The translations under genes were made by a program, and so were the position numbers. A model generated the notes under the pieces. That model saw only the letters and a list, made by a program, of their open reading frames with translations, was not told where the DNA came from and did not search any database. Source: Tannerella sp. (lineage in GTDB: Bacteria > Bacteroidota > Bacteroidia > Bacteroidales > Tannerellaceae). From it: a stretch of DNA of 64,000 bases. The stretch is taken from positions 202,318 through 266,317 of the forward strand of contig JAITVY010000035.1 of assembly GCA_031285565.1 (NCBI GenBank), read 5' to 3'. This document shows positions 1 through 64,000 of the stretch, piece after piece; the first letter of the stretch is position 1, and each line of letters opens with the position of its first letter.

Positions 1-1612
1 ACCACATTATAACGGTTATCAAACTGAAGGGTACTTTGTAATGCACCTAACGGTTGCAGTTTGATTACGAAATTTTGTGCCGACCCGTTGGATACTTCAT
101 TCGAAAACAGATTATTCCGGAGCTGGATCGTGTTCAACGTTCCTGTCGTAACGGTGCGGCTACCTATATTTATTGCCGTAGCTTCATGATTATCATTTAG
201 TTTGCTTGTAAGCCGTACGGTATTATGAAATATCCCGATATTAGCCGGACCCACTACATGAATTCCTATTCCCACTACTCCAGCCACATCACTTACCATA
301 CAATTGGAAATATTTCCGAGAGATTTTGATTCCGAATAGATTCCGACAGCCGATCCAGTCGAAGACTTGATATTCGTCACCGTGCAGGCATCCGGATTTA
401 CGGCAGAGCTTATGAATATTCCTACGGCATTGTATCCATCGACCCGGGTTCCACTTGATGTGATGTCCGAAGCATAACAGTTCTTAACGAGAGCCGGGGA
501 TGCTGTATTCACATTGTTTACGTAGATTCCTATAGACTGCATTCCAGCGCTCAACATACTGACTGTATCATTCAGGACTTCCAATTTAGCTGTATTACGA
601 GATAAGATATTTATACCGGCAAGTCCGAGAGTTGCCGATGTTCCATTGTTGGTCAACCCACTGACAAGATTCCTGTTTACTTTTATAGTTGCAGTACCAT
701 CGATACTAATGCCATCGATAGTAGTTCCTGCTGTGCTTTGATTGAGCATATTGCTGACTTTATTTCCGGAAATAGTCCATATACCAGTACCCGCAGTGTT
801 ATAAACACGAATGCCGTACATTCTGACATTTGTAGCAGTAGCGGATATATCTTTAACTACATTGCCTGTAATCGTGACATTAGCCGGATTGAGGGGAGTA
901 ACGAAAATACCGTATTGAGTAGTATTTGCAATAACATTGTTTAATATCTGTATATTATTACCTGTGGTGCTGTTGATTCCCAGATTACCATCGTGGATAT
1001 AGCAACCTTCTGCATGCAGGAAGTTCACTAAATAATTAAGAACCGTTCCCCCCGCTATCGCACGCTGAACTAATGCAAAATCCGTATTGAGCAAATGGAC
1101 TTCAGTACCATGGCTTGCACCTTCAAGACCGGCTTCCAATGTACGGATACTTGCACTGGCGGTAGCGTATGTATTGGTAAAAGCCAGTAGCGATGCTGCC
1201 GGGTTTGCTTCAGTAGCAGGAACAATACCATCGAAAGTTATATTGTTAGCTCCGGATAGTTTTACCAACGACCCGTTGATTGCTCCGCTGACACTCCGGC
1301 GTACTGTATTGTCGGTGGTTATGGTAAGCTTATATAGCGTACTGTTCGGCGCTGAGCCTTTGAACTCCACAGTAGTGGTCTCGACAAGATCACTACTAAT
1401 TATTAAAGTTGAGTTTCCGGTAAGTCCAAAGTTATTGTATGTATCTGCTGCTTCTTTCAGGGAAAGAAAATCCCCTGTCCCGTCCGGATTAATGGTATAA
1501 GATCCGTTCAAGGGCTCCGAAACTACTGCCTGGATAGTTGCGCCATTTGGTAAAAATGGTGATAAAATAAAAAGAATCAATGCAGTAAAGAACATTCCAT
1601 ATATTTTCATTT
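1..1612 (-). CDS. Partial (C-terminus off window) secreted right-handed beta-helix repeat protein
   Basis: Reverse-strand reading from about 1610: MKIYGMFFTALILFILSPFLPNGATIQAVV... then many N-x-x-x-I/V-T-G-N beta-helix coils, open to the window edge (so absent from the ORF track). Confidence 0.7.
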
Positions 1613-1865
1613 GCCTTAAACCTAAATTGCTATGCCCATTTTTACTTATTAGACATAATTTTATATTTTTATATCTGCTTGTCATAAAAAACAACCAACA
1701 ATCATCAAATGTTTAAAACTTACATATACAAAGTCTTCACTTTTTCTCCTAATAACCAGGGATAAGCATAGTTTATAGATACCCTGATTTTCTTTTTTAC
1801 ATGAAAAAGTCAACAAACAAATAACAAATCCGGTTCTATATAAGAGAAGTTATCATTCACTCATT

Positions 1866-3149
1866 ATGGAACTATTATACACTATTTCGATACTGATCAT
1901 CATAGCAACCATTTTTTCATATATAAATATACGCTTCCTGAAACTTCCCTCCACGATAGGAATTATGCTTATAGCTATTATATTCTCTGTTATCCTTGTT
2001 ATTACCGGAAGTTTTAGTCCCATACCACTACAAAAAGTACATCATTTGTTAGATGATATAAATTTTGCCCAGTTATTAATGGGAGGAATGTTATACTTCC
2101 TCCTTTTCGCAGGAGCCATACAAATCAATATCAATGACCTGAAAGAACAGAAAATATCAATTATCGTCTTTTCAACCTTAAGTGTAATCATATCCACTTT
2201 CGTAGTAGGATTCGGGTTATATTATATTTTCAGAGCCCTATTCCCCCTTATCGGAGTAACAACACCTCCCTTATTAATTTACTGCCTGCTGTTCGGAGCC
2301 CTGATTTCGCCTACCGACCCGATTGCAGTATTAAGCATTTTAAAAGAAGCCAAAGTATCCAAAGCATTAGAGACCAAAGTAACCGGCGAATCCTTATTCA
2401 ATGACGGGATGGCGGTAATTGCCTTTACTGTTATCTATAATATTGCCCGGGGAACCGAACATGTCAGCGATATTACGTTCGCTTCCATCAGTTGGTTATT
2501 GGTAAAAGAGATTGTAGGAGGCATATTGGTTGGTCTCACATTAGGATACACTGCTTTTCAGGCAATGGTACAGACCGGCGACAGTAAACTATCCGTATTA
2601 ATCACATTATCAGTCGTAATAGGAGGATATATAATCTCCCAGGCAATGGGTATATCAGGGCCTTTGACAATGGTATCCGCAGGACTGGTGGTAGGAAATG
2701 CCAACCGTAAATATTCGGAAATAAAACATCTTGAGAACAATTTCCTGCGCACATTCTGGGAATTAACGGATAATATTATGAATGCCATTCTCTTCCTTTT
2801 AATTGGATTCGAACTATTATTAGTTCCCGCATTGCAAGACTATTGGATAGTCGGCATTATTTCTATTGTAATGGTCTTAGTAGCACGTTATATTTCCATT
2901 AAAATACCTACTATGATTATTCCTTTCCGGGAAAAATACTCAAAAGAAACGATCATCATGCTTGTATGGGGAGGATTGCGGGGAGGAGTATCCATTGCGT
3001 TGGCACTTTCCATTACTGCCGAACAAGTATACAGGGATACGCTTGTTGCTGCAACCTATTTTGTGGTTGTATTCTCCATCATAGTACAGGGATTAACAAT
3101 CGGTAAAGTCGCAAAGAAAATCAGACACGAAGAAAAAGCACCTCAATAA
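1866..3149 (+). CDS. Na+/H+ antiporter, CPA1/NhaP-like
   Basis: Multi-TM protein with GALISPTDPIAVLSILKEAKVSKALETKVTGESLFNDGMAVIAF and LVWGGLRGGVSIALALS motifs. Confidence 0.9.
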   Translation: MELLYTISILIIIATIFSYINIRFLKLPSTIGIMLIAIIFSVILVITGSFSPIPLQKVHHLLDDINFAQLLMGGMLYFLLFAGAIQININDLKEQKISIIVFSTLSVIISTFVVGFGLYYIFRALFPLIGVTTPPLLIYCLLFGALISPTDPIAVLSILKEAKVSKALETKVTGESLFNDGMAVIAFTVIYNIARGTEHVSDITFASISWLLVKEIVGGILVGLTLGYTAFQAMVQTGDSKLSVLITLSVVIGGYIISQAMGISGPLTMVSAGLVVGNANRKYSEIKHLENNFLRTFWELTDNIMNAILFLLIGFELLLVPALQDYWIVGIISIVMVLVARYISIKIPTMIIPFREKYSKETIIMLVWGGLRGGVSIALALSITAEQVYRDTLVAATYFVVVFSIIVQGLTIGKVAKKIRHEEKAPQ

Positions 3150-3260
3150 CCATTTTTTTACATAATTAAAATATCAGTTGTAAAATTCAAAACTGCTTCT
3201 TACTTTTATGCCTCACTTTATAAAGATCATTCATTATTATCAGCATATCATTTCAATTTT

Positions 3261-3893
3261 ATGAAACACATAATAAATTTAGATACCTGGATACGAAAAG
3301 AACATTATTCTTTTTTTAAAGACTTCCAGGAATCTTTCTTCGGAATTACAGCAAATGTAGATTGCACAAAAGCATACAAGTATGCAAAAGACAATAACTT
3401 ATCTTTCTTCCTTTACTACATGTATAAATCACTGATTGCAGCAAATGCGATCGAAGAATTCAGATACCGCATAGAAGAAAACAAGGTCGTCTGTTATGAC
3501 AAGATACACGGGTCAACCACAGCTATGAATGCCGATGACGTGTTTGCCTTTGCATTTCTTGCTTATACCGATACATTCGATGAATACTATAAATTAGCTC
3601 AACAAGAGATGGCTAAAATCAAAACAATCTCCGGGATGAATATTAATGAAGATAACGGACGTCTGGATGTTATTCACTATTCTACAATACCCTGGATATC
3701 TTTTACATCCTTAACTTCCGAGCGAAACCAATCCCAGTCCGACAGTATTCCCAAAATGACATTCGGTAAATATTTTAAGGATGGTAACAAGCTACTGCTC
3801 CCTTTAGCAATCCAGGTTCATCATGGATTAATGGATGGCTTTCATGTAGGAAAGTATTACGAAATATTCCAACAATTATTAGATGAGAACTAA
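3261..3893 (+). CDS. Chloramphenicol acetyltransferase-like protein (CatA family)
   Basis: CAT active-site motif QVHHGLMDGFHV near C-terminus; about 210 aa. Confidence 0.85.
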   Translation: MKHIINLDTWIRKEHYSFFKDFQESFFGITANVDCTKAYKYAKDNNLSFFLYYMYKSLIAANAIEEFRYRIEENKVVCYDKIHGSTTAMNADDVFAFAFLAYTDTFDEYYKLAQQEMAKIKTISGMNINEDNGRLDVIHYSTIPWISFTSLTSERNQSQSDSIPKMTFGKYFKDGNKLLLPLAIQVHHGLMDGFHVGKYYEIFQQLLDEN

Positions 3894-3915
3894 AAACAAA
3901 AAATAATCTATCCGC

Positions 3916-5868
3916 ATGAAAAATATAATATTATCAACAGTATGCCTCATTACCCTATTATCCTGTAAAGAAACTGAAAAAAAGGATACAGATTCCGGCT
4001 ATCCGATCGAAGCCGTAAAACTGAATCAGGTAAAACTAACCGACGATTTCTGGTTGCCAAGAATACAGACCATGCAAAATAAAGTAATCAGATACGCCTT
4101 TGATAAATGTGATTCGGAAGGAAGACTGGATAACTTTGTGATAGCAGGCCGGGTTATTCATGGAGAAAAAGGCTGTGCACACGGTAAAATGCCGTTTGAT
4201 GATACGGATGTATACAAAACATTGGAAGGAGTCGCATATTCGTTGATCAGCAACCCCAATCCTGCATTGGAAGCATATTCTGATTCTGTAATTGCAATTA
4301 TAGCACAAGGACAGGAACCTGACGGATACCTGACGACATGGCGCACGATAAACCCGATGAAACCGACTTCGGATTGGGTACCGCCCGGACCCCGCTGGAG
4401 CAATCTGGATATCAGTCATGAATTATATAACAGCGGGCATTTATTTGAAGCGGCAGCCGCTCATTACCAAGCTACCGGAAAACGTAACTTACTCGACATT
4501 GCCCTTAAGAATGCCGATTTACTGCTGAAAGTCTTCGGAGATAGCATAAATGCAGTACCCGGTCATCAAATTGTTGAAACCGGGCTGATCAAATTATATC
4601 AAATCACCGGAAAAGAAGATTATCTGCATCTGGCTAAAAAGTTTCTCGACCTGCGGGGAGACGCATCTGCCCGGGAAATATGGGGTGCCGAGAATATCCA
4701 GGATCATCTCCCAATTCTTAAGCAGGACGAAGCCGTAGGTCATGCTGTACGGGCGGTATATATGTATGCAGGTATGACTGATATTGCTGCCATCTACAAA
4801 GATACAGCTTACCTGGAAGCAGTCCACAAACTTTGGGAAAATATGGTATATAAAAAGATGTATATAACCGGGGGAATCGGAGCCCGTCATCACCTGGAAA
4901 TGTTTGGCGATAACTACGAATTGCCTAACCTGACTGCTTATAGCGAAACCTGTGCGGCAATAGGCAGCGTTTATTGGAACGACCGGTTGTTCCGCCTCAC
5001 AGGAGACGCCAAATATTATGACATTGTGGAACGTACAATGTATAATGCCCTTATCGCAGGTATTTCGCTGGAAGGAACGGAATTCTTTTATCCGAATCCG
5101 TTGGAGTCGGACGGAAAATATGCTTTTAATAAAGGAGCCTGCACACGTGAACCCTGGTTTGACTGTTCATGTTGCCCAACCAACCTGATACGGTTCATAC
5201 CCTATGTTCCAAACCTTATATATGCCACTCAGGATGATAATATCTATATCAACCTTTTTATTTCAAATAAAGCATCGGTGCCCTTGCAGGGAAAAACTGT
5301 ACAGATTGATCAGGAAACCAGCTATCCCTGGGATGGAAATATAAAGATAAACATTTCACCCGGTGAGAAACGCCATTTCACTTTAAAGATCCGGATTCCA
5401 GAATGGGTCGAAAACAAGCCTGTTCCCGGTTCATTATACCATTATGCAGCAGAGTCCCCAAATGAATATAAAATACTGCTGGATGGTGAAGAAATCAAGG
5501 GCGAGCTGAATAAAGGTTATTTTGAAATAAGCAGGGAATGGTCGGGCAACAGCCAGATTGAACTCACTTTGCCTATGCAGGTTAAGCACGTGGTTGCCAA
5601 CGATAAGGTAGCGGATCTAAAAAACCTGATGTCCATTGAATACGGACCATTGGTCTATTGTGCTGAAGAAATAGACAATAAAGGAAACTTCGATAAAATA
5701 AGATTTTCACCGGATGATACCTTTTCTGTAGAAAAGAATCCGGAATTTCTTGGTGGAATAAATCTTATCAGAAAAAAGGAAAATAACAACGAATACTCTT
5801 TTATCCCTTATTATGCCTGGTCTAACCGGGGAGTCGGAAGAATGAAAGTTTGGTTTGATAAGGAATAA
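3916..5868 (+). CDS. Lipoprotein glycoside hydrolase, GH127/DUF1680 type (beta-L-arabinofuranosidase-like)
   Basis: SPII signal LLSC; ARHHLEMFGDNYELPN; WFDCSCCPTNLIRF Cys cluster typical of GH127-like enzymes. Confidence 0.8.
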   Translation: MKNIILSTVCLITLLSCKETEKKDTDSGYPIEAVKLNQVKLTDDFWLPRIQTMQNKVIRYAFDKCDSEGRLDNFVIAGRVIHGEKGCAHGKMPFDDTDVYKTLEGVAYSLISNPNPALEAYSDSVIAIIAQGQEPDGYLTTWRTINPMKPTSDWVPPGPRWSNLDISHELYNSGHLFEAAAAHYQATGKRNLLDIALKNADLLLKVFGDSINAVPGHQIVETGLIKLYQITGKEDYLHLAKKFLDLRGDASAREIWGAENIQDHLPILKQDEAVGHAVRAVYMYAGMTDIAAIYKDTAYLEAVHKLWENMVYKKMYITGGIGARHHLEMFGDNYELPNLTAYSETCAAIGSVYWNDRLFRLTGDAKYYDIVERTMYNALIAGISLEGTEFFYPNPLESDGKYAFNKGACTREPWFDCSCCPTNLIRFIPYVPNLIYATQDDNIYINLFISNKASVPLQGKTVQIDQETSYPWDGNIKINISPGEKRHFTLKIRIPEWVENKPVPGSLYHYAAESPNEYKILLDGEEIKGELNKGYFEISREWSGNSQIELTLPMQVKHVVANDKVADLKNLMSIEYGPLVYCAEEIDNKGNFDKIRFSPDDTFSVEKNPEFLGGINLIRKKENNNEYSFIPYYAWSNRGVGRMKVWFDKE

Positions 5869-5950
5869 TATTTCCGAAAAAGCAGACATTTAGAATATCT
5901 GTGATCAGGAAACTCGCGCTAAAAAGCAGAGATACTTATATAAATGCTTT

Positions 5951-6047
5951 TTAGATTACCGAATAAAGACCTTTTATTCGGGCGGACAAAGACCCTTTAG
6001 ATTACCGGACAAAGACCTTTTGTTCGGGCGGACAAAAGGTCTTTGTC
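5951..6047. repeat. Two tandem 46-bp units, each with a hairpin, ending in a 16-bp perfect inverted repeat (possible transcription end)
   Basis: CCGAATAAA/TTTATTCGG in unit 1; GACAAAGACCTTTTGT (6008-6023) / ACAAAAGGTCTTTGTC (6032-6047). Confidence 0.75.
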
Positions 6048-6323
6048 TGAACACTTGTAATTTCCAAACTTGTGTCTCTTTCATTATCAATTATCCCTTT
6101 TTCTTTCTCTTCTCTCATTTTCAATTTTCCACTTTCAATTTTCAATTAAAATCCACTTTTAGGGGCTAGGGGTCCATTTTTTCCTTCAGTAGTTAGAGGT
6201 TTAATCTCAATACTATCTCATTCTGTCTACAAAATCATCACTTCTGTCTATAATCTCCCGGGAGCATTGATGTGTATCCTACTTTTGAGCCTATAACACT
6301 AACAAAATTTAATTTTACACATC

Positions 6324-8657
6324 ATGTTCAAAACAACAAAAATCATCCTTTCGTTTCTTTTTCTGATATCTTTAAGCCTCAAGGCGCAAAACACAGAAAC
6401 GACACAAATTATCCGGGGAACAGTCACTGATGCTGCATCAGGTACACCACTACCCTATGTGACCATCATCATTTCGGATCTGCCGGGTACAGGCGCCGTA
6501 ACAGACAGCGTAGGAAAATTTGTAATAAACCAGATTCCCATAGGCCGCCATACTGTACAGGCATCCTTTATAGGATATGAACCTGCTGTATTCAACGAAG
6601 TGCTGGTAACATCAGCCAAAGAGACATTCCTCGAATTTTCGCTGAAAGAAAATATACAACAACTCAACGAAGTGGTAGTACGCCCCAAAACCAATAAAGA
6701 CCAGCCCCTCAACACCATGGCACTGGCGGGCGGACGTATGCTTAGTGTCGAAGAAGCCAGCCGGTTTGCAGGAGGAATGGATGATCCGGCAAGACTGGTA
6801 AGTTCGTTTGCCGGTATTGCTTCAAGCGTGGCTAGCAATGGTATTTCTATCCATGGTAATGCACCCAGCCTGTTACAATGGCGGTTCGAAGGTGTAGAAA
6901 TTCCCAACCCGAACCATTTTGCCGATATTAACACATTAGGCGGAGGGATAATGTCATCACTAAGTAGCAATGTATTAGGAAATTCCGATTTCTTCACAGG
7001 AGCTTTTCCTGCCGAATATAATAACGCCGTTTCGGGGGTTTTCGATATGAATTTACGGAATGGGAACAATCGGAAAATGGAAAATGCCGTACAATTGGGT
7101 ATTTTAGGATTAGATATCGCTTCAGAAGGTCCGCTAAGCAAAAAAAGTGATGCATCCTATATCTTCAACTACCGCTACTCTACCATGGAATTACTAAAAC
7201 TGGCGAATGATATCAAATATCAGGATCTTAACTTTAAAGTGAACATGCCTACCCGGAATGCCGGAACTTTTTCCGTATGGGGTACAGGTTATATTGATAA
7301 AATTGATGAATTTGAAGATAACCCCGCAGAATGGGAATACCATGATGATAATAAACAATCCATAGCCAAACAATATTCTGCAGCAGTAGGTATAAGCCAT
7401 CGCTACCTGTTCCGAAACTATTCTTCACTGAAGACAACATTGGCTGCAACCCATGCACAACAAAATGCGGATGAATATGTATATGATGAGGACATGACAT
7501 CAAACCGTTTTATGGATTTTAAAACAAAAAACACAAATATCATTTTTACAACAGCCTATAACCGGAAGTTTAGTTCAAGACTCACAACCAAAAGCGGATT
7601 TACCTACACGCAGATGTTTTATGATATGAACATGAAACTGTCTCCATTCGAAAATGAGCCTTTACAAACGATTTCGTCCGGAAACGGTAATACAAGCCTG
7701 GTTTCAGCTTATATCAGTTCCGTAATAGGGTTAAGCGACAAGGTGACAATGAATCTGGGAGTAAATGCACAATACCTTACATTAAATAACAACTGGACTA
7801 TAGAACCACGTACGTCTATTAAGTGGCAAATGACCCCTAAATCGTCACTCGCACTGGCATACGGACTACATAGCCGTATGGAAAAAATGGATGTTTACTT
7901 TGTAAAGACACCTGCAACTGGGGATGAATTGGTTAACAAGAACCTGGACTTCACAAAAGCGCACCATATAATGCTCTCATATAACTATAAAATATCAGAT
8001 GACATGAGCCTGAGAATCGAACCCTATTTCCAATATATATTCGATGTGCCGGTTATTGCCGACAGCTCATATTCTATCCTGAACCGCAAAACCTTCTATG
8101 TTGAAGATGTGCTTGTAAATAGAGGCAAAGGACGTAATATTGGAATCGACATCACGCTTGAAAAATATTTAAGCCGGGGATTCTACTATATGATCACCGC
8201 ATCATTCTTCGATTCAAAATACCGCGGAGGTGACGGAGAATGGTACGACACCCGCTTTAACCGCAACTATATCGCAAACGCACTTATCGGAAAAGAATGG
8301 ATGGTAGGCAGTAAGAAACAGAATATGCTCAGTCTTAATCTGAAATTCACCTATCAGGGAGGCGACCGCCACTCACCTGTTGACATGGAAGCGACCAACA
8401 ATCATCCGGATAAAGAGGTGATGTATGACGAAACAAAGCCTTTCAGCGAACAATATCCTTCTATGTTTATTATGAATGCATCAGCAAGTTTCAAAATAAA
8501 TAAACGTAAAGTATCACATGAGTTTGCGGTAAAAACAATTAATGCAACCGGCACCAAAGATTATTACGGATATGGATATAACATGAAAACCGGAGAGGTT
8601 GAAAAACTCGACAACTCTATGGCTATACCCAACATCTATTATAAATTAAACTTTTAA
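6324..8657 (+). CDS. TonB-dependent receptor with N-terminal carboxypeptidase-regulatory-like domain
   Basis: IRGTVTDAASGTPLPYVTI..., plug region, C-terminal beta-barrel ending in aromatic KLNF. Confidence 0.85.
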   Translation: MFKTTKIILSFLFLISLSLKAQNTETTQIIRGTVTDAASGTPLPYVTIIISDLPGTGAVTDSVGKFVINQIPIGRHTVQASFIGYEPAVFNEVLVTSAKETFLEFSLKENIQQLNEVVVRPKTNKDQPLNTMALAGGRMLSVEEASRFAGGMDDPARLVSSFAGIASSVASNGISIHGNAPSLLQWRFEGVEIPNPNHFADINTLGGGIMSSLSSNVLGNSDFFTGAFPAEYNNAVSGVFDMNLRNGNNRKMENAVQLGILGLDIASEGPLSKKSDASYIFNYRYSTMELLKLANDIKYQDLNFKVNMPTRNAGTFSVWGTGYIDKIDEFEDNPAEWEYHDDNKQSIAKQYSAAVGISHRYLFRNYSSLKTTLAATHAQQNADEYVYDEDMTSNRFMDFKTKNTNIIFTTAYNRKFSSRLTTKSGFTYTQMFYDMNMKLSPFENEPLQTISSGNGNTSLVSAYISSVIGLSDKVTMNLGVNAQYLTLNNNWTIEPRTSIKWQMTPKSSLALAYGLHSRMEKMDVYFVKTPATGDELVNKNLDFTKAHHIMLSYNYKISDDMSLRIEPYFQYIFDVPVIADSSYSILNRKTFYVEDVLVNRGKGRNIGIDITLEKYLSRGFYYMITASFFDSKYRGGDGEWYDTRFNRNYIANALIGKEWMVGSKKQNMLSLNLKFTYQGGDRHSPVDMEATNNHPDKEVMYDETKPFSEQYPSMFIMNASASFKINKRKVSHEFAVKTINATGTKDYYGYGYNMKTGEVEKLDNSMAIPNIYYKLNF

Positions 8658-8708
8658 TAACTATCCCCTTATCGTATTCTGATATTTAAAGAAGAAGATC
8701 GGGGGATA

Positions 8709-10949
8709 TTAATTTATATCTTTTATCTGGGATGCATTAACAAACAGTACATCCCCAATCCCATCAAAACTGGTAAAGAACTTTTCAGATTTATGCCGGA
8801 TATCCTTATCATGGAAACCGATAATGGTTAAACCAGCTTCACGCGATTGGAGGGTTACGATATCTTTCAATGATTCTCCTTCCCTGATAATCACAATTTC
8901 CACATTTGCCATAGTAATAGGCATTCTTCCGGCTTCAATTAATTCTTCCAGCTTCTTTTTCAACAGATCCGTTTGCTCGTTTGTAGTGGTAACAAATATC
9001 CTTATAGCGCTTTTACTCCAGTCTGGATGTGAGAGAATTATATAGCCCAATAAAATCATCAGACTAATATTTTCATCCTCAGCCTCACCTGTCCATACAT
9101 GTATACCATTCCGTGTACGCAACGGGTAATTAGATCCTGCATAGATACAAACATCAAAATTTCCAGCCTTAACCAACTCTATATTGTCTAGTATCCGTTC
9201 AAGTTCTTTCGGATTACTTTTAGCATATTCAAATAAGATCATATTATTATCCATTCCCGATATAGAAGGAGTCTGAATTACCTGAGCAATAGCAGAAGTA
9301 TAAGACGGCGAAATCATCGTATCAATATATAGCGAACTCTCATTATCCTTTTGACGGGTAATCAGTTTTGCCTGGATCTCCTGAGCTTCTGCATGAGTCT
9401 GTTTATTATAATAACCCTCTATAAAATGAAAATAAGTCCCGAATCCATGTTGATAACCAATCCATTTCATCAGGTCAAGAACTTTATCCCTTTCAAATGA
9501 ATTAGGAGATATACAAATAACCGAAGGTCGCCATTCTTTCTCTTCTACTGCCGATTGCTGCTTTTGCATAAACACACGTATACGCCTGTTTATCTGGAAA
9601 AGAGCCCCCGAGATAATATCCACAAGACCTTTCTGGTTCTTATTAGAATGCTCAATAATCAGGTAGAGTATGACGATTACCGTATAGGCAACCAGCGTAT
9701 AAACAGGATTAATCATGAACATAACCCACACAGAGAGTATAAAACCAGCCAAAGAAATATACCATTTTGATTTAAAACGCGGGCGGTACGATGGGGAGGA
9801 ACCGAAATGATTCAGGAAAGAAATTAAACACAATGTTCCGTATGAGATCAGGAAAAACATTGAGATAACTTCCGCAACCATATCAATACTTCCTGTCGAA
9901 ACAAAAATTAATGCAATTACAAAAGATACCAATGAAGCATTTACAGGCTCTGCCTTTTCACCTTTTCCCTTTGCAAAAAACTGATTGAACCGTTTCATCG
10001 GAAAACTCTCGTCACGTGCTATAGCTTGCAAGGTACGTGGGGCGACAAGTATTGAACCTAACGCCGAAGAAAACGTTGCTGCGGCCAAGCCCATGGGAAT
10101 AATAATATTTCCAAATAAAGCAATCCGCGACATAATTAACTGGTCACTTACCAAATCAGCCTGAGAAGCAGATACCGATAATTTCCAAATAACCAGTATA
10201 TAAACGAGTAACCCCACAACAGTTCCACCGATAGTACCGATGGGGATCGACTTTCCGGGACTCTTTAGGTCACCACTCAAACCCACTCCGGCAGTCATTC
10301 CTGTAAATGCAGGAAAACAAATAGCAAATATCACAAACAATTTATCATGATTAAAAAAACCGAAGTTTTGTGTAAAATAAGAGGTCATTTCTCCATCGGC
10401 TGCAATTGGTTTTCCGATAAAGAAAAAGAATAAAGAAGCAAATAACAGGAAACATACCGCATACAACATTTTCATACCCGTACCTACTCCCCTGATAATA
10501 ACAACCGCCCCTAAAAAAACTAAAGATGGTATACTAATAGCCTGCCTGGGCAATTCATAACCAAAATAATCCGACCACCAATTGAAAAAAGGTGTAAAAG
10601 CCTCCGTAAAAGCGATAATATAAAATGCAATACTGATAGCCTGCGAGAAAAACAATGCGACACCGATAGTTGAACCGATTTTCAATCCGAACGACCGGGA
10701 TATGATATAATATTCACCCCCGCCTTCTACCTGACGGTTAGTAGCGATTTCCGAAATCGCCAGCGCAGTTGGAATGGTAATCATATGCCCCATAATTACA
10801 ATAAGCAATGTTCCCAGAAGACCAACATTGCCGACTGCCATACCAAAACGCAGAAAAAGGACTGCCCCCAGAACGGTAGAAATGGAAGTAAAAAATACAG
10901 CGGATGTACCTAAACTTTTTTGATGTGTTGTAAATTTATCTTGAGTCAT
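8709..10949 (-). CDS. APC-superfamily / SLC12 (cation-chloride cotransporter)-like permease with cytosolic C-terminal domain
   Basis: GTSAVFFTSISTVLGAVLFLRFGMAVG; EGGGEYYIISRSFG; about 12 TM; long soluble C-terminus. Confidence 0.8.
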   Translation of the reverse strand: MTQDKFTTHQKSLGTSAVFFTSISTVLGAVLFLRFGMAVGNVGLLGTLLIVIMGHMITIPTALAISEIATNRQVEGGGEYYIISRSFGLKIGSTIGVALFFSQAISIAFYIIAFTEAFTPFFNWWSDYFGYELPRQAISIPSLVFLGAVVIIRGVGTGMKMLYAVCFLLFASLFFFFIGKPIAADGEMTSYFTQNFGFFNHDKLFVIFAICFPAFTGMTAGVGLSGDLKSPGKSIPIGTIGGTVVGLLVYILVIWKLSVSASQADLVSDQLIMSRIALFGNIIIPMGLAAATFSSALGSILVAPRTLQAIARDESFPMKRFNQFFAKGKGEKAEPVNASLVSFVIALIFVSTGSIDMVAEVISMFFLISYGTLCLISFLNHFGSSPSYRPRFKSKWYISLAGFILSVWVMFMINPVYTLVAYTVIVILYLIIEHSNKNQKGLVDIISGALFQINRRIRVFMQKQQSAVEEKEWRPSVICISPNSFERDKVLDLMKWIGYQHGFGTYFHFIEGYYNKQTHAEAQEIQAKLITRQKDNESSLYIDTMISPSYTSAIAQVIQTPSISGMDNNMILFEYAKSNPKELERILDNIELVKAGNFDVCIYAGSNYPLRTRNGIHVWTGEAEDENISLMILLGYIILSHPDWSKSAIRIFVTTTNEQTDLLKKKLEELIEAGRMPITMANVEIVIIREGESLKDIVTLQSREAGLTIIGFHDKDIRHKSEKFFTSFDGIGDVLFVNASQIKDIN

Positions 10950-11039
10950 AACGTTTTATTTGCAATATCAATCAGTAGCCAAAACAGCATACTCCTTTTG
11001 ACTTGTCCCCCTTCAGAAGCCAGGGAGTGTATTTCATTT

Positions 11040-12080
11040 TCAATTTTCAACTTTCAATTCTCCACTATCATCATACCTCTCCTTCGCCAGCCTGAATTTC
11101 CACTTCATAAAATCAACCAATGATTGCGGAGATAATATTTTAATCGTATCTGCATAACCAAAAAACTCTCGCTGTAATTCCTGGTTAATAACAACCTCTA
11201 TCTCAAAAATCATAGAACCATCGTCATGCGATTCGATTAATTGCTGGCTTTTATGAAAAGGCTTGGTTTGCACATACGGTGCATTTTGCTTGTCTACCCA
11301 AAAACGCACTTTCTCTGCATGCAACCCTATATTTTTTGTCACACCTACTAAATCTTCGAAAAAAGTTTGAGGATCAAACAATGTATTTTCCCGGTAAGAT
11401 TCACCGGAAGCCACTGCAACAGTATGAATCCGGTCTAATGCCAGATTCAACAATGCCTGGCTTCCCTTTTTGGCACCAAATACAAACCAACGGTTACGAT
11501 ATTCTTTCAACAGGTAAGGATAATAAATAAACGTATTCGCAGAACGGGCTTTGAAAGAGCGATATTTTATATTCAATGCCTGTTTATTCACAATCGCATG
11601 GTAAATCGTATCCAGATGATTAAGCCCTTTCAGGCTTTCATTCTTTTCAAAATCAATCACCGGAATAGTCTTTTGCTTTGCCGAAGTAACATGGTCTTCA
11701 AGACGGCTCACAATATCTCCCATCCCCGAAAAATAAGAAAAACCTTTGAACTGGCGTAGAACTTCTACAGCCTCCGACATTGTTTTTAAATCCTGCTCCG
11801 ACAAAGGAGTATTTGTTATACTATAATCCTCATCCTCATATTTGTAATACTTATTGTCATAAACCACAATAGGAGCATTATAACCCAGTTTCTCACTACG
11901 CATCATTTGGATATCCATCTGGATCGTACGTTTGCTGATCCCTTTATCTATACCCTCATACTCATACAAAGCATCCGAACAAGCATCAATCAAATCCTCA
12001 AGTGTCCACTCCCTGTATTTATTCCGTAAACACGTATCAATTGTTTTATAACGGATTAATGCATTCCTGTTAGCCGGCAT
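11040..12080 (-). CDS. WYL-domain transcriptional regulator
   Basis: N-terminal HTH-like region with QMDIQMMRSEKLGYNAPI, then WYL-type segment ALNIKYRSFKA..YYPYLLKEYRNRWFVFG. Confidence 0.85.
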   Translation of the reverse strand: MPANRNALIRYKTIDTCLRNKYREWTLEDLIDACSDALYEYEGIDKGISKRTIQMDIQMMRSEKLGYNAPIVVYDNKYYKYEDEDYSITNTPLSEQDLKTMSEAVEVLRQFKGFSYFSGMGDIVSRLEDHVTSAKQKTIPVIDFEKNESLKGLNHLDTIYHAIVNKQALNIKYRSFKARSANTFIYYPYLLKEYRNRWFVFGAKKGSQALLNLALDRIHTVAVASGESYRENTLFDPQTFFEDLVGVTKNIGLHAEKVRFWVDKQNAPYVQTKPFHKSQQLIESHDDGSMIFEIEVVINQELQREFFGYADTIKILSPQSLVDFMKWKFRLAKERYDDSGELKVEN

Positions 12081-12145
12081 ATCTATATTCTTTTCTCTAT
12101 TAAACTACTTCCAAAAATACTAAAATATTATGGGGTGGCAACTAA

Positions 12146-12814
12146 ATTCAACATCCGGAATACTATTATCCGAATTGGAACAATTACGGGCACACCCCAG
12201 GGTGGAGGGATAAACACCGCCCCATCTGGACCAAGCCGACCTACAAACCGGCTCAGAGACCTTCAAATAACATAACAAGACCTTCAAGCAGACCTCCGGC
12301 TACACGTCCTCCTATTGCGAAACCAGAAAGGGAGCCTTCTTCCAATAGGATAAGCGACAGAGGTACGGGGAACCCGGGACGAAGACCATCTATTACTGAA
12401 CAAGAAAACAAACGTCCTTCCGGTACAATAAGAAATCCAACAACTGATAGAGTCACTCCCGGTCGAACCGGAAATGAGAATTCATCAAGGGCGCCTCAAC
12501 GACCTACCTCTCCATCTTTTACTACAAGAACTCCATCCGGACGCTCACCAGGAAATAGTTTAAACGAAAACGGAAGGCAAACTGAAGATAAACGGCGCGA
12601 AACACAGGAACGGCAAGAGCGCGAACGGCGCGAAGCGGAAACTAAACGCCGCGAAGCACAAGAACGAGAAGAACGTGAACGCAAGGAAGCAGAAAGCCGC
12701 AGGCAACGCGAAACACAGGAACGACAAGATCGAGAAAGAAGCGCCGCCAGCCAACGTCAATCCAGCGAAAGCTCAGGAAGAAGTGGCGGACGAAATCCTT
12801 CTACCCCTTGCTAA
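12146..12814 (+). pseudogene. 5'-truncated remnant of a Tyr/Trp then Arg/Pro/Gln/Glu-rich surface protein
   Basis: Open + frame between TAA 12143-12145 and TAA 12812-12814 reads IQHPEYYYPNWNNYGHTPGWRDKHRPIWTKPTYKPAQRPSNNITRPSSRPPATRPP...RRETQERQERERREAETKRREAQ...NPSTPC; no plausible start or signal peptide. Confidence 0.6.
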
Positions 12815-13118
12815 GGATATAATATAGTGTAAAAGTAGGATATCTTTATTTTCATAGCCATTTTTATTTCACTAAAACAGCTGGCATCCAAAACAACTGA
12901 CATCCGACCTCGTGTGGTGAGCCATAAAACAAGTGATAGCAGTGTAAAAATCTATGCTGTTTAAAGCTCCATCAAAAGAAAGCATCGTATTCCTTATTAC
13001 TCTCTGGCGGAGCAAGTTCATAGATTTTAGCTGCTGAGCGCAGTTTTATGAGTGAAGCACACGAAGTCTTGAGTTTTGGTTACTTTTGCGTCAAGACAAA
13101 GTGACACTAAACTAACTG

Positions 13119-14234
13119 CTAATCACACCAGGTATAATTATCCGTTTCTTTAATATACCCCGTTTGTGTAGAACAGTTTGCCACACGTTCTGGAAATTCA
13201 TGATTATTTTTATTCGGACCTTCTAACGGCATATATACATCTTCAGACGTTCGTGCAACCATATACGATTCCCAGCCTTTCAATGTATTCCGCATCAGGC
13301 GGATCCGTTTAGGATTTCTGTTAATGATTACCGCAGCGTTTTCAAATGTATTGTCAGCCACTTCAATATCAGCAGAGTAATCGTTTACAATACCTAGTCC
13401 CACTATATCCCCTTTGTAACCTATGATATCTTTGAATTCGTTGTGATGTATATTGACATTTTCAACCCACGATTTCCACGGAGGTGTATCATTCCAACCG
13501 GTTTCCGGCTCAATATCGATACCAAATCCAGGTTCTACTCCGCCGATACTGCAAATTTTATTCTTGGCAATTTCCACGCCGGACACATGTACAATAGCGA
13601 TGCCATGCATCCATGAATTAGATATATCACAATTAAGAATCTTTATATTTTTATTCAACCGCCTTTCGTTCGGTCCAATATATCCATATCCTATATAGAT
13701 AACGCTTCCTGCGAATAGTTCCATTTTCAGACCATCAATGGTGATATTGCGTGAACATATAATATCAATGGCGCAACTACCGCTATGTTTCTCTTCAGGA
13801 CTACTGTAATCACCTCTGTCACCAATCAGATGTCCGCCCTTAATCGTCACATTCTCTACCTGATCAATCCGGAACAGTTTAGCTGATTGACCATTAGTAG
13901 ACTCCACATACAATTTTACACCTGTCAAATCCAACGTAATATTATTAGGCATAAACAAACCATTCCAATCTTTATATCCATCACTGCCGGTACAGCGTAT
14001 CAGGTAATCACCCGGGTTCAGCTTTACACGAGTATACCCTTCCACCTTTGCCTGCTCAATAGCGTTATTAATACCGTCAGTTGTCTGGCGGGCATTCGAT
14101 TTATTGGATGATATGCCGAAAGTTGTATTATTGATAACATATACCTTACCCGAATTTGAACCATTGTCATCATCCTTTGAACAGGAAGATAAGAAGAGAA
14201 ACCATATCAATATGAGTATACCACTATTTTTCAT
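13119..14234 (-). CDS. Right-handed beta-helix lipoprotein (pectate-lyase-like fold)
   Basis: LSSCSKDDD lipobox; NARQTTDGINNAIEQAKVEGYTRVKLNPGDYLIRC; beta-helix coils. Confidence 0.75.
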   Translation of the reverse strand: MKNSGILILIWFLFLSSCSKDDDNGSNSGKVYVINNTTFGISSNKSNARQTTDGINNAIEQAKVEGYTRVKLNPGDYLIRCTGSDGYKDWNGLFMPNNITLDLTGVKLYVESTNGQSAKLFRIDQVENVTIKGGHLIGDRGDYSSPEEKHSGSCAIDIICSRNITIDGLKMELFAGSVIYIGYGYIGPNERRLNKNIKILNCDISNSWMHGIAIVHVSGVEIAKNKICSIGGVEPGFGIDIEPETGWNDTPPWKSWVENVNIHHNEFKDIIGYKGDIVGLGIVNDYSADIEVADNTFENAAVIINRNPKRIRLMRNTLKGWESYMVARTSEDVYMPLEGPNKNNHEFPERVANCSTQTGYIKETDNYTWCD

Positions 14235-14284
14235 ACACCATTAATTTTGAACTTTAAACCCGGAACTTTGAACTCTTCTAAGCA

Positions 14285-15328
14285 TTAGTCGCAGGAAAAA
14301 CTTCCTGTTTTTGTTGACAAATCCGTCACCTTTAAACATTCGTTCTTATTTTCACCTTCAGTGGGAACACAAATATCCACACTTCCATCAGCTATATAAA
14401 TAGTGCCATTGTCTGTAAGAATATTCTTCTGAAGACGTACCCGCTCAGGTGAAACACAAAAAATGCCCATATTCTCTATCTGGTTTTCATAAACTTCAAT
14501 ATCGTTACCATTCCACAACCGCATCGAACCGTTTGTGCAATTTTTGAATCTATTGTGATAGATTTTAACGTCCTCTACAATACTTTGCCAGGCGTCATTA
14601 GGATTTATATCAATAGCATATTGGTTCCCGCCACCAAGTATATCATGAAAGTTATTATTCGAAATCTCAATCCCTTTTGCCTGAATAACATGAATGCCTT
14701 GCCTACCACAATCAGAGATATCACATCCCGTAACCAATACATTTTTAGATGGGAACCTACCGTAAAAGATCATATATATATACGTGGTAAATACAATACC
14801 ATCGCCCGTCATTCCCTCTATTTTCACGTCTTTGATTGTCACATTTCTTGACGCTATCACTTGTATTCCATATCCTTGGATATGGTTTTTGTCGTGTTGG
14901 GCACGGTCGCCAATTAAATGTCCACCGATGACAGTAGCATTTTCAACATGATCAATTTGTATCAGGGCATAGTGATTGGAACTATTAGGTTCCACATACA
15001 ACCGTGCATCTCCCAGATCCAACGTCATATTAGTCGGAACAAATATACCATTCACCGGATACCTATCACTTTGACCAACACAATATATCAGATAATCACC
15101 TTCAGTCAGCTTCACGATGTTATATCCATCCGCTTTAGCCTGTTCAATCGCCTTATTAATACCATCAGTAGTTGCCCTAGCATTAGTTTTATTCGCAAAA
15201 ATACCGAAATCATTGTTACGAATCACATACACATTTTCCGAAGTAGAATTCGTATCTATATCTGTTTCCTTAGAGCATGAAAAGGTTAACAGAAGCGCCA
15301 GTACTAAAAACACATAGTAATGTTTCAT
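14285..15328 (-). CDS. Right-handed beta-helix lipoprotein, tandem paralog of the 13119-14234 product
   Basis: TFSCSKETD lipobox; NARATTDGINKAIEQAKADGYNIVKLTEGDYLIYC parallels the neighbour. Confidence 0.75.
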   Translation of the reverse strand: MKHYYVFLVLALLLTFSCSKETDIDTNSTSENVYVIRNNDFGIFANKTNARATTDGINKAIEQAKADGYNIVKLTEGDYLIYCVGQSDRYPVNGIFVPTNMTLDLGDARLYVEPNSSNHYALIQIDHVENATVIGGHLIGDRAQHDKNHIQGYGIQVIASRNVTIKDVKIEGMTGDGIVFTTYIYMIFYGRFPSKNVLVTGCDISDCGRQGIHVIQAKGIEISNNNFHDILGGGNQYAIDINPNDAWQSIVEDVKIYHNRFKNCTNGSMRLWNGNDIEVYENQIENMGIFCVSPERVRLQKNILTDNGTIYIADGSVDICVPTEGENKNECLKVTDLSTKTGSFSCD

Positions 15329-15842
15329 TATAATTATAGATATTTTACTGGTTTAAATTTAATCACCTTAAAGGTATCAAAGAAATATGCAGTCCATCAA
15401 TATAAACATTCAGAAATACAGACTTCTTATTCAACAAAAATAATAAAATAATCGCAATTCTTTTAAGAAAAATATGTTTTCTTAAAGACTATACCTTTAT
15501 GCCATAGACCCTCTATTTACATCCTTTACTCTAACCTTACCTTCTCTAGCTCTAATATCAAACAAAATCAAATCTAAGACTACAAATGTGGCTTTTGATT
15601 TTTATTTCGTTATTGATTCAGATTTTATGCGTTTCAGAAACAGAGATAATATGGTAGATATATAATATACAATTAAAAGAATTAGTTTATTAGTCGACAA
15701 ATATTTATGCAAACTCCTTTTATATTTGGATCAAATGAATATTTGATAAAATGTTGCACACAAAAATAATTTGTTTTTTTATTACGTATATTAAATAATA
15801 TTATTAAATTTGCAATTATTTACAATTTAATATTTTAATTTT

Positions 15843-17180
15843 ATGAAACACTTAAATTTTAAAATTTTCACTTTGTTAATTTGCACATCTATTTTTTTAT
15901 TTTCATGTAATAAAGACGATTTATTTGAGGCCAAATATGAAATTAATAAAATCTCAAAATCAGCAAATTACAGACCAAAACTAACTGAAGATGAAGCCAT
16001 AAAAAATCTTCAATCATTTCTAAATGAATTAGATCAATCTTCAGAAGGATCTATTTCTACAAGAAACAAACCAGAAAGAATCATAGATGATGTTCAGGTA
16101 ATAGGAAAAAAAGTAGAATTAGTGGCCAATAATGACAAATCAAATTTAAGGAACTTATCATCAACCATTCAAATGGATACAATTTTATACCTTATTAATT
16201 TTGAAGATGCCGGAGGCTTTGCTATAGTATCTGCGGATGAGCGTTCAAATAAGATTTATGCAATAATTGATGAAGGTGCGCTCGATATCAATGATATAGA
16301 CAAGGTAGATAACCCTGGTTTTAATATGTTCATGGAAAATGCCATAGCAAAAGAATTAAGCACTATTGAAACTTATGATTCAAATAATGAAGATAAGCTT
16401 ACTTTGCGATCAAACCCATATGTCACAGGGCACAAATTATCGCCTCGATTAAAGACAAAATGGGGGCAAGATGAACCATATAATAAATTTAGCTCCAATG
16501 GAGTTACTGGATGTGTTCCAACAGCTATCGCTCAAATATTTTCATATTACTGTCCTATAAATAATGTAAACTATGATGATAATGGGGTTAAACGTTCTTC
16601 AGATCTAAACTGGAATAACATATTGTCAGATTGTGAAAATTCTTATGTTTTTTATGGAGCACTTACTAACAATGGAGCTCCTCAGTCATCATTGCAAGTT
16701 GCGCATTTGATGCGTTATATTGGAATAGGTATTGGAGCTTATTATGATGATTATGGAGAAACAAGTGCTAGTTCAATAAAGGCTATTTCCTGGCTTAGAA
16801 ATAGCGTTGGATTCTCAAAATCTATGAAACTGGTAGATTATGATGCTGAGGCTGCATATAATGCATTAACTGAAGGAAATCTTATTTATGTGAGTGGGTC
16901 CTCTGGTGGTGCCACTGGGCATGCCTGGGTAGGAGATGGCATGTTTCTATTAAGATATGTAACAATGGTTGGTAATGGTGAACCTATACCCCCTACTTAT
17001 GAATATTATTTACATTGCAATTGGGGTTGGAATGGACGTTGTGATGGATATTATTTAGATTTTGATCTTTCTACTGGTGCTCCAGAAGAAGATATAGTCA
17101 ATCCAGAATATATTGACAGACCTGGGTCTGTCAATACTAATTATAATACAGCAAAAAGAATGGCAATAGTCCAAAGATAA
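15843..17180 (+). CDS. C10-family (streptopain-like) cysteine peptidase lipoprotein
   Basis: LFSCNKDD lipobox; GVTGCVPTAIAQIFSYY (Cys) and GHAWVGDG (His) motifs; YLHCNWGWNGRCDGYY. Confidence 0.88.
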   Translation: MKHLNFKIFTLLICTSIFLFSCNKDDLFEAKYEINKISKSANYRPKLTEDEAIKNLQSFLNELDQSSEGSISTRNKPERIIDDVQVIGKKVELVANNDKSNLRNLSSTIQMDTILYLINFEDAGGFAIVSADERSNKIYAIIDEGALDINDIDKVDNPGFNMFMENAIAKELSTIETYDSNNEDKLTLRSNPYVTGHKLSPRLKTKWGQDEPYNKFSSNGVTGCVPTAIAQIFSYYCPINNVNYDDNGVKRSSDLNWNNILSDCENSYVFYGALTNNGAPQSSLQVAHLMRYIGIGIGAYYDDYGETSASSIKAISWLRNSVGFSKSMKLVDYDAEAAYNALTEGNLIYVSGSSGGATGHAWVGDGMFLLRYVTMVGNGEPIPPTYEYYLHCNWGWNGRCDGYYLDFDLSTGAPEEDIVNPEYIDRPGSVNTNYNTAKRMAIVQR

Positions 17181-17458
17181 AGGATTAAAAAAAATATTAT
17201 ATATTAAGTATATTATATATTTTTTGTGTAAGTATTTATCATAGCAGCCTAGATAGTATATAAATAAAGTATACACTTTTTCGTATGCTTTATTTATATG
17301 CAACATCTCGTTAAAAATTCGTTTACAGATATACGATAATTTCAACAATCAGAGATGTCGCATCTTGTAACCAGCACATTTTATTATAGTTAATAATTTT
17401 CAATCTATTTTCCAAAAAACAAGAAAAATAATTCAATCTGACATCTGAGTAGCTTTAA

Positions 17459-18676
17459 TTAGTATAGACTTATTAGTTCTTTTGCCTTATAGAAAGCTTC
17501 ACTAAAACCACGTTCAAGAATCTTTCCTTCAGGAGATATAAAAATAAAAAAAGGTAAACCGCCAAATGCATAATCAAGCGCTATCTGCTCGTTATCATTC
17601 TTGCTTTCAACATCCGGCCATGGATGAGAAGTCATGCTACCCAATGCAGGTTTTAATGCAATATCCATGATCTTTTCCGAAGGATCTGTTTTTTCATACA
17701 ACTCCTTAAGCAAATTCAAATCCTCTATAGTTATACCTATCACTTTTACCCTGTCGTTATTTTCTGTATAAAAGGAAGTGACCTCCGGGTCCATCATTAA
17801 AGAACCCGGACATAACCCAAAATGATAAATCAACAAATAATATCCTGAATAATCATTCAGAGACGCCTGTTGTCCATCTACTGTCTGTAGAGTGAAATCA
17901 GGTGCATCATTACCGGGAGCAAGTTTGACTATATTATCAATTTCACGTTTCAGCATCAGACCAAAATAACTCTGTTGTGCTTCTTTATTTATGCTCGTGT
18001 AATATGATTCTAATTCTTCCAATGGCGAAAAATTTACCTGCTGAAGCATATCTATAATATTCAGAACTGAAGAAGGCTCTTCTTTCATAAATTCGTCTTT
18101 TAATTCCGACAGTTTTTCACGATCCGTTCTATTATTCTGATTAAAGGTGTTATACTTATTACTAAACTCATTATATTTCAATGTGTCACCAGACAATCTT
18201 GCTTCTTGAGCAAGTCGCCAGTATAAAGCGCTTTCTATACCTAACTTATTCTCTAACGAATTTATTTTTTGAACATAGACATTGTCATAGACTCCTCCTT
18301 CTATCTGACAAAAATAAATATTTTCTGCTGTTCCTTGTATTAAGATCTCCCCACCATTAATATAAAGTGTAAGTCCTCTTTTGGGCAAAAGAACTTCCTC
18401 TCCGGATAATGGCTTATATGAGATGAGAAAATACTTGCTATGGTCAATAGAACCTTCATAAGAGAATTTGTTATCTTCTTCCACGATCACATTAAAAGCC
18501 GGTTCCAAATCAAATCTCGGGAAGATTACGTTCTCAAAACAAATCGTATCACCTTTAGATAAACCTTCTATTTGTGCTTTTATCGTGTAATTACAAAAAC
18601 TTTGATTTAGGGCATTCACGGGCAAAACAATCCAGCTACATAGAATAACAAATAGAGAAGAAATCAGGTATTTCAT
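17459..18676 (-). CDS. Thioredoxin/TlpA-like lipoprotein with N-terminal DUF4369-like domain
   Basis: GNDAPDFTLQTVDGQQASLNDYSGYYLLIYHFGLCPGS. Confidence 0.65.
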   Translation of the reverse strand: MKYLISSLFVILCSWIVLPVNALNQSFCNYTIKAQIEGLSKGDTICFENVIFPRFDLEPAFNVIVEEDNKFSYEGSIDHSKYFLISYKPLSGEEVLLPKRGLTLYINGGEILIQGTAENIYFCQIEGGVYDNVYVQKINSLENKLGIESALYWRLAQEARLSGDTLKYNEFSNKYNTFNQNNRTDREKLSELKDEFMKEEPSSVLNIIDMLQQVNFSPLEELESYYTSINKEAQQSYFGLMLKREIDNIVKLAPGNDAPDFTLQTVDGQQASLNDYSGYYLLIYHFGLCPGSLMMDPEVTSFYTENNDRVKVIGITIEDLNLLKELYEKTDPSEKIMDIALKPALGSMTSHPWPDVESKNDNEQIALDYAFGGLPFFIFISPEGKILERGFSEAFYKAKELISLY

Positions 18677-18861
18677 TTTTTATGTTTTGTTTTGAAAGAA
18701 CAAATTTAAATAAAAAAAGGCACTTTTAATATGCCGTCCCATAAAAATCAAAAACCAACCGTTCTAAAGATAGTCAACGTGTTTGAAGTACACATGTTTA
18801 ATTAAAAGACTTATCATTATAAGAACAGTATGATGAGAGTTTTGATGATTCAGTTTTTTAT

Positions 18862-18912
18862 AACAAAAGCATGGATTTCGCAGAGTATAATGCTCCTATG
18901 CGAAATCCATGC
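18862..18912 (-). terminator. Putative intrinsic terminator of the minus-strand PUL operon
   Basis: 14-bp perfect inverted repeat GCATGGATTTCGCA (18869-18882) / TGCGAAATCCATGC (18899-18912), followed on the minus strand by TTTTGTTAT. Confidence 0.75.
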
Positions 18913-18932
18913 CTGATGATTTTTTAACGATT

Positions 18933-21900
18933 TCAATTATTTAGAAACTCCTTGGGCCAGATCATATTCTGGTTCATCCGGATAGCATTCCTGAATTCTG
19001 CTTTCGCTTTTTCCTGGTCACCTTCGTACCAATAGACAAGTCCGTTAAGATAGTTAAGGTTAGCCAAACGTTCGGCGCGCGAACCATCTTCTCCAAACTT
19101 GGAATATTCGTCAACAAGGGCAGGACTATTTATTTGTTTATCAACCTCTTCTTTCAAACCGGCTATCAGCTTATCCGCTTCGCCTGCCTGTCCGGTTTCA
19201 CGCATAGCCAGCGCCCGGAAGAAAACATCTTCGGACACTGTCCGCCAGCGACGGCTCTGCGTTTTAGCCGTTGTCTCATAACATTGTTGAGCCTTTCCCA
19301 CATCTCCCATCTTTTTATAAGCTTCGCCCATATAATAGAAACCTTTTGGGCTATGTCCGCCACCGGCAGGACGTCCTACTTCAAGATTCTCCGGATACAA
19401 GTCGGCTAATTCAAATTCTTTGATAGCAGCTTCATACTTCTTATTGTTCAGCAATTTCATTCCTTTCAGCAAATGTGCATCAACATAGACATTATGTACC
19501 TGTCCGCCGCCTTCCCATACATGAAAGTGCCGTTCGTCAAGTATCTTAAGTGCCTTATCATATGCGCCTGTTTCATTATATAAGGTAAGAAGACGGATCA
19601 CTGCGTCATCATGTTTCAGTATTGTTTTCATATTCTTCTCCATAAATGAAAGACGCTCTTTTGCTGGTTTGCCTGACTGCTCATAAAGCTGATCCAGTTC
19701 AAGGAAATAGCGCGGATCATTTTTATCCGTCTTAATCGCTTGTTCATAAGCTGTTATTGCTTTATTGAGATCGCCGGCACGGTTATAGCCAAACCCCAGG
19801 TTACGATAGGCTTGTGCAAACTGTGGATTCACAGATATAGCCTGTTCCCAACATGCAAGACCTTTATCTTTTTGTCCCAGATAATAATACAGGTTGCCAA
19901 GGTAAAAAGCACCTTTACCATCAGAAGGATATTGTTGCAATGCAGTATTCAGAATATCGATCTCTTCAAGGCGGAACGGAAAACAATAGGTCGATACCTG
20001 CTGAGACGCTTTATTAAACATATTCTTCGCCTGGTCATTGTTACCCAGTTTCAGATTATAGTAACCGCAATAATAATAAACCAGAGGTGATGTCGTATAA
20101 GGTTCGCCGAGACGAATGGCTTCATTCAACAAGTCTACTGCTTCCTTATATGCGCCGACATTACCATAATCTATGACCATCTCCAATAGTTCCTGTAATC
20201 GTATGATGCCTTTACCGCGTGAATCGTCGGCTTTATCCAGAAAAGAAGTTCCTTTTCCTGCCAGAAAGCTTTCTTCCGAAAGCGACCAGTAATCAAGCGG
20301 ATCGATTTCCAACGCTTTCTTCAGGAGTTCTGTAGCTTCTTTAGCTTTATTCATCCTACGAAGAAGGTAAGCCTTAAATGTCAACGCCTTCGTATCGTTT
20401 CCTCCCACATTCAACGATTCATTTATCATATCAAGAGCATTATCCGTATGACCCTGTATAGATGCTATTTCCGCCAGGGCAAAGAAAGAAGCATGCTGGA
20501 AAGTAGGATACCATGTTGCTTTCCAAAACTGGTCGGAAGCTTCTTTATATTTTCCCTTCATCTGGTAAATAACTCCTAAATAATAATGTGGTTCGGGATC
20601 TTTTACTGTAGTATAATCTTTAGCCGAACGTTCCAGCGCTTTTTTCAGATGCTCTTCAGCCTTTTCCCATTCACCGCTACGGGCATAACGGATACCTACA
20701 ACAGTATTTACCCTCGAATCCATCGGATCACGGCGTAATGCTTCGTTATAAAAATCCATCGGGTCGAGGCGGGCATTATGGAATTGTTCGACACGTAAAC
20801 CTGCAAAGTAAAGTTCTTCCACTGTTTCATACTCGCTGACGGGTTTTGTTCCCTCTACCACATCGGGAAGCGGTCTTTCTTCCGGCACGACAGGTTGATA
20901 AGCAACCAGTTCCTTACCGTTTGCATCTGTCAGTGTGACACGCAGGTCTTCATCTTTTATTTGCGGATTGATATCCACTTCTTTTGTAAAAGGCGTTGCC
21001 GGATCTATCTGGATAACCTGTTCGAAAAGCACTTCATCCCCCTTCGTAAGCGAAACCCGTGCGTTCGGGTATTTTGTCGTAGCATTAAAGCCGATGAACA
21101 CTTTTCCGGAAGATACCCGTTCAAGATTTACAGCCGCATCATCCGTTGCATTTTTTACGGAACGGATATCCCGGATACCATACCACCTCTGGGTGAACTC
21201 ACGCGTTTCGCCAGGACCGATCCAACTGTAATCAGGCTGGTTATCCGAATAAGCGCCCACCATCAGTTCGAGATAATGACCGTCTTTGTCGGAAAGCATC
21301 GTATTCCACATTTCCGCACTGGGGTTATTTCCCCAGAGGAAAAACTTCTTTCCGTTTACAACATGATGGTTTGCAACATGCACGGTTCCGGCATGTTTTC
21401 CATGGTCATATCCCGCCAGAAAATCATCTTCATAATTCCAGGCAAAGATGGAACGCGAATTGCCGGTATAGTTTTTCCAACGGGAGAGGTCTACATCCTC
21501 GCCACTGCCGCGTACCGCTTCCCCATATTGCCAGCGCGTAAAATAAACTTTAGAATGATCTGTCCCAAACTGCGTGGAAGGTGGAAAAATAACTTCATAA
21601 TCTTCGTTGCAATGTACCGAAACATTTGCCCAGTAGAGCATCGACTGGATAAAAGGCGTGCGGTTCATAATCCTTACTTTGGCTTCCACCCATGAACGTC
21701 CGGGATAGACAGTAACACCTACCGACCATTTGAAACGATGGCGGAACTCAGTCTCCCCGATCCAGATTGTTTTACTACCATCCGGATTTTCCTCTGTGCT
21801 CCAATCTATATCCATATAGCTCGAAGGACGGTGGTGATGCGGGAAGTTCCATTCCACTCCTCCTGACAACCAGGCGCCAAGCATCCCAATAAGAGCCGGT

Positions 21901-22259
21901 TTAATACCTGTTTGTTTATAGAATATCTCATAGTTATTCGTCTTATCGGTAGCCGAGAGGATACGTCCCCCCATTTCAGGCAAGACACAGACATTCACAT
22001 ATTCATTATCCAAATAAAGAGCATTATAGTCTTTTTCCACTTTATTGTCGGTAAGAACATCATACAGGGGATAAGGATAAATATGCCCCTGCGCTCCCTG
22101 ATATACGCGTCCTGTAAAGAAAACAGGGTTAACATCCGGAGCGCCTATTTCATAGGTCGGCAGTGTGAGTGTTTTCTGTTCAACCTTAACCGACTGGGCT
22201 AATAGAACCGGACCAGGCAATAAGAATAAAAATAACAGAATAAATTGATTTATTTTCAT
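18933..22259 (-). CDS. DUF5107-type N-terminus plus TPR repeats, secreted
   Basis: Signal peptide; GGRILSATDKTNNYEIFYKQTGIKPALIGMLGAWLSGGVEWNFPHHH; many TPR motifs. Confidence 0.75.
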   Translation of the reverse strand: MKINQFILLFLFLLPGPVLLAQSVKVEQKTLTLPTYEIGAPDVNPVFFTGRVYQGAQGHIYPYPLYDVLTDNKVEKDYNALYLDNEYVNVCVLPEMGGRILSATDKTNNYEIFYKQTGIKPALIGMLGAWLSGGVEWNFPHHHRPSSYMDIDWSTEENPDGSKTIWIGETEFRHRFKWSVGVTVYPGRSWVEAKVRIMNRTPFIQSMLYWANVSVHCNEDYEVIFPPSTQFGTDHSKVYFTRWQYGEAVRGSGEDVDLSRWKNYTGNSRSIFAWNYEDDFLAGYDHGKHAGTVHVANHHVVNGKKFFLWGNNPSAEMWNTMLSDKDGHYLELMVGAYSDNQPDYSWIGPGETREFTQRWYGIRDIRSVKNATDDAAVNLERVSSGKVFIGFNATTKYPNARVSLTKGDEVLFEQVIQIDPATPFTKEVDINPQIKDEDLRVTLTDANGKELVAYQPVVPEERPLPDVVEGTKPVSEYETVEELYFAGLRVEQFHNARLDPMDFYNEALRRDPMDSRVNTVVGIRYARSGEWEKAEEHLKKALERSAKDYTTVKDPEPHYYLGVIYQMKGKYKEASDQFWKATWYPTFQHASFFALAEIASIQGHTDNALDMINESLNVGGNDTKALTFKAYLLRRMNKAKEATELLKKALEIDPLDYWSLSEESFLAGKGTSFLDKADDSRGKGIIRLQELLEMVIDYGNVGAYKEAVDLLNEAIRLGEPYTTSPLVYYYCGYYNLKLGNNDQAKNMFNKASQQVSTYCFPFRLEEIDILNTALQQYPSDGKGAFYLGNLYYYLGQKDKGLACWEQAISVNPQFAQAYRNLGFGYNRAGDLNKAITAYEQAIKTDKNDPRYFLELDQLYEQSGKPAKERLSFMEKNMKTILKHDDAVIRLLTLYNETGAYDKALKILDERHFHVWEGGGQVHNVYVDAHLLKGMKLLNNKKYEAAIKEFELADLYPENLEVGRPAGGGHSPKGFYYMGEAYKKMGDVGKAQQCYETTAKTQSRRWRTVSEDVFFRALAMRETGQAGEADKLIAGLKEEVDKQINSPALVDEYSKFGEDGSRAERLANLNYLNGLVYWYEGDQEKAKAEFRNAIRMNQNMIWPKEFLNN

Positions 22260-22308
22260 ACTACATTTTATTTTTTATTTGAAAGTATAACTTGCGATAC
22301 TTGAGTTA

Positions 22309-24453
22309 TTAATAATGAATCGGAGGTATATTCACCAGATTTGCTTTATAAGGCTCAACTTCTCCGGACGCCACTTTATAAATACGTTCGTTCGTCAAAG
22401 TCATTGCCTCCGTTAGTTCCGGATAAGGAAGATTGGCGGAAGTAACGACTCCTATATTATAGTTTTCACCATCGAAACGTCCGTAATAAGGTTGGTCTAC
22501 CCATTGGAAATAATGCATACCAACAAGTTCGGGACGTGCAAATCCCTGTTCGATATAGTTACGGTATGCGGCTGCACGGTCTTCCTGGCTCAATACCCCT
22601 ATAATGCCGGTAGCGGGTAAAGCACGGTCAACTGCCCCATGATGGAATTCACCAATCATAATGGGTTTGCCGCTGATACGCGCTATTTCTTCCGTGGGCG
22701 GCGGATTTATTCCATACCCATTGATTGAAAAGATATCAAATCTTTCGCCGGCTTTATATAAAAGATCAGAGCTTAACCACGCATATCGCATCCCCAAATT
22801 AAGATGATTATTATCGACCTTTCCTACTTCATCGCAGGGTATATCTACATACATCTTCACCATAATGGTAGAAAATTCATAGAAATCCTTGTCTGCCGTT
22901 GCAGAAGGATACTCTTTAAATGTCATTGACTTAAGATTGTCGAAACCTTTCAGATCCAGTTCCCAGGCGTTATTAAACGCTGTTATATCCTGATTATACC
23001 GGGCAGATACCCACTTGATGAATTCGTCTTTCGTGACGGACTGTTGATTGGTAGCGAACATTTCATATGCCAGATTATGATACCCGAATGCCCATTGAGG
23101 TTCATTCCGTAAGAAATAACCAACCATATAAGGATCATTCTTATAAGTTGTAAGCTGTCCGGCAAATTTTACTGAATTAGTCTGGTATTCCGTAGAGAAA
23201 ACATCCGGGAAATCACGATATAACAATACTTCCGTAGAAGGGAAGGAATTCAGTTGAAGCACATACGGAATCTTACTTTCACGGGCAAACTCCAGGCTCG
23301 ACCAGTTTCCAACCGTATTAAAGCGGAATTTTCGCATCAGCCCTTCGGTTGTCGAAGTCCATTTACCTTTCCATTCTTCCCCATAGAGGCGAATAAGGTT
23401 CGTAATATAAAAATCCATACTTTGCCTGTTCCTATTCGTATTGAGAGCTTCGCCAAAGACCGGGTCTCCGGGTTCCGGCAACCAGTCAAACAAATCTTCT
23501 ATGCCGTTTACAGGACCGGAAGATGCATGCGAAATGCAATCGACACCGGTACTCAAAAAAGCATATCCTTCCGGATCGACCAACCACCAACGATTGCCGT
23601 CATGATGCGTACGGAAAAAACCGGTTGCCGCAAAGCGTTTCTCTGTCCATCCGCCGTACCGGCTCCAATCAGCCGGCATTTTGAGTTCATTTTCCAGCGC
23701 CTTGTTACGGGCAATCATATCTTCTTCTCCTTTCAGTTTGCCTGACCATTCCTTATCTTTCCATTGCCCCAGTTTATCTACAATAGGCGTTTCTATCGGT
23801 GGATATGCTTCCGGAATGGAGTCGGTTACAGATATGGACGCAACCTCATATTCGGGTAAGAAGTAAGGGTCGTAATAAGGTCCGAAACGCAAAACAACCT
23901 TAATAATGTCATCCGGATCTAACCGGTTGCCACTGACTGTTCCTTTCAATTGGCGAGGCGAACGGGGGACGAAAAGGTTCTGGGCATCCAGATAGCTTAA
24001 AGGAAAAACGACCTGTGTCTTTAACCGGGGCAATATTCCCATTAAAGAAGATATCCAGGGTTGGTCCTCTTCCGTTCCGGAGATTTCGCCACTTTGCAAC
24101 ACTATCTTTTCTGCTTTAAAATCTTTCATTTCTTTATAGAATTCAATATTGATTACACCACTGAATTCTTTCTTGCCGTATATTTCAAAAACAAGATAAT
24201 TGGCTTTAGTCCAATCCTGTTTATCACCTTTTTCCCATATAATAATCCCATTATGACCGTCTTCGGGAGAAATTTGCAATGTTTTCCCCTCAAAGACATT
24301 ACTTTCGGCAACCGTTGTTTTCCCGGAATGCCGTGCTGCTATCTTATCCAGGTCGAAGGTTTGTACCTTCCCGTCATCTTGTGGAGAACAGGCTGTTATT
24401 AGCATTAACAATAAGCCTATCCCGATCCATATTTTCATTAGTATTTTATTCAC
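22309..24453 (-). CDS. Lipoprotein glycoside hydrolase, beta-galactosidase/agarase-like (GH50-like)
   Basis: ITACSPQD lipobox; GFFRTHHDGNRWWLVDPEGYAFLSTGVDCI; GYFLRNEPQWAFGYH; GKPIMIGEFHHGA. Confidence 0.65.
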   Translation of the reverse strand: MNKILMKIWIGIGLLLMLITACSPQDDGKVQTFDLDKIAARHSGKTTVAESNVFEGKTLQISPEDGHNGIIIWEKGDKQDWTKANYLVFEIYGKKEFSGVINIEFYKEMKDFKAEKIVLQSGEISGTEEDQPWISSLMGILPRLKTQVVFPLSYLDAQNLFVPRSPRQLKGTVSGNRLDPDDIIKVVLRFGPYYDPYFLPEYEVASISVTDSIPEAYPPIETPIVDKLGQWKDKEWSGKLKGEEDMIARNKALENELKMPADWSRYGGWTEKRFAATGFFRTHHDGNRWWLVDPEGYAFLSTGVDCISHASSGPVNGIEDLFDWLPEPGDPVFGEALNTNRNRQSMDFYITNLIRLYGEEWKGKWTSTTEGLMRKFRFNTVGNWSSLEFARESKIPYVLQLNSFPSTEVLLYRDFPDVFSTEYQTNSVKFAGQLTTYKNDPYMVGYFLRNEPQWAFGYHNLAYEMFATNQQSVTKDEFIKWVSARYNQDITAFNNAWELDLKGFDNLKSMTFKEYPSATADKDFYEFSTIMVKMYVDIPCDEVGKVDNNHLNLGMRYAWLSSDLLYKAGERFDIFSINGYGINPPPTEEIARISGKPIMIGEFHHGAVDRALPATGIIGVLSQEDRAAAYRNYIEQGFARPELVGMHYFQWVDQPYYGRFDGENYNIGVVTSANLPYPELTEAMTLTNERIYKVASGEVEPYKANLVNIPPIHY

Positions 24454-24503
24454 TTCTTCTAAATTAAACGGTGTATAATACTATTTACAATCTAAAATAC
24501 ATC

Positions 24504-26468
24504 CTATCTTCCGGACTGCATAGGCTCAACCAACGGTATTTCCCAGGTCTCACTCAATTCTCCTTCTTTCAGGTTTACCCGAACCACAGAATTGAGTAAT
24601 GTATTTTTATCAGCCTTCAATGTGAAGGTGAAAAGTCCCCTGTCTTTCACTTTATCCAACTGAATTGTAACAGGATTGTTTTTACCTTCTTTATCGCTCC
24701 ACACAAGCGTTCCGTTAATTTCTTTTTCAACAGGTTCTCGTAAACGAATCACGATTTTTCCATCTTCGGAAACGGGAATGGCTTTCGGAAACACCCATTT
24801 CGACCATGCTATACGTGATTGCCGTTTGTATTCTGCATTCAAAGTTTCCTCTCGCTGGACATCGGTAAATACTCCCGAGCCCAATAATTCATAAGCTCCG
24901 ATATCGACAGAGCCATCATTGACCGGATTACCGAAATAATCACGTTTGCTGTTTAAAGGCACGAATAATCCGGCATTTATACAGGGAGAGCCGCTTTGCA
25001 ATTTATAGCCGTCGAGCGTACATATACCGTTTCCGCCTGTACCGGGAGCAACAAATAACGGATCGGCTACAATCCGCTTAGGATCATCCGGCAATCCGTT
25101 TTTCCAGGGACCATAATAGCAATTATTGAGGAATAACGAACCCGGAGGTAAATCAGGTTTGGATACTTCATCAAAATGCCGACCGATTACTTCTCCTGAT
25201 GAGTAAACGGTTCTGAACCGCCCCTGCCCGGTTGCATAAAAGATATTATTATAAAACAAAGCGCCTAACTGGTTAATCGCTTCCGGTTCGCCACTCCCAT
25301 GGTGATCAATATCAGCCGTACCATAGTCTACATAAAATATATTATTGTAGAAAACGTTCCTGTCTGTCAGGTCACATTGTAGCTGTACCAGATGTGTTCT
25401 ATCGTTTTCACTGATATTGTATCGGGTTACATTCTCAAAAGTATTGTTCATTACCAGCATCAGACCATGATTGTTTTTACTGTAGTTATACTGCGCCGTA
25501 CAACGTTTACAATAAAAATCAAAGTCATACGCATTCCCGTCACCGTTCTTTGGTTCACGACCCGTATCATAAACGGCGTTAAACTGCATTATGGTCTCTT
25601 CCGTATTTTGTATCCATATAGCCGCGGTATGGGGCCACCAATCGTCGCCTCCGGGCAAATCGAGATAACCGGAACGCATACAGCTCCTTCGTACTTCATT
25701 ATATTCAATTAAACCCTTATAAGGTCCGTTGACAAAGATGCCGTCGCCCCCAAGGTTATCCATGCTATTGCCACGCACCACAATATCATGCTTTCCGCCC
25801 CAGATAACGATTCCGCATTTATCAAAACGTTCGATACGATTATTTTCTACCAGTACATTATCAAAGGTCGTTTTTATAAAAGCCCGCCTATCACGGCTGA
25901 TACCATCTTCATACTGGCTTCTGACCAGAATGGCGGTACTATAATAACCGACGTATTCGCCGCGTCCGCCCAACTGTCCCCAAATATCATGGATATAGTT
26001 ATTCCGGATGACAATTCCTTCCATATGTTGCCCATCTCCCATCACAATAACGGCAATACCTTGCCTGCCTATTCCCGGTTCATAAGGTTCACCACTGGTT
26101 ATTTCCATATTACTGATCTCCCACCAGGATTGATTGAAGAGCCGGATTCCTGCACCTTCCGCCTTTCCTATGTTAATCACAGGCTTTGCTTTTCCTCCAT
26201 AACTGGAAAGTATAATCGGTTTCCCTTCAGCTCCTGAACCTTTAAGTTTTAGCTGACCATACCATACACCTCCTGATTCGAACAAAACCTGGTCGCCGGT
26301 TTGGAAAGTTATCTGGTTGACTTTATCCAGGCTTTTCCACGCAGTTTTTAAAGAGAGACCGTCGGCACTATCATTTCCGTTAGGAGAGATAAAATAGGTT
26401 TTCGACTGACCGCAAATTGAAATACTTACCAACAGGAAGATGGCTATAAATAGATTTCTCACTTTCAT
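24504..26468 (-). CDS. Right-handed parallel beta-helix secreted protein
   Basis: YFISPNGNDSADGLSLKTAWKSLDKVNQITFQTGDQVLFESGG; INAGLFVPLNSKRDYFGNPVNDGSVDIGAYE. Confidence 0.8.
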   Translation of the reverse strand: MKVRNLFIAIFLLVSISICGQSKTYFISPNGNDSADGLSLKTAWKSLDKVNQITFQTGDQVLFESGGVWYGQLKLKGSGAEGKPIILSSYGGKAKPVINIGKAEGAGIRLFNQSWWEISNMEITSGEPYEPGIGRQGIAVIVMGDGQHMEGIVIRNNYIHDIWGQLGGRGEYVGYYSTAILVRSQYEDGISRDRRAFIKTTFDNVLVENNRIERFDKCGIVIWGGKHDIVVRGNSMDNLGGDGIFVNGPYKGLIEYNEVRRSCMRSGYLDLPGGDDWWPHTAAIWIQNTEETIMQFNAVYDTGREPKNGDGNAYDFDFYCKRCTAQYNYSKNNHGLMLVMNNTFENVTRYNISENDRTHLVQLQCDLTDRNVFYNNIFYVDYGTADIDHHGSGEPEAINQLGALFYNNIFYATGQGRFRTVYSSGEVIGRHFDEVSKPDLPPGSLFLNNCYYGPWKNGLPDDPKRIVADPLFVAPGTGGNGICTLDGYKLQSGSPCINAGLFVPLNSKRDYFGNPVNDGSVDIGAYELLGSGVFTDVQREETLNAEYKRQSRIAWSKWVFPKAIPVSEDGKIVIRLREPVEKEINGTLVWSDKEGKNNPVTIQLDKVKDRGLFTFTLKADKNTLLNSVVRVNLKEGELSETWEIPLVEPMQSGR

Positions 26469-26720
26469 ATGATAATAATTAATTTGTTACACTAAAGCCA
26501 TATGAAACCCGCCTGAATATAATAGCTTGCAGATAGTAACAGACAGCAAGTAGTTGCCTTTCAGCTTCTCTACTTACTAAAAACTGCGAACAACAGTCTG
26601 CTTTAAAAATTCAGGCGCTGCTTCATAAAGATTGATTTAAGAATACATGATTATGTAAATCAGTAGCTATAAAACATCCGGGTTATAAAAACAACCTCTT
26701 TAACTACTGTCTCATAGCAA

Positions 26721-28256
26721 TTAATATCCGGGATTCTGTTCCATCGTCCCGTTAGAGATCGTAATCTGAGCCAAAGGAATAGGTTGTAATTCGCTTTTCC
26801 CCTCAACAAAGTTGCGTCCTTTAAGGGAGTTATACTTTGTCGAATATGCCCGCATCACTTCACCCACGCGTCCCTGGCGTTTCAGATCCCAAAAACGCTG
26901 ACCTTCACATGCCAATTCTACGCGGCGTTCATGCCAAATCAAGTTCCGCAAGACATCTTTGCCGGTTTCTGTCCTCTTCGGCAAAACATCAGGATCATCT
27001 GCATTCGACCGGGCGCGTGCTCTTACCTGTTCCAGAAACTCCAATGATTCAGCGGTTTTACCTAATTCATTGGCAGCTTCCGCCAGGTAAAGTAACACAT
27101 CGGCATAGCGAATAAAAATAATATTCTTCGGACAGTCGCTCTGGTCAATTTGTGAACGCTGGTCATACGGTATGTACCATTTTTTAGGCTGCAATCCTGT
27201 GGAACTTGCTTTATTATAATGAATACGTCCGTCCCAAGAATCACCTTCGAAAATAATGGTGGCTGCCCTGCGGGGATCTCCCGGTTCATAGCTGTCTGCA
27301 AGATCCCATGTAGGACAATGCATAGACCATCCATTGTGCCATTTTTCAGTATCATCGGGATCGGCATCATGTTCATAAAATGAAAGGATAGACCCTTCAT
27401 TATCATCAGACCAACCGGTACCGGAAATACTATGTTGAATTTCATAAATCGACTCAATACCATTCTCATGTTCGAGTGTAAAGGCATTCTCATATATAGA
27501 CTCCAACTTATATTCTCCCGAATTAACAACTTTCATCAATACATCGTAAGCATCCTGATATTTACCTTGATAAATATAAACTTTCCCCAATAAGGAATTT
27601 GCGGCTCCACGTGTGGCTCTGCCAAGGTCGGCTCCTCCATATTCGCTTTTTTCAGGTAATAAGTCAGCCGCTTTCTTTAAGTCAGACTCCATCTGTGCCC
27701 ATGTCTCTTCCATGGTTGCACGGGGCATATAATATTCTTCATAATTCAAAACATGGTCTATTACAGGTAGCCGTCCGTATTGACGCGCAAGGAAGAAATA
27801 ATAAAAAGCTCTCAGGAAACAAGCTTCACCAACAAATTGATTTCTTTTGGCTTCCGGTATGTCTTCATTACCCTGTATCCGCTCGATAGCCTGCGTAGTC
27901 CTGTTTATTCCTGAAAATCCGATATTCCACAACTGATTACTCACCCAGTTGTTAGGCTGTACATCAAAACTTTGCATAGCCTGGGCTACTGAACCCAACC
28001 ATGAAAAAGCTTCGCTATTTTCATTGCCCAGATCCGTATCATCCGAACAATCATCGCCAATTATTAAAAATGGTCCTAATTGAAATGTCTCAGTCTGGGA
28101 AATTGCATAACAACCCATAATGGCGTCATTCGCTTCGGTTTCATTGGAATAATACGTTTCTGCAGACGACTCTACCAACGGATTCTTATCCAGAAAGTCA
28201 GAACAACTACATAAAGAGATCAGGATAATCCATATAATTATATTATTTGTTTTCAT
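26721..28256 (-). CDS. SusD/RagB-family outer-membrane lipoprotein
   Basis: SLCSCSDFLDKNPLVESSAETYY; LIWHERRVELACEGQRFWDLKRQGR; ends in NPGY. Confidence 0.95.
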   Translation of the reverse strand: MKTNNIIIWIILISLCSCSDFLDKNPLVESSAETYYSNETEANDAIMGCYAISQTETFQLGPFLIIGDDCSDDTDLGNENSEAFSWLGSVAQAMQSFDVQPNNWVSNQLWNIGFSGINRTTQAIERIQGNEDIPEAKRNQFVGEACFLRAFYYFFLARQYGRLPVIDHVLNYEEYYMPRATMEETWAQMESDLKKAADLLPEKSEYGGADLGRATRGAANSLLGKVYIYQGKYQDAYDVLMKVVNSGEYKLESIYENAFTLEHENGIESIYEIQHSISGTGWSDDNEGSILSFYEHDADPDDTEKWHNGWSMHCPTWDLADSYEPGDPRRAATIIFEGDSWDGRIHYNKASSTGLQPKKWYIPYDQRSQIDQSDCPKNIIFIRYADVLLYLAEAANELGKTAESLEFLEQVRARARSNADDPDVLPKRTETGKDVLRNLIWHERRVELACEGQRFWDLKRQGRVGEVMRAYSTKYNSLKGRNFVEGKSELQPIPLAQITISNGTMEQNPGY

Positions 28257-28269
28257 ACTTATCCATTGT

Positions 28270-31200
28270 TTAAAAGTTAATTACTGTTCCTGCCATAAAT
28301 GATCTTGCCTGAGGATATTGTCCCCGGTCAACCGAAATCTCTGACACTTCGGGTTCAAATCCACTGTAATTGGTTATTGTAAACAGGTTCTGTGTTGATA
28401 TATAGAGCCGTATAGACGGGCGTAGTCCTTGTCCCAGATTGGGTGTGAAAGTATATCCTAACTGGATATTTTTCAGTCGCAAATAAGAACCATCTTCAAC
28501 ATAATAATCTGAATTCTGGTAATTTCGCGTATTTCGCGTCAAGTCCCTTGTTACGATTGGTTGAGAATTAGAAGTTCCCGCTCCGTGCCAATACTCTTTC
28601 AGATAATCCGTACGTACGTTCTGCTTTGCATCAAACCGCATAAAATAGTATTTGGCTGCATTATAAACATCGTTTCCCATTACACCTTGAAAGAGTAAAC
28701 TCAAATCAAATTTCTTATAGGTAGCATCGAAAGATAGCCCATATGTAACATCAGGAATAGGATTTCCGATAAAATCCATATCATTGGTATCTATCTCTCC
28801 GTTTCCATTCAGGTCCTTGAATTTAAAGTCGCCCGGTTGTGCATTAGGCTGAATAAGCTTGCCATCTTTCGCATATTGGTTGATTTCTTCCTGTGTCTGG
28901 AAAATACCATCGGTAACATATCCATAAAATTGCCCGTAAGGTCTGCCGACTTCGCTACGGATAATATTTCCAAATGCGCCCTGGAAATCGATCAAAGCAT
29001 AATCATAAGCAAAATTGGATACCAAAGAACTGGAAGTTCCCAGGCTGGTTACCTTATTCTTTACTAATGCCATATTAGCATTGATACCATAGGAAAAATC
29101 GCCTTTCTTATCTTTAAAACCTATCGCAAATTCAAATCCCTTGTTTTCCATTCCTCCGACATTGCGGACCATTGTACCAAATCCCGAAATACGGGGAATT
29201 TGTTGCGACAAAAGGATATCATCTGTTTTTCGAATATAGTAATCAGCTGTAAGGTTTAATTTCCCCTGTAAAAACATGAGATCGACTCCTACGTTAAACT
29301 GGCTTGAAGTTTCCCATTTCGCATCGGAATTACCAATACCCGATGGGGATGAACCATTTACGCGTATCTGGCTTGTACCTATTGTATAGTATTGCCGCTG
29401 TTGGATGGGTGTTAAATAAGGATAGTAGGAATTAATATTTTCATTACCGATCTCACCGTATCCTACACGTATTTTAGCGCTGTTCAACCAGGTGGGATTC
29501 CAATTCTTAAAAAAGCTTTCTTCGGAGAGCTTCCATGCAAACGCTCCCGAAGGGAAATATCCCCAGCGATTCGAGTCTATAAAACGGGAAGAACCATCGG
29601 CACGTATACTTACAGTCAACAGGTACCGGTCAAGTAAATTATAATTAATACGCCCCAAATAAGACAACATAGCTAGTGATTCACCTTCGCCGGATGCCTG
29701 TGGGTTGTCCGTAGCCGAGTCAAAATACCAATATTCAGGATCCTCTATGGTTACATTTTGTTTGGTCGCCTGAAAATAATCATAACTATATTCGCGGGCG
29801 GACATTGCCCCCATCACCGTTAAATCATGAATTTTGTTGAAGTTTTTATGGAATGTCAGGATATTTTCCCATGTCCAGTCAATTTTTTTAGATGTATTGC
29901 GGCTTACGGTATTAACGGCATTCGAATTATCCATTGTTTCGTAAAAAACAGGGGAGAAATTACTATTATAGGTTCCGGTATACCGGATACCAAACCGCGA
30001 ACTAAAAATAAGCTCCGGCAAAATAGTCAAATCTGCATTAAAATTTCCAATAAGGAATTGCCTTCTGTTTTTCGAATTATTCCTTGCTATTTTACCTGCC
30101 GGATTTTCCAACCGGATCTTACTTATGCCGGAATAATAGTTCGTCTCCGGATCTATTACCGGGATATCAGGAGGAGCAATCAATGATGACAGGAAAATAC
30201 TGGTTGCATCCAGTCGCCTGTATTTATTGAACGCTCCCGAAAGGGAACTGGAAAGATTGAAGAAGGGAGTTACTTTCAGAGATGTATTCTGGGTAAACGT
30301 CAAACGATCATAATCGGTAGATTTTATGATACCCTCACGCTTATAGTAGTTAACGCTTAACATGGAAGAAAGACGTTCTCCACCACCTGAGAAATTAATA
30401 TTATAATTCTGGAATTGTCCGGTTTGGGATATCATATCATACCAGTCAGTATTATATGCCAGATTTGTTGTGCTTGAATACAACGGATCCATCCCCGCAT
30501 TTAAAGAAGCTTCGTTAGAGAGTTCGGCATATTGTGTTGAATTAAGCATGGAAGCTTTCTTAGCCATATTTTCAAAACCATAATATGCGCTTATATTCAC
30601 CCTCAACGGACCACTCTGTCCTTTTTTGGTGGTAATAAGCACTACCCCATTTGCACCCCGGGAACCGTAAATTGCCGTAGCAGAGGCATCTTTCAGGATT
30701 TCCATGGATTCAATATCATTCGGATTGAGATAGTCGATGTCACTCATCGGAAAACCATCTACAACATAAAGCGGAGAAGCATCATTGGGAGTTCCGACCC
30801 CACGGATCTGAATCTTCGCCGTAGCATCAGGAGATCCGGAACCCAGAACTACATGTACCCCTGCCGCACGTCCCTGTAAAGCAGCCAACGGAGAATTGGT
30901 GGCAATCTTATTGATATCCTCTGATTTTACAGAAGACACCGCGCCAGTCAAATCACTCTTTTTTACTACGCCATAACCAATGACCACCACTTCATCCAGA
31001 GCCTTAGTATCTTCTGTTAATTCTATGGTAATACTTGCCTGGTTTCCTACCGTTACTTCCATCGTTAGAAAACCGATATAAGAGATTGCCAATACCGCCC
31101 CCTGGTTTACATTCAGCGTAAATCGTCCGTCTATATCCGTTATGATACCATTTGTGGTACCCTTTTCCATTACATTCGCTCCGGGAAGGGGTTCACCTTG

Positions 31201-31629
31201 TTTGTCTATTACTCTTCCGGTTATCTGACGCATCGTTTGCTGGGTTATCACCTGATTTTTCTTCATCAGAATAATATTGTTTCCAACCATCGAATACCGG
31301 ATATCCATATTGGCAAATAACTCGGTAAGAAGATCAGAAACTTCCCTGTTTTTGGCATTTACCGATGCGTTACGGTTCAGGTCTATTTCATCTTTATTAT
31401 AAAGAAATAAATAATCTGTTTGTTCTTCGATTTCCTGTAATATATCCTTAACAGAAGTACTTTGAGTTGCCATACTCACTTTCATTTCCTGTGAAAAGAT
31501 ATTTTCGGCATAGACACCCATGCAACAAACAATAATAAATATAAATTGTAGTTTCATTATTCGGAATATGCGTATATACTGGTTAGTTTGATTTTTGGTA
31601 TTAGAATACCTGTACAATATATTTTTCAT
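28270..31629 (-). CDS. SusC/RagA-family TonB-dependent receptor with N-terminal STN domain
   Basis: ITGRVIDKQGEPLPGANVMEKGTTNG; ALDEVVVIGYG; STN segment before the carboxypeptidase-like domain. Confidence 0.96.
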   Translation of the reverse strand: MKNILYRYSNTKNQTNQYIRIFRIMKLQFIFIIVCCMGVYAENIFSQEMKVSMATQSTSVKDILQEIEEQTDYLFLYNKDEIDLNRNASVNAKNREVSDLLTELFANMDIRYSMVGNNIILMKKNQVITQQTMRQITGRVIDKQGEPLPGANVMEKGTTNGIITDIDGRFTLNVNQGAVLAISYIGFLTMEVTVGNQASITIELTEDTKALDEVVVIGYGVVKKSDLTGAVSSVKSEDINKIATNSPLAALQGRAAGVHVVLGSGSPDATAKIQIRGVGTPNDASPLYVVDGFPMSDIDYLNPNDIESMEILKDASATAIYGSRGANGVVLITTKKGQSGPLRVNISAYYGFENMAKKASMLNSTQYAELSNEASLNAGMDPLYSSTTNLAYNTDWYDMISQTGQFQNYNINFSGGGERLSSMLSVNYYKREGIIKSTDYDRLTFTQNTSLKVTPFFNLSSSLSGAFNKYRRLDATSIFLSSLIAPPDIPVIDPETNYYSGISKIRLENPAGKIARNNSKNRRQFLIGNFNADLTILPELIFSSRFGIRYTGTYNSNFSPVFYETMDNSNAVNTVSRNTSKKIDWTWENILTFHKNFNKIHDLTVMGAMSAREYSYDYFQATKQNVTIEDPEYWYFDSATDNPQASGEGESLAMLSYLGRINYNLLDRYLLTVSIRADGSSRFIDSNRWGYFPSGAFAWKLSEESFFKNWNPTWLNSAKIRVGYGEIGNENINSYYPYLTPIQQRQYYTIGTSQIRVNGSSPSGIGNSDAKWETSSQFNVGVDLMFLQGKLNLTADYYIRKTDDILLSQQIPRISGFGTMVRNVGGMENKGFEFAIGFKDKKGDFSYGINANMALVKNKVTSLGTSSSLVSNFAYDYALIDFQGAFGNIIRSEVGRPYGQFYGYVTDGIFQTQEEINQYAKDGKLIQPNAQPGDFKFKDLNGNGEIDTNDMDFIGNPIPDVTYGLSFDATYKKFDLSLLFQGVMGNDVYNAAKYYFMRFDAKQNVRTDYLKEYWHGAGTSNSQPIVTRDLTRNTRNYQNSDYYVEDGSYLRLKNIQLGYTFTPNLGQGLRPSIRLYISTQNLFTITNYSGFEPEVSEISVDRGQYPQARSFMAGTVINF

Positions 31630-31801
31630 ATATTTGTAAATAATTTGAGTTAGTACTGGTTTTATTAAACACTAAGTCGGGTATTAACTTCTGTCAACCG
31701 GAGAGTGGTCGCAACACTTTCCGGTTTTTCATTCGGATTCTTTTTATTTTCTCATAGGCATCTATTATTTAAAGGGTTAACAATGGTACATTTTCGTATC
31801 G

Positions 31802-32734
31802 TTAATATATTAGCACGAAATTATTCTCATTATCTTTCTGGTATTGTAATCCTGTCGGCACCTGCAACACATCCAAAATATGTTTTAAGCCGTCATTCGT
31901 TCTGAATTTACCTGTATAACGCATATTTGTAATCGATTTATTCTGGTTTTCAATCCGGATATCATAATAGAGTTCCAGCTTTTTTAAAATATCTTCTATC
32001 CGTTCATGATCGAAACTTATAATACCTTTTTTCCAAAGAAAATAATCATAATGCCGGATAGAAGTCGTTTGCAGTTGCCCTTTCTCCGAATAGACCAGTT
32101 TACCAGGAGTCAGCGAGATATTTTGTTGTTCATCATAGGAACTTATATCTACCACCCCTTTTAACAAAGATGTTTCAAAATATCCGTTTTTACGGTAAGC
32201 AATCACGTTAAACTCTGTGCCTAACACTTTTACAAAATAATCCGAAGTATTTATTTTGAATTGCCTGTTTTCATCATGCTGCACATCAAAATAACCTTCA
32301 CCGTCCAGATAAACCTCACGTATTGCTCCTGAAAAATGGGCAGGAAATGTAAAGGTAGTAAGCGAGTGTAGCCACACTTTTGTACCGTCTGATAAGGTTA
32401 ACTCAGCCCGTTGTCCTGCCGGAACATGGAGAGTTTGCATAACGGTTGCATCAGCCGGCTGAGGTGTAGTCTGCCTGGACTGCAAGAACCAATAAGTACA
32501 AGTGAACGTGATTAATATTGCTGCTGCAATCCTGAGGAAATCCACTAGTAATTTCCGCTTTCTATTTTCAGTTCGTTTTTCTTCCAGGTGAAGCAAGGTT
32601 ATGTCATACAATGAACGTAAAGCCATAAACTCCTTTTGGTTATTTTCATCGGCTTCAAGCCATAATTGAATAGATTCCTTCTCTTCCTGAGAGGCGTCGC
32701 CTGCAAGATATTTATTTAATAGTGTGCTTTCCAT
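31802..32734 (-). CDS. FecR-family anti-sigma factor
   Basis: LHVPAGQRAELTLSDGTKVWLHSLTTFTFPAHFSG...REVYLDGEGYFDV; FKINTSDYFVKVLGTEFNV. Confidence 0.95.
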   Translation of the reverse strand: MESTLLNKYLAGDASQEEKESIQLWLEADENNQKEFMALRSLYDITLLHLEEKRTENRKRKLLVDFLRIAAAILITFTCTYWFLQSRQTTPQPADATVMQTLHVPAGQRAELTLSDGTKVWLHSLTTFTFPAHFSGAIREVYLDGEGYFDVQHDENRQFKINTSDYFVKVLGTEFNVIAYRKNGYFETSLLKGVVDISSYDEQQNISLTPGKLVYSEKGQLQTTSIRHYDYFLWKKGIISFDHERIEDILKKLELYYDIRIENQNKSITNMRYTGKFRTNDGLKHILDVLQVPTGLQYQKDNENNFVLIY

Positions 32735-32830
32735 ACTGATTAGTACAAGGCGTTTATAAAAGCCTCATATTGTTAGTACGTATAAGAATTAAAAACACCT
32801 AGTCAGAAATCGTCTTTTTTTACAATTTTA

Positions 32831-33385
32831 TTAAAAACAGAATAAAGGAAGATAATCTTTGAGGTTAATGCGTAGACTTTTCAATGCTTTAGAGATATGA
32901 TATTCAACCCCTTTACTAGTGATACCTAATGCCGTGGCTATTTCTTCTTTCGTAAGATATTCAAACCGGCTCATCATTAATACTTGCCGTGTTCTTTCAG
33001 GTAAAGCCTTTAACGTATTCTTTACAATTTCCTTCACATCTTCCTGATAAATCCTTTCCGGATCACAGGCTTCTAATGTTGCAATCCTCGTATTCAACTC
33101 CCTTACTCCAACTTCTGTCATTACAGCCAGAGCTTCCTCTTGCGTTAGTTGATGGCGAAGAAAATCGATGGATTTGTGTTTCACGATTGAAAACAAATAA
33201 GTAAGGGGATGGCGTACCTCATAATCTCTCATATCCTTCCATAAGCAAGTCAATGCTTCCGAAGCAATATCTTCTGCCGCCCATTTATCATGTACATACG
33301 ATTTCGCGAATAAAAATGCTTTTCTATACCATATGCTATAGAAATCATTAAAGTTAAAAGAATTAGATTCTTTATTCGAAAGCAT
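32831..33385 (-). CDS. ECF RNA polymerase sigma-70 factor
   Basis: Sigma70 r2 AAEDIASEALTCLW, r4 ALPERTRQVLMMSRFEYLTKEEIATALGITSKGVEYHISKAL. Confidence 0.95.
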   Translation of the reverse strand: MLSNKESNSFNFNDFYSIWYRKAFLFAKSYVHDKWAAEDIASEALTCLWKDMRDYEVRHPLTYLFSIVKHKSIDFLRHQLTQEEALAVMTEVGVRELNTRIATLEACDPERIYQEDVKEIVKNTLKALPERTRQVLMMSRFEYLTKEEIATALGITSKGVEYHISKALKSLRINLKDYLPLFCF

Positions 33386-33532
33386 TTTTTATTTTTTATA
33401 CACAAATCTATAAAAAAATATCATTATACATGATCATGAAATGAATAAATAGCGTAATAATAACACTTTTAACATACCCTGCCTGAATATAGAATAAAAG
33501 GAAAAAATACAAAAAGAATATTTTATTTATTG

Positions 33533-33570
33533 TTACGCAAAAACACAGCGCATCACCCCCTGTATCTTTG
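33533..33570 (+). promoter_or_regulatory. Operator-like motif TTACGCAAAAACACAGCGC plus -7 box TATCTTTG of the Ro60 gene
   Basis: 19-bp motif 33533-33551; ACGCAAA ends 21 nt before TATCTTTG (33563-33570). Confidence 0.6.
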
Positions 33571-33620
33571 TCACATCAATCAAACAATGTCGTTAGAGTC
33601 ATTAACTAAAACTTACTAAG

Positions 33621-35135
33621 ATGAAATTCAATTCGATGGCTAAAAGAAAAAATAAGGTGAGAAATTACGTAAGTGCCGAAGCATATCGACTCTCTCCTGA
33701 ATGGCAGCTATATGTTGCAGCTGTAACTTCTTCGTTGAGCGATAAGTTTTATGAAAAAGCACAGGACCGTGTTGAAGCATTACGCAAATTAATAAAACAA
33801 TGCGATCCGGTATTTGTAGCTCAACTGGCAGTATACACCCGCACGAAAATGAATCTGCGCTCCATACCTTTAGTATTGGCAGTTGAACTGGCAAAAGTAC
33901 ATTGCGGAGACGACCTTGTAAAAAGGATGACTTCACAGGTAATCCGGCGTGCCGATGAAATAACGGAGTTATTGGCTTACTATCAATTGGCAAACGAACG
34001 CGAAAGTATAAAAAAACTAAACCGCTTATCGAAACAGCTCCAAGTGGGGTTACAGGTTGCGTTCAACCAGTTCGATGAATACCAGTTCGCCAAATACAAC
34101 CGGGATACGGAAATAAAACTCCGGGATGCATTGTTTCTGGTTCACCCAAAAGCAAAAGATGAAACACAACAAGTGATATTCAATAAAATTGTGAATAATA
34201 CACTTGAAACTCCATATACTTGGGAAACTGAACTTTCTGCACTCGGAAAGGCACACTATGCTGATGATAACGAACGTTCAATTGCATTCCGCATGAAATG
34301 GGAAGAGCTGGTAGATAGCCAAAAACTCGGTTATATGGCGCTTATCCGTAATCTGCGCAATATACTGGAAGCCCGTGTTTCACAACAATGCATCGCAAAG
34401 GGATGTAATACACTGGCTAATCCTGAAGCAGTCCGCCGGTCAAAACAATTGCCATTCCGTTTTTTGGCAGCTTACCGTGAAATATCAAAAGTAAAATCAG
34501 CCTACGCAGGTCGTATGTTAGATGCATTGGAAGAAGCAGTTACTGTCTCAGCCAGAAGTATAACCGGTTTCGATGAGAATACAAAAGTATTGATTGCTTG
34601 TGATGTTTCAGGATCAATGCAACGTCCCCTATCGCCCAAAAGTAAAATATTATGTTACGACATTGGATTGATGATGGCGATGATTTTAAAATCACGTTGC
34701 AAAAATGCTATAACAGGTATATTTGGGGATAAATGGAAAGTAATAAACGTTCCGAGCAAAAGTATCCTGTCGAACGTAGACACATTATATCATTACGCAA
34801 ATGAAGTGGGTTATTCAACCAATGGCTATTTGGTTATTGAAGATCTTATCCGTCGAAAAGAACTGGTAGATAAAATCATGTTTTTTACCGACTGCCAGCT
34901 ATGGAATAGCCGGAATGACAAAAAGATAGTTGACTTGTGGAATACGTATAAAAAAATATCACCGGACAGCAAGTTATATCTTTTCGATCTGGCCGGATAT
35001 GGTAACACTCCGCTGGATACCAACCGTGAAGATGTGTATCTGATTGCAGGCTGGTCTGATAAAATATTCGACATTATAGCAGCTATCGATAACGGTAGCA
35101 ATGCACTGGGTGAAATAAAGAAAACAGTGCTCTAA
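33621..35135 (+). CDS. rsr: Ro60/TROVE-domain RNA-binding protein with vWA MIDAS (bacterial Rsr-like)
   Basis: HEAT-like TROVE helices, then VLIACDVSGSMQRPLSPKSKI (MIDAS DxSxS) and IMFFTDCQLWN. Confidence 0.92.
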   Translation: MKFNSMAKRKNKVRNYVSAEAYRLSPEWQLYVAAVTSSLSDKFYEKAQDRVEALRKLIKQCDPVFVAQLAVYTRTKMNLRSIPLVLAVELAKVHCGDDLVKRMTSQVIRRADEITELLAYYQLANERESIKKLNRLSKQLQVGLQVAFNQFDEYQFAKYNRDTEIKLRDALFLVHPKAKDETQQVIFNKIVNNTLETPYTWETELSALGKAHYADDNERSIAFRMKWEELVDSQKLGYMALIRNLRNILEARVSQQCIAKGCNTLANPEAVRRSKQLPFRFLAAYREISKVKSAYAGRMLDALEEAVTVSARSITGFDENTKVLIACDVSGSMQRPLSPKSKILCYDIGLMMAMILKSRCKNAITGIFGDKWKVINVPSKSILSNVDTLYHYANEVGYSTNGYLVIEDLIRRKELVDKIMFFTDCQLWNSRNDKKIVDLWNTYKKISPDSKLYLFDLAGYGNTPLDTNREDVYLIAGWSDKIFDIIAAIDNGSNALGEIKKTVL

Positions 35136-35194
35136 AAGATTGCATCCCTACCACTTTACTTTGCACCATCAAACAACAGTTCTTTGAAATAAAC

Positions 35195-35346
35195 AAAAAC
35201 AAGTGTCGTAAAGGAAAGATACTTCGCACTTAGGAAGCACTGTCGCAGGTTCGAATCCTGCTACTCCTACAGTTATCAACTAATACAACGGGAGTATCAC
35301 GGTGGGGCAGGAAGAAAAGACTTTCCTTGATTATTACCTTGTTTTT
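35195..35346 (+). ncRNA. Y RNA-like A (permuted tRNA-like module)
   Basis: 9-bp closing stem AAAAACAAG (35195-35203)/CTTGTTTTT (35338-35346); GTA/TAC; AAGGAAAG/CTTTCCTT (35211-35218/35321-35328); T-arm GCAGG-TTCGAAT-CCTGC (35245-35261); acceptor TACTCCT (35262-35268)/GGGAGTA (35290-35296). Confidence 0.85.
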
Positions 35347-35353
35347 AAAATAT

Positions 35354-35614
35354 AAACAAGTGCCGTAGAAAAGAGTTACTTCGCACTCTTAATGCCCGGG
35401 TCGTGGGTTCGAGTCCCACCACTTCCACCAGAAACAAAAAGAGAAAGGTTAAAGTAGAAGACTAAAGAAATAATTTACCTTCATCAATTAGTCTGATATT
35501 GCTGAATGAGGATAAAGTCTTTCACTCTCAATTTTCAATTCTCAATTACTGAAGGGAAGTGTAGCTCAGAGGATAGAGCAGGAATATAGTCTCTTTTCGC
35601 CTGTTGCCTTGTTT
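35354..35614 (+). ncRNA. Y RNA-like B (circularly permuted, near-complete tRNA-like domain with encoded ACCA)
   Basis: AAACAAG/CTTGTTT closing stem; GAAAAGAG/CTCTTTTC; T-arm GTGGG-TTCGAGT-CCCAC (35403-35419); acceptor CACTTCC (35420-35426) + ACCA (35427-35430) pairs with GGAAGTG (35555-35561); TA + D-arm GCTC-AGAGGATA-GAGC (35562-35579). Confidence 0.87.
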
Positions 35615-35621
35615 GCTATAA

Positions 35622-35740
35622 AAACCACATCTGTCGTAAAGGAGAAATACTTCGATTGCTAAAAGCCAAATAAATATGGGTTCAACACCCGGCAAAGTCC
35701 GGGCATGACAAAACATTTCTTTCTGGTCGTTGCCTGTAAT
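35622..35740 (+). ncRNA. Y RNA-like C (minimal T-arm-only module)
   Basis: TGTC-GTA (35632-35638), GGAGAAAT/ATTTCTTT stem, GGTCGT-TGC (35725-35733), TACTTCG, T-hairpin TGGG-TTCAACA-CCCG; closely resembles unit D. Confidence 0.7.
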
Positions 35741-35889
35741 AAAAAAGAAGAATGGATAATTCAAATTTACAATAAGAGATTAATTCGTTGTTAGCTGAAA
35801 AATGATCATCTAGGTATTATAGCATCTCATTAATAATCTATACATCAACATAATAAACATCAAACCTATTTAGACCAATTACAAACATA

Positions 35890-35960
35890 TTACGTTAACG
35901 TAAATTTAACGCAAACTAATTTGTAGATACTAAAATCTCACATATCTTTGTTTCCGTAAA
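35890..35960 (+). promoter_or_regulatory. Promoter/operator region of the SPFH gene
   Basis: 14-bp palindrome TTACGTTAACGTAA (35890-35903), TTTAACGCAAACTAATTTG (35905-35923, includes -33 TTTG), -7 box TATCTTTG (35943-35950). Confidence 0.6.
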
Positions 35961-36009
35961 TAATACGTTAATGGTATTTACAGAGTAGTAACAATTAAAC
36001 TTTACAGCT

Positions 36010-37023
36010 ATGTTTGGAATCAATCACATTAAATTCGACTCAATGACCCATGTATTCTATTACAAAAACGGGACAATAAAGAAAGAAGGACGTGGTTTAT
36101 CATTCTTCTATTTTAAACCGAACAGTTCGATCGTAGCCATACCAATGGGTAGTAATGATTTACCTTTTATATTCATGGAATCGACTAACGACTATCAGAC
36201 AGTAACCATACAAGGGCAGATAAGTTACAAAATAATAAACCCGGATATGCTGGCTGATACCCTTGACTTCACGGTAACTGATGCCGGAATATACAAAAGA
36301 AATGATATTGAAAAGTTAAACCAGCGGATAATCAATGAAGCCCAGACTTCGACATCCTCCTTTATACATAACATAGGATTAAAAGAAGCGATACGCTCAG
36401 CGAAAGAAATAGAAAACCGGATTCTCGAAGGATTAAAAACTGCCGAAGCCGTCAGTATGCTCGGAATAGAAATTCTCGGGGCAAATGTGCTGGGCGTACA
36501 GGCAACACCGGAGATGTCAAAAGCATTGGAAACCGAAACCCGTGAACGCCTGCAACAGGAAGCAGACCAGGCAATCTATGAAAGACGCAATTTTGCAGTA
36601 GAACAGGAACGTAAAATCAAAGAATCGGAATTAAATACTGAAATCGCAATAGAAGAAAAACAAAAACAGATCGACGAAAAACGAATGGAGTCCGAAGTTC
36701 AACGGATGGAAAACAACCGCAAACTTCGTGAAATGAATATCGAAGCAGATATTGCTGTCGAAAATCAACGGAAAATATTTATAGAGCAAAAAACCGAAAA
36801 CGATAAGAAAGAAGCCGAAGTACAGGGATTCCAGATAGAAGCAATGCTGAAGCCTTATAAAGAAATGGACTGGAGATCACTGACAGCATTAGCCGGACAT
36901 TCCGATGCCCGCAACAACATTGCACTGGCTTTTCGCGAACTGGCACAGAATGCAGGAAAAATAGGCAACCTTAATATCACACCTGACCTGCTCGATTCAA
37001 TCCTACATAATTCGGAACAATAA
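36010..37023 (+). CDS. SPFH/Band-7 (slipin/stomatin-like) protein
   Basis: SPFH-like N-terminus, long E/K/R/Q coiled-coil ERKIKESELNTEIAIEEKQKQIDEKRMESEVQ, C-terminal LAGHSDARNNIALAFRELAQNAGKIGNLNITPDLL. Confidence 0.75.
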   Translation: MFGINHIKFDSMTHVFYYKNGTIKKEGRGLSFFYFKPNSSIVAIPMGSNDLPFIFMESTNDYQTVTIQGQISYKIINPDMLADTLDFTVTDAGIYKRNDIEKLNQRIINEAQTSTSSFIHNIGLKEAIRSAKEIENRILEGLKTAEAVSMLGIEILGANVLGVQATPEMSKALETETRERLQQEADQAIYERRNFAVEQERKIKESELNTEIAIEEKQKQIDEKRMESEVQRMENNRKLREMNIEADIAVENQRKIFIEQKTENDKKEAEVQGFQIEAMLKPYKEMDWRSLTALAGHSDARNNIALAFRELAQNAGKIGNLNITPDLLDSILHNSEQ

Positions 37024-37216
37024 GTGTGAGCCCATATACACAAAAGGGAAACTGAATGTGAGTAAAAAGGGATTCCGTTATGTCGAACACCAGAGAGACT
37101 TCTCATAATCCTAATTTTATTAGTAACCATGCGATTCCTCTTTTCAATCGGAATGACGATTGGTGGTTCATTTTCAATTTTCAATTATTCTAACAACTAC
37201 CAACTACTTAATTAAA

Positions 37217-38137
37217 ATGAACATCGAATATGCAATCATAGTAAAAAATAAAACAAGGCTTCAGAGTTTGATCGAACGTTTCAATACAAAATCTCAGGCT
37301 AAGTTTTACATTGAAAGACAGGGAGGAGATTTTCATGACTACGAAGAAGAAAATAACATTTTCCATGAATCCCTACATTCCCTGCAATCACAGTTATCCG
37401 GAATAATAAAGCACAAAATTGTGGATCGCACATATCTCCCATCCTACCTATTTTCAGAGAAAAACCTGATCGTTGTCATTGGACAGGATGGCTTAGTAGC
37501 AAACACCGCGAAATACTCACATGGCAGACCTATCGTGGCTGTAAACCCTGATAAGCAACGATACGATGGTATCCTATTGCCTTTCAACACTGGAAATTTT
37601 ACCAAAGGAGTCGAAAATGTCCTGTCCGGCAACTATCAATCCAGAAAAGTCAGCTTTGCGGAAGCATGTTTAAACGATGGGCAAAGACTTCTGGCGTTCA
37701 ACGATTTATTCATAGGTGCATCATCACATATATCAGCCAGGTACAAACTGTCTTTCAATAATATTATGGAAGAACAATCTTCCAGCGGAATAATCGTATC
37801 CACAAAAGCAGGCTCTACCGGATGGTTAAGTTCTGTCTTTAACATGGCTTATGGTGTTACCCGGTTATTCGAAAAAAACATCACGCTCAAACAGCCAAAG
37901 TTAAAAGACGATCAACTGCTCTTCGCTGTTCGTGAACCTTTCAAAAGTCTCCGCACGCAAACAGATATATCCGTAGGACTGATAAACAACCAAAAACACC
38001 TTCGCATTGAATCATTAATGCCTGCAGGAGGAGTAATATTTAGTGACGGGATAGAATCTGACTTTCTGCAATTCAACAGCGGAACCATCGCAACCATCCG
38101 TATAGCCAACGAAACCGCCAATCTGGTGAATATGTAA
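37217..38137 (+). CDS. NAD kinase-like protein
   Basis: VVIGQDGLVANTAKY (GxDG-like), NDLFIGASSHISARYKL, SSGIIVSTKAGSTGWLSS; ATG at 37217 preferred. Confidence 0.75.
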   Translation: MNIEYAIIVKNKTRLQSLIERFNTKSQAKFYIERQGGDFHDYEEENNIFHESLHSLQSQLSGIIKHKIVDRTYLPSYLFSEKNLIVVIGQDGLVANTAKYSHGRPIVAVNPDKQRYDGILLPFNTGNFTKGVENVLSGNYQSRKVSFAEACLNDGQRLLAFNDLFIGASSHISARYKLSFNNIMEEQSSSGIIVSTKAGSTGWLSSVFNMAYGVTRLFEKNITLKQPKLKDDQLLFAVREPFKSLRTQTDISVGLINNQKHLRIESLMPAGGVIFSDGIESDFLQFNSGTIATIRIANETANLVNM

Positions 38138-38178
38138 TTCAAAATAACTACATTCGCATAAATTATATCAATTTGCGG

Positions 38179-40677
38179 ATGAACACCAATTATACAAACC
38201 AGGATCGGGGCGATCAGAAAAGCTACCGGCAATACCTGGAAGCAATGGATGCTATCTCGATAGAGAAAGTTGCTTCAGCCAGTGTCTTCTTCCAACCTGA
38301 TAAAAACAATTTATTGGTAGATGTAGGCATGGCATCCGGAACAAGTACAGCCATTCTATCGCAGCTTTTTCCCGGAATGCAAATAATGGGTATTGATATA
38401 AACCCAAAGATGATACAAATAGCGCAAGAGACGTACCATCAACCAAACCTGGCTTTTCGCGAAGATGACGGAGAAAAACTATTGACTTTTACTCCGGATA
38501 CCGTCAGCGGATTTTTCAATTGTTCGGCAATCCATCATATCACATCGTACAATGGCTATGATAGTAACAGGGCATTCAATACACTACGCCGGCAAGTAGA
38601 ACTTCTGAAAGATAAAGGCATTCTCGTTGTACGTGATTTTGTAAAACCGGAAAATAAAGATGTGATCCTGGAATTATCTACAATCGACAAACCGGACCGC
38701 CCGAACGATGCTGACCTCTTTGTTCAATTTTCAAAAACTGCACGCTCATTAGCCTCCCCTACTGAACAAGGGTTTCCCTTTGAAGAAATAAAGTCTGTAA
38801 AAAAAAATACCCGCTGGTTCCGTGCATTTTATACGGACATTACCGAATTTATCCGTCGCAAAGATTACTTTGCAAACTGGAATGTCGAACTACAGGAAGA
38901 ATACGGCTACTTTACCCAAAATGAATTTGAAGAAACCTTTCGTGAATTAGGTTTACGCATCATCCTTTCCAGCCCTATCTACAACCAGTGGATTATCAAT
39001 AACAGATACAAAGGGCAATTTACCATATACGACCTGGACGGAAAAGAAACAGGCTTCCCTCCTACCAACTACCTGATTGCCGGTGAAAAAGTTCCCCTGG
39101 GTAAGCAAATACATCTTATAAGATATTTACCTGTAAAAGAGAATTCTTTCCTGCACTATTCTTCATATCAGAACACAGATACAAAGAAAATATATGATGT
39201 AGTGGAACGTCCGAACAATGTAATCGACATTATTCCATATTATAATAGTGAAAATGGATACATGATACTGGCAAAGCATGGGTATCCACGCCCATTGGCA
39301 AATGTAAAAACAGATAGTCCTACTTTGGATAATAAACATTACAGCGGGTATATACCTGAAGGAATAACCATTGGCGAAACCGAAAGCCTGGAGGCGACTT
39401 TAGAAAAACGTTTTGGTATAAGTAAAGACCTTTATTCCGGCATTACGCCATTACTCAACTATTATACTTCTCCCGGTGGAATTAATGAAAAAGTATCCTC
39501 GGTATCTATCAAGTTAAACAACCCTTCGGCAATAGTAAACAAACATCTGACACATGGATTTTCCGGTTTTAAAGAATCAGGATATATCCACGAATATAAT
39601 GCCGCACAGTTGCTGAATACAGCACAAACAGGAGCTCTGGTCGAAGCACGGCTTGAATTGAACATTTATAATCTCTTTTTCCGGCACAACATCACCCTAC
39701 CCAAATGGCTGGGAGAAAAGATAAAAATAAAATTCGAACAGTTTATCAAACCTATACAGTTCACAGAATTGTTATCTTTCCGTTCAAAAGACTATGAAAA
39801 AAGCGAGAAACAAGCTGGTTTTCTGACCATCCGCAGAGCCTGTTTTTCGGAAATGGGAATAGAAGATAGCAGCACCACGAGCGAATATGTATATCCTTCA
39901 ACAGTAAGCTCAAATACACTGGTAACACTACCTGTCTTCAGGAAAGACGGGCAGGTCTTTGTCGGATTGGAAATACGGAGCCTACCCGTTCCACAGATAC
40001 ATTCCGGCAATAGCACGATCATAACAACACCGGCAAAACGTCTACCTCACGAAATTTGTAACATACATGATCTGGAACAATATATTTCGAAAATGAAAAT
40101 AGGCAAAGGAAAAGTAGAACGATACTACAAATTAGGTGAAAAATATTTCCCAAGTATCGGAATCACTACCGAACAGGTATATCCGTATGCCGTTTGCCTC
40201 GATCGTGCCGATAAGAGTCTCAAATGGGTTAGTCTGGCTGAATTATACCAACAAATAAACACCATTGAAGATGCCCATCTTTTGATATGCATAAGCAGAT
40301 TGATACATGCTACCGGATTTTTGCCTCAGCAACATGTAAGGGATCTCAGTTTTGAAAACTTTATCGATTTTATAAACGACAATTTCTATATAACTGACAA
40401 GAATATTACAAGGGAAATGTTTGTTGAAAAAGACCTCGGAATAACAGGCGATGACGGAGACGAATTTCTTCTGGCGATACAAGACGAATTCGGGATAAAT
40501 TTCTGCGACGAAACAGGTTCTTTAAATAAAGCCTTCGGTCTGAAAGAGAATGAATATCTGTTTCATAGCGAAGGCACTATGCTTTGGATACTAGGAGCCT
40601 TTTTCCCTGAAGACAACATCAAACCCCTGACCGTAGGACAACTCTATGATGTCATAGTAAACCTGTATCATAAGTAA
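38179..40677 (+). CDS. Fusion: class I SAM-dependent methyltransferase domain + NUDIX-like region(s)
   Basis: LLVDVGMASGTSTAILSQLFPGMQIMGIDINPKMI; YSGYIPEGITIGETESLEATLEKRFGISKD resembles a Nudix box; ATG at 38179 chosen over upstream TTG. Confidence 0.7.
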   Translation: MNTNYTNQDRGDQKSYRQYLEAMDAISIEKVASASVFFQPDKNNLLVDVGMASGTSTAILSQLFPGMQIMGIDINPKMIQIAQETYHQPNLAFREDDGEKLLTFTPDTVSGFFNCSAIHHITSYNGYDSNRAFNTLRRQVELLKDKGILVVRDFVKPENKDVILELSTIDKPDRPNDADLFVQFSKTARSLASPTEQGFPFEEIKSVKKNTRWFRAFYTDITEFIRRKDYFANWNVELQEEYGYFTQNEFEETFRELGLRIILSSPIYNQWIINNRYKGQFTIYDLDGKETGFPPTNYLIAGEKVPLGKQIHLIRYLPVKENSFLHYSSYQNTDTKKIYDVVERPNNVIDIIPYYNSENGYMILAKHGYPRPLANVKTDSPTLDNKHYSGYIPEGITIGETESLEATLEKRFGISKDLYSGITPLLNYYTSPGGINEKVSSVSIKLNNPSAIVNKHLTHGFSGFKESGYIHEYNAAQLLNTAQTGALVEARLELNIYNLFFRHNITLPKWLGEKIKIKFEQFIKPIQFTELLSFRSKDYEKSEKQAGFLTIRRACFSEMGIEDSSTTSEYVYPSTVSSNTLVTLPVFRKDGQVFVGLEIRSLPVPQIHSGNSTIITTPAKRLPHEICNIHDLEQYISKMKIGKGKVERYYKLGEKYFPSIGITTEQVYPYAVCLDRADKSLKWVSLAELYQQINTIEDAHLLICISRLIHATGFLPQQHVRDLSFENFIDFINDNFYITDKNITREMFVEKDLGITGDDGDEFLLAIQDEFGINFCDETGSLNKAFGLKENEYLFHSEGTMLWILGAFFPEDNIKPLTVGQLYDVIVNLYHK

Positions 40678-40724
40678 CTACCCCTCATATCCAACTTTCT
40701 CTACCCAATTTTAATTCTTAACTT

Positions 40725-41576
40725 TTAATTTTTAATTACTTCAAACGCCCCTATATTCTCCTGCGTCTTACTCCGGTCAAAAACAGCAAACACAATATTC
40801 TTGAATGCACCTGCATATTTACCGTCCTTTGTAAGAAAATACGCAAAATAACGGGCTACATCTTTCGGATCATTCCGGAAAACGCCACAACCCCAGGCTC
40901 CCAGAATCAGCTTATCTACCCCCTGTAACAAAAAGACAGACAATATCTTGTCAAGACGCTCCATCATAACCTTTTCCGATTGTTCAAGTTCATCCTGGCG
41001 TTTATGTTGCATCATTGCACCGATATTTACAGCAGGACTGGTTAAAATATCCATTTCATAAGGTTGCTCCAACAGGATATCGTTATCATCTTTAAAAAAT
41101 ACAACGTCAGGACTATAAATCATATAATCTGAATACAAATAAGTATGCTGCGAACGATTATACTCATACATCTCCGTAAAATACCTCATCTGTGTTGGAT
41201 ACAAAGTCGATGCCCTTGCAAGGCTTTCTTCCTGCGCTTGCGATCCACCCAGAAAACCGCCACCCGGATTTTTTGCTGAAGCAAAATTAAGGCAACCCAC
41301 TCTCCCACCAGTCCCAACTAAATCTGTAGCAGCTTCCATCGAAGTGCAGTTTTTCACTTCGATAATAGTCTCATATTTTTTCTCCTGAAGTAACTTTTCA
41401 ACATCTGATGCTGTATGCTGGAAATAATCAGGTGTATAAAGAACAGTAGCTTCTACCGATTTATCAATCCTGTCCTTCAACTGGATTTCTTTACCTGCAA
41501 CACAATAATACCCTCTCTCAATGATATCTAAAGTCTCCTGGGCATTCTTTGCCCGTATATTTCTATTATTTGTCAT
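40725..41576 (-). CDS. TIGR02452-family microbial PARG-like poly(ADP-ribose) glycohydrolase
   Basis: CLNFASAKNPGGGFLGGSQAQEESLARASTLY (GGG...QEE signature); ILGAWGCGVFRNDP. Confidence 0.9.
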   Translation of the reverse strand: MTNNRNIRAKNAQETLDIIERGYYCVAGKEIQLKDRIDKSVEATVLYTPDYFQHTASDVEKLLQEKKYETIIEVKNCTSMEAATDLVGTGGRVGCLNFASAKNPGGGFLGGSQAQEESLARASTLYPTQMRYFTEMYEYNRSQHTYLYSDYMIYSPDVVFFKDDNDILLEQPYEMDILTSPAVNIGAMMQHKRQDELEQSEKVMMERLDKILSVFLLQGVDKLILGAWGCGVFRNDPKDVARYFAYFLTKDGKYAGAFKNIVFAVFDRSKTQENIGAFEVIKN

Positions 41577-41636
41577 TTCTTTTCTATTGTCGGCACTCCT
41601 TTTGCCATTTTACTAACTTTCTTTAATTGTCCACTG

Positions 41637-42209
41637 TCAATTATCAATTATCCCGTCCAGTCTATCCCTCACCTCCATTAAAGCAAAACCCAATAAGTTT
41701 GACCCTTTCCAAAGCCGGGGATTCTCTGCGTGTTCATGGCTCTGAGCCATCCCAATACCCCAGATACGATCCATTGGACTCGCCTCTACCAGCACCCGGT
41801 CTTTCGTATCCAACAAAAAGGCTTTCAAATCCGGATGCTGGGAGAACTTATGGTAATTGCCTTCACAAACAATATCAAAACAATTTTCTCCCCATACTTT
41901 CGGATCAAAATTCCGTACTTTACGACCCAGCTTTTTTGCTTCAGCAGGAGATTTGGCTACTAATATCTTCTCCAGCATTTCTCTATCACTAAAAAGTACA
42001 GCCTTCTGTGCCATCATCCAATGTTCGGCAGTTGCATAACGTACATGATCGACCTCGAAAGCGCTTTGCCACCATTGGCTAAAGCACGATTTGGAAACCG
42101 AACCATCTTTCGATGGCGTATGCCCCCAAAAAAAGAGATATTTGACATTCTCCTTTTTCTCCTCCCTGCTTAACAACCATCCTAAATTATATGTGTTATA
42201 TTTCATCAT
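41637..42209 (-). CDS. NADAR-family protein (YbiA/DUF1768-like)
   Basis: CFSQWWQSAFEVDHVRYATAEHWMMAQKAVLF; KFSQHPDLKAFLLDT; LVEASPMDRIWGIGM. Confidence 0.92.
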   Translation of the reverse strand: MMKYNTYNLGWLLSREEKKENVKYLFFWGHTPSKDGSVSKSCFSQWWQSAFEVDHVRYATAEHWMMAQKAVLFSDREMLEKILVAKSPAEAKKLGRKVRNFDPKVWGENCFDIVCEGNYHKFSQHPDLKAFLLDTKDRVLVEASPMDRIWGIGMAQSHEHAENPRLWKGSNLLGFALMEVRDRLDGIIDN

Positions 42210-42332
42210 TTCTATTATTAAAAATAGTATATAGTTTGTTGAAATTTTGAATTTTGAATTGCTTAAAATTATCTGCGAAAATCCGCGTTAATCTGCGGTT
42301 CTACCAACTACTCTCTACTAACTACTTAATAA

Positions 42333-43034
42333 TTACAACTCAAAATAAAACCCCGTCTTACTCAACTCCTCATACCGGCTTTTATCAAAACTATACAATT
42401 TAGGAGCCCGGTTACGCGCGCCCCTTTGCACCTCTTTCAAATCAATAAGCAAATCATAACCTAATATTTTCTTCCGGAAATTCCGGTCGTCAAGTTCCGT
42501 TTGTAATACAGTCTCATACAAATGATGCAAATCAGGCATCGTAAACTTCTCCGGCAACAATTCAAACCCTATCGGCTGATATTTTATCTTTCCTTTTAAC
42601 CTGTCTTTTGCCAATTCCAGAATCCGGGCATGATCGAACGCCAGTTCAGGAACATCAGAGATTGAAAACCATTGGATATTAGTTGCATCTGTTCCGGCGT
42701 GCGCATGATAATCCGACAACTTCACTAATGCATAATACGCAATGCTGATTACCCGGTAACGGGGATCACGGTCAACATCTGAGAATGTATATAACTGTTC
42801 CATATAAATATTCTCAAGCCCTGTCTCCTGCACCAGTTTCCGCCTGGCACAGCTCTCCGCATCTTCATCCATATCAATAAAACCACCCGGCAATGCCCAT
42901 TTACCAAGATAGGGTTCGATACCCCTCTCTATCAATAACACCTTCAGTTCACCTTCATCAAAACCGAATATAACACAGTCAGTCGTAACAGCCGGTCTTG
43001 GATATTCATACGTATATTTTCCTTGCAATTCCAT
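42333..43034 (-). CDS. NUDIX-like/winged-helix regulator, NrtR-type
   Basis: N-terminal Nudix GKWALPGGFIDMDEDAESCARRKLVQETGLE plus C-terminal domain NFRKKILGYDLL...GARNRAPKLYSFDKSRY. Confidence 0.85.
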   Translation of the reverse strand: MELQGKYTYEYPRPAVTTDCVIFGFDEGELKVLLIERGIEPYLGKWALPGGFIDMDEDAESCARRKLVQETGLENIYMEQLYTFSDVDRDPRYRVISIAYYALVKLSDYHAHAGTDATNIQWFSISDVPELAFDHARILELAKDRLKGKIKYQPIGFELLPEKFTMPDLHHLYETVLQTELDDRNFRKKILGYDLLIDLKEVQRGARNRAPKLYSFDKSRYEELSKTGFYFEL

Positions 43035-43059
43035 TGTTTTATTTAGTTATTGTAGTTTT

Positions 43060-43120
43060 TACGGGAACAAAGATGAGGACATTTTCTGAAACAACCAAAT
43101 AGTTTGCGTAACAATTACGT
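43060..43120 (-). promoter_or_regulatory. Promoter/operator region of the NrtR-type gene
   Basis: Minus strand ATTGTTACGCAAACTATTTG (43096-43115) then CATCTTTG (43068-43075) and TTCCCGTAAA; near-copy of the SPFH promoter. Confidence 0.55.
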
Positions 43121-43298
43121 ATTCAATATAAAAAAAACGTTTATATACCTAGAAGATAGAAATATATTGTACGATTGTTTAATATACTTTCCAACTCCAT
43201 TCATCTCAAAATAAATATATCCTCATAACCACACCTTTTTACTCTCGCCTTCCACACTCAACAAACAAATAACCTCATAATAGTAAAATAAAACCACC

Positions 43299-43335
43299 CT
43301 GCGCAAAAACAATGCGCAGACACATATTTACTTTG
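43299..43335 (+). promoter_or_regulatory. Operator-like motif CTGCGCAAAAACAATGCGC plus TACTTTG box upstream of Y RNA-like D and the nucleotidyltransferases
   Basis: Motif 43299-43317; GCGCAAA ends 21 nt before TACTTTG (43329-43335). Confidence 0.6.
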
Positions 43336-43372
43336 CATCATCAAACAAAATATCTTTATATGAAGCAATAAT

Positions 43373-43482
43373 ACAAGTGTCGTAAGAAAGAAATACTTCG
43401 ATAGCAAAGCCAAATAAATATGGGTTCGACTCCCAGCTAAGTCCGGGTGGGACAAAGCCTTTCTTTCTGATTGTTACCTTGT
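43373..43482 (+). ncRNA. Y RNA-like D (minimal T-arm-only module) in the 5' leader of the nucleotidyltransferase genes
   Basis: ACAAG (43373-43377)/CTTGT (43478-43482); TGTC; GTA/TAC; AGAAAGAAA (43385-43393)/TTTCTTTCT (43460-43468) 9 bp; T-hairpin TGGG-TTCGACT-CCCA; GTCC-GGGTG-GGAC hairpin. Confidence 0.85.
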
Positions 43483-43547
43483 AAAATTCTTCATAATAAC
43501 TTAAACAAATAAAGCACAAACATCACTCAAAACAAAAACTGACAGGT

Positions 43548-44297
43548 ATGAAAACAATAATAGAAAGAAAACTAACTGAAATAGAACAAACACATGAAAT
43601 AAAAATACTTTATTCATGCGAATCCGGCAGCCGGGCATGGGGTTTTCCATCTCCCGACAGCGATTACGATGTTCGTTTTATATATTTGTATACACTGGAA
43701 GATTACCTGACAATACAACCCAAAAAAGATCATCTGTCTTTCCCGATAAATGACGAACTCGATATATCTGGCTGGGACATATCGAAAGTACTCCAATTGA
43801 TAACAAAATCAAACACAACACCTTTCGAATGGCTGCAATCACCGGTAATATACAGGGAAAATCAGGCTCATAAAGAACAACTATGGCAACTATCCCAAAA
43901 CTATTTTTGTCCGCGAAGCAACATACACCATTATTTAGGCGTTGCACGCGGAGCAATGGAAACAATGCAAGACGAATACATAAAAATAAAAAAACTGTTT
44001 TATGTACTTCGACCGTTGCTTGCAGCCCTGTGGTGTGTAGAACGTGCCTCCATAGCACCGATGAATATACTTCCGTTAATGGATTTATTATCCGGCGATC
44101 TGCAGGAAAAAATAGTATCTTTGATAAATCTGAAAGCGACTGCTACCGAAGGCTACCTGATAAAAATAGATACGGATTTAAAACAATGGATAAACCAAAC
44201 GTTCGATGATTGCTTAAAAGCATCACAACAAATGGGAAGAAAAACTTTTGAGATAGGAAAAGCCGATCAATTATTTAGAGAAATAATACAAGCATAA
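43548..44297 (+). CDS. RlaP/MNT-type nucleotidyltransferase (PF10127-like)
   Basis: YSCESGSRAWGFPSPDSDYDVRFIYLY polymerase-beta-type GSxxWG...DSDxDV motif. Confidence 0.85.
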   Translation: MKTIIERKLTEIEQTHEIKILYSCESGSRAWGFPSPDSDYDVRFIYLYTLEDYLTIQPKKDHLSFPINDELDISGWDISKVLQLITKSNTTPFEWLQSPVIYRENQAHKEQLWQLSQNYFCPRSNIHHYLGVARGAMETMQDEYIKIKKLFYVLRPLLAALWCVERASIAPMNILPLMDLLSGDLQEKIVSLINLKATATEGYLIKIDTDLKQWINQTFDDCLKASQQMGRKTFEIGKADQLFREIIQA

Positions 44298-45361
44298 TGA
44301 CGATACAGGAAATAAAAGAAAAAAGCCTGCTGCTTTTCGAATGCATAAGTGGTAGCAAAGCATATGGGTTAGATACGCCACAATCAGATACAGATCTGAA
44401 AGGAGTCTTCTATCTGCCCAAAGAACAATTCTACGGACTGGACTATATACCACAGGTAAGTAATGAAACCAACGATGAGGTATATTATGAATTAGGGCGT
44501 TTTGTCGAACTACTATGCAAAAACAACCCTAACATACTCGAAGTACTCGCAACACCCGAAGAATGTGTCTTATATAAACACCCCTTAATGGATATGCTTC
44601 ATATAGAAATGTTCTTATCCAAACTATGCAAAGACACTTTTGCCGGGTATGCTCTAACACAGATACGAAAAGCCCGGGGCTACAAAAAGAAAGTGGTAAA
44701 CCCGATGGATAAAGAACGTAAAACGATTCTCGACTTCTGCTATATAATGGACAACAACCTGTCTGTTCCCGTAAAAGAGTGGCTTGATAAAAAAGGCTAT
44801 ACACAGGATTTATGCGGATTAAGCTCCATATCACATGCCAAAGGAATGTATGCCATATTTTATGATGCGGACAACAAATACGATTATCATGGTATAGCTG
44901 CAAAAGAATCTGCAAACGAAGTTTCACTATCATCCATACCAAAAGGAGAAAAACCTATTGGCTATCTATTCTGGAATATGGAAGCATACTCACTTTATTG
45001 CAAAGAATACAAGGAGTACTGGGACTGGGTAGCAGAACGTAACGATGCCCGCTATCAAACCAATATGGAACATGGCAAAAATTACGATTCGAAAAATATG
45101 ATGCACACCATACGCCTCTTGCAGGTTGCCGAAGAAATACTGCGTGACGGCAAACTCAATGTTAAGCGCCCAAACCGGGAACAACTGCTTTCCATAAAAT
45201 CGGGACATATGGATTACAATGACTTATTGGCTATAGCCGACCAACTGATGGAAAAAATAAAAGTATATTGTTTAACATCATCATTACCCGATGCTCCCGA
45301 TAAAAAACAGGCAGAAAGAGTTCTGGTGAAAATAAGGGAAGCATTATATGAATCAAAATAA
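44297..45361 (+). CDS. Second RlaP/MNT-type nucleotidyltransferase (PF10127-like)
   Basis: FECISGSKAYGLDTPQSDTDLKGVF; ATG overlaps the upstream stop (TAATG). Confidence 0.85.
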   Translation: MTIQEIKEKSLLLFECISGSKAYGLDTPQSDTDLKGVFYLPKEQFYGLDYIPQVSNETNDEVYYELGRFVELLCKNNPNILEVLATPEECVLYKHPLMDMLHIEMFLSKLCKDTFAGYALTQIRKARGYKKKVVNPMDKERKTILDFCYIMDNNLSVPVKEWLDKKGYTQDLCGLSSISHAKGMYAIFYDADNKYDYHGIAAKESANEVSLSSIPKGEKPIGYLFWNMEAYSLYCKEYKEYWDWVAERNDARYQTNMEHGKNYDSKNMMHTIRLLQVAEEILRDGKLNVKRPNREQLLSIKSGHMDYNDLLAIADQLMEKIKVYCLTSSLPDAPDKKQAERVLVKIREALYESK

Positions 45362-45375
45362 TAAAATAATTCCCG

Positions 45376-45412
45376 CTACGCAAAAACGTTGCGCTTCGCC
45401 ATAGTTACTTTG
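45376..45412 (+). promoter_or_regulatory. Operator-like motif CTACGCAAAAACGTTGCGC plus TACTTTG box of the rtcB gene
   Basis: Motif 45376-45394; ACGCAAA (45378-45384) ends 21 nt before TACTTTG (45406-45412). Confidence 0.6.
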
Positions 45413-45441
45413 CATCATCAATCAGTAAAAAACGTAAAACA

Positions 45442-46749
45442 ATGATACAATTAAAAGGAAAATACAATCAGGATTGCAAAATATTCATTGACCAGGTCGA
45501 AGCCGAAGCTATCGAATTAGTCAAAAATATTCTTAATCAGGAAATATCCAAAGGAGTACCTGTACGTATTATGCCGGATACACATGTAGGAAAAGGAATC
45601 GTTATTGGGTTTACCATGCCAATGACCAAAATGGTTAATCCAAACTATATCGGAGTTGATATCGGCTGTTCCGTAACAAGCTACCGCTTAAACAAACGTT
45701 TCGATGCTGCCGAACTGCCGCGAATCGATAAAACAATCAGAAAAGCTGTTCCTATGGGTCATGATATCCGGAAAAGCCGTGATTTTAATCATTGGTGGGT
45801 AGACGAATATCTGCAAGCTGCTACACAAAATGTAAACAACTTCCAAAACGAATGGAATATACGCTTTTCCGATAATAAACAAACCATAACAATCGATAGA
45901 GAATATATATCCGGATTATGTCAAAAAGTCGGGATAGAAGAAAGAATGTTTTATAACTCGGTTGGTTCGCTGGGAGGAGGAAACCATTTCATTGAGATTG
46001 GAGAATCGGCAAACGACGGTTCGCATTACCTGACTATACATTCAGGTTCACGAAACTTCGGATTAAAAGTGTGCAATTATCATGCGAAAAAGATGATACC
46101 GGCAAAAAAATTGCCTCAGGAATATTACGATAAGTTTGAGGATATTACCAAAAATACAATCCCCACTACCGATATACCGTCCAGGTTAGCACAACTTAAC
46201 GAAGCATATAAAGTCGGGAAAAAAGAATATATGCTCGAAGACGATGATATGTACAACTACCTGGTAGATATGATAATTGCACAAACTTACGCCGAATTCA
46301 ATCACCGCGCTATGGCACACGCCATATTTGTTGGATTACGCGATGTTGAAGCTACGGATATGGTTCATTCAATGCATAACTTTATCGACACACGCGACTG
46401 GATCATCCGTAAGGGAGCTATCCGCGCCTATAAAAACGAACGAATGATTATCCCGTTCAATATGCGCGACGGACTGTTAATCTGTGAGGGTAAAAGCAAT
46501 GTCGACTGGAACTGTTCGGCTCCGCATGGCGCCGGACGAATACTCGCAAGAAACCAGGCAATGAAAACATTGGATATGACTGAATTTGAAAACGAAATGA
46601 AAGGAATATATTCAACATCCGTTTGCCAGTCAACACTCGATGAGTCACCAATGGCTTATAAAGATAAAGATACAATCATCGAAGCCATCAAAGATACAGC
46701 CACCATCCTCGATACAATAAAACCGGTATTAAATATCAAAGCAAACTGA
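45442..46749 (+). CDS. rtcB: RtcB-family RNA-splicing ligase
   Basis: MPDTHVGKGIVIGFTM; NYIGVDIGCSV; GSLGGGNHFIEIG; HSGSRNFG; SAPHGAGRILAR. Confidence 0.97.
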   Translation: MIQLKGKYNQDCKIFIDQVEAEAIELVKNILNQEISKGVPVRIMPDTHVGKGIVIGFTMPMTKMVNPNYIGVDIGCSVTSYRLNKRFDAAELPRIDKTIRKAVPMGHDIRKSRDFNHWWVDEYLQAATQNVNNFQNEWNIRFSDNKQTITIDREYISGLCQKVGIEERMFYNSVGSLGGGNHFIEIGESANDGSHYLTIHSGSRNFGLKVCNYHAKKMIPAKKLPQEYYDKFEDITKNTIPTTDIPSRLAQLNEAYKVGKKEYMLEDDDMYNYLVDMIIAQTYAEFNHRAMAHAIFVGLRDVEATDMVHSMHNFIDTRDWIIRKGAIRAYKNERMIIPFNMRDGLLICEGKSNVDWNCSAPHGAGRILARNQAMKTLDMTEFENEMKGIYSTSVCQSTLDESPMAYKDKDTIIEAIKDTATILDTIKPVLNIKAN

Positions 46750-46768
46750 AGTTATTAAACCAATTCTA

Positions 46769-46952
46769 AGAAACTGTTTTGAATTTTATTCAGTGGTAAA
46801 TTGACATTATTTTTTGTTTAGCTGTGCATCTGGTTTTATGAGCATAGCGGGCTATGTGATTAAAAGCAGAGGGGCAGATAAGCGAAAAAGAAAGTTGATT
46901 TAGCCTGATACAGATCATAAAAATTAATTTCATAAAATTCAAAACGGTTTCT
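46769..46952. mobile_element. MITE-like noncoding element with 21-bp terminal inverted repeats
   Basis: AGAAACTGTTTTGAATTTTAT (46769-46789) vs reverse complement of ATAAAATTCAAAACGGTTTCT (46932-46952), 20/21 match; no ORF inside. Confidence 0.6.
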
Positions 46953-46972
46953 AAATAACCCCTATATCAATT

Positions 46973-47623
46973 ATGTTGAAATTTGATATAAACATAGGAA
47001 AGAAAAAAAGAGATTTACTTGAAAAACTTGATAAAGCAGGATGTGTAATGCAAACCATTATTTTCCGGGTACCCTATATGCCCGATGATTTGTATGCAGC
47101 TTCAAAACAAGCGGCTATAGAAGGTATGATATATTTTAACCAACAAGAATATCTGCAAATATTGAGTTCAATCAAAAATGACAAATTGCAATCAGATAAA
47201 ACTTTATATCCACCCGTCATCACCGGCGAACCTAAAGGTAAAAGAATCAACTTTTATGAATTTATTGGAACCCAAAAAATTGTAAATAATGAAACAATAA
47301 ACTTATTTGGAAAAGTATTTGACGCCTATATGAGTGAATTCATTTATGCACTCCTTTCTCCACCATACTCGATGAGATTCGACAAGGAGTACTTCCCCGA
47401 AATAGAAGGAAACAAAAAGGAATATGTACTCAATAAATACATAAATGAAATACTCGATATAAAAACTATAAAAGACATTGACAGACTCGTAATTTACAAA
47501 TGGTCTGAGGATTGGTCTGATTTTTTCAAAGAAGGTAAAGAATGGTGGGGATGCTATTTCTGGACAGTGTATAATCCAATCACAAATAACATAACAGTAT
47601 TGGGAGCATCCACAACCGATTAA
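46973..47623 (+). CDS. Hypothetical protein
   Basis: 216-aa ORF with ordinary composition, no family recognised. Confidence 0.6.
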   Translation: MLKFDINIGKKKRDLLEKLDKAGCVMQTIIFRVPYMPDDLYAASKQAAIEGMIYFNQQEYLQILSSIKNDKLQSDKTLYPPVITGEPKGKRINFYEFIGTQKIVNNETINLFGKVFDAYMSEFIYALLSPPYSMRFDKEYFPEIEGNKKEYVLNKYINEILDIKTIKDIDRLVIYKWSEDWSDFFKEGKEWWGCYFWTVYNPITNNITVLGASTTD

Positions 47624-47735
47624 GAATTTATCCAAAATCACCCCTCTTCGACCTTATGTGGTGAGCCATAATGAAATGTTTGTCACGATTGATTGCGTCT
47701 TTCCCTGATAAACCTTAATATTGCACTAAAAAACA

Positions 47736-48233
47736 ATGGAGAACAACGACATATTAATACAAAAAGCCGGATCCGACGATTTAAAAGAGATTCTGGCTTT
47801 GCAAAAACTTGCATTCCAAACAGAAGCCGAAGCACATGGAAACTATGATATCCAACCATTAAAACAAACATACGAATCAATATGTGAAGACTTTGATACA
47901 TACACATTCCTCAAAGCAACTGTTAACAACCGTATTATAGGCTCCGTGAAATCAAAAATGAACGATGGCATCGTATGGATAGGCAAACTAATCGTCTCAC
48001 CTAACTTCCGTAGGAAAGGCTTGGGAAAACAACTGTTAAAAGAAGTAGAGAAATTATACCCGGACGCAATCCGCTTTCAGCTATTCACCGCTGCCTCAAG
48101 CAACCATAATATCCGCTTATACGAATCGGTAGGATATAAACTCATAGGAGAATTTACAGACGACGAACAAGCCGGACTAATACTGGTAGAAATGGCTAAG
48201 GAAAAAAACGGAAACCAAAACATTCTGGCTTAA
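47736..48233 (+). CDS. GNAT-family N-acetyltransferase
   Basis: WIGKLIVSPNFRRKGLGKQLLKEVEKLY; NIRLYESVGYKLIGEF. Confidence 0.93.
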   Translation: MENNDILIQKAGSDDLKEILALQKLAFQTEAEAHGNYDIQPLKQTYESICEDFDTYTFLKATVNNRIIGSVKSKMNDGIVWIGKLIVSPNFRRKGLGKQLLKEVEKLYPDAIRFQLFTAASSNHNIRLYESVGYKLIGEFTDDEQAGLILVEMAKEKNGNQNILA

Positions 48234-48309
48234 CACACCCTCATCTAATTACAACCATTTTACCTAATGCCCTAAATTACTCAGTTATTCAATTACTCAA
48301 TCACTCCAA

Positions 48310-48804
48310 CTACAGTAACTGCAAAGCAATCTCTGCACAAGCCTCTGCATCCGCCAACGCATGATGATGATTCGTTAAAATATAACCGCAATCAGCAGCA
48401 ACTGTATGTAACTTATGATTAGGCAAATGCTTCAGTTGACGGCGCGACTCCACCAACGTACAATAAAACGGATAATCCGGATAATCCATCTGGTACGTCT
48501 TAAAAACAGCTTTCAGGCAAGACTCATCAAAACCCTTATTATGAGCCACTAAAGGCAAACTCGCAATAAGAGGCTCTACACGACCCCATACATACGGAAA
48601 CACTTCAGCCTGCGCAGTATCTTCATCTGTCAACCCATGTATCTGACTATTCAATGCCGCATAATAGTTCGGTTCAGGTTGTATCAGGCTATAAAATTTG
48701 TCCGTAACAACCCCATTGCGAACAATCACAATCCCAACACTACAAACGCTTGATAACTCCCCGTTTGCAGTTTCAAAATCAATAGCAGCAAAATCCCGTA
48801 ACAT
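48310..48804 (-). CDS. DnaQ-like 3'-5' exonuclease (DEDDh)
   Basis: FAAIDFETANGELSSVCSVGIVIV; VAHNKGFDESCLKAVF; HHALADAEACAEI. Confidence 0.92.
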   Translation of the reverse strand: MLRDFAAIDFETANGELSSVCSVGIVIVRNGVVTDKFYSLIQPEPNYYAALNSQIHGLTDEDTAQAEVFPYVWGRVEPLIASLPLVAHNKGFDESCLKAVFKTYQMDYPDYPFYCTLVESRRQLKHLPNHKLHTVAADCGYILTNHHHALADAEACAEIALQLL

Positions 48805-49027
48805 ATCTCCCCCCTTTTTCGTAATAAAAAGATAAAAGTAGAAAAAAACTGCCGTTAAAAAATTTATTTACATAAGAATCTTCCGATAGCCCTTTTTAGC
48901 CTTCCTTAGTAACGGTTTAAATTTTGCGAGCAAAAATTGGAAAGAATATTCTCTAACCCACCACACACTATAACAAGAAAAACCGTATCTTTACTTGATT
49001 AATAACCCTTTCCTAATGAAATGAAGC

Positions 49028-49738
49028 ATGAACAAAGACGAATTCATCAGCAACTACAGGGAAGCATTCGGGGAATCCGTTAAACTTCCGCTTGTATTCT
49101 GGTACTCAGACACACCCGTTGCAGACCCGGTTAAAATCAACGGATGCATGTTCAAATTCTTACCCAAAGCACAAGCCGGAGAAAACGTTAGTATGGATGA
49201 ACAAACACTTGGCTGTGGAGGAGGCAAATTCTACAGCGGATTCATCCCAATGCCCGAAAGAATACCAACATTTGTCTCAGAAAAAGAAAAATATAAAAAA
49301 ACGCCTGAAGACGTTGTCGACTTCCTCGATAAACTACAGGTACCTGCTGCATCAAAGAAATACCTGAACTTCTCCCGGATCGATAAAATCGACAATTTCG
49401 ATGATAAAGAAGGGCTCCTGTTTATTGTCGAACCCGATGCACTATCCGGACTTGCTACCTGGGCTTATTTTGATAATAACGACGAAAACGCTGTTCTCTC
49501 CTCCTTTGGTTCGGGATGCTCTTCAACCATTACACTGACCGTATTAGAAAATCAGAAAAACGGTCGCCGGACATTCCTGGGAGGCTTCGATCCCTCCGTA
49601 CGACCCTATTTCGGCAAAAACGAACTAACTTTCACCATCCCAATGTCCCGTTTCAAAGAAATGTACACAACCCTGCGCGAAAGCTGCCTATACGACACCC
49701 ATGCCTGGAAAAAAGTAAAAGAAAGAATTAATTCCTGA
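49028..49738 (+). CDS. DUF169-family protein
   Basis: GESVKLPLVFWYSDTP; LGCGGGKFYSGFI; FGSGCSSTITL. Confidence 0.75.
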   Translation: MNKDEFISNYREAFGESVKLPLVFWYSDTPVADPVKINGCMFKFLPKAQAGENVSMDEQTLGCGGGKFYSGFIPMPERIPTFVSEKEKYKKTPEDVVDFLDKLQVPAASKKYLNFSRIDKIDNFDDKEGLLFIVEPDALSGLATWAYFDNNDENAVLSSFGSGCSSTITLTVLENQKNGRRTFLGGFDPSVRPYFGKNELTFTIPMSRFKEMYTTLRESCLYDTHAWKKVKERINS

Positions 49739-49846
49739 ACCGCTTAAAACAGAACCATAGATTAACGCGGATTTCCATAGATTGCAAATAAAAGAAAAGG
49801 ATAAATAAACATAATAAACCAGGCGATAATCAAACAATTTCCAGGG

Positions 49847-50137
49847 ATGAAGAATGGCACTCTATCCAAATATTTAAAATTGGCAACAGTATTACTTTTA
49901 GACGTTGCGCCTGTCTTATCTTTAATTTCACTTAACAATGTGAAATATGCCGAATTTGCGGATACCCTCGCTCTCTTTATAGTCCTTTTCTTTTTAATCG
50001 TGTTCAATCTTTGGGCTCTCATTATCTATTTTCTCACTAAACAAATTAAGAGACCCAGCCTACGCGATATCCTGTTCTATCTCTTACTCTTCTTATTCTA
50101 TTTTTCCCCTTTACTTCTACTTGCATTATTTGGGTAA
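49847..50137 (+). CDS. Small multi-TM membrane protein
   Basis: 96 aa, about three hydrophobic helices with basic loop KQIKRPSLRD. Confidence 0.5.
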   Translation: MKNGTLSKYLKLATVLLLDVAPVLSLISLNNVKYAEFADTLALFIVLFFLIVFNLWALIIYFLTKQIKRPSLRDILFYLLLFLFYFSPLLLLALFG

Positions 50138-50367
50138 TAATACCAAAAACAGTTGGCGATTTACAGCCATCCCTGCAACCGGATTAAAAGCATTCCGTAT
50201 AATTAGAAGATAAGATATTCCTCCTGACGTTTATTTTCAATACCTTTGCTTCTGAAAGGCAAAAGTCGCCATTGCAAGTACGCCAACCATGCCCAAAACA
50301 AGAGGGCTGGAGCCATTCCATGACAGCAACAATAAATCGTCCGACAAGGACACTTAAAGTAAGAAAA

Positions 50368-50859
50368 ATGAATAAAGCATTAGTAATAATAGATATCCAA
50401 AATGATATAACAAAAAACTACAAGGAAATAATTGATAATATAAATAAAGCCATTGATTGGGCTGTTAATAAAAGTATTCAGGTTGTTTATATAAGGCACG
50501 AAAATTTATCAGACGGCACGAGGACTTTTAAACCCAATACGCGAGGGGCAGAATTAGCTCCGGACTTGAATATAGTATCAAAAAATATTTTCACAAAATA
50601 TAAAGGAAACGCATTAAGTAGTGAAGAATTCGCTGACTTTATCAATAAAAACGAGATCTCTGATTTCTACATAACTGGAGCAGATGCGGTTGCTTGTGTC
50701 AAATCAACCTGCTATAACTTAACCAAGGCAAATTATAAAGTTAGTGTCTTATCAGATTGCATTACCAGTTATGATAAAAGGAAAATTGACGAAATGCTGC
50801 GTTACTACGAAAGCAAAGGCTGTAAAATAATAAGTTTGAATGACCTGTTATGTCAGTAG
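50368..50859 (+). CDS. Isochorismatase-like cysteine hydrolase
   Basis: MNKALVIIDIQNDI...; GADAVACVKSTCYNLTKANYKVSVLSDCI; internal ATG at 50368 preferred over 50272. Confidence 0.85.
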   Translation: MNKALVIIDIQNDITKNYKEIIDNINKAIDWAVNKSIQVVYIRHENLSDGTRTFKPNTRGAELAPDLNIVSKNIFTKYKGNALSSEEFADFINKNEISDFYITGADAVACVKSTCYNLTKANYKVSVLSDCITSYDKRKIDEMLRYYESKGCKIISLNDLLCQ

Positions 50860-51413
50860 AAATAAAACATTTTGAAGACAGAAAAGATTGGCGAAAGTGG
50901 CTGGCTGACAACTTTGAGACTGCCAATGAAATTTGGTTTGTATTCCCCCAAAAATCTTCGGGCAAAAAAAGTATTGCATACAACGATGCTGTTGAAGAAG
51001 CCCTTTGTTTCGGGTGGATTGACAGTACGATAAAACCCCTTGATAAAGAACATAGAATCCAGCGTTTCACGCCTAGAAACCCTAAAAGCACCTACTCGCA
51101 AGCCAACAAAGAAAGACTTAAATGGTTATTGGAAAATAAAATGATACACCCTGAATTGGAGGATAAAATACGAAATGTTTTATCTGACCCTTTTATTTTC
51201 CCAAATGATATAATAGACAGATTGAAAGAAGATAAAATAGCATGGAAAAACTACCAACATTTTTCCGACCCATATAAACGCATCCGGATTGCATATATCG
51301 AAGCTGCAAGGAAACGACCGGAAGAATTTGAAAAGCGGTTAAACAACTTTATCAAAAAAACGAAAGAAAATAAAATAATAACAGGATTTGGTGGAATTGA
51401 AAAATACTATTAA
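50850..51413 (+). CDS. YdeI/OmdA-like protein
   Basis: WRKWLADNFETANEIWFVFPQKSSGKKSIAYNDAVEEALCFGWIDSTIKPLD; RIAYIEAARKRPEEFEKRL. Confidence 0.85.
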   Translation: MSVEIKHFEDRKDWRKWLADNFETANEIWFVFPQKSSGKKSIAYNDAVEEALCFGWIDSTIKPLDKEHRIQRFTPRNPKSTYSQANKERLKWLLENKMIHPELEDKIRNVLSDPFIFPNDIIDRLKEDKIAWKNYQHFSDPYKRIRIAYIEAARKRPEEFEKRLNNFIKKTKENKIITGFGGIEKYY

Positions 51414-54400
51414 TTCAAAGCCTCCAACATCCCAATCAAATCCCCCTTCGACAAACCACCAAAAACAGAAGCATCCGTCTTAATCAAATCATCCGCCAGC
51501 CTCGTTTTTGTTCGCTGAAGATTCATGATCTTCTCTTCAATAGTACCCGGACAAATAAGCCGCACAGCAAACACATTCTTCTTTTGCCCGATCCGGTAAC
51601 AACGGTCAATAGCCTGGTTTTCCACTGCCGGATTCCACCACGGATCGACCAGATAAACATAATCGGCCTCCGTCAGATTCAAACCCGTCCCACCGGCTTT
51701 CAGACTAATAAGAAAGACACGCACATGCTCATTCTGCTGAAACTCGTTCACTACCGAACCCCGGTCTTTAACCTGCCCGGTAAGATATTCGAACGAAATA
51801 TCCCTTTTTACCAGTTCATCCTTTATCAGGTCAAGCATCGACACAAACTGCGAAAACACCAGGATCTTATGACGCGGCGATTTATTCTCAATTTGCTCCA
51901 TCAGCACCTCAATCTTTGCAGAAACACCACCAGAAGACTGCTTTTCCCTCAACAATAAAGGCGAGTCGCAAATCTGCCGCAACCGCGTAAGCCCGGCAAG
52001 CACATGTACACTATTATCTTTTATCTCCTGTTCATCCTTTCCGGTTAAATAATCACGCAGCTCCCTTTCATAAGCATCGTATACCTTTCTTTGCACATCA
52101 CCCATCTCGCAATAAAGGACAATCTCTGTCTTTTCGGGAAGTTCTTTAGCCACCTGCTCTTTCGTCCTCCTTAAAACAAATGGTTCTATCTTCTGCCGGA
52201 GCATCAAAGCCCTCTTATCATCCTGGAACTTATCTATCAACGTAGAATAAATCTCCTTAAAATATCTTTTACTTCCCAATAACCCGGGACAGGCAAACGA
52301 AAGCTGCCCGTAAATATCATATGTATTATTCTCGATAGGCGTACCCGTCAGCACAATTTTATTCCTCGATTGCAGCAATCTCGCAGCTTTATACCGCTCC
52401 GATTCAGGATTTTTAATCGCTTGCGACTCATCCAGAAAAATATAATTAAAACGATACCCTTTCAAAAAACGGATATCCGACAACAACGTACCATAAGTAG
52501 TCAGGACGATTTCGTAACCATCAAACGAACGGACATCTTTCACCCTGCCAGCCCCATGATGTGTCAATACGTTGATAGACGGAGCAAATTGCTCCACTTC
52601 CGCCCGCCAGTTAAAAAGAAGAGAAGCTGGAACAACAACCAGATTCGTATTATGCTCCCTTTTTTCACGTTGGGAAAGGATAAATGCAATAATCTGAAGC
52701 GTCTTACCCAAACCCATATCATCCGCAAGACACCCACCGAAATTAAAATCATCCAATAAATTTAACCAATTCAGCCCCACCTTCTGATAATCCCGCAATG
52801 TCGCATTCAGTGTTGCCGGAACGGGTATATCGGGTATCTTCTCTACATTCGCAAAACGATCGGAATAATCAAAGATCTCCCTCTTAACCTCTTTACTTAA
52901 AACCTCATCTTCAAATAACTTCCGGATTTCAGAGAAATTACTCTTCGGTATTTTAAGCAAATCCTCATCTATCTCACCTACCTGAAAAAAACCTGCAATT
53001 TTCCGGATCCATTCAGCAGGCAAAATACCATTCGTACCGTCACCCAGCCTGACATACTTATTCCTGTTCCGGATCGACTTGCTCAACTCCCGCAAAGACG
53101 CCTTCTGTCTACCATAACGAACCTCCAGACCCACATTAAACCAGTCGATACCACTAAGAACACTTACCGAGACAACCGCTTTATTCGCATTCAGCCGATT
53201 CTTTTTCAGCTCGTTGAAACCAAGAATAGTAATCCCGTTTTGCTGCCACTCCTCAAACGCATCAGGAAACCAATCCTCATCCAGAAACTTATTCCTGTGC
53301 AAATAAAAACGATCCGGCTCATGAAGCTGTTCCTTAAAATCGGCATGCTGCTGCAATAAAACGGAAACAAACTCAAGCTCCTGCTCATCATCCCGTTCCA
53401 CCTTAAAAACATTACCATTCGCGTCCGTATCAAAAATCTGTTTTTTAGAAAAAACAGGTATCTCAACATTACCGTATTTCATGACAGGAGTTATGTACAC
53501 AAAACTTTCATGATCCGACAAATAGATGATCCGTTCCGGCGTACGGTCGAAATGCAGTTCAATCAACTGCTTTTGAGTGGCAGGTACAATATACGAATAA
53601 TTGATACGGATCCGGTGTTCCAGGTTAGCAAGAATCGTTTGCCTGAACTCCTCATATTTAGACGAATGTATCAATAAAATCTGATTATTAGCCTTGAAAA
53701 ACTCAATCACCCGAAGCATATCAGCATCCGCGACCAGACTCAGTCTGTTTCGTTTTAGGATAAAACAATCAAGTTTGACATTCAGATCCTTAAAGGAACA
53801 CGAAGTATCCTGAAACACGATCTCCCCTGTAATCTCAAAAAAAGGCTCTTTTTTAAAAACCGACAATTTTATATTTGCATCCAATACATCCAGTTCAACC
53901 GGAACAATAGAACTCGCGGCAACCTTCTCTGCAATCGTATGATCATGATAAAAAACATCCAGGTTGAGCGGATTCTTTACAACCATCTTAAGCAACTCAA
54001 AATCCGAAGCCGTCTTTTTAAAAATATAATTATGTTGAAATTGGGAAACTGCTGTCAGGAATTTAACCACCTCAACATCCTTCGCTTTCCATATCAGATC
54101 CATAGCATCAATAGGCGTAACCGGATTTTTCACCTTTCCCGATTGAGCAATTTTCCCCTCATACAACTCGACATGGAGAGACTCATAATATCGATGCTTA
54201 CCGATAACCAATATCATCCTTTGATCCGTCACAGCATCTGTCCTGACAAATTTCTCCGGCAATAAGCGCTCCTTAAAAGCCTCAGTATCCACCTTAACCA
54301 GTTCCCTGATAGTAGGTTTTATACTCAATGAACCGTTTATATATCCTATTTCAAAATAACGCTCCAGGTCTGTTTCGTTTTCCATGCCATAGTCTGCTGC

Positions 54401-54763
54401 AACTGCCCGGATCCGCTTCTTCCTTAAATCCGGGTCAAAGAAAACACGAAACTCCGGACGGTCAATAATAGAAAATAACACCTCAACCTCATGTTCACAC
54501 AATTTGGTCTTTGGCGTATCACACGAACACGTGAGAATCAATGAATGATCCGACTGATACACAAATACACGCGGAAAACTGGTTAAAGACAATGGCTTAA
54601 AAAAAACACCTGAATCAATCTCAATAGCTTCAGCCTGAATATCAGGTTGCGTCCTACGGTCAATATCAACCACCCCTCTGCAATGCTTAAAAATATCAGT
54701 ATACGTAAGCCCTGATATACTCGCACCCTTTATAACATATCGATCATTCAAACCGTCCATTCT
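51410..54763 (-). CDS. SNF2-family helicase with N-terminal SWIM-type zinc-binding motif
   Basis: CSCDTPKTKLCEHE; GGCLADDMGLGKTLQIIAF; LDESQAIKNPES; AGGTGLNLTEADYVYLVDPWWNPAVENQAIDRCYRIGQ; start likely MDGLNDRY at 54763. Confidence 0.93.
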   Translation of the reverse strand, partial: RMDGLNDRYVIKGASISGLTYTDIFKHCRGVVDIDRRTQPDIQAEAIEIDSGVFFKPLSLTSFPRVFVYQSDHSLILTCSCDTPKTKLCEHEVEVLFSIIDRPEFRVFFDPDLRKKRIRAVAADYGMENETDLERYFEIGYINGSLSIKPTIRELVKVDTEAFKERLLPEKFVRTDAVTDQRMILVIGKHRYYESLHVELYEGKIAQSGKVKNPVTPIDAMDLIWKAKDVEVVKFLTAVSQFQHNYIFKKTASDFELLKMVVKNPLNLDVFYHDHTIAEKVAASSIVPVELDVLDANIKLSVFKKEPFFEITGEIVFQDTSCSFKDLNVKLDCFILKRNRLSLVADADMLRVIEFFKANNQILLIHSSKYEEFRQTILANLEHRIRINYSYIVPATQKQLIELHFDRTPERIIYLSDHESFVYITPVMKYGNVEIPVFSKKQIFDTDANGNVFKVERDDEQELEFVSVLLQQHADFKEQLHEPDRFYLHRNKFLDEDWFPDAFEEWQQNGITILGFNELKKNRLNANKAVVSVSVLSGIDWFNVGLEVRYGRQKASLRELSKSIRNRNKYVRLGDGTNGILPAEWIRKIAGFFQVGEIDEDLLKIPKSNFSEIRKLFEDEVLSKEVKREIFDYSDRFANVEKIPDIPVPATLNATLRDYQKVGLNWLNLLDDFNFGGCLADDMGLGKTLQIIAFILSQREKREHNTNLVVVPASLLFNWRAEVEQFAPSINVLTHHGAGRVKDVRSFDGYEIVLTTYGTLLSDIRFLKGYRFNYIFLDESQAIKNPESERYKAARLLQSRNKIVLTGTPIENNTYDIYGQLSFACPGLLGSKRYFKEIYSTLIDKFQDDKRALMLRQKIEPFVLRRTKEQVAKELPEKTEIVLYCEMGDVQRKVYDAYERELRDYLTGKDEQEIKDNSVHVLAGLTRLRQICDSPLLLREKQSSGGVSAKIEVLMEQIENKSPRHKILVFSQFVSMLDLIKDELVKRDISFEYLTGQVKDRGSVVNEFQQNEHVRVFLISLKAGGTGLNLTEADYVYLVDPWWNPAVENQAIDRCYRIGQKKNVFAVRLICPGTIEEKIMNLQRTKTRLADDLIKTDASVFGGLSKGDLIGMLEALN

Positions 54764-54785
54764 TATATTCACCCCGCACAATAAC

Positions 54786-55355
54786 TCAACAAACCACCTT
54801 TTCCTCACAAATATTTCCGGGTAAATCAAATACCCGGATAATTACCTTACTCCCTGCCAACGAGCCATTATCAGATTGAACCTTGTACTCCCAATCAAAC
54901 CCGTTAGACGAAATGATAGCATTACCCTCCTCAACCATAGCGCCATCACTACTTTCAATCCTAACTTTCACCTCCTTAACCATAAAATCATCCGTTGCCG
55001 AAATGATAATAAGATTACCGGTATTTCCTTTATATCCGGTAACATCAATATGCCCGATTTCAGGCGCACGCATATAATCAGCCACAGCCACATTAAAAGC
55101 AGTCTGAAGCTTATCCGATTTTTGCGCCTTAGCATCATATAATTTACGGATATCCTTATCGGCAATAGCTCCTTTGGCATATAAAGTGGCTTCGCTGAAA
55201 CGGCTACGCTGCTTAAGCTGTGCTTTTGACTTCCGATCCTTAGGTTTCGTCCTTTTCGATATAATTGTACGCCCTTTCTGTGTCCTGAACACAATCTGTT
55301 TTCCTAATAAACCACTCAAACCATAAGTAATCAGATTATCTTTAGAAATAGCCAT
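54786..55355 (-). CDS. Hypothetical protein (MAISKDNLITYGLSGLLGKQIVFRTQKGRTIIS...)
   Basis: Start MAISKDN at 55355 preferred; 190 aa; family not firmly recognised. Confidence 0.6.
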   Translation of the reverse strand: MAISKDNLITYGLSGLLGKQIVFRTQKGRTIISKRTKPKDRKSKAQLKQRSRFSEATLYAKGAIADKDIRKLYDAKAQKSDKLQTAFNVAVADYMRAPEIGHIDVTGYKGNTGNLIIISATDDFMVKEVKVRIESSDGAMVEEGNAIISSNGFDWEYKVQSDNGSLAGSKVIIRVFDLPGNICEEKVVC

Positions 55356-55976
55356 AATTGTTTGTTTTTTAATGAATTTTGGATTAACTAAAAAAAGATG
55401 ACAAGTTAAAAAACTATCTTCATGTCGAACGGATGTGAGACATCTCATAATCATAAAATTATTAGTGATTATACGATTCCTCATTACATTCGGAATGACG
55501 GTAGTGTTATTTCGTTATTGGTAACGTTTTGCATCCATATAATACAAAAATAATCATAATCATTCGCCTTTCCGAATATTTCAGCATCAAATACACTACC
55601 TTTTCCAAAAGGTCATAAAACAGAAAAACAGGATTTTCCCCGGCACGTCACATTTAAAATACACCAAAAAAACAAAAGAATAAGCGAAGTCAGAGCGAAG
55701 TTAGAGCAAAATCAGAGCGAATTTATACCAAAATCACCTAAGAAAATCGATAGGATATAAAAAGATCGATATCGTAAGATAACCATCGCTATATGGGTGC
55801 TCATCCCATAATATCCGATACCCTCACCCCACCGTTCAGCCAGCCTAATATATATGGTCAAAGCATGGATCCTAACCGTACCGAATGACAATGAAGGCGT
55901 CTGTAAAACAAACACCTTCATTGTCATTACACCAGCCACATTACTATTATTCCCGGCAATTCTTTAATCCATAAAT

Positions 55977-57740
55977 CTATACCGGTTTCACCGGAAGCTG
56001 CAGATAGGAAGCATGTGTCCCACCTGTGTAGATGATATGTTTCCCTTTATTTTCGGGAACATATCCGGGTGTTCCGGGCATGATAGCTCCCAACTCATTT
56101 TTAGAACTGATTACCATCCGCAACTGTTCGCCGGGATAAAAAACCAATCCTATCGGGAGCATGTCAATTTCTACTTCTGCCACCTCACCTGCTTTCAGTT
56201 TCTCAACACGGTCGAAACTATGGGCAGGAATAATATCTGTTGAAAGTTTCTCGTCCAGATGCCGGGCAGAAACACGCAGGCGGCCGTTTGAACCTTTGTA
56301 TTTCAATACAGACCCGCCATTATCTGTTAAATCCTGCATCATGGCTCCCTGATTCGGCACTAAAAACTGTTGCAAATGATTGCCATGAACGTCTAACTTT
56401 TGTACAAGAACAAACAAATCCATATCATCCGCACCATCGGCTTCAACCCAGAGATGTACTTTGGGATAACCTACCATAACGGTTTTGCGGTCGAAGCGGG
56501 TGATAAACGAAGCTTTGCCCGGGCCTGCTTGGGTATCATAAACGACTGTAACTTCCTGCAAGGGAGCAGCGGGAGTCAGCGTACGTGTGTTGCCGTTGAG
56601 GAAGTACTTCGTATATTTAACATCCTGTGGAGGGAATTGGTTAGCCGGCTGATTGAGCATATCGCCACCTTCCATGTCGAGTACCGCATAACGGACACGT
56701 GGGGTTTGTTCCCAACCATTGTTCACTCCCTTTAGATAATAGTCAAAGAAACGGCGGCGGTCTTCGGTATTTACTTCATCATAATAATCAGGCCATTCCT
56801 GTGAGTTATGGATGCGAAGCCACTTATTTTCGGACTTCATCCGGCGCCAGGCACGGAAAGTTCCCTGTGTATGCAAAGTGTTGGAATAGCTGGCAACCAC
56901 ATAAGCAGGTACGGTAATCTTGTCGAAACCGGCAATTTTATCTTTCCACACGGGGTTATCTGCCAGCGGATAGCGCAGTGCTTCTTCGTATACATCTTCG
57001 CGCTTCACTTTGTCGGTATCGGCATTGACATGATTCACCTGCAAGCGTTTGGTAAACCAAAGGTCGGGCATTCCACCATACATGGAGAGGTCGCGGTAGG
57101 CATCAGACAGTCCTTCGTTCGGGTTGATTGCAGCCAGGTGCGGGGGCTGTTCGGCAGCAATGAACCATTGCGAGAACGCCAGATAAGAAGTACCACTCAT
57201 CCCCACTTTACCGTTGCTCCAATCCTGCATGGCAAGCCATTCAATCAGGTCGTGACCATCCCGTCCCTCTTGTGTACCAATCATATGGATATCTCCTTCC
57301 GAATGAGCAACACCCCGTGCATCCGGATTACAGATGGCATAGTCCTGGGCGCACCAATATGCAGGGTCGGGACCTTCAAACTTTGCCAGTCCGGAGAACT
57401 GGCTGTTATCCATGCCAAGCATATTGAAAAGACCGGTGGTGCGGGGAGCTGTTCCCCCACTTTTGCCGTAAGGACTCCATGCGATAATAACAGGAACTTT
57501 TTCGCTTCCTGTGGGGCGGAATACATCGGCATAGATGGTAACACCATCACGCATAGTAACTGCAACGTCTTTTTCATAAACGATATCTACCGGAAGTGGG
57601 CGGAACATGGGGGCGACCTGCCAGCCTGCAGGTAATGTCTGTATACCCGGTTCGAATTTACTTAAGAGTCCGTGTTCTTTACCATTATCGATATAATTGT
57701 AAGTGGGTTCGAAAACCTGCAATTCTTTTAAATCTTTCAT
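55977..57740 (-). CDS. CocE/NonD-type hydrolase (X-Pro dipeptidyl-peptidase S15)
   Basis: VTMRDGVTIYADVFRPTGSEKVPVIIAWSPYGKSGG; WSNGKVGMSGTSYLAFSQWF. Confidence 0.92.
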   Translation of the reverse strand: MKDLKELQVFEPTYNYIDNGKEHGLLSKFEPGIQTLPAGWQVAPMFRPLPVDIVYEKDVAVTMRDGVTIYADVFRPTGSEKVPVIIAWSPYGKSGGTAPRTTGLFNMLGMDNSQFSGLAKFEGPDPAYWCAQDYAICNPDARGVAHSEGDIHMIGTQEGRDGHDLIEWLAMQDWSNGKVGMSGTSYLAFSQWFIAAEQPPHLAAINPNEGLSDAYRDLSMYGGMPDLWFTKRLQVNHVNADTDKVKREDVYEEALRYPLADNPVWKDKIAGFDKITVPAYVVASYSNTLHTQGTFRAWRRMKSENKWLRIHNSQEWPDYYDEVNTEDRRRFFDYYLKGVNNGWEQTPRVRYAVLDMEGGDMLNQPANQFPPQDVKYTKYFLNGNTRTLTPAAPLQEVTVVYDTQAGPGKASFITRFDRKTVMVGYPKVHLWVEADGADDMDLFVLVQKLDVHGNHLQQFLVPNQGAMMQDLTDNGGSVLKYKGSNGRLRVSARHLDEKLSTDIIPAHSFDRVEKLKAGEVAEVEIDMLPIGLVFYPGEQLRMVISSKNELGAIMPGTPGYVPENKGKHIIYTGGTHASYLQLPVKPV

Positions 57741-57853
57741 ATTGTTTCCTTTTTAATTGATGAATATTCTTTTCTGTTTCCAACAATACAAAGGTAGAGC
57801 AGGTTTAGCCGGCAGGGGTATACGATTCAAACCAAGAAGTATAAAATTCAAAC

Positions 57854-58729
57854 CTAACGGATGCGATAATATTTCGGGGTGTTTCCGGTTGCCTTTTTAA
57901 TAAAGTTACTGAAATAGTTAGAATATTCAAATCCTAATGCGTAGGCAATATCGGCTACACTCCAGTCGGTATATTGAAGTAAGGATTTGGCTTCGGCAGT
58001 GATGCGTTCGGCAATAAGGGAGGTTGTGGGCTTTCCGGTTATTTCCTTAACAGCCCGGTTCAGGGAGTTTACATGAATGGCAAGATTGTCGGCATAGTCT
58101 TGTGCGGTTTTTAGCCTCAAAGGAGCAGTCGGGCTTTCTATGGGAAATTGTCTTTCAAGCAATTCCATAAAGCGGGCAGCTATCCGCAAATATGCATTAT
58201 TGTAATGCATAAAATGCTCATCAGGGTGCATTTGCAATGCTTCGTGAACAATGGTTTGAATATAATTCCGCATCAGGTCATCTTTATAAAGATAGTCTGT
58301 TGCCTCTTGTGCAATCATTGTTTCAAATATACCGGTAAGCCTGGATTGCTGCTCTTCATCCAGCTTAAAGGCTGGCACTCCGCCCGGTTTGAATAAAGGC
58401 GATTGTTGCAAACTATCCAAACGTGCAACGGGATGAATAAAACTTTCGGTAAAGATGCAGGAATAGCCGGTTTGATTCTCAGACACTATTTCTGTTGAGT
58501 ATGGCATCTGGGGATTAAGGAGCAGTAAGTATGTACCATCGAGATGGTAAGTATGGTCATTGTAATGTACTTTGCTTTCGCCTATACTGAGAATAATCAG
58601 AAAGTAATGCCGACGCCCAAAAGTAGTCGGACTACTTTTGGGTACTCTGTTGCGACTAACTTTAAAGCCCCTGAGCTTTAAAATTGCATTTACCAACGTT
58701 AGGTCGGGGTATTCTACCGGTACTTCCAT
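57854..58729 (-). CDS. AraC-family transcriptional regulator
   Basis: C-terminal HTH ITAEAKSLLQYTDWSVADIAYALGFEYSNYFSNFIKKATGNTPKYYR. Confidence 0.95.
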   Translation of the reverse strand: MEVPVEYPDLTLVNAILKLRGFKVSRNRVPKSSPTTFGRRHYFLIILSIGESKVHYNDHTYHLDGTYLLLLNPQMPYSTEIVSENQTGYSCIFTESFIHPVARLDSLQQSPLFKPGGVPAFKLDEEQQSRLTGIFETMIAQEATDYLYKDDLMRNYIQTIVHEALQMHPDEHFMHYNNAYLRIAARFMELLERQFPIESPTAPLRLKTAQDYADNLAIHVNSLNRAVKEITGKPTTSLIAERITAEAKSLLQYTDWSVADIAYALGFEYSNYFSNFIKKATGNTPKYYRIR

Positions 58730-58800
58730 AAGGAAACAAAAGTACGAAAATCAAACTTTAATTACATGGTAAAACTACAGGAGTTTTATATATCCTTTTT

Positions 58801-59484
58801 TTATTGATTGAGCCAGCCCAACTCTGTATCGTAAATTTGCTGCACTTCTGCCGGTCGGTCGGTACCGGGCAGATCCTGGCTGATAGTGGCACCGACTATC
58901 TGACGCATATAGGCCAGCCAGCGATAGGAACGGCGGAAGCCTTTTACATTATCCGGATTAATCTTTAGATCCTGTCCCGGAATAGCAGGAGCTAGTTCAT
59001 CTGACTCATTGATAGAGGTCATTGAAGTAATTTTCCAATCGCCGTTACGCTTCTCGACACGATATAGCAAGCGCATATAGGAAGTCAGTACAGCTTCTAC
59101 ATCATTTACATACATTCCCCGGGTGGTCGTGGTTGGATATTCCACGAAAGCTTTGTCACCATTCTGATAGATGAGCGCACCACCACAGCGGTTCACGATG
59201 GGTAGTTCTTCAACCGTTTCTTCGGAGGTTTGACCTACAAATGTGTTCACTCCACCACTCTGCCAACTAGTGTGGATTTGTGCATCCTCTGCATAGCACT
59301 TTGCAAGTTCTTCGTTACGATGGCTTACACGGTACAGTCTTTCTGCCACTATCAGGTTGTTTATTGCTGCGTAATCTGTCATAGCCGGATTATTTATTTT
59401 GTTGAACACTTTGTTGTCTGCAGATTGTGCCGACAAACTGTTGGCAAACAATACCGTTACTATGAACGTGAATATTATTTTCAT
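58801..59484 (-). CDS. Secreted NTF2/SnoaL-like protein
   Basis: Signal peptide; VAERLYRVSHRNEELAKCYAEDAQIHTSWQSGG typical SnoaL-like start. Confidence 0.65.
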   Translation of the reverse strand: MKIIFTFIVTVLFANSLSAQSADNKVFNKINNPAMTDYAAINNLIVAERLYRVSHRNEELAKCYAEDAQIHTSWQSGGVNTFVGQTSEETVEELPIVNRCGGALIYQNGDKAFVEYPTTTTRGMYVNDVEAVLTSYMRLLYRVEKRNGDWKITSMTSINESDELAPAIPGQDLKINPDNVKGFRRSYRWLAYMRQIVGATISQDLPGTDRPAEVQQIYDTELGWLNQ

Positions 59485-59525
59485 ATTTTCAGGTCTATAA
59501 TCAACTAGTACTTTTCTATTATCTT

Positions 59526-60398
59526 TTAAAATGATTTAACAGCATCCTGCATATAAGTAGACAAAACCTGTTCAGTATTCATACCTTCCGGAGTCTCTCC
59601 CATAATCCCCATCATAAAACGACCCTTCCAGTATAACGGTATGGAGACATTATAACGGTCTTCAATAATCATGAAACCCTCTTCAATATTGGCTGGCTGT
59701 TTGGTAAACTCATAATACTTATTCAACATTTCTCTGGCTGTATCAGTATTTTTCGCATCAATAATAAACATCTGATATTGTTTGCCTTCCTGCTCATAAT
59801 TTACTGCATAAACATTTTTGAGAAATGAATGCCCTATATAACTGGAGGTGATGTATGTTTCTGTACGTTGCACTTTGTATGCATCCGGAAAAACACGGAA
59901 CATTTCGGGATATTCTACTGATTGCTGTAACTGATCGGAAAACTTAGCTGCATATTCCTGTAATTGATTTTCTTCACCAAAACTTCCCGACACCCACATT
60001 TTAATATACAATGAGCCGGTCACAAAATACATATTGGTATTATCACCCTGCGCCTCAATACCAATATCAAAATATGACAAATCCGATGAACGCTCCGATG
60101 CATACATACCAAATGCATCCTGTGGAGTAGCATGCCGGTAAACCTGAATTGTGATATAGTCGTCATTGGCTTTGGAATTTAGCAATAAAGCGGTCATTTC
60201 TTCAAAATTAAATTCAAGAAAGAGTGGTGCTGATCCGTTGATACGGTCGTACAGGTTATCGCGATGGAAAACTTCGTATTCTGCCGGTTTTGTCCATCCT
60301 TCCACAGCAGGCTGAGCGCTATAAATTTGCTCCGGAGTCTGTGCGCGAAGCATAAATCCTGTCATTAACAGAAGCGTATATATTATTATTTTCTTCAT
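59526..60398 (-). CDS. Secreted protein, DUF6599-like
   Basis: Signal peptide; LYDRINGSAPLFLEFNFEEMTALLL...DAFGMYASERS. Confidence 0.55.
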   Translation of the reverse strand: MKKIIIYTLLLMTGFMLRAQTPEQIYSAQPAVEGWTKPAEYEVFHRDNLYDRINGSAPLFLEFNFEEMTALLLNSKANDDYITIQVYRHATPQDAFGMYASERSSDLSYFDIGIEAQGDNTNMYFVTGSLYIKMWVSGSFGEENQLQEYAAKFSDQLQQSVEYPEMFRVFPDAYKVQRTETYITSSYIGHSFLKNVYAVNYEQEGKQYQMFIIDAKNTDTAREMLNKYYEFTKQPANIEEGFMIIEDRYNVSIPLYWKGRFMMGIMGETPEGMNTEQVLSTYMQDAVKSF

Positions 60399-60412
60399 AT
60401 CCGATAGAATTA

Positions 60413-61594
60413 CTAAGTAAGAAAAACATCAGGTATTTGTGCAACAGGCATTACAGCCGCTATTTTATCTCTCACATTGAATCCGGACAGACAGTTTACG
60501 GTGCATTTATCACATCCATCGCATACATGAGTATCTAACGACAGTTCGGTGAGTGTTTGTTTGGTAAGCCCGGATTGCTTATAGCCATACGCATACATGT
60601 ATGCACGCATAATATCGGGAATGGGTAGATTTTGCAAACATTGCGTAATGCACTGATTACACTGCTGGCAGAATAGCGAATCTTTCCCGCATAATTCGGC
60701 GAGATATTCGCGCTCTCCGGCAGATAAGTTCCTATCCTGCACGGCTGCCATGCATTCATCCAGCTCATCATAATTTGTAAAGCCGGGTATTATAGTAGTT
60801 ATTGCCGGGTTTTCCCATACCCATTTGAGGCAAGCTCCAGCATTGATTTTTCGTTTGCCATCGACATCTTCCACCGCTCCACTCATAGCTTTCATGGCTA
60901 TCAACCCCATTCCGGCTTTTGAGGCACGTTCCATAGCTTCCTGCGTTTCTTTCAGATTAACCAGTTTGAAGTTATAGCTCAGTAATGCCACATCGTAAAT
61001 TCCGGCTTCCACGGCAGCCTCAAGTATATCCGGTCTCTGTGCATGAGAGGCATATCCGATATATTTGGCTCTGCCGCTTTTGCGTATCTCTTCGAGGGCG
61101 TTTATCACACGGGAGTCAGCAACGGCTTCGGGTACACGAACATCTTGTGTATAGAAAATATCTACATAATCCACCTGAAGGCGTTGAAGGCTTTGTTGAA
61201 GTTTAGCCTCTAGTTCTTCTTCATAATTATCGCCCAGCGGATAACCGCTTCTCACTTTAGTAGCGATAAAAAAAGATTCCCGGGGTTTATCTTTGAAGAA
61301 ATTGCCGAGCATCTCTTCGTTTTTTCCATTTTGATAGAAATTCGCCGTATCGAAATGGAATATCTTATTGCTATAAGCCGCCCTTATCAGATTGGGATTG
61401 TCTGCCCGCATAACCCCCATACTTAGAATGGGTAATTCAATACCGGTACGACCCAATTTTCTTTTTGGTATTTCGGTTGGTATTTCTTTTGAGGAGTTGA
61501 CATTTGCTGTAACTTCAGGCATAACAAGTGCCCCTGCACCCATTGTGGCCGACAGGCGTAGGAAGTTTCTTCTAGTGATTCTTTTTTTATTCAT
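60413..61594 (-). CDS. Tat-exported-type aldo/keto reductase with C-terminal 4Fe-4S-like Cys clusters
   Basis: RRNFLRLSATMGAGAL; AKR motifs; CQQCNQCITQC and CDGCDKCTVNC. Confidence 0.9.
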   Translation of the reverse strand: MNKKRITRRNFLRLSATMGAGALVMPEVTANVNSSKEIPTEIPKRKLGRTGIELPILSMGVMRADNPNLIRAAYSNKIFHFDTANFYQNGKNEEMLGNFFKDKPRESFFIATKVRSGYPLGDNYEEELEAKLQQSLQRLQVDYVDIFYTQDVRVPEAVADSRVINALEEIRKSGRAKYIGYASHAQRPDILEAAVEAGIYDVALLSYNFKLVNLKETQEAMERASKAGMGLIAMKAMSGAVEDVDGKRKINAGACLKWVWENPAITTIIPGFTNYDELDECMAAVQDRNLSAGEREYLAELCGKDSLFCQQCNQCITQCLQNLPIPDIMRAYMYAYGYKQSGLTKQTLTELSLDTHVCDGCDKCTVNCLSGFNVRDKIAAVMPVAQIPDVFLT

Positions 61595-61776
61595 ATCGCA
61601 ATAAAGTTTTAATGAGTGTTATTATGACTGGTTTTAATATACTCCTGTCAATTTCCACGCAATTGATCTCACAACAATAGAATTTTTCGAGCAAATTAGC
61701 GGCTACTTTTTTCAGTGCCTTACTCTTATGCCAGCAGTTTATTTTTAATAATCTATCGAACAGATTCATCGCCTGA

Positions 61777-62439
61777 TTATTTTCTGACCCATACATTCGT
61801 AACTGTTCCGAAAACTAACTTATGGTAATCATTACCCTCATTATATCCGTTTTCCACAAAATTCTTGCCGTCTTCTGTGTAGAAATCATCGGGATGTGTG
61901 GATGTGATTTCAAACAGTCGGCACTCGATGACTACCCTTGCTTCCTTATAGGTCATATTACCTGAAGGAGTGCTGACTGCGGTCAGTTTTGTCTCTTTCA
62001 TTTTGTCGGAATCCCTACCACTTTTGGCTCCGAAGGCAAACATTTCGCTTTGATACTGTTCGGGCATGAAAGACATAGTATAACTTTGATGCTTCCGGAT
62101 CAATTCGAGCGTGTATCTTTTTGCCCCTAAGAAGCAGAAAGTTTTTGGCTCGCGAAAATACCTGAACATGGCTTCCCAGCTTGCCGCCATCGAGTTGTAA
62201 TGCGACTCACTCCCTGCTGTCAGAACTGTATTATCCTCTTCTACCATCAGTTCGGTAAGGTTTTTTTTCACTTCATCAGGTTCAACCAACCTGAATAATT
62301 CTTCAAAAGATTTGTCCTTTACGTTCATATAATCTATCGGACTAGCGTTTGCTTCCTCTTTTATAGCTTGTTTGCCGGAGGTTCCGGTACAAGCTAAAAG
62401 CATAAATATGGAGCAAAATGTGAATACTGTGTATTTCAT
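61777..62439 (-). CDS. Hypothetical lipoprotein
   Basis: LLACTGTSGKQ lipobox; within a same-strand gene run. Confidence 0.6.
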   Translation of the reverse strand: MKYTVFTFCSIFMLLACTGTSGKQAIKEEANASPIDYMNVKDKSFEELFRLVEPDEVKKNLTELMVEEDNTVLTAGSESHYNSMAASWEAMFRYFREPKTFCFLGAKRYTLELIRKHQSYTMSFMPEQYQSEMFAFGAKSGRDSDKMKETKLTAVSTPSGNMTYKEARVVIECRLFEITSTHPDDFYTEDGKNFVENGYNEGNDYHKLVFGTVTNVWVRK

Positions 62440-62443
62440 AAAT

Positions 62444-62899
62444 CTATTCTTTTATCTCGCATTGCTTTAATAATACCTGGTCGCCTTTTTCGTAAAAGCC
62501 CCTTACTTCGCCCGTAATAATCGGTTCATCACCTTTAGAAACTTTCCTCAGTTTCAAATAGTCGGAAAAAGGCAATACACAAAGTATCCGGCTTTTCCCA
62601 CCTTTTTTCTCAGACAACTCCACCGAAGGAAGCGCATACACATCCGGCCCTACAAAAACGGCAAACCCTTTTATGGTTATAGTTTTATTACCATATTTTT
62701 GAGTGGCGGCCGCCTCATCTTTCTTAAATTCGTCATAAAGTTCCTTTGCTGTGATAATCGAATCTTGTGCGACTATATCATTTATTTCGTTCATTTCATT
62801 TGTTTCGTTTACAATGGTGGAAGCCGGAAGATTTGCATTTCCTCCAACCCATAATAACAGGATAAGCATTGCTGCTGTATAAGTAATTTTCCTGTTCAT
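62444..62899 (-). CDS. Secreted OB-fold/tRNA_anti-like protein
   Basis: Signal peptide; AKELYDEFKKDEAAATQKYGNKTITIKGFAVFVGPDVYALPSVEL. Confidence 0.6.
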   Translation of the reverse strand: MNRKITYTAAMLILLLWVGGNANLPASTIVNETNEMNEINDIVAQDSIITAKELYDEFKKDEAAATQKYGNKTITIKGFAVFVGPDVYALPSVELSEKKGGKSRILCVLPFSDYLKLRKVSKGDEPIITGEVRGFYEKGDQVLLKQCEIKE

Positions 62900-62905
62900 A
62901 CCTTA

Positions 62906-63883
62906 TTATATAAATAAACCGTTCTTATCCAGATTCAAATCCATCATATACGAACTATTGGCATGAGCTTTGGGAATCAGCTGTTCCATCCTATTCAAAT
63001 CATCTTTAGTAAGCATTACATCAATGGCTTTCAGTGAATCGTTAATCTGTGCCACGGTTCTTGAGCCAACCAATGCAATAATATCTTCTCCCTGTGCCAA
63101 TACCCATGCAATGGCGAGTTGTGATAGTGTAATGCCTTTCTCACGTGCTATTTCCTCCAATGCATCGGTAGCAGAAAGATTATTACTGATATTACTCAGG
63201 GATTCGGATGGCAGATGTTTCATTGCTGATAGTTTTTGCTGCTGTGCGCTACCGCCGATAAGACCAGCAAGGAGAACACCGAAAGCAACAACTCCGACAC
63301 CCAGTTCACGCGCTGTAGGCAATAGATCATCTTCAATATGCCTGTCCATCAACGAATACCGTACTTCCACCAAACTGATCGGATGAACTGCATTCGCCTT
63401 GCGCAACGTAGCGCCGTCTACTTCGGAAATGCCGATGCTTTTTGCATAACCTGCCTTTACCATATCAGCCACTGCACCGATCGTATCTTCTACGGGAATA
63501 TGAGGGTCGATGCGGCAAGGTTGGTACAAATCCACATAATCGGTTCCAAGCCGTTTCAATGTATACGACAGAAAGCTTTTTACATGTTCGGGGCGGCTAT
63601 CTACTCCGTAAAACCGTCCGTCAGGAGATATGAGTCCTCCGAATTTGACAGAGATGAACACATCTTCCCTTTTGCGGGATTTCAATGCCTCTTTGATAAT
63701 CATTTCGCTCACTCCGTTGGCATAAAAGTCGGCTGTATTCAGGAAGTTTATACCACCATCCAGTGCTGCATGAATGGTGTCGATACCTGCCTGCTGGTCT
63801 GCCGCCATTCTCATGGTTCCCGAACCAATACGCGAAAGATTGAAACCATTGGTCTTTGTACTTAAATCTTTTAGATATTTCAT
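62906..63883 (-). CDS. Aldo/keto reductase
   Basis: RIGSGTMRMA; LKRLGTDYVDLYQPCRIDPHIPVEDTIGAVADMVKAGYAKSIGISEV. Confidence 0.95.
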   Translation of the reverse strand: MKYLKDLSTKTNGFNLSRIGSGTMRMAADQQAGIDTIHAALDGGINFLNTADFYANGVSEMIIKEALKSRKREDVFISVKFGGLISPDGRFYGVDSRPEHVKSFLSYTLKRLGTDYVDLYQPCRIDPHIPVEDTIGAVADMVKAGYAKSIGISEVDGATLRKANAVHPISLVEVRYSLMDRHIEDDLLPTARELGVGVVAFGVLLAGLIGGSAQQQKLSAMKHLPSESLSNISNNLSATDALEEIAREKGITLSQLAIAWVLAQGEDIIALVGSRTVAQINDSLKAIDVMLTKDDLNRMEQLIPKAHANSSYMMDLNLDKNGLFI

Positions 63884-63901
63884 ATTAATGCGAATCAGTA
63901 T

Positions 63902-64000
63902 TTAAAAAATTAGATAAATGAATGCGATGGCGATTTTTCCCATCGTATGTACCAGAAGCCCAGGTGTAGATCTGACCTTCATCGCTCTTTGAATATTTGT
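63902..64000 (-). CDS. Partial CDS, C-terminal hydrophobic tail of a probable membrane protein
   Basis: Reverse-strand reading TNIQRAMKVRSTPGLLVHTMGKIAIAFIYLIF-stop, open to the window edge. Confidence 0.5.
   Translation of the reverse strand, partial: TNIQRAMKVRSTPGLLVHTMGKIAIAFIYLIF

What the first reader, a model, noticed from the sequence alone, without database searches (positions are those of the whole stretch)
35354..35614. Y RNA-like B contains a circularly permuted, almost intact tRNA with an encoded ACCA
In order: CGCA-CTCTTAA-TGC (looks like a 3-bp remnant of a Lys-CUU-type anticodon arm), T-arm GTGGG-TTCGAGT-CCCAC, acceptor 3' strand CACTTCC + ACCA, a 124-nt spacer, acceptor 5' strand GGAAGTG (perfect 7 bp), TA (positions 8-9), D-arm GCTC-AGAGGATA-GAGC, then the Ro-binding-type stem. 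The tRNA halves are inverted in order and the anticodon stem is replaced by the Y stem. Tertiary hallmarks (D-loop GG, T-loop TTCGAGT) are retained. Published YrlA RNAs also mimic tRNA; a complete acceptor with ACCA next to a long excisable spacer seems unusual.
Basis: partly seen in the sequence, partly recalled or inferred. Interest (0 to 1): 0.92.

Follow-up and report, generated by a model that had tools for sequence, protein, structure and literature searches.

The report
Tandem Y RNA carrying permuted tRNA
Downstream of a bacterial Ro60 gene lies a small RNA that carries a tRNA cut open and re-ordered; this layout is already known for bacterial Y RNAs, but here the amino-acid end looks like a genuine, processable tRNA end, as if the RNA were trimmed into a two-piece tRNA look-alike.

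Summary
Next to a Ro60/TROVE gene, Y RNA "B" (35354-35614) holds, in order, a T-arm, acceptor 3' strand, ACCA, 124-nt spacer, acceptor 5' strand, UA and D-arm, all inside a Ro-type stem. Chance does not give this (0 of 20,000 local shuffles). Relatives keep the acceptor helix, the 15:48 tertiary pair and a two-pair anticodon-stem stub by covariation. The permuted order itself is not new: it is the architecture of YrlA, the tRNA-mimicking bacterial Y RNA (Rfam RF02553; PDB 6CU1). Less ordinary is an "open-acceptor" subclass. Among 68 Bacteroidota YrlA-like RNAs, those with spacers of 15 nt or more start N73-C74 (24/28), as real tRNA genes there do (C74 81/82, full CCA 10/82); shorter-looped ones mostly do not (11/40; p=2e-6). 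In alphaproteobacterial plasmids, where sampled tRNA genes encode CCA, nine YrlAs carry NCCA with CCA invariant. I infer that tRNA-end enzymes cut out the spacer, leaving a two-piece, CCA-ended Y RNA, as in permuted tmRNA. Processing is untested, and the primary YrlA papers could not be read, so prior description is possible.

The parts
33621..35135 (+). Ro60/TROVE-domain protein (Rsr ortholog), 504 aa
   Evidence: Pfam TROVE 7e-30 and Ro60 vWA 2e-7; relatives across Bacteroidota
35195..35346 (+). Y RNA A: Ro-type stem AAAAACAAG/CTTGTTTTT and AAGGAAAG/CTTTCCTT; T-arm 35245-35261, acceptor 3' strand TACTCCT 35262-35268, 21-nt spacer starting ACA 35269-35289, acceptor 5' strand GGGAGTA 35290-35296 (7 pairs), degenerate D-arm
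   Evidence: sequence, fold (z -2.4), coordinates, weak YrlA match 16.7 bits
35354..35614 (+). Y RNA B, the finding: YrlA-type Y RNA with a permuted tRNA domain and a long insert in the acceptor loop
35354..35375 (+). 5' strand of the Ro-type stem (AAACAAG 35354-35360, internal loop with GCCGTA, GAAAAGAG 35368-35375)
   Evidence: pairs with 35591-35614; found unprompted in the minimum-energy fold; inner helix differs in both strands from that of Y RNA A
35386..35402 (+). tRNA positions 32-48: anticodon-loop-like CTCTTAA (35386-35392), anticodon-stem 3' strand (35393-35397), variable loop GGGTC (35398-35402)
   Evidence: pairs 27-43 and 28-42 in 97% and 91% of 68 relatives (shuffled 43% and 53%); R15:Y48 as G-C in 59 and A-U in 6
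35403..35419 (+). T-arm GTGGG-TTCGAGT-CCCAC
   Evidence: compensatory T-A to C-G change (pair 50:64) in the own-genome paralog
35420..35426 (+). acceptor 3' strand CACTTCC
35427..35430 (+). A73-C74-C75-A76 (encoded ACCA)
   Evidence: C74 in 24/28 open relatives and 81/82 tRNA genes
35431..35554 (+). 124-nt spacer in the acceptor loop, presumed removed; 35518-35548 is a dispersed genomic repeat
   Evidence: about 40 partial copies in the genome; not conserved in the paralog
35555..35561 (+). acceptor 5' strand GGAAGTG (G1-C72)
35562..35579 (+). U8-A9 and D-arm GCTC-AGAGGATA-GAGC
35591..35614 (+). 3' strand of the Ro-type stem (CTCTTTTC 35591-35598, CTTGTTT 35608-35614)
35620..35735 (+). Y RNA C (approximate): GTCGTAAAGGAGAAATACTTCG motif, GGG-TTCAACA-CCC hairpin, no clear acceptor or D-arm
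   Evidence: sequence only
43548..46749 (+). RNA-repair genes: two RlaP-type nucleotidyltransferases (43548-44297, 44297-45361) and RtcB ligase (45442-46749)
   Evidence: Pfam RlaP 1e-72 and 1e-23, RtcB 5e-58

Best explanation
Y RNA B is a Bacteroidota YrlA-type Y RNA. Its stem is bound by the adjacent Ro60/Rsr protein, and its outer end is a circularly permuted tRNA body (3' half first, then 5' half), in which the anticodon arm is replaced by the Ro-binding stem. It belongs to an open-acceptor subclass. The loop closing the acceptor helix begins like a genuine tRNA 3' end (N73-C74, here ACCA) and ends at a G1 that pairs with C72. Most likely the RNA is transcribed whole, and the tRNA-end enzymes then cut the spacer out: RNase P before G35555, and tRNase Z and/or exonucleases after A73 or CCA, with the CCA-adding enzyme completing CCA where it is not encoded. 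The product would be a two-piece tRNA mimic with a free CCA end, held together by the acceptor helix and the Ro stem. Shown here: anatomy, covariation, the lineage-matched 3'-end signature, neighbouring Ro60 and RNA-repair genes, and tRNase Z and a CCA-adding-type enzyme in the genome. Inferred: Ro binding, cleavage, CCA completion, and any use of the end, for example to present a tRNA-like end to PNPase, CCA enzymes or repair enzymes, or to act as a decoy for tRNA-damaging nucleases.
For: Anatomy and chance. The minimum-energy fold finds the Ro stem, T-arm and acceptor unprompted; without the spacer, z = -2.2. Acceptor pairing, tested without requiring it: 6.53/7 against 4.06 shuffled, maximum 4.8 in 2,000 shuffles, several pair types per position. 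Tertiary and stub covariation. YrlA model below its cut-off but significant: L003 42.7 bits E 3e-6, L002 34.7 bits E 6e-4, own paralog L185 31.1 bits E 6e-3. tRNA genes have C74 in 81/82 and full CCA in 10/82. Open Y RNAs: C74 24/28, G1-C72 22/28; shorter-looped: 11/40 and 9/40; Fisher p 2e-6 for C74. Open and short-looped forms switch about 13 times on the Ro tree, and in independent pairs AC follows openness about 5 to 0.2. Nine alphaproteobacterial YrlAs carry N-CCA with N varying and CCA fixed; tRNA genes on such plasmids encode CCA 5/5. The own-genome paralog has an 85-nt spacer of unrelated sequence with a conserved body, as expected for a discarded piece. tRNase Z and a CCA-adding/poly(A)-polymerase-family gene are present. 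The same logic is established for two-piece tmRNA (PMC11915505) and for permuted algal tRNAs (PMC3978253).
Against: No transcript data exist here, so cleavage is inferred. Most relatives are short-looped and presumably work without open ends, so an open end is not needed for a Y RNA. Four of 28 open forms lack C74, among them L147, close kin of the window. The independent-pair test is small (median p 0.06 for AC, 0.125 for C74). The 15-nt boundary was chosen after seeing the data. A73-C74 could be a relic of tRNA ancestry. The nine alphaproteobacterial copies are mostly close relatives. The spacer contains a dispersed repeat, so it may be a recent insertion in a tolerant loop.
Confidence: 0.55

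Rival explanations
1. Ordinary one-piece YrlA with a tolerated loop insertion: the 124 nt stays in the mature RNA as a large loop, and ACCA is a relic or chance.
For: Loop length is free in relatives, from 3 nt upward; the closest kin include a 3-nt cap (L003) and a non-tRNA-like 17-nt loop (L147); the spacer holds a dispersed repeat; full CCA occurs in only 1 of 28 Bacteroidota open forms.
Against: C74 and G1-C72 track openness; CCA is invariant in alphaproteobacterial YrlAs while N73 and the following bases vary; a standing relic should not switch with cap type about 13 times.
Confidence: 0.33
2. Decaying Y RNA: Y RNA B is a pseudogene broken by an insertion, with Y RNA A or C doing the work.
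For: It carries the longest insert in the sample, and neighbouring Y RNAs exist.
Against: All tRNA-core and Ro-stem elements are intact, and the paralog shows a compensatory difference in T-stem pair 50:64 while the spacer is unconserved.
Confidence: 0.09
3. A permuted gene for a working tRNA used in translation.
For: Intact acceptor, T-arm and D-arm, and an anticodon-loop-like CTCTTAA.
Against: The anticodon arm is not closed (only two stub pairs) and is replaced by the Ro stem; the loop sequence is not conserved in relatives; Lys tRNAs are encoded elsewhere in the genome.
Confidence: 0.01
4. A permuted tmRNA.
For: Weak match to RF04321, E 0.016, through T-arm, acceptor, CCA and spacer.
Against: The match covers 60 of 213 model positions; there is a Ro stem, Ro60 next door and better YrlA matches in relatives; no tag reading frame was recognised.
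Confidence: 0.01

Closest known systems
YrlA bacterial Y RNA (Rfam RF02553; Salmonella YrlA, PDB 6CU1)
   Same: Ro60-gene neighbour; 5' and 3' ends form a Ro-type stem; order T-arm, acceptor hairpin, UA, D-arm, anticodon-stem stub; circular permutation relative to tRNA
   Different: The Rfam consensus has a short capped acceptor; here the acceptor loop is 128 nt and begins with ACCA; scores lie below the family cut-off
Rhizobium/Shinella/Novosphingobium plasmid YrlA (L246, L250-L256, L258)
   Same: Permuted tRNA with NCCA directly after the acceptor 3' strand; eight of the nine lie just downstream of an annotated TROVE or 'RNA-binding protein' gene (the ninth record is unannotated), and L246 is also followed by an rtcB gene
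   Different: Only 5-8 nt between CCA and G1; different phylum; Y-stem sequence differs
Permuted (two-piece) tmRNA, RF04321
   Same: Acceptor 3' half with CCA position first, then an intervening sequence removed by tRNA-processing enzymes, then the 5' half (PMC11915505)
   Different: Has a tag reading frame and no Ro stem; mature two-piece form established there, only inferred here
Circularly permuted tRNA genes of red and green algae
   Different: Those pass through a circular RNA and become translating tRNAs; here the other junction is permanently occupied by the Ro stem

Membership tests
YrlA-type bacterial Y RNA | Encoded next to a Ro60/Rsr (TROVE) gene | tested here: met
   Starts about 220 bases downstream of a TROVE protein gene
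YrlA-type bacterial Y RNA | 5' and 3' ends pair into a stem with the Ro-binding internal loop | tested here: met
   Two helices around an internal loop in the fold; Y RNAs A and B differ in both strands of the inner helix. Ro binding itself was not tested
YrlA-type bacterial Y RNA | Permuted tRNA-like domain (T-arm, acceptor, D-arm) with tRNA core contacts | tested here: met
   R15:Y48 and stub pairs covary in relatives
YrlA-type bacterial Y RNA | Match to Rfam RF02553 at its curated cut-off (69 bits) | tested here: not met
   B itself is not listed up to E 10, A scores 16.7 bits; relatives score 31-48 bits, significant but below cut-off. Rhizobium YrlA at 56 bits also misses it, so the cut-off is strict
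YrlA-type bacterial Y RNA | Bound by Rsr/Ro60; tethers PNPase; modified by DusA and TruB | not testable with these tools
   Reported for other YrlA RNAs (PMC8394870)
Two-piece (permuted) tRNA-like RNA | Intervening sequence removed from the transcript, giving a 5'-phosphate G1 and a CCA 3' end | not testable with these tools
   Indirect support only
Permuted tmRNA | RF04321 cut-off (47 bits) and tag reading frame | tested here: not met
   22.8 bits over 60 of 213 positions
Functional tRNA | Closed anticodon arm recognised by ARAGORN or the Rfam tRNA model | tested here: not met
   No ARAGORN hit and no Rfam tRNA match for B

The most novel reading that the evidence does not exclude
Open-acceptor Y RNAs form a widespread class of two-piece, CCA-ended tRNA mimics made by tRNA-end enzymes. 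In lineages whose acceptor carries G3:U70 (10 of 28 open forms, 2 of 40 shorter-looped, 3 of 94 non-Ala tRNAs), including the second copy in this genome, they are alanylated like tmRNA. The Ro60 particle would then carry a chargeable tRNA end and could sense tRNA or CCA integrity in the RNA-repair locus. Y RNA B itself has A3-U70, so charging is not claimed for it.
Probability: 0.1. Interest if true: 0.9.

Novelty: new variant of a known kind. Interest (0 to 1): 0.55.

Why it matters
If the spacer is cut out, some bacterial Y RNAs would have to be redrawn as processed, two-piece tRNA mimics with a free CCA end, helping to explain why they imitate tRNA so closely and linking the Ro60 particle to tRNA maturation and repair. 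The prediction is sharp: two ends at named bases, checkable in a single RNA-seq experiment. If it is wrong, the site is an ordinary YrlA with a long loop.

Tried and rejected
Chen 2014 (RNA), Wang 2018 (Structure) and the Sim and Wolin review are not in the library, so what they say about ends and RNase P could not be checked. Rfam at gathering level finds nothing in the window. Tandem ordinary tRNAs that mimic a permuted hit (L137, L138, L046, L171) were removed by ARAGORN masking or by hand. The 203-nt hit in L139 was dropped because its real partner strand lies 2 nt away. The spacer as a mobile element: only its 3' 30 bases are repeated in the genome, the rest is unique. No lysine-anticodon ancestry as a family trait: loop sequences vary. 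Whole-RNA folding with the spacer is not better than shuffles (z -0.66), so I do not use its energy as evidence. The viral-contig scan gave a single distant Ro60. The G1-C72 association is weak once relatedness is counted.

Full report
What is there. The window lies in a Tannerellaceae-like Bacteroidales genome (own genome G000, contig 50; nearest Ro60 relatives are Tannerellaceae, Dysgonomonas and Bacteroides sp. 51, 75-78% identical). A Ro60/TROVE gene (33621-35135) is followed by three Y RNA-like units: A (35195-35346), B (35354-35614) and, less clearly, C (about 35620-35735). Further on come PARG, NADAR and Nudix/NrtR genes, two RlaP nucleotidyltransferases and RtcB, an RNA-repair neighbourhood.

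Observation. Strict permuted-tRNA scans of 60 shuffled windows gave none, and 20,000 local shuffles gave none. The minimum-energy fold of B returns the Ro-type stem, the T-arm and the acceptor without being told.

Is the acceptor conserved? RNAs were first picked by Y motif, T-arm and D-arm without asking for acceptor pairing. Thirty such RNAs had a mean of 6.53 of 7 acceptor pairs, against 4.06 (maximum 4.8) when partners were shuffled, with several pair types at each position. In a set of 68, positions that had not been imposed also behave like tRNA: R15:Y48 is G-C in 59 and A-U in 6, and the anticodon-stem stub pairs 27-43 and 28-42 form in 97% and 91% (shuffled 43% and 53%). The tRNA-like core is therefore selected.

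Is the permutation new? No. The Rfam YrlA consensus has the same order: Y stem, T-arm, capped acceptor hairpin, UA and D-arm, stub, Y stem. A published structural comparison describes Salmonella YrlA (6CU1) as circularly permuted relative to tRNA (PMC11472068). Bacteroidota relatives match the YrlA model significantly though below its cut-off. I file B as a YrlA-type Y RNA on architecture and context, noting that the Rfam cut-off is not met.

What differs: the open acceptor. In many YrlAs the acceptor ends in a short cap. In the Bacteroidota set the loop ranges from 3 to 128 nt. Open loops (15 nt or more, n=28) begin with N73-C74 in 24 and are closed by G1-C72 in 22. Shorter loops (n=40) do so in 11 and 9 (C74: Fisher p 2e-6). 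By length, C74 occurs in 6/20 (up to 8 nt), 5/20 (9-14 nt) and 24/28 (15 nt and more). Real tRNA genes in the same loci have C74 in 81 of 82 but a complete CCA in only 10 of 82. So N73-C74 is what a tRNA 3' end looks like in these genomes, and open Y RNAs carry it. On a Ro60 tree open and short-looped forms interchange about 13 times, and AC goes with openness in about 5 independent pairs against 0.2, which is suggestive only (median p 0.06).

A second lineage fits the same rule. YrlAs on Rhizobium, Shinella and Novosphingobium plasmids read acceptor-N-CCA-(5 to 8 nt)-acceptor, where N is T, C or A and CCA is the same in all nine complete copies (most are close relatives). The five tRNA genes found on two of these plasmids all encode CCA. 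Thus each lineage's Y RNA copies its own lineage's tRNA 3'-end code. B's complete ACCA is a minority state in Bacteroidota and may be partly chance, but its C74 is not.

The spacer. A second copy of the B-type RNA lies about 144 kb away in the same contig, with no Ro60 gene among the neighbouring reading frames (L185 8471). Its body is 72/84 and 60/81 identical to B, with a compensatory change in T-stem pair 50:64, while its 85-nt spacer is essentially unrelated. The 3' end of B's spacer is a dispersed repeat of about 30 bases. A part that varies freely in length and sequence between conserved halves is what one expects of a discarded segment, but also of a tolerated loop.

How it most likely works. 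The transcript folds with the Ro stem at one end and the tRNA body at the other. RNase P would cut before G35555. tRNase Z or exonucleases would cut on the other side, and CCA would be encoded or completed. tRNase Z and a CCA-adding-type gene are in the genome; both are housekeeping genes. The product would be a two-piece RNA with a free CCA end, as for permuted tmRNA (PMC11915505) and as proposed for the acceptor loop of permuted algal tRNAs (PMC3978253). Shown: anatomy, covariation, end signature. Inferred: Ro binding, cleavage, CCA completion and role. Published roles of other bacterial Y RNAs are tethering PNPase to Rsr and, for YrlA, being modified by DusA and TruB (PMC8394870); a decoy role for a tRNA nuclease has been suggested (PMC7790460).

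An extra thread. G:U wobbles with G in the 5' strand sit mostly at position 3:70 in open forms (10 of 28 RNAs) but not in shorter-looped forms (2 of 40) or non-alanine tRNAs (3 of 94). G3:U70 is the alanine identity element of tRNA and tmRNA (established knowledge). Seven of the ten come from one Flavobacterium-like genus, so independence is limited, and B has A3-U70. I offer this only as a testable lead.

Verdict. Real and functional-looking; a new variant (open acceptor) of a known kind (YrlA). The permuted tRNA alone is not news. The lineage-matched tRNA-end signature and the implied two-piece RNA would be, unless the YrlA papers that I could not read already say so.

Noticed in passing
L005, L008, L017, L046, L171, L248, L249: Arrays of ordinary tRNA genes (7 to 12 in L005, L008 and L017) flank Ro60/YrlA loci in several Bacteroidota, a Bifidobacterium plasmid and a haloarchaeal plasmid, suggesting spare-tRNA sets linked to Ro60 and RNA-repair loci.
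   Followed up: no
L003 7600-7725, L004 8885-9010, L002 2950-3035, L185 8620-8780, L001 7640-7760: A second conserved Y RNA type with a core GGGGAGGAATAG...CTATCCGGTTCGACTCCGGCAATG...CCCC: a T-arm-like hairpin inside a different fold, also present in the own genome beside the second YrlA copy.
   Followed up: no
own-genome tRNA genes (L082-L111) and other Bacteroidota loci: tRNA genes encode N73 and C74 almost without exception (81/82) but a complete CCA in only 10/82; why C74 alone is kept is unexplained.
   Followed up: partly
35518-35548 and about 40 other places in the genome: A dispersed repeat of about 30 bases, TCTCAATTTTCAATTCTCAATT, sits in the 3' part of the B spacer and also in the spacer of the second YrlA copy.
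   Followed up: partly
L260 4001-4061 (Nocardia farcinica plasmid pNF2): A permuted tRNA-like element, acceptor-ACCA-CGA-acceptor-D-arm, with no annotated TROVE gene within 4 kb.
   Followed up: no
L184 around 1757-1800 (own genome, orphan YrlA locus): A lone tRNA 5' half (CCCTTGTAGCTTAAAAGGACAAAGC) follows the second Y RNA of the orphan locus.
   Followed up: no
40725-46749: PARG, NADAR and Nudix/NrtR genes next to two RlaP nucleotidyltransferases and RtcB: ADP-ribose/NAD and RNA-repair genes clustered near Ro60.
   Followed up: partly
phage records H75-H84: Aeromonas and Mycobacterium phages hold sequence resembling the tRNA 3' half of B, some annotated as odd tRNAs such as tRNA-Pyl or tRNA-OTHER.
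   Followed up: no

Follow-up and report, generated by a model that had tools for sequence, protein, structure and literature searches.

The Ro60 locus and its Y RNAs

The DNA analyzed here (the window) is a stretch of 64,000 nucleotides from a Tannerella sp. genome assembly of 118 contigs and 83% completeness. On its + strand, which also carries the Y-RNA-like sequences, the two RlaP genes and the RtcB gene described below, a Ro60/Rsr protein gene (33621-35135) encodes the Y RNA partner, with a TROVE domain (Pfam TROVE, 7e-30) and a Ro60-type vWA domain (vWA_Ro60, 2e-7). Three Y-RNA-like sequences, designated A, B and C, are located downstream of this gene. Y RNA A (35195-35346) has the same permuted architecture as B, and in its predicted fold the acceptor strands TACTCCT (A3, 35262-35268) and GGGAGTA (A5, 35290-35296) pair around a 21-nt loop (35269-35289) whose first bases are ACAG. 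Y RNA B starts about 220 nt beyond the end of the Ro60 gene, and Y RNA C (35620-35745, ends approximate) carries the motif GTCGTAAAGGAGAAATACTTCG at 35633 together with a T-arm-like GGGTTCAACACCC, and is without a D-arm. A fourth Y-RNA-like sequence, of the C type, lies just upstream of the RlaP gene (43370-43505, ends approximate; motif match at G000:C50:245696, window 43379). It is preceded by TTTACTTTGCATCATCAAACAA, which is near-identical to stretches upstream of Y RNA A and of a second Y RNA cluster in this genome, and which on sequence grounds is possibly a shared promoter of the Y-like RNAs.

The genes encoded between 36010 and 46749 of the window specify a Band-7/SPFH protein, an NAD-kinase-like protein, a methyltransferase-domain protein, PARG, NADAR, an NrtR-like Nudix protein, two RlaP-family nucleotidyltransferases (43548-45361, comprising 43548-44297 and 44297-45361; Pfam RlaP 1e-72 and 1e-23) and an RtcB RNA ligase (45442-46749; Pfam RtcB 5e-58). 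This region constitutes an RNA/NAD repair neighbourhood around Ro60.

Y RNA B probably extends from about 35354 to 35614, as judged from its terminal helix AAACAAG/CTTGTTT and from alignment with relatives, and would measure 261 nt uncut or 137 nt minus its spacer. Stem 1 is formed by AAACAAG (35354-35360) with 35608-35614 (pair probabilities 0.52-1.0) and stem 2 by AAAAGAG (35369-35375) with 35591-35597 (probability 0.95). The conserved Y RNA 5' motif GCCGTAG...ACTTCG (35362-35383) was found in most of the Ro60-locus relatives fetched, and the 3' strand of stems 2 and 1 (CTCTTTT...CTTGTTT, 35591-35614), assigned by motif, alignment and fold, includes the conserved CGCCTGTTGCC. Between these end stems the elements follow one another as T-arm (GTGGG-TTCGAGT-CCCAC, 35403-35419; sequence, family comparison and fold), acceptor 3' strand A3 (CACTTCC, 35420-35426; sequence, alignment, covariation and fold), an encoded ACCA at positions 73-76 of the tRNA-like domain (35427-35430), a poorly conserved spacer of 124 nt (35431-35554; alignment), acceptor 5' strand A5 (GGAAGTG, 35555-35561; alignment and fold) and D-arm (TAGCTCAGAGGATAGAGC, 35562-35579; sequence and alignment). 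The acceptor loop thus totals 128 nt, and the acceptor pairs form with probabilities of 0.97-1.0 in the full-length RNA fold. An earlier, sequence-only reading of the window had placed a 124-nt spacer between the encoded ACCA (ending at 35430) and the acceptor 5' strand (from 35555); these coordinates are exact, and its comparison of the arrangement with permuted tRNA genes is borne out by the order of the elements, which matches the acceptor end of a permuted pre-tRNA or a two-piece tmRNA. The B region did not fold with better energy than shuffled sequences (z = 0.40), so that the case for B rests on homology and not on energy.

B lies beside Ro60, its ends are paired and carry conserved motifs, and its T-, acceptor and D-arms occur in permuted order, as in tRNA-like bacterial Y RNAs. 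It is almost certainly a tRNA-mimicking bacterial Y RNA with an end stem presumed to bind Ro60 and with a circularly permuted T-arm, acceptor stem and D-arm. The best characterized comparison is YrlA, which has D, T and acceptor arms with a long end stem and a reported size of 90-150 nt (PMC8394870), and whose structure can be laid over tRNA only when circular permutation is allowed for (PMC11472068). YrlA (PDB 6CU1) and B have in common the Ro60 neighbour, the long end stem, the T-, acceptor and D-arms and the circular permutation relative to tRNA, but B has a 128-nt acceptor loop with an encoded ACCA where YrlA has a short loop. B is a Y RNA variant with a long loop, of the known tRNA-mimicking bacterial kind. 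No Rfam family matched the window at gathering thresholds; in a relaxed scan against YrlA (RF02553) copy A scored 16.7 bits (gathering threshold 69) and B was not listed. Membership of B in the tmRNA or tRNA families was rejected, the relaxed scan having returned only sub-threshold matches to tmRNA, tRNA, YrlA and unrelated families. ARAGORN detected no tRNA in the window, and no anticodon arm was seen in the alignment of B with its relatives.

Acceptor pairing and loop length among relatives

For comparison, 80 Ro60 relatives were fetched with their flanks, and whole-genome motif searches were added. About 60 RNAs encoded next to Ro60 in Bacteroidota have the permuted tRNA-like architecture. 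In 95 family RNAs A5 was assigned from the D-arm motif, independently of pairing; on average 6.0 of their 7 acceptor positions could pair, compared with 3.6 when partners were shuffled (maximum 4.0 in 1000), and several pair types were present at each acceptor position. On this comparative evidence the acceptor strands of B are homologous acceptor strands, not a chance match. As the permuted order is shared across the family, it is not special to the B locus, and what sets B apart is the length of its loop: 128 nt, against 3-27 nt in the relatives, with one of 45 nt and several that are UUCG tetraloops. Since many relatives close the acceptor with loops of 3-10 nt or UUCG, cleavage is neither a requirement of the family nor needed for the fold. 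Order- and class-wide motif searches returned few further copies outside this genome, none with a loop longer than 30 nt. Alongside the permuted type, a second Y RNA type with strong conservation (GGGGAGGAATAGYGARG...TATCCGGTTCGACTCCGGC...GCCCCG) turns up repeatedly in Bacteroidota; the GGGGAGGAATAGYGARG-type RNA is present at loci L047, L049, L050, L051, L055, L058, L158, L160 and L205.

The motif search also identified a second B-type RNA in the same genome (G000:C50:93429), on the same contig as B and 144 kb away. Its flanks align closely with B, and all 7 of its acceptor pairs are retained, including one G-U. The loop of this copy is 85 nt long, starts with TCCC where B has ACCA, and ends in the same dispersed repeat as that of B, five bases before the acceptor 5' strand. 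The two copies thus have a long loop in common, but not the encoded CCA; C74 and an intact acceptor are present in both, and common descent is the likely source, we infer, of the long loop of both. In this second cluster (G000:C50:93421-93730; L158, 1492-1800) the B-type RNA is followed by a Y RNA of the second type, and no Ro60 gene was found in the 3-kb locus around it.

With respect to the spacer, the relatives have 3-27 nt or unrelated sequence at its position, in agreement with the proposal of the sequence-only reading that it is disposable, and the comparison across homologs which that reading had suggested showed the spacer not to be conserved in relatives. The intergenic-type tract recognized within it (TCAATTTTCAATT, TCAATTTTCAATTCTCAATTA) is indeed one of about 40 dispersed repeat copies in the genome, its TCAATT tract belonging to a heptamer-like repeat. 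This intergenic repeat, (TTTTCAAY)n ending in TCAATTA, occurs in the window at 35518-35548 (the 3' end of the spacer), 37174, 6135 and 41637, and at about 40 sites in the genome. The internal pair AGACTAA/TTAGTCT that had been pointed out is present but not above chance, since 68% of the dinucleotide-shuffled spacer sequences also contain an inverted repeat of at least 7, and was rejected as a meaningful pair. Nor was the spacer significantly more permissive of acceptor pairing than expected, being equalled by 10% of shuffles for B and by 43% for the second copy. Separate transcription of the two halves of B was also considered and appears unlikely; inspection by eye revealed no Bacteroidota-type promoter (TAnnTTTG) in the spacer.

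The tRNA-like start of long acceptor loops

Long loops in the family usually start with R73-C74, as does the tail encoded by Bacteroidota tRNA genes. In a sample of Bacteroidota tRNA genes taken from this genome (L126-L155) and from loci L046-L125, C74 was encoded by 130 of 135 genes (32/32 in this genome, 98/103 in relatives) and full CCA by 17 of 135 (3/32 and 14/103, respectively). A limited literature search found no paper on near-universal C74 with rare CCA in Bacteroidota tRNA genes. In a hand-curated sample of Y RNA loops, from which six false or tRNA matches had been removed, a purine-C start was observed in 27 of the 35 loops of 11 nt or more, a boundary chosen after the list was seen, where 3.3 would be expected (p about 1e-21, uncorrected for phylogeny), and in 1 of the 23 loops of 10 nt or less. 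Because the sampled loops cluster phylogenetically, the raw p-values exaggerate the strength of the signal; counted by genus, C74 was present in 13/16 long-loop genera versus 1/12 short-loop genera (p = 0.0003). Three of four loops inspected afterwards agreed with the tail signature (L005, L157 and L205, but not L168). In addition, T at N(-1) was enriched in long loops (17/35, p = 0.002); most host tRNA genes likewise have T(-1), the optimal base for RNase P (PMC9433436). As read from these sequences, the R73-C74 start of long loops would support tRNA-type processing.

Proposed excision of the spacer and alternative readings

It is plausible that the loop is cut out to leave a two-piece Y RNA. 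The long acceptor loop would then be equivalent to a tRNA 3' trailer fused with a 5' leader, with RNase P cleaving at 35554/35555, immediately before A5, and a 3' activity maturing the other end at or close to 35427-35430. The resulting two-piece Y RNA, of about 77 + 60 nt, would be kept together by stems 1 and 2 and by the acceptor stem. The cleavage, its sites and its enzymes we infer by analogy with two-piece tmRNA and permuted tRNA genes. RNase P and tRNase Z probably take part in maturing the precursor of two-piece tmRNA (PMC3985003). Two-piece tmRNA (permuted ssrA) and B share the succession of acceptor 3' strand, CCA, intervening segment and acceptor 5' strand, and RF04321 aligns to the T-arm, ACCA, spacer and acceptor of B at 22.8 bits, a score far below the cut-off of 47 and confined to the acceptor half. 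Unlike two-piece tmRNA, B has no tag-coding or pseudoknot part; an ordinary tmRNA is encoded elsewhere in the genome (G000:C13:70657, 141 bits). Permuted tRNA genes offer a model for processing (PMC3978253). The circularly permuted tRNA genes of algae and archaea pass through circular intermediates by BHB splicing and have a whole tRNA as product, but B has no anticodon arm and its ends are paired into a stem.

Excision of the spacer by RNase P and 3' maturation to give a two-piece Y RNA is the reading that we place first, tentatively and at somewhat under even chances. The genome encodes both RNase P RNA and RNase Z, the two pieces are predicted to stay paired (cofold binding energy -15 kcal/mol), and minus its spacer B would measure 137 nt, to be compared with the 90-150 nt reported for YrlA. 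B also presents an acceptor/T stack and RCCA as for an RNase P substrate. RNase Z is disfavoured by an encoded CCA. The leader base N(-1) of B is G, a reported anti-determinant for RNase P (PMC9433436), and C75-A76 are predicted to be paired (0.92-0.94), so that RNase P should be slowed. For B itself the processing case is therefore mixed, with encoded RCCA on one side and G(-1) and paired C75-A76 on the other. Also against cleavage, the acceptor loops of 3-10 nt in many relatives can hardly be excised, the second long-loop copy is without CCA, and the R73-C74 tail could be an inheritance from a tRNA ancestor. Of the excision first proposed from the sequence, the layout and the disposable spacer stand, joined now by the R73-C74 tail, but the fold does not need the cut and B carries anti-determinants. 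The proposed hand-over of the excised ends to RtcB is chemically wrong. RtcB joins a 3'-phosphate or cyclic phosphate to a 5'-OH, and RNase P with 3' maturation leaves a 5'-phosphate and a 3'-OH; ligation of the proposed ends by RtcB was therefore rejected. The nearby nucleotidyltransferases are RlaP-type.

An uncut, tolerated loop has nearly the same likelihood as excision, and we likewise give it a substantial but minority chance. B would then be a one-piece Y RNA in which the acceptor loop is a tolerant site, the 124 nt being a neutral expansion tied to the dispersed repeat, with nothing removed. The free variation of loop length in relatives, from 3 to 45 nt and with tetraloops included, would be expected of such a site, as would the nearly complete acceptor pairing (0.97-1.0) of the full-length RNA and a spacer that ends in a repeat present at about 40 other sites. 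A neutral loop leaves unexplained, however, why long loops and not short ones start with R73-C74 across many genera, and at 261 nt the uncut RNA would exceed the reported size range. The long-loop tRNA-like tail might instead be a functionless relic of tandem tRNA genes (a 3' half, a spacer and the next 5' half), a reading that concerns origin, is compatible with an uncut RNA and appears unlikely to us. Two tandem tRNA genes would indeed give the order T-arm, acceptor 3' strand, tail, spacer, acceptor 5' strand and D-arm, and ordinary-looking tandem tRNA genes adjoin Y RNAs at locus L071, but a relic should decay evenly and only positions 73-74 are kept across many genera while the rest of the loop diverges. 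That B is a decaying copy, disrupted by insertion and functionless, is improbable: its loop is an outlier, its spacer ends in a dispersed repeat and the genome holds a second copy at another site, but all helices and the conserved motifs flanking the spacer are intact and align closely with relatives, and the second long-loop copy retains 7/7 acceptor pairs with one G-U.

That bacterial Y RNAs are tRNA mimics was known already, and most of the relatives compared here have a short loop at the acceptor end. For the family as a whole, we consider it possible, with rather less than even confidence, that long-loop Y RNAs of Bacteroidota are made two-piece by tRNA end-processing enzymes, leaving a free acceptor end whose 3' terminus could be extended, charged or monitored, with B as the extreme case. 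The R73-C74 signal, confined to long loops, makes this testable in named Dysgonomonas and Chryseobacterium isolates; long loops occur in Dysgonomonas sp. Marseille-P4677 (L051), and Chryseobacterium loci L077 and L112 have ACCA loops. If true, this would add to tmRNA a second natural bacterial example of a tRNA-like permuted RNA that comes in two pieces. If RNase P opens part of this family, there would be Ro60 particles with a real tRNA-like end, linking Ro60 directly to tRNA maturation and repair.

Follow-up and report, generated by a model that had tools for sequence, protein, structure and literature searches.

The 64,000-nt stretch of Tannerella sp. DNA analyzed here (the window) raises the question of why an element resembling a Y RNA lies in the leader of two tandem nucleotidyltransferase genes. 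The initial annotation had offered two options for this element, which we call D, namely that it is processed from the mRNA or that it acts as a Ro60-responsive leader controlling translation. The answer that we consider probable is that D is a Y RNA module in the rlaP1-rlaP2 leader, controlled by an upstream operator, co-transcribed with the two genes, and active in trans as a ligand of Ro60.

The coordinates of the island are given in Table 1. Both genes behind D match the Pfam family RlaP, described as "RNA repair pathway DNA polymerase beta family", in keeping with their earlier description as tandem nucleotidyltransferase genes. The gene of the RNA ligase RtcB starts about 80 nt past the RlaP1-RlaP2 pair, while Ro60, accompanied by three further Y RNAs, is encoded 8.2 kb upstream of D on the same strand and behind the same operator. 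The stretch leading from Ro60 to D (36010-42209) encodes Band 7, NAD-kinase-like, and methyltransferase-domain proteins, a microbial PARG (TIGR02452), and another small gene.

Table 1. Features of the Ro60 and RNA repair island (positions are those of the window)
Feature	Position	Strand	Remarks
Operator and promoter of Ro60	33533..33570	+	
Ro60 (TROVE and Ro60 vWA domains)	33621..35135	+	PF05731, 7e-30; PF25045, 2e-7
Y RNA A	35199..35342	+	81.6 bits
Y RNA B	35356..35612	+	73.1 bits
Y RNA C	35627..35739	+	Paralogue of D; decayed basal stem; 31.9 bits
NrtR-type Nudix and winged-helix regulator gene	42333..43034	-	PF21906 (NrtR_WHD), 7e-24; divergent from D-RlaP
Palindromic operator CTGCGCAAAAACAATGCGCAG	43299..43319	+	Distal half-site about where a Bacteroidota promoter would have its -33 box
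TACTTTG promoter box	43329..43335	+	Bacteroidota TAnnTTTG type
Y RNA D	43373..43482	+	Covariance model from other genomes; 12/12 stem pairs in register
D basal stem, 5 bp	43373-43377/43478-43482		ACAAG/CTTGT
D conserved 5′ strand	43379-43400		GTCGTA-N9-TACTTCG
T-arm-like hairpin of the D effector module	43421..43435	+	TGGG-TTCGACT-CCCA
D second hairpin	43441..43453	+	GTCC-GGGTG-GGAC
D conserved 3′ strand	43461-43477		
RlaP1, RNA-repair-associated Pol beta nucleotidyltransferase	43548..44297	+	PF10127, 1.1e-72; 65 nt after D
RlaP2	44297..45361	+	PF10127, 1.1e-23; start overlaps RlaP1 stop
Second operator copy and TACTTTG promoter	45376..45412	+	In front of RtcB
RtcB RNA ligase	45442..46749	+	PF01139, 5e-58; same regulon

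Is D a genuine Y RNA? A species-level genome collection scanned with the Ro60 of the window yielded 29 loci, nearly all from Bacteroidota, and most of these carry close to Ro60, on the same strand, a 22-nt signature (GYCGTA-N9-TACTTCG), each copy of which is paired with a 3′ strand at fixed geometry: a 5-bp basal stem, a 7-bp upper stem, and a conserved internal strand of 10 nt. Six occurrences in the 5.0-Mb genome, compared to one in the reversed control, place the signature of D beyond chance. Among 68 modules from other genomes, two pairs of the conserved core covary (C-G/T-A and G-C/A-T); selection of these modules had favored just one state of each core pair, and stem percentages are biased high because modules were partly picked by stem pairing, a bias from which the core pairs are free. 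Our covariance model, R1, rests on an alignment of 43 Y RNAs, all from other Bacteroidota genomes and none from this one. The 17 model pairs are 95.5% formed in that alignment, 16 of them with compensatory changes. Counts of double-sided changes are 236 for the alignment, 66 for shuffles, and no more than 53 for slid controls; the covariation score, 0.897, compares with 0.28 after shuffling and a maximum of 0.24 after sliding.

In the window, the model has exactly four hits, A to D; two more Y RNAs about 144 kb away bring the genome total to six. D is recovered at 43369-43486 with 72.7 bits (E = 5.9e-18) by a model devoid of any sequence from its own genome, bearing out the earlier label "Y RNA-like". 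The boundaries first proposed for D agree with those of the module as derived independently, and the promoter box, both hairpins, and the RlaP1 start codon are all located where the initial annotation had put them. D has the 5-bp basal stem, the 7-bp upper stem, and the fixed 10-nt internal strand, retains 16 of the 17 covarying pairs of the Ro60-binding module along with every invariant base, and shows T-A and A-T for the two core pairs that covary. This makes D a Bacteroidota-type Y RNA whose module is intact. Its effector module includes the T-loop hairpin carried by 57 of 74 related Y RNAs but neither the D-arm nor the acceptor that are present in 31 of the 74 and in B. The second hairpin of D may be a reduced acceptor and not a D-arm, a reading suggested by its position, which equals that of the closed acceptor hairpin of another Y RNA (L113:10858-10973).

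D is undetectable by single-sequence folding alone, its plain folding energy being ordinary (z = -1.25); with the other z-score, -0.87, not significant either, folding of this kind was set aside as evidence. A tRNA or Rfam identity was also discarded, as scans of the window with ARAGORN and with Rfam at the gathering score were empty. Searched against the Rfam YrlA model (RF02553), D gave no match up to an E value of 10 and Y RNA A reached just 16.7 bits, the gathering score being 69; five related loci had no match to RF02553 at that score. No nucleotide match to D was found in phage records.

A DNA search of the whole genome with D returned just D itself and C, the two being 83% identical over 108 nt. 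C is the parent or a sister of D, and D is the better preserved of the two. This kinship was not part of the initial annotation, nor were the operator and the four-site regulon described below.

Y RNA B deserves a separate remark, as its effector module resembles a circularly permuted tRNA, a feature of 31 of the 74 Y RNAs overall. The T-arm and 3′ acceptor come first, the 5′ acceptor and D-arm last, and the Ro60 stem stands where a tRNA has its anticodon arm. When the parts were put back into tRNA order and completed with an anticodon arm and ACCA end of our own, ARAGORN classified 27 of the 31 as tRNAs, as opposed to 3 of the 74 in unaltered form. In B, a perfect 7-bp acceptor is followed by an encoded ACCA, and the linker measures 128 nt.

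How D might be expressed is indicated by a palindromic operator (CGCAAAAANNNNGC) that abuts the D-RlaP1 promoter. The sequence CGCAAAAACNNNGCGC at 43302 recurs in exact copies at 33536, before Ro60, and at 45379, before RtcB; at all three window sites, an operator of the consensus TDCGCAA-N5-TTGCGHA immediately precedes the promoter box, and the D, RtcB, and Y-array promoters further have in common CATCATCAAA after the TACTTTG box. The combination of operator and TTTG box occurs four times in the 5.0-Mb genome (Ro60, D-RlaP1, RtcB, and a second Y RNA array) and never in the reversed control. Relatives have kept the operator in front of Ro60, RtcB, and Y RNA arrays; before Ro60 it is present in most of them, usually 58-92 nt upstream of the ATG. 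A distance of 71 nt separates D from its operator; in most of the other operator-first loci, operator and Y RNA are 70-78 nt apart. Downstream of the promoter box, no TTTG is seen by eye between 43336 and 43548, no second promoter is recognizable between D and the RlaP1 ATG, and a terminator scan of the D leader returned nothing on the plus strand. The assignment of D to the rlaP1 leader, between TACTTTG and ATG, holds up accordingly, with the leader presumed to be transcribed. Since D lies inside this leader and the operator is restricted to Ro60, Y RNA, and repair genes, RNA D and the repair enzymes are probably made together.

The leaders show a further element, a boxA-like TC[TA]TTGA between the promoter and the first Y RNA. 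It is present in 11 of 14 operator-driven Y leaders (L046, L048, L055, L065, L068, and L110-L113 among them, as well as the window at about 35175-35190) and in none of the 22 leaders whose operator directly drives an ORF, which suggests rRNA-style antitermination of the Y arrays. A 16S gene, sought for comparison, is absent from this assembly, and GATCTTTGA occurs in the 16S leader of one of two relatives. The D leader has merely a degenerate TATCTTTATATGA at this place.

As for the protein acting on the operator, the most likely candidate repressor is the NrtR-type protein encoded divergently from D-RlaP, on correlative grounds. A search of 20 genomes placed its closest relatives (82, 71, and 56%) in three genomes that have both the operator and Y RNAs, and full-length NrtR matches reach 51% at most in the genomes selected for the lack of a Y RNA signature. 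Exceptions are two genomes with Y RNAs, G893 (48%) and G318; the latter counts against this part of our proposal, as it possesses operator and Y RNAs but an NrtR match of merely 38%. NrtR-type genes also neighbor RtcB/Y RNA arrays in two other loci (L048 and L111). Characterized NrtR proteins respond to ADP-ribose, NAD, or pentoses (PMC4666351), and the NAD/ADP-ribose genes of the island would fit an NrtR-type signal.

In other genomes, Y RNAs are found directly before RtcB (e.g., L046, L047, and L115) and directly before Ro60 (L049, L050, L055, L058, L065, L068, and L070), and the 65 Y RNAs counted in Ro60 loci share, without exception, the strand of Ro60. One locus, L121, reads Ro60, six Y RNAs, RlaP1, RlaP2, with 33 nt between the last Y RNA and the ATG, a placement before RlaP1 that is independent of D. 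Together with the present locus, it accounts for both Y RNA-containing RlaP1 leaders among 41 loci with enough leader; the association is recurrent, not obligatory. In four genomes (L134, L136, L138, and L141), the operator lies 53-54 nt before the RlaP1 ATG and the leader is without a Y RNA, so that D has the behavior of an insert, a module placed between a repair-gene promoter and the ORF behind it. Neither Y RNA nor operator is present in the leader of the closest RlaP relative (58%, L009/L031), whose genome has Y RNAs elsewhere. Tandem Y RNA arrays of relatives keep to one strand, with spacers of mostly 12-40 nt.

Some of these loci hold further features. An RNA_ligase-domain protein (PF09414; L049:13418-14404) starts 47 nt after a Y RNA, making it another repair gene behind a Y RNA. 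Just past the Ro60 stop of L045-L048 and L112 is a compact element (e.g., L047:7331-7407) that consists of GTCGTAGTATAG(G/A)GATACTTCG or similar plus a short cargo and is unlike other Y RNAs. IMG/VR viral contigs (L172, L178, L191-L194, L204, and L206) carry Ro60 relatives and Y RNAs of the type described here, in several cases with a Y RNA 13-68 nt before the Ro60 match.

We propose that the palindrome adjoining the promoter is occupied by a repressor, for which the divergent NrtR-type regulator is the most likely candidate, and that this repressor would silence D-rlaP1-rlaP2, Ro60, RtcB, and the second Y RNA array together. Derepression would give rise to a single transcript that has D at the 5′ end and the RlaP1-RlaP2 ORFs behind it; D may be cut out of this mRNA, or Ro60 may bind it in place. 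In either state, free or nascent, D would occupy Ro60 in trans and present its T-arm, the module by which it may mimic part of a tRNA. Given the tandem arrays with their mostly short spacers, processing would be the simplest route to single Y RNAs; of the two options raised at the outset, processing agrees with these arrays and with a precedent in Salmonella, while the translational switch found no support. Against D as a co-transcribed trans ligand speak the lack of a D-arm and acceptor, which full Y RNAs like B possess, the missing boxA-like element and the missing U-run that trails most Y RNAs, as well as the closest RlaP relative with its plain leader. A 7-bp pairing of the D flanks (TATGAAG/CTTCATA) was considered as a processing stem and dropped (shuffle p = 0.11).

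A cis-acting leader, in which Ro60 binding to D would alter translation, stability, or termination of rlaP1-rlaP2 and tie their output to free Ro60, is in our judgment unlikely. It would suit a single Y RNA in a leader, with a Ro60 module better preserved than in paralogue C, and the Y RNAs directly before Ro60 in several genomes and viral contigs, where autoregulation is plausible. However, the element is not conserved in the leader across relatives, being confined to the two RlaP1 leaders above, D and its leader fold no better than shuffles, and a conserved element coupling D to the start codon is not seen. Spacers to the ATG that range from 23 to about 170 nt between cases, Y RNAs in the leaders of three unrelated genes, and the operator-bearing RlaP1 leaders without a Y RNA all disfavor a dedicated cis element; it is possible that Ro60 bound to unprocessed leaders has some effect. 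By eye, UUACCU in D could pair with AGGUA at the start codon; as this pairing has no counterpart in L121, it was dropped. The broader idea of a leader Y RNA as a Ro60-responsive gate before RlaP, RtcB, and Ro60, across Bacteroidota and their viruses, strikes us as distinctly doubtful; if true, free Ro60, displaced by damaged RNA, would tune its own repair regulon.

Alternatively, Y array cassettes that have the same operator and promoter and no repair gene behind them (L110 and L113) could mean that D forms a small RNA gene of its own, terminator included, leaving rlaP1 to a separate, unrecognized promoter. This we hold to be highly improbable, as it is at odds with the lack of TTTG and of a plus-strand terminator in the leader, with the absence of a U-run after D, and with the operator directly before rlaP1 elsewhere, an arrangement by which the operator probably belongs to the rlaP promoter. 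Barely credible, finally, is D as a recent nonfunctional duplicate of C left in the leader: its similarity to C and the lack of D in RlaP leaders of close relatives would be compatible with such an origin, but the nearly complete set of module pairs and invariant bases is in D, and the decayed copy is C.

That Y RNAs occur beside Ro60 and RtcB is already known. A Y RNA in an RlaP leader, the four-site operator, and the NrtR candidate were not found in the literature searched, which did not include the principal papers on bacterial Y RNAs or the 2016 survey of RNA repair; the same search returned no description of NrtR control of Ro60, Y RNA, or RNA repair. Here, one genome links Ro60, Y RNAs, RtcB, and two RlaP nucleotidyltransferases through a single four-site operator, and a Y RNA physically within a repair mRNA leader makes for a testable regulon, with NAD-derived molecules as the candidate inducer class suggested by NrtR. 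It also offers a model for a whole phylum, the Y RNAs of which went unrecognized here by Rfam models.

Among known systems, NrtR-family Nudix repressors such as BtAraR (PMC4666351) combine the Nudix and NrtR winged-helix domains also present in the gene beside D. Their known regulons concern NAD or pentose metabolism, whereas the candidate regulon here comprises Ro60, Y RNA, and RNA repair. The Y RNA of Deinococcus radiodurans, in the Rsr/Y RNA/PNPase complex RYPER (reviewed in PMC4726728), illustrates a Y RNA as ligand, gate, and tether of bacterial Ro60; we liken it to D by description, not sequence, and PNPase tethering is without support here. The tRNA-like module of known Y RNAs recruits partners such as PNPase (PMC8394870). 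The experimentally known parallel is Salmonella, where Y RNAs are part of the rsr-yrlBA-rtcBA RNA repair operon (PMC7790460, PMC9879122). As is proposed for D, YrlA and YrlB lie within an RNA-repair transcription unit; like D, they have a 5′/3′ paired Ro60-binding stem, and the T-arm of their tRNA-like module has its counterpart in the T-arm-like hairpin of D (PMC7790460, PMC9879122, PMC8394870). In contrast, D sits in the 5′ leader of RlaP genes, behind a Bacteroidota-type promoter with a palindromic operator instead of sigma54/RtcR control, and differs from YrlA/YrlB in having no D-arm or acceptor and no match to the Rfam YrlA model. The Salmonella arrangement suggests that D, too, is most likely co-transcribed with, and processed from, a repair mRNA.
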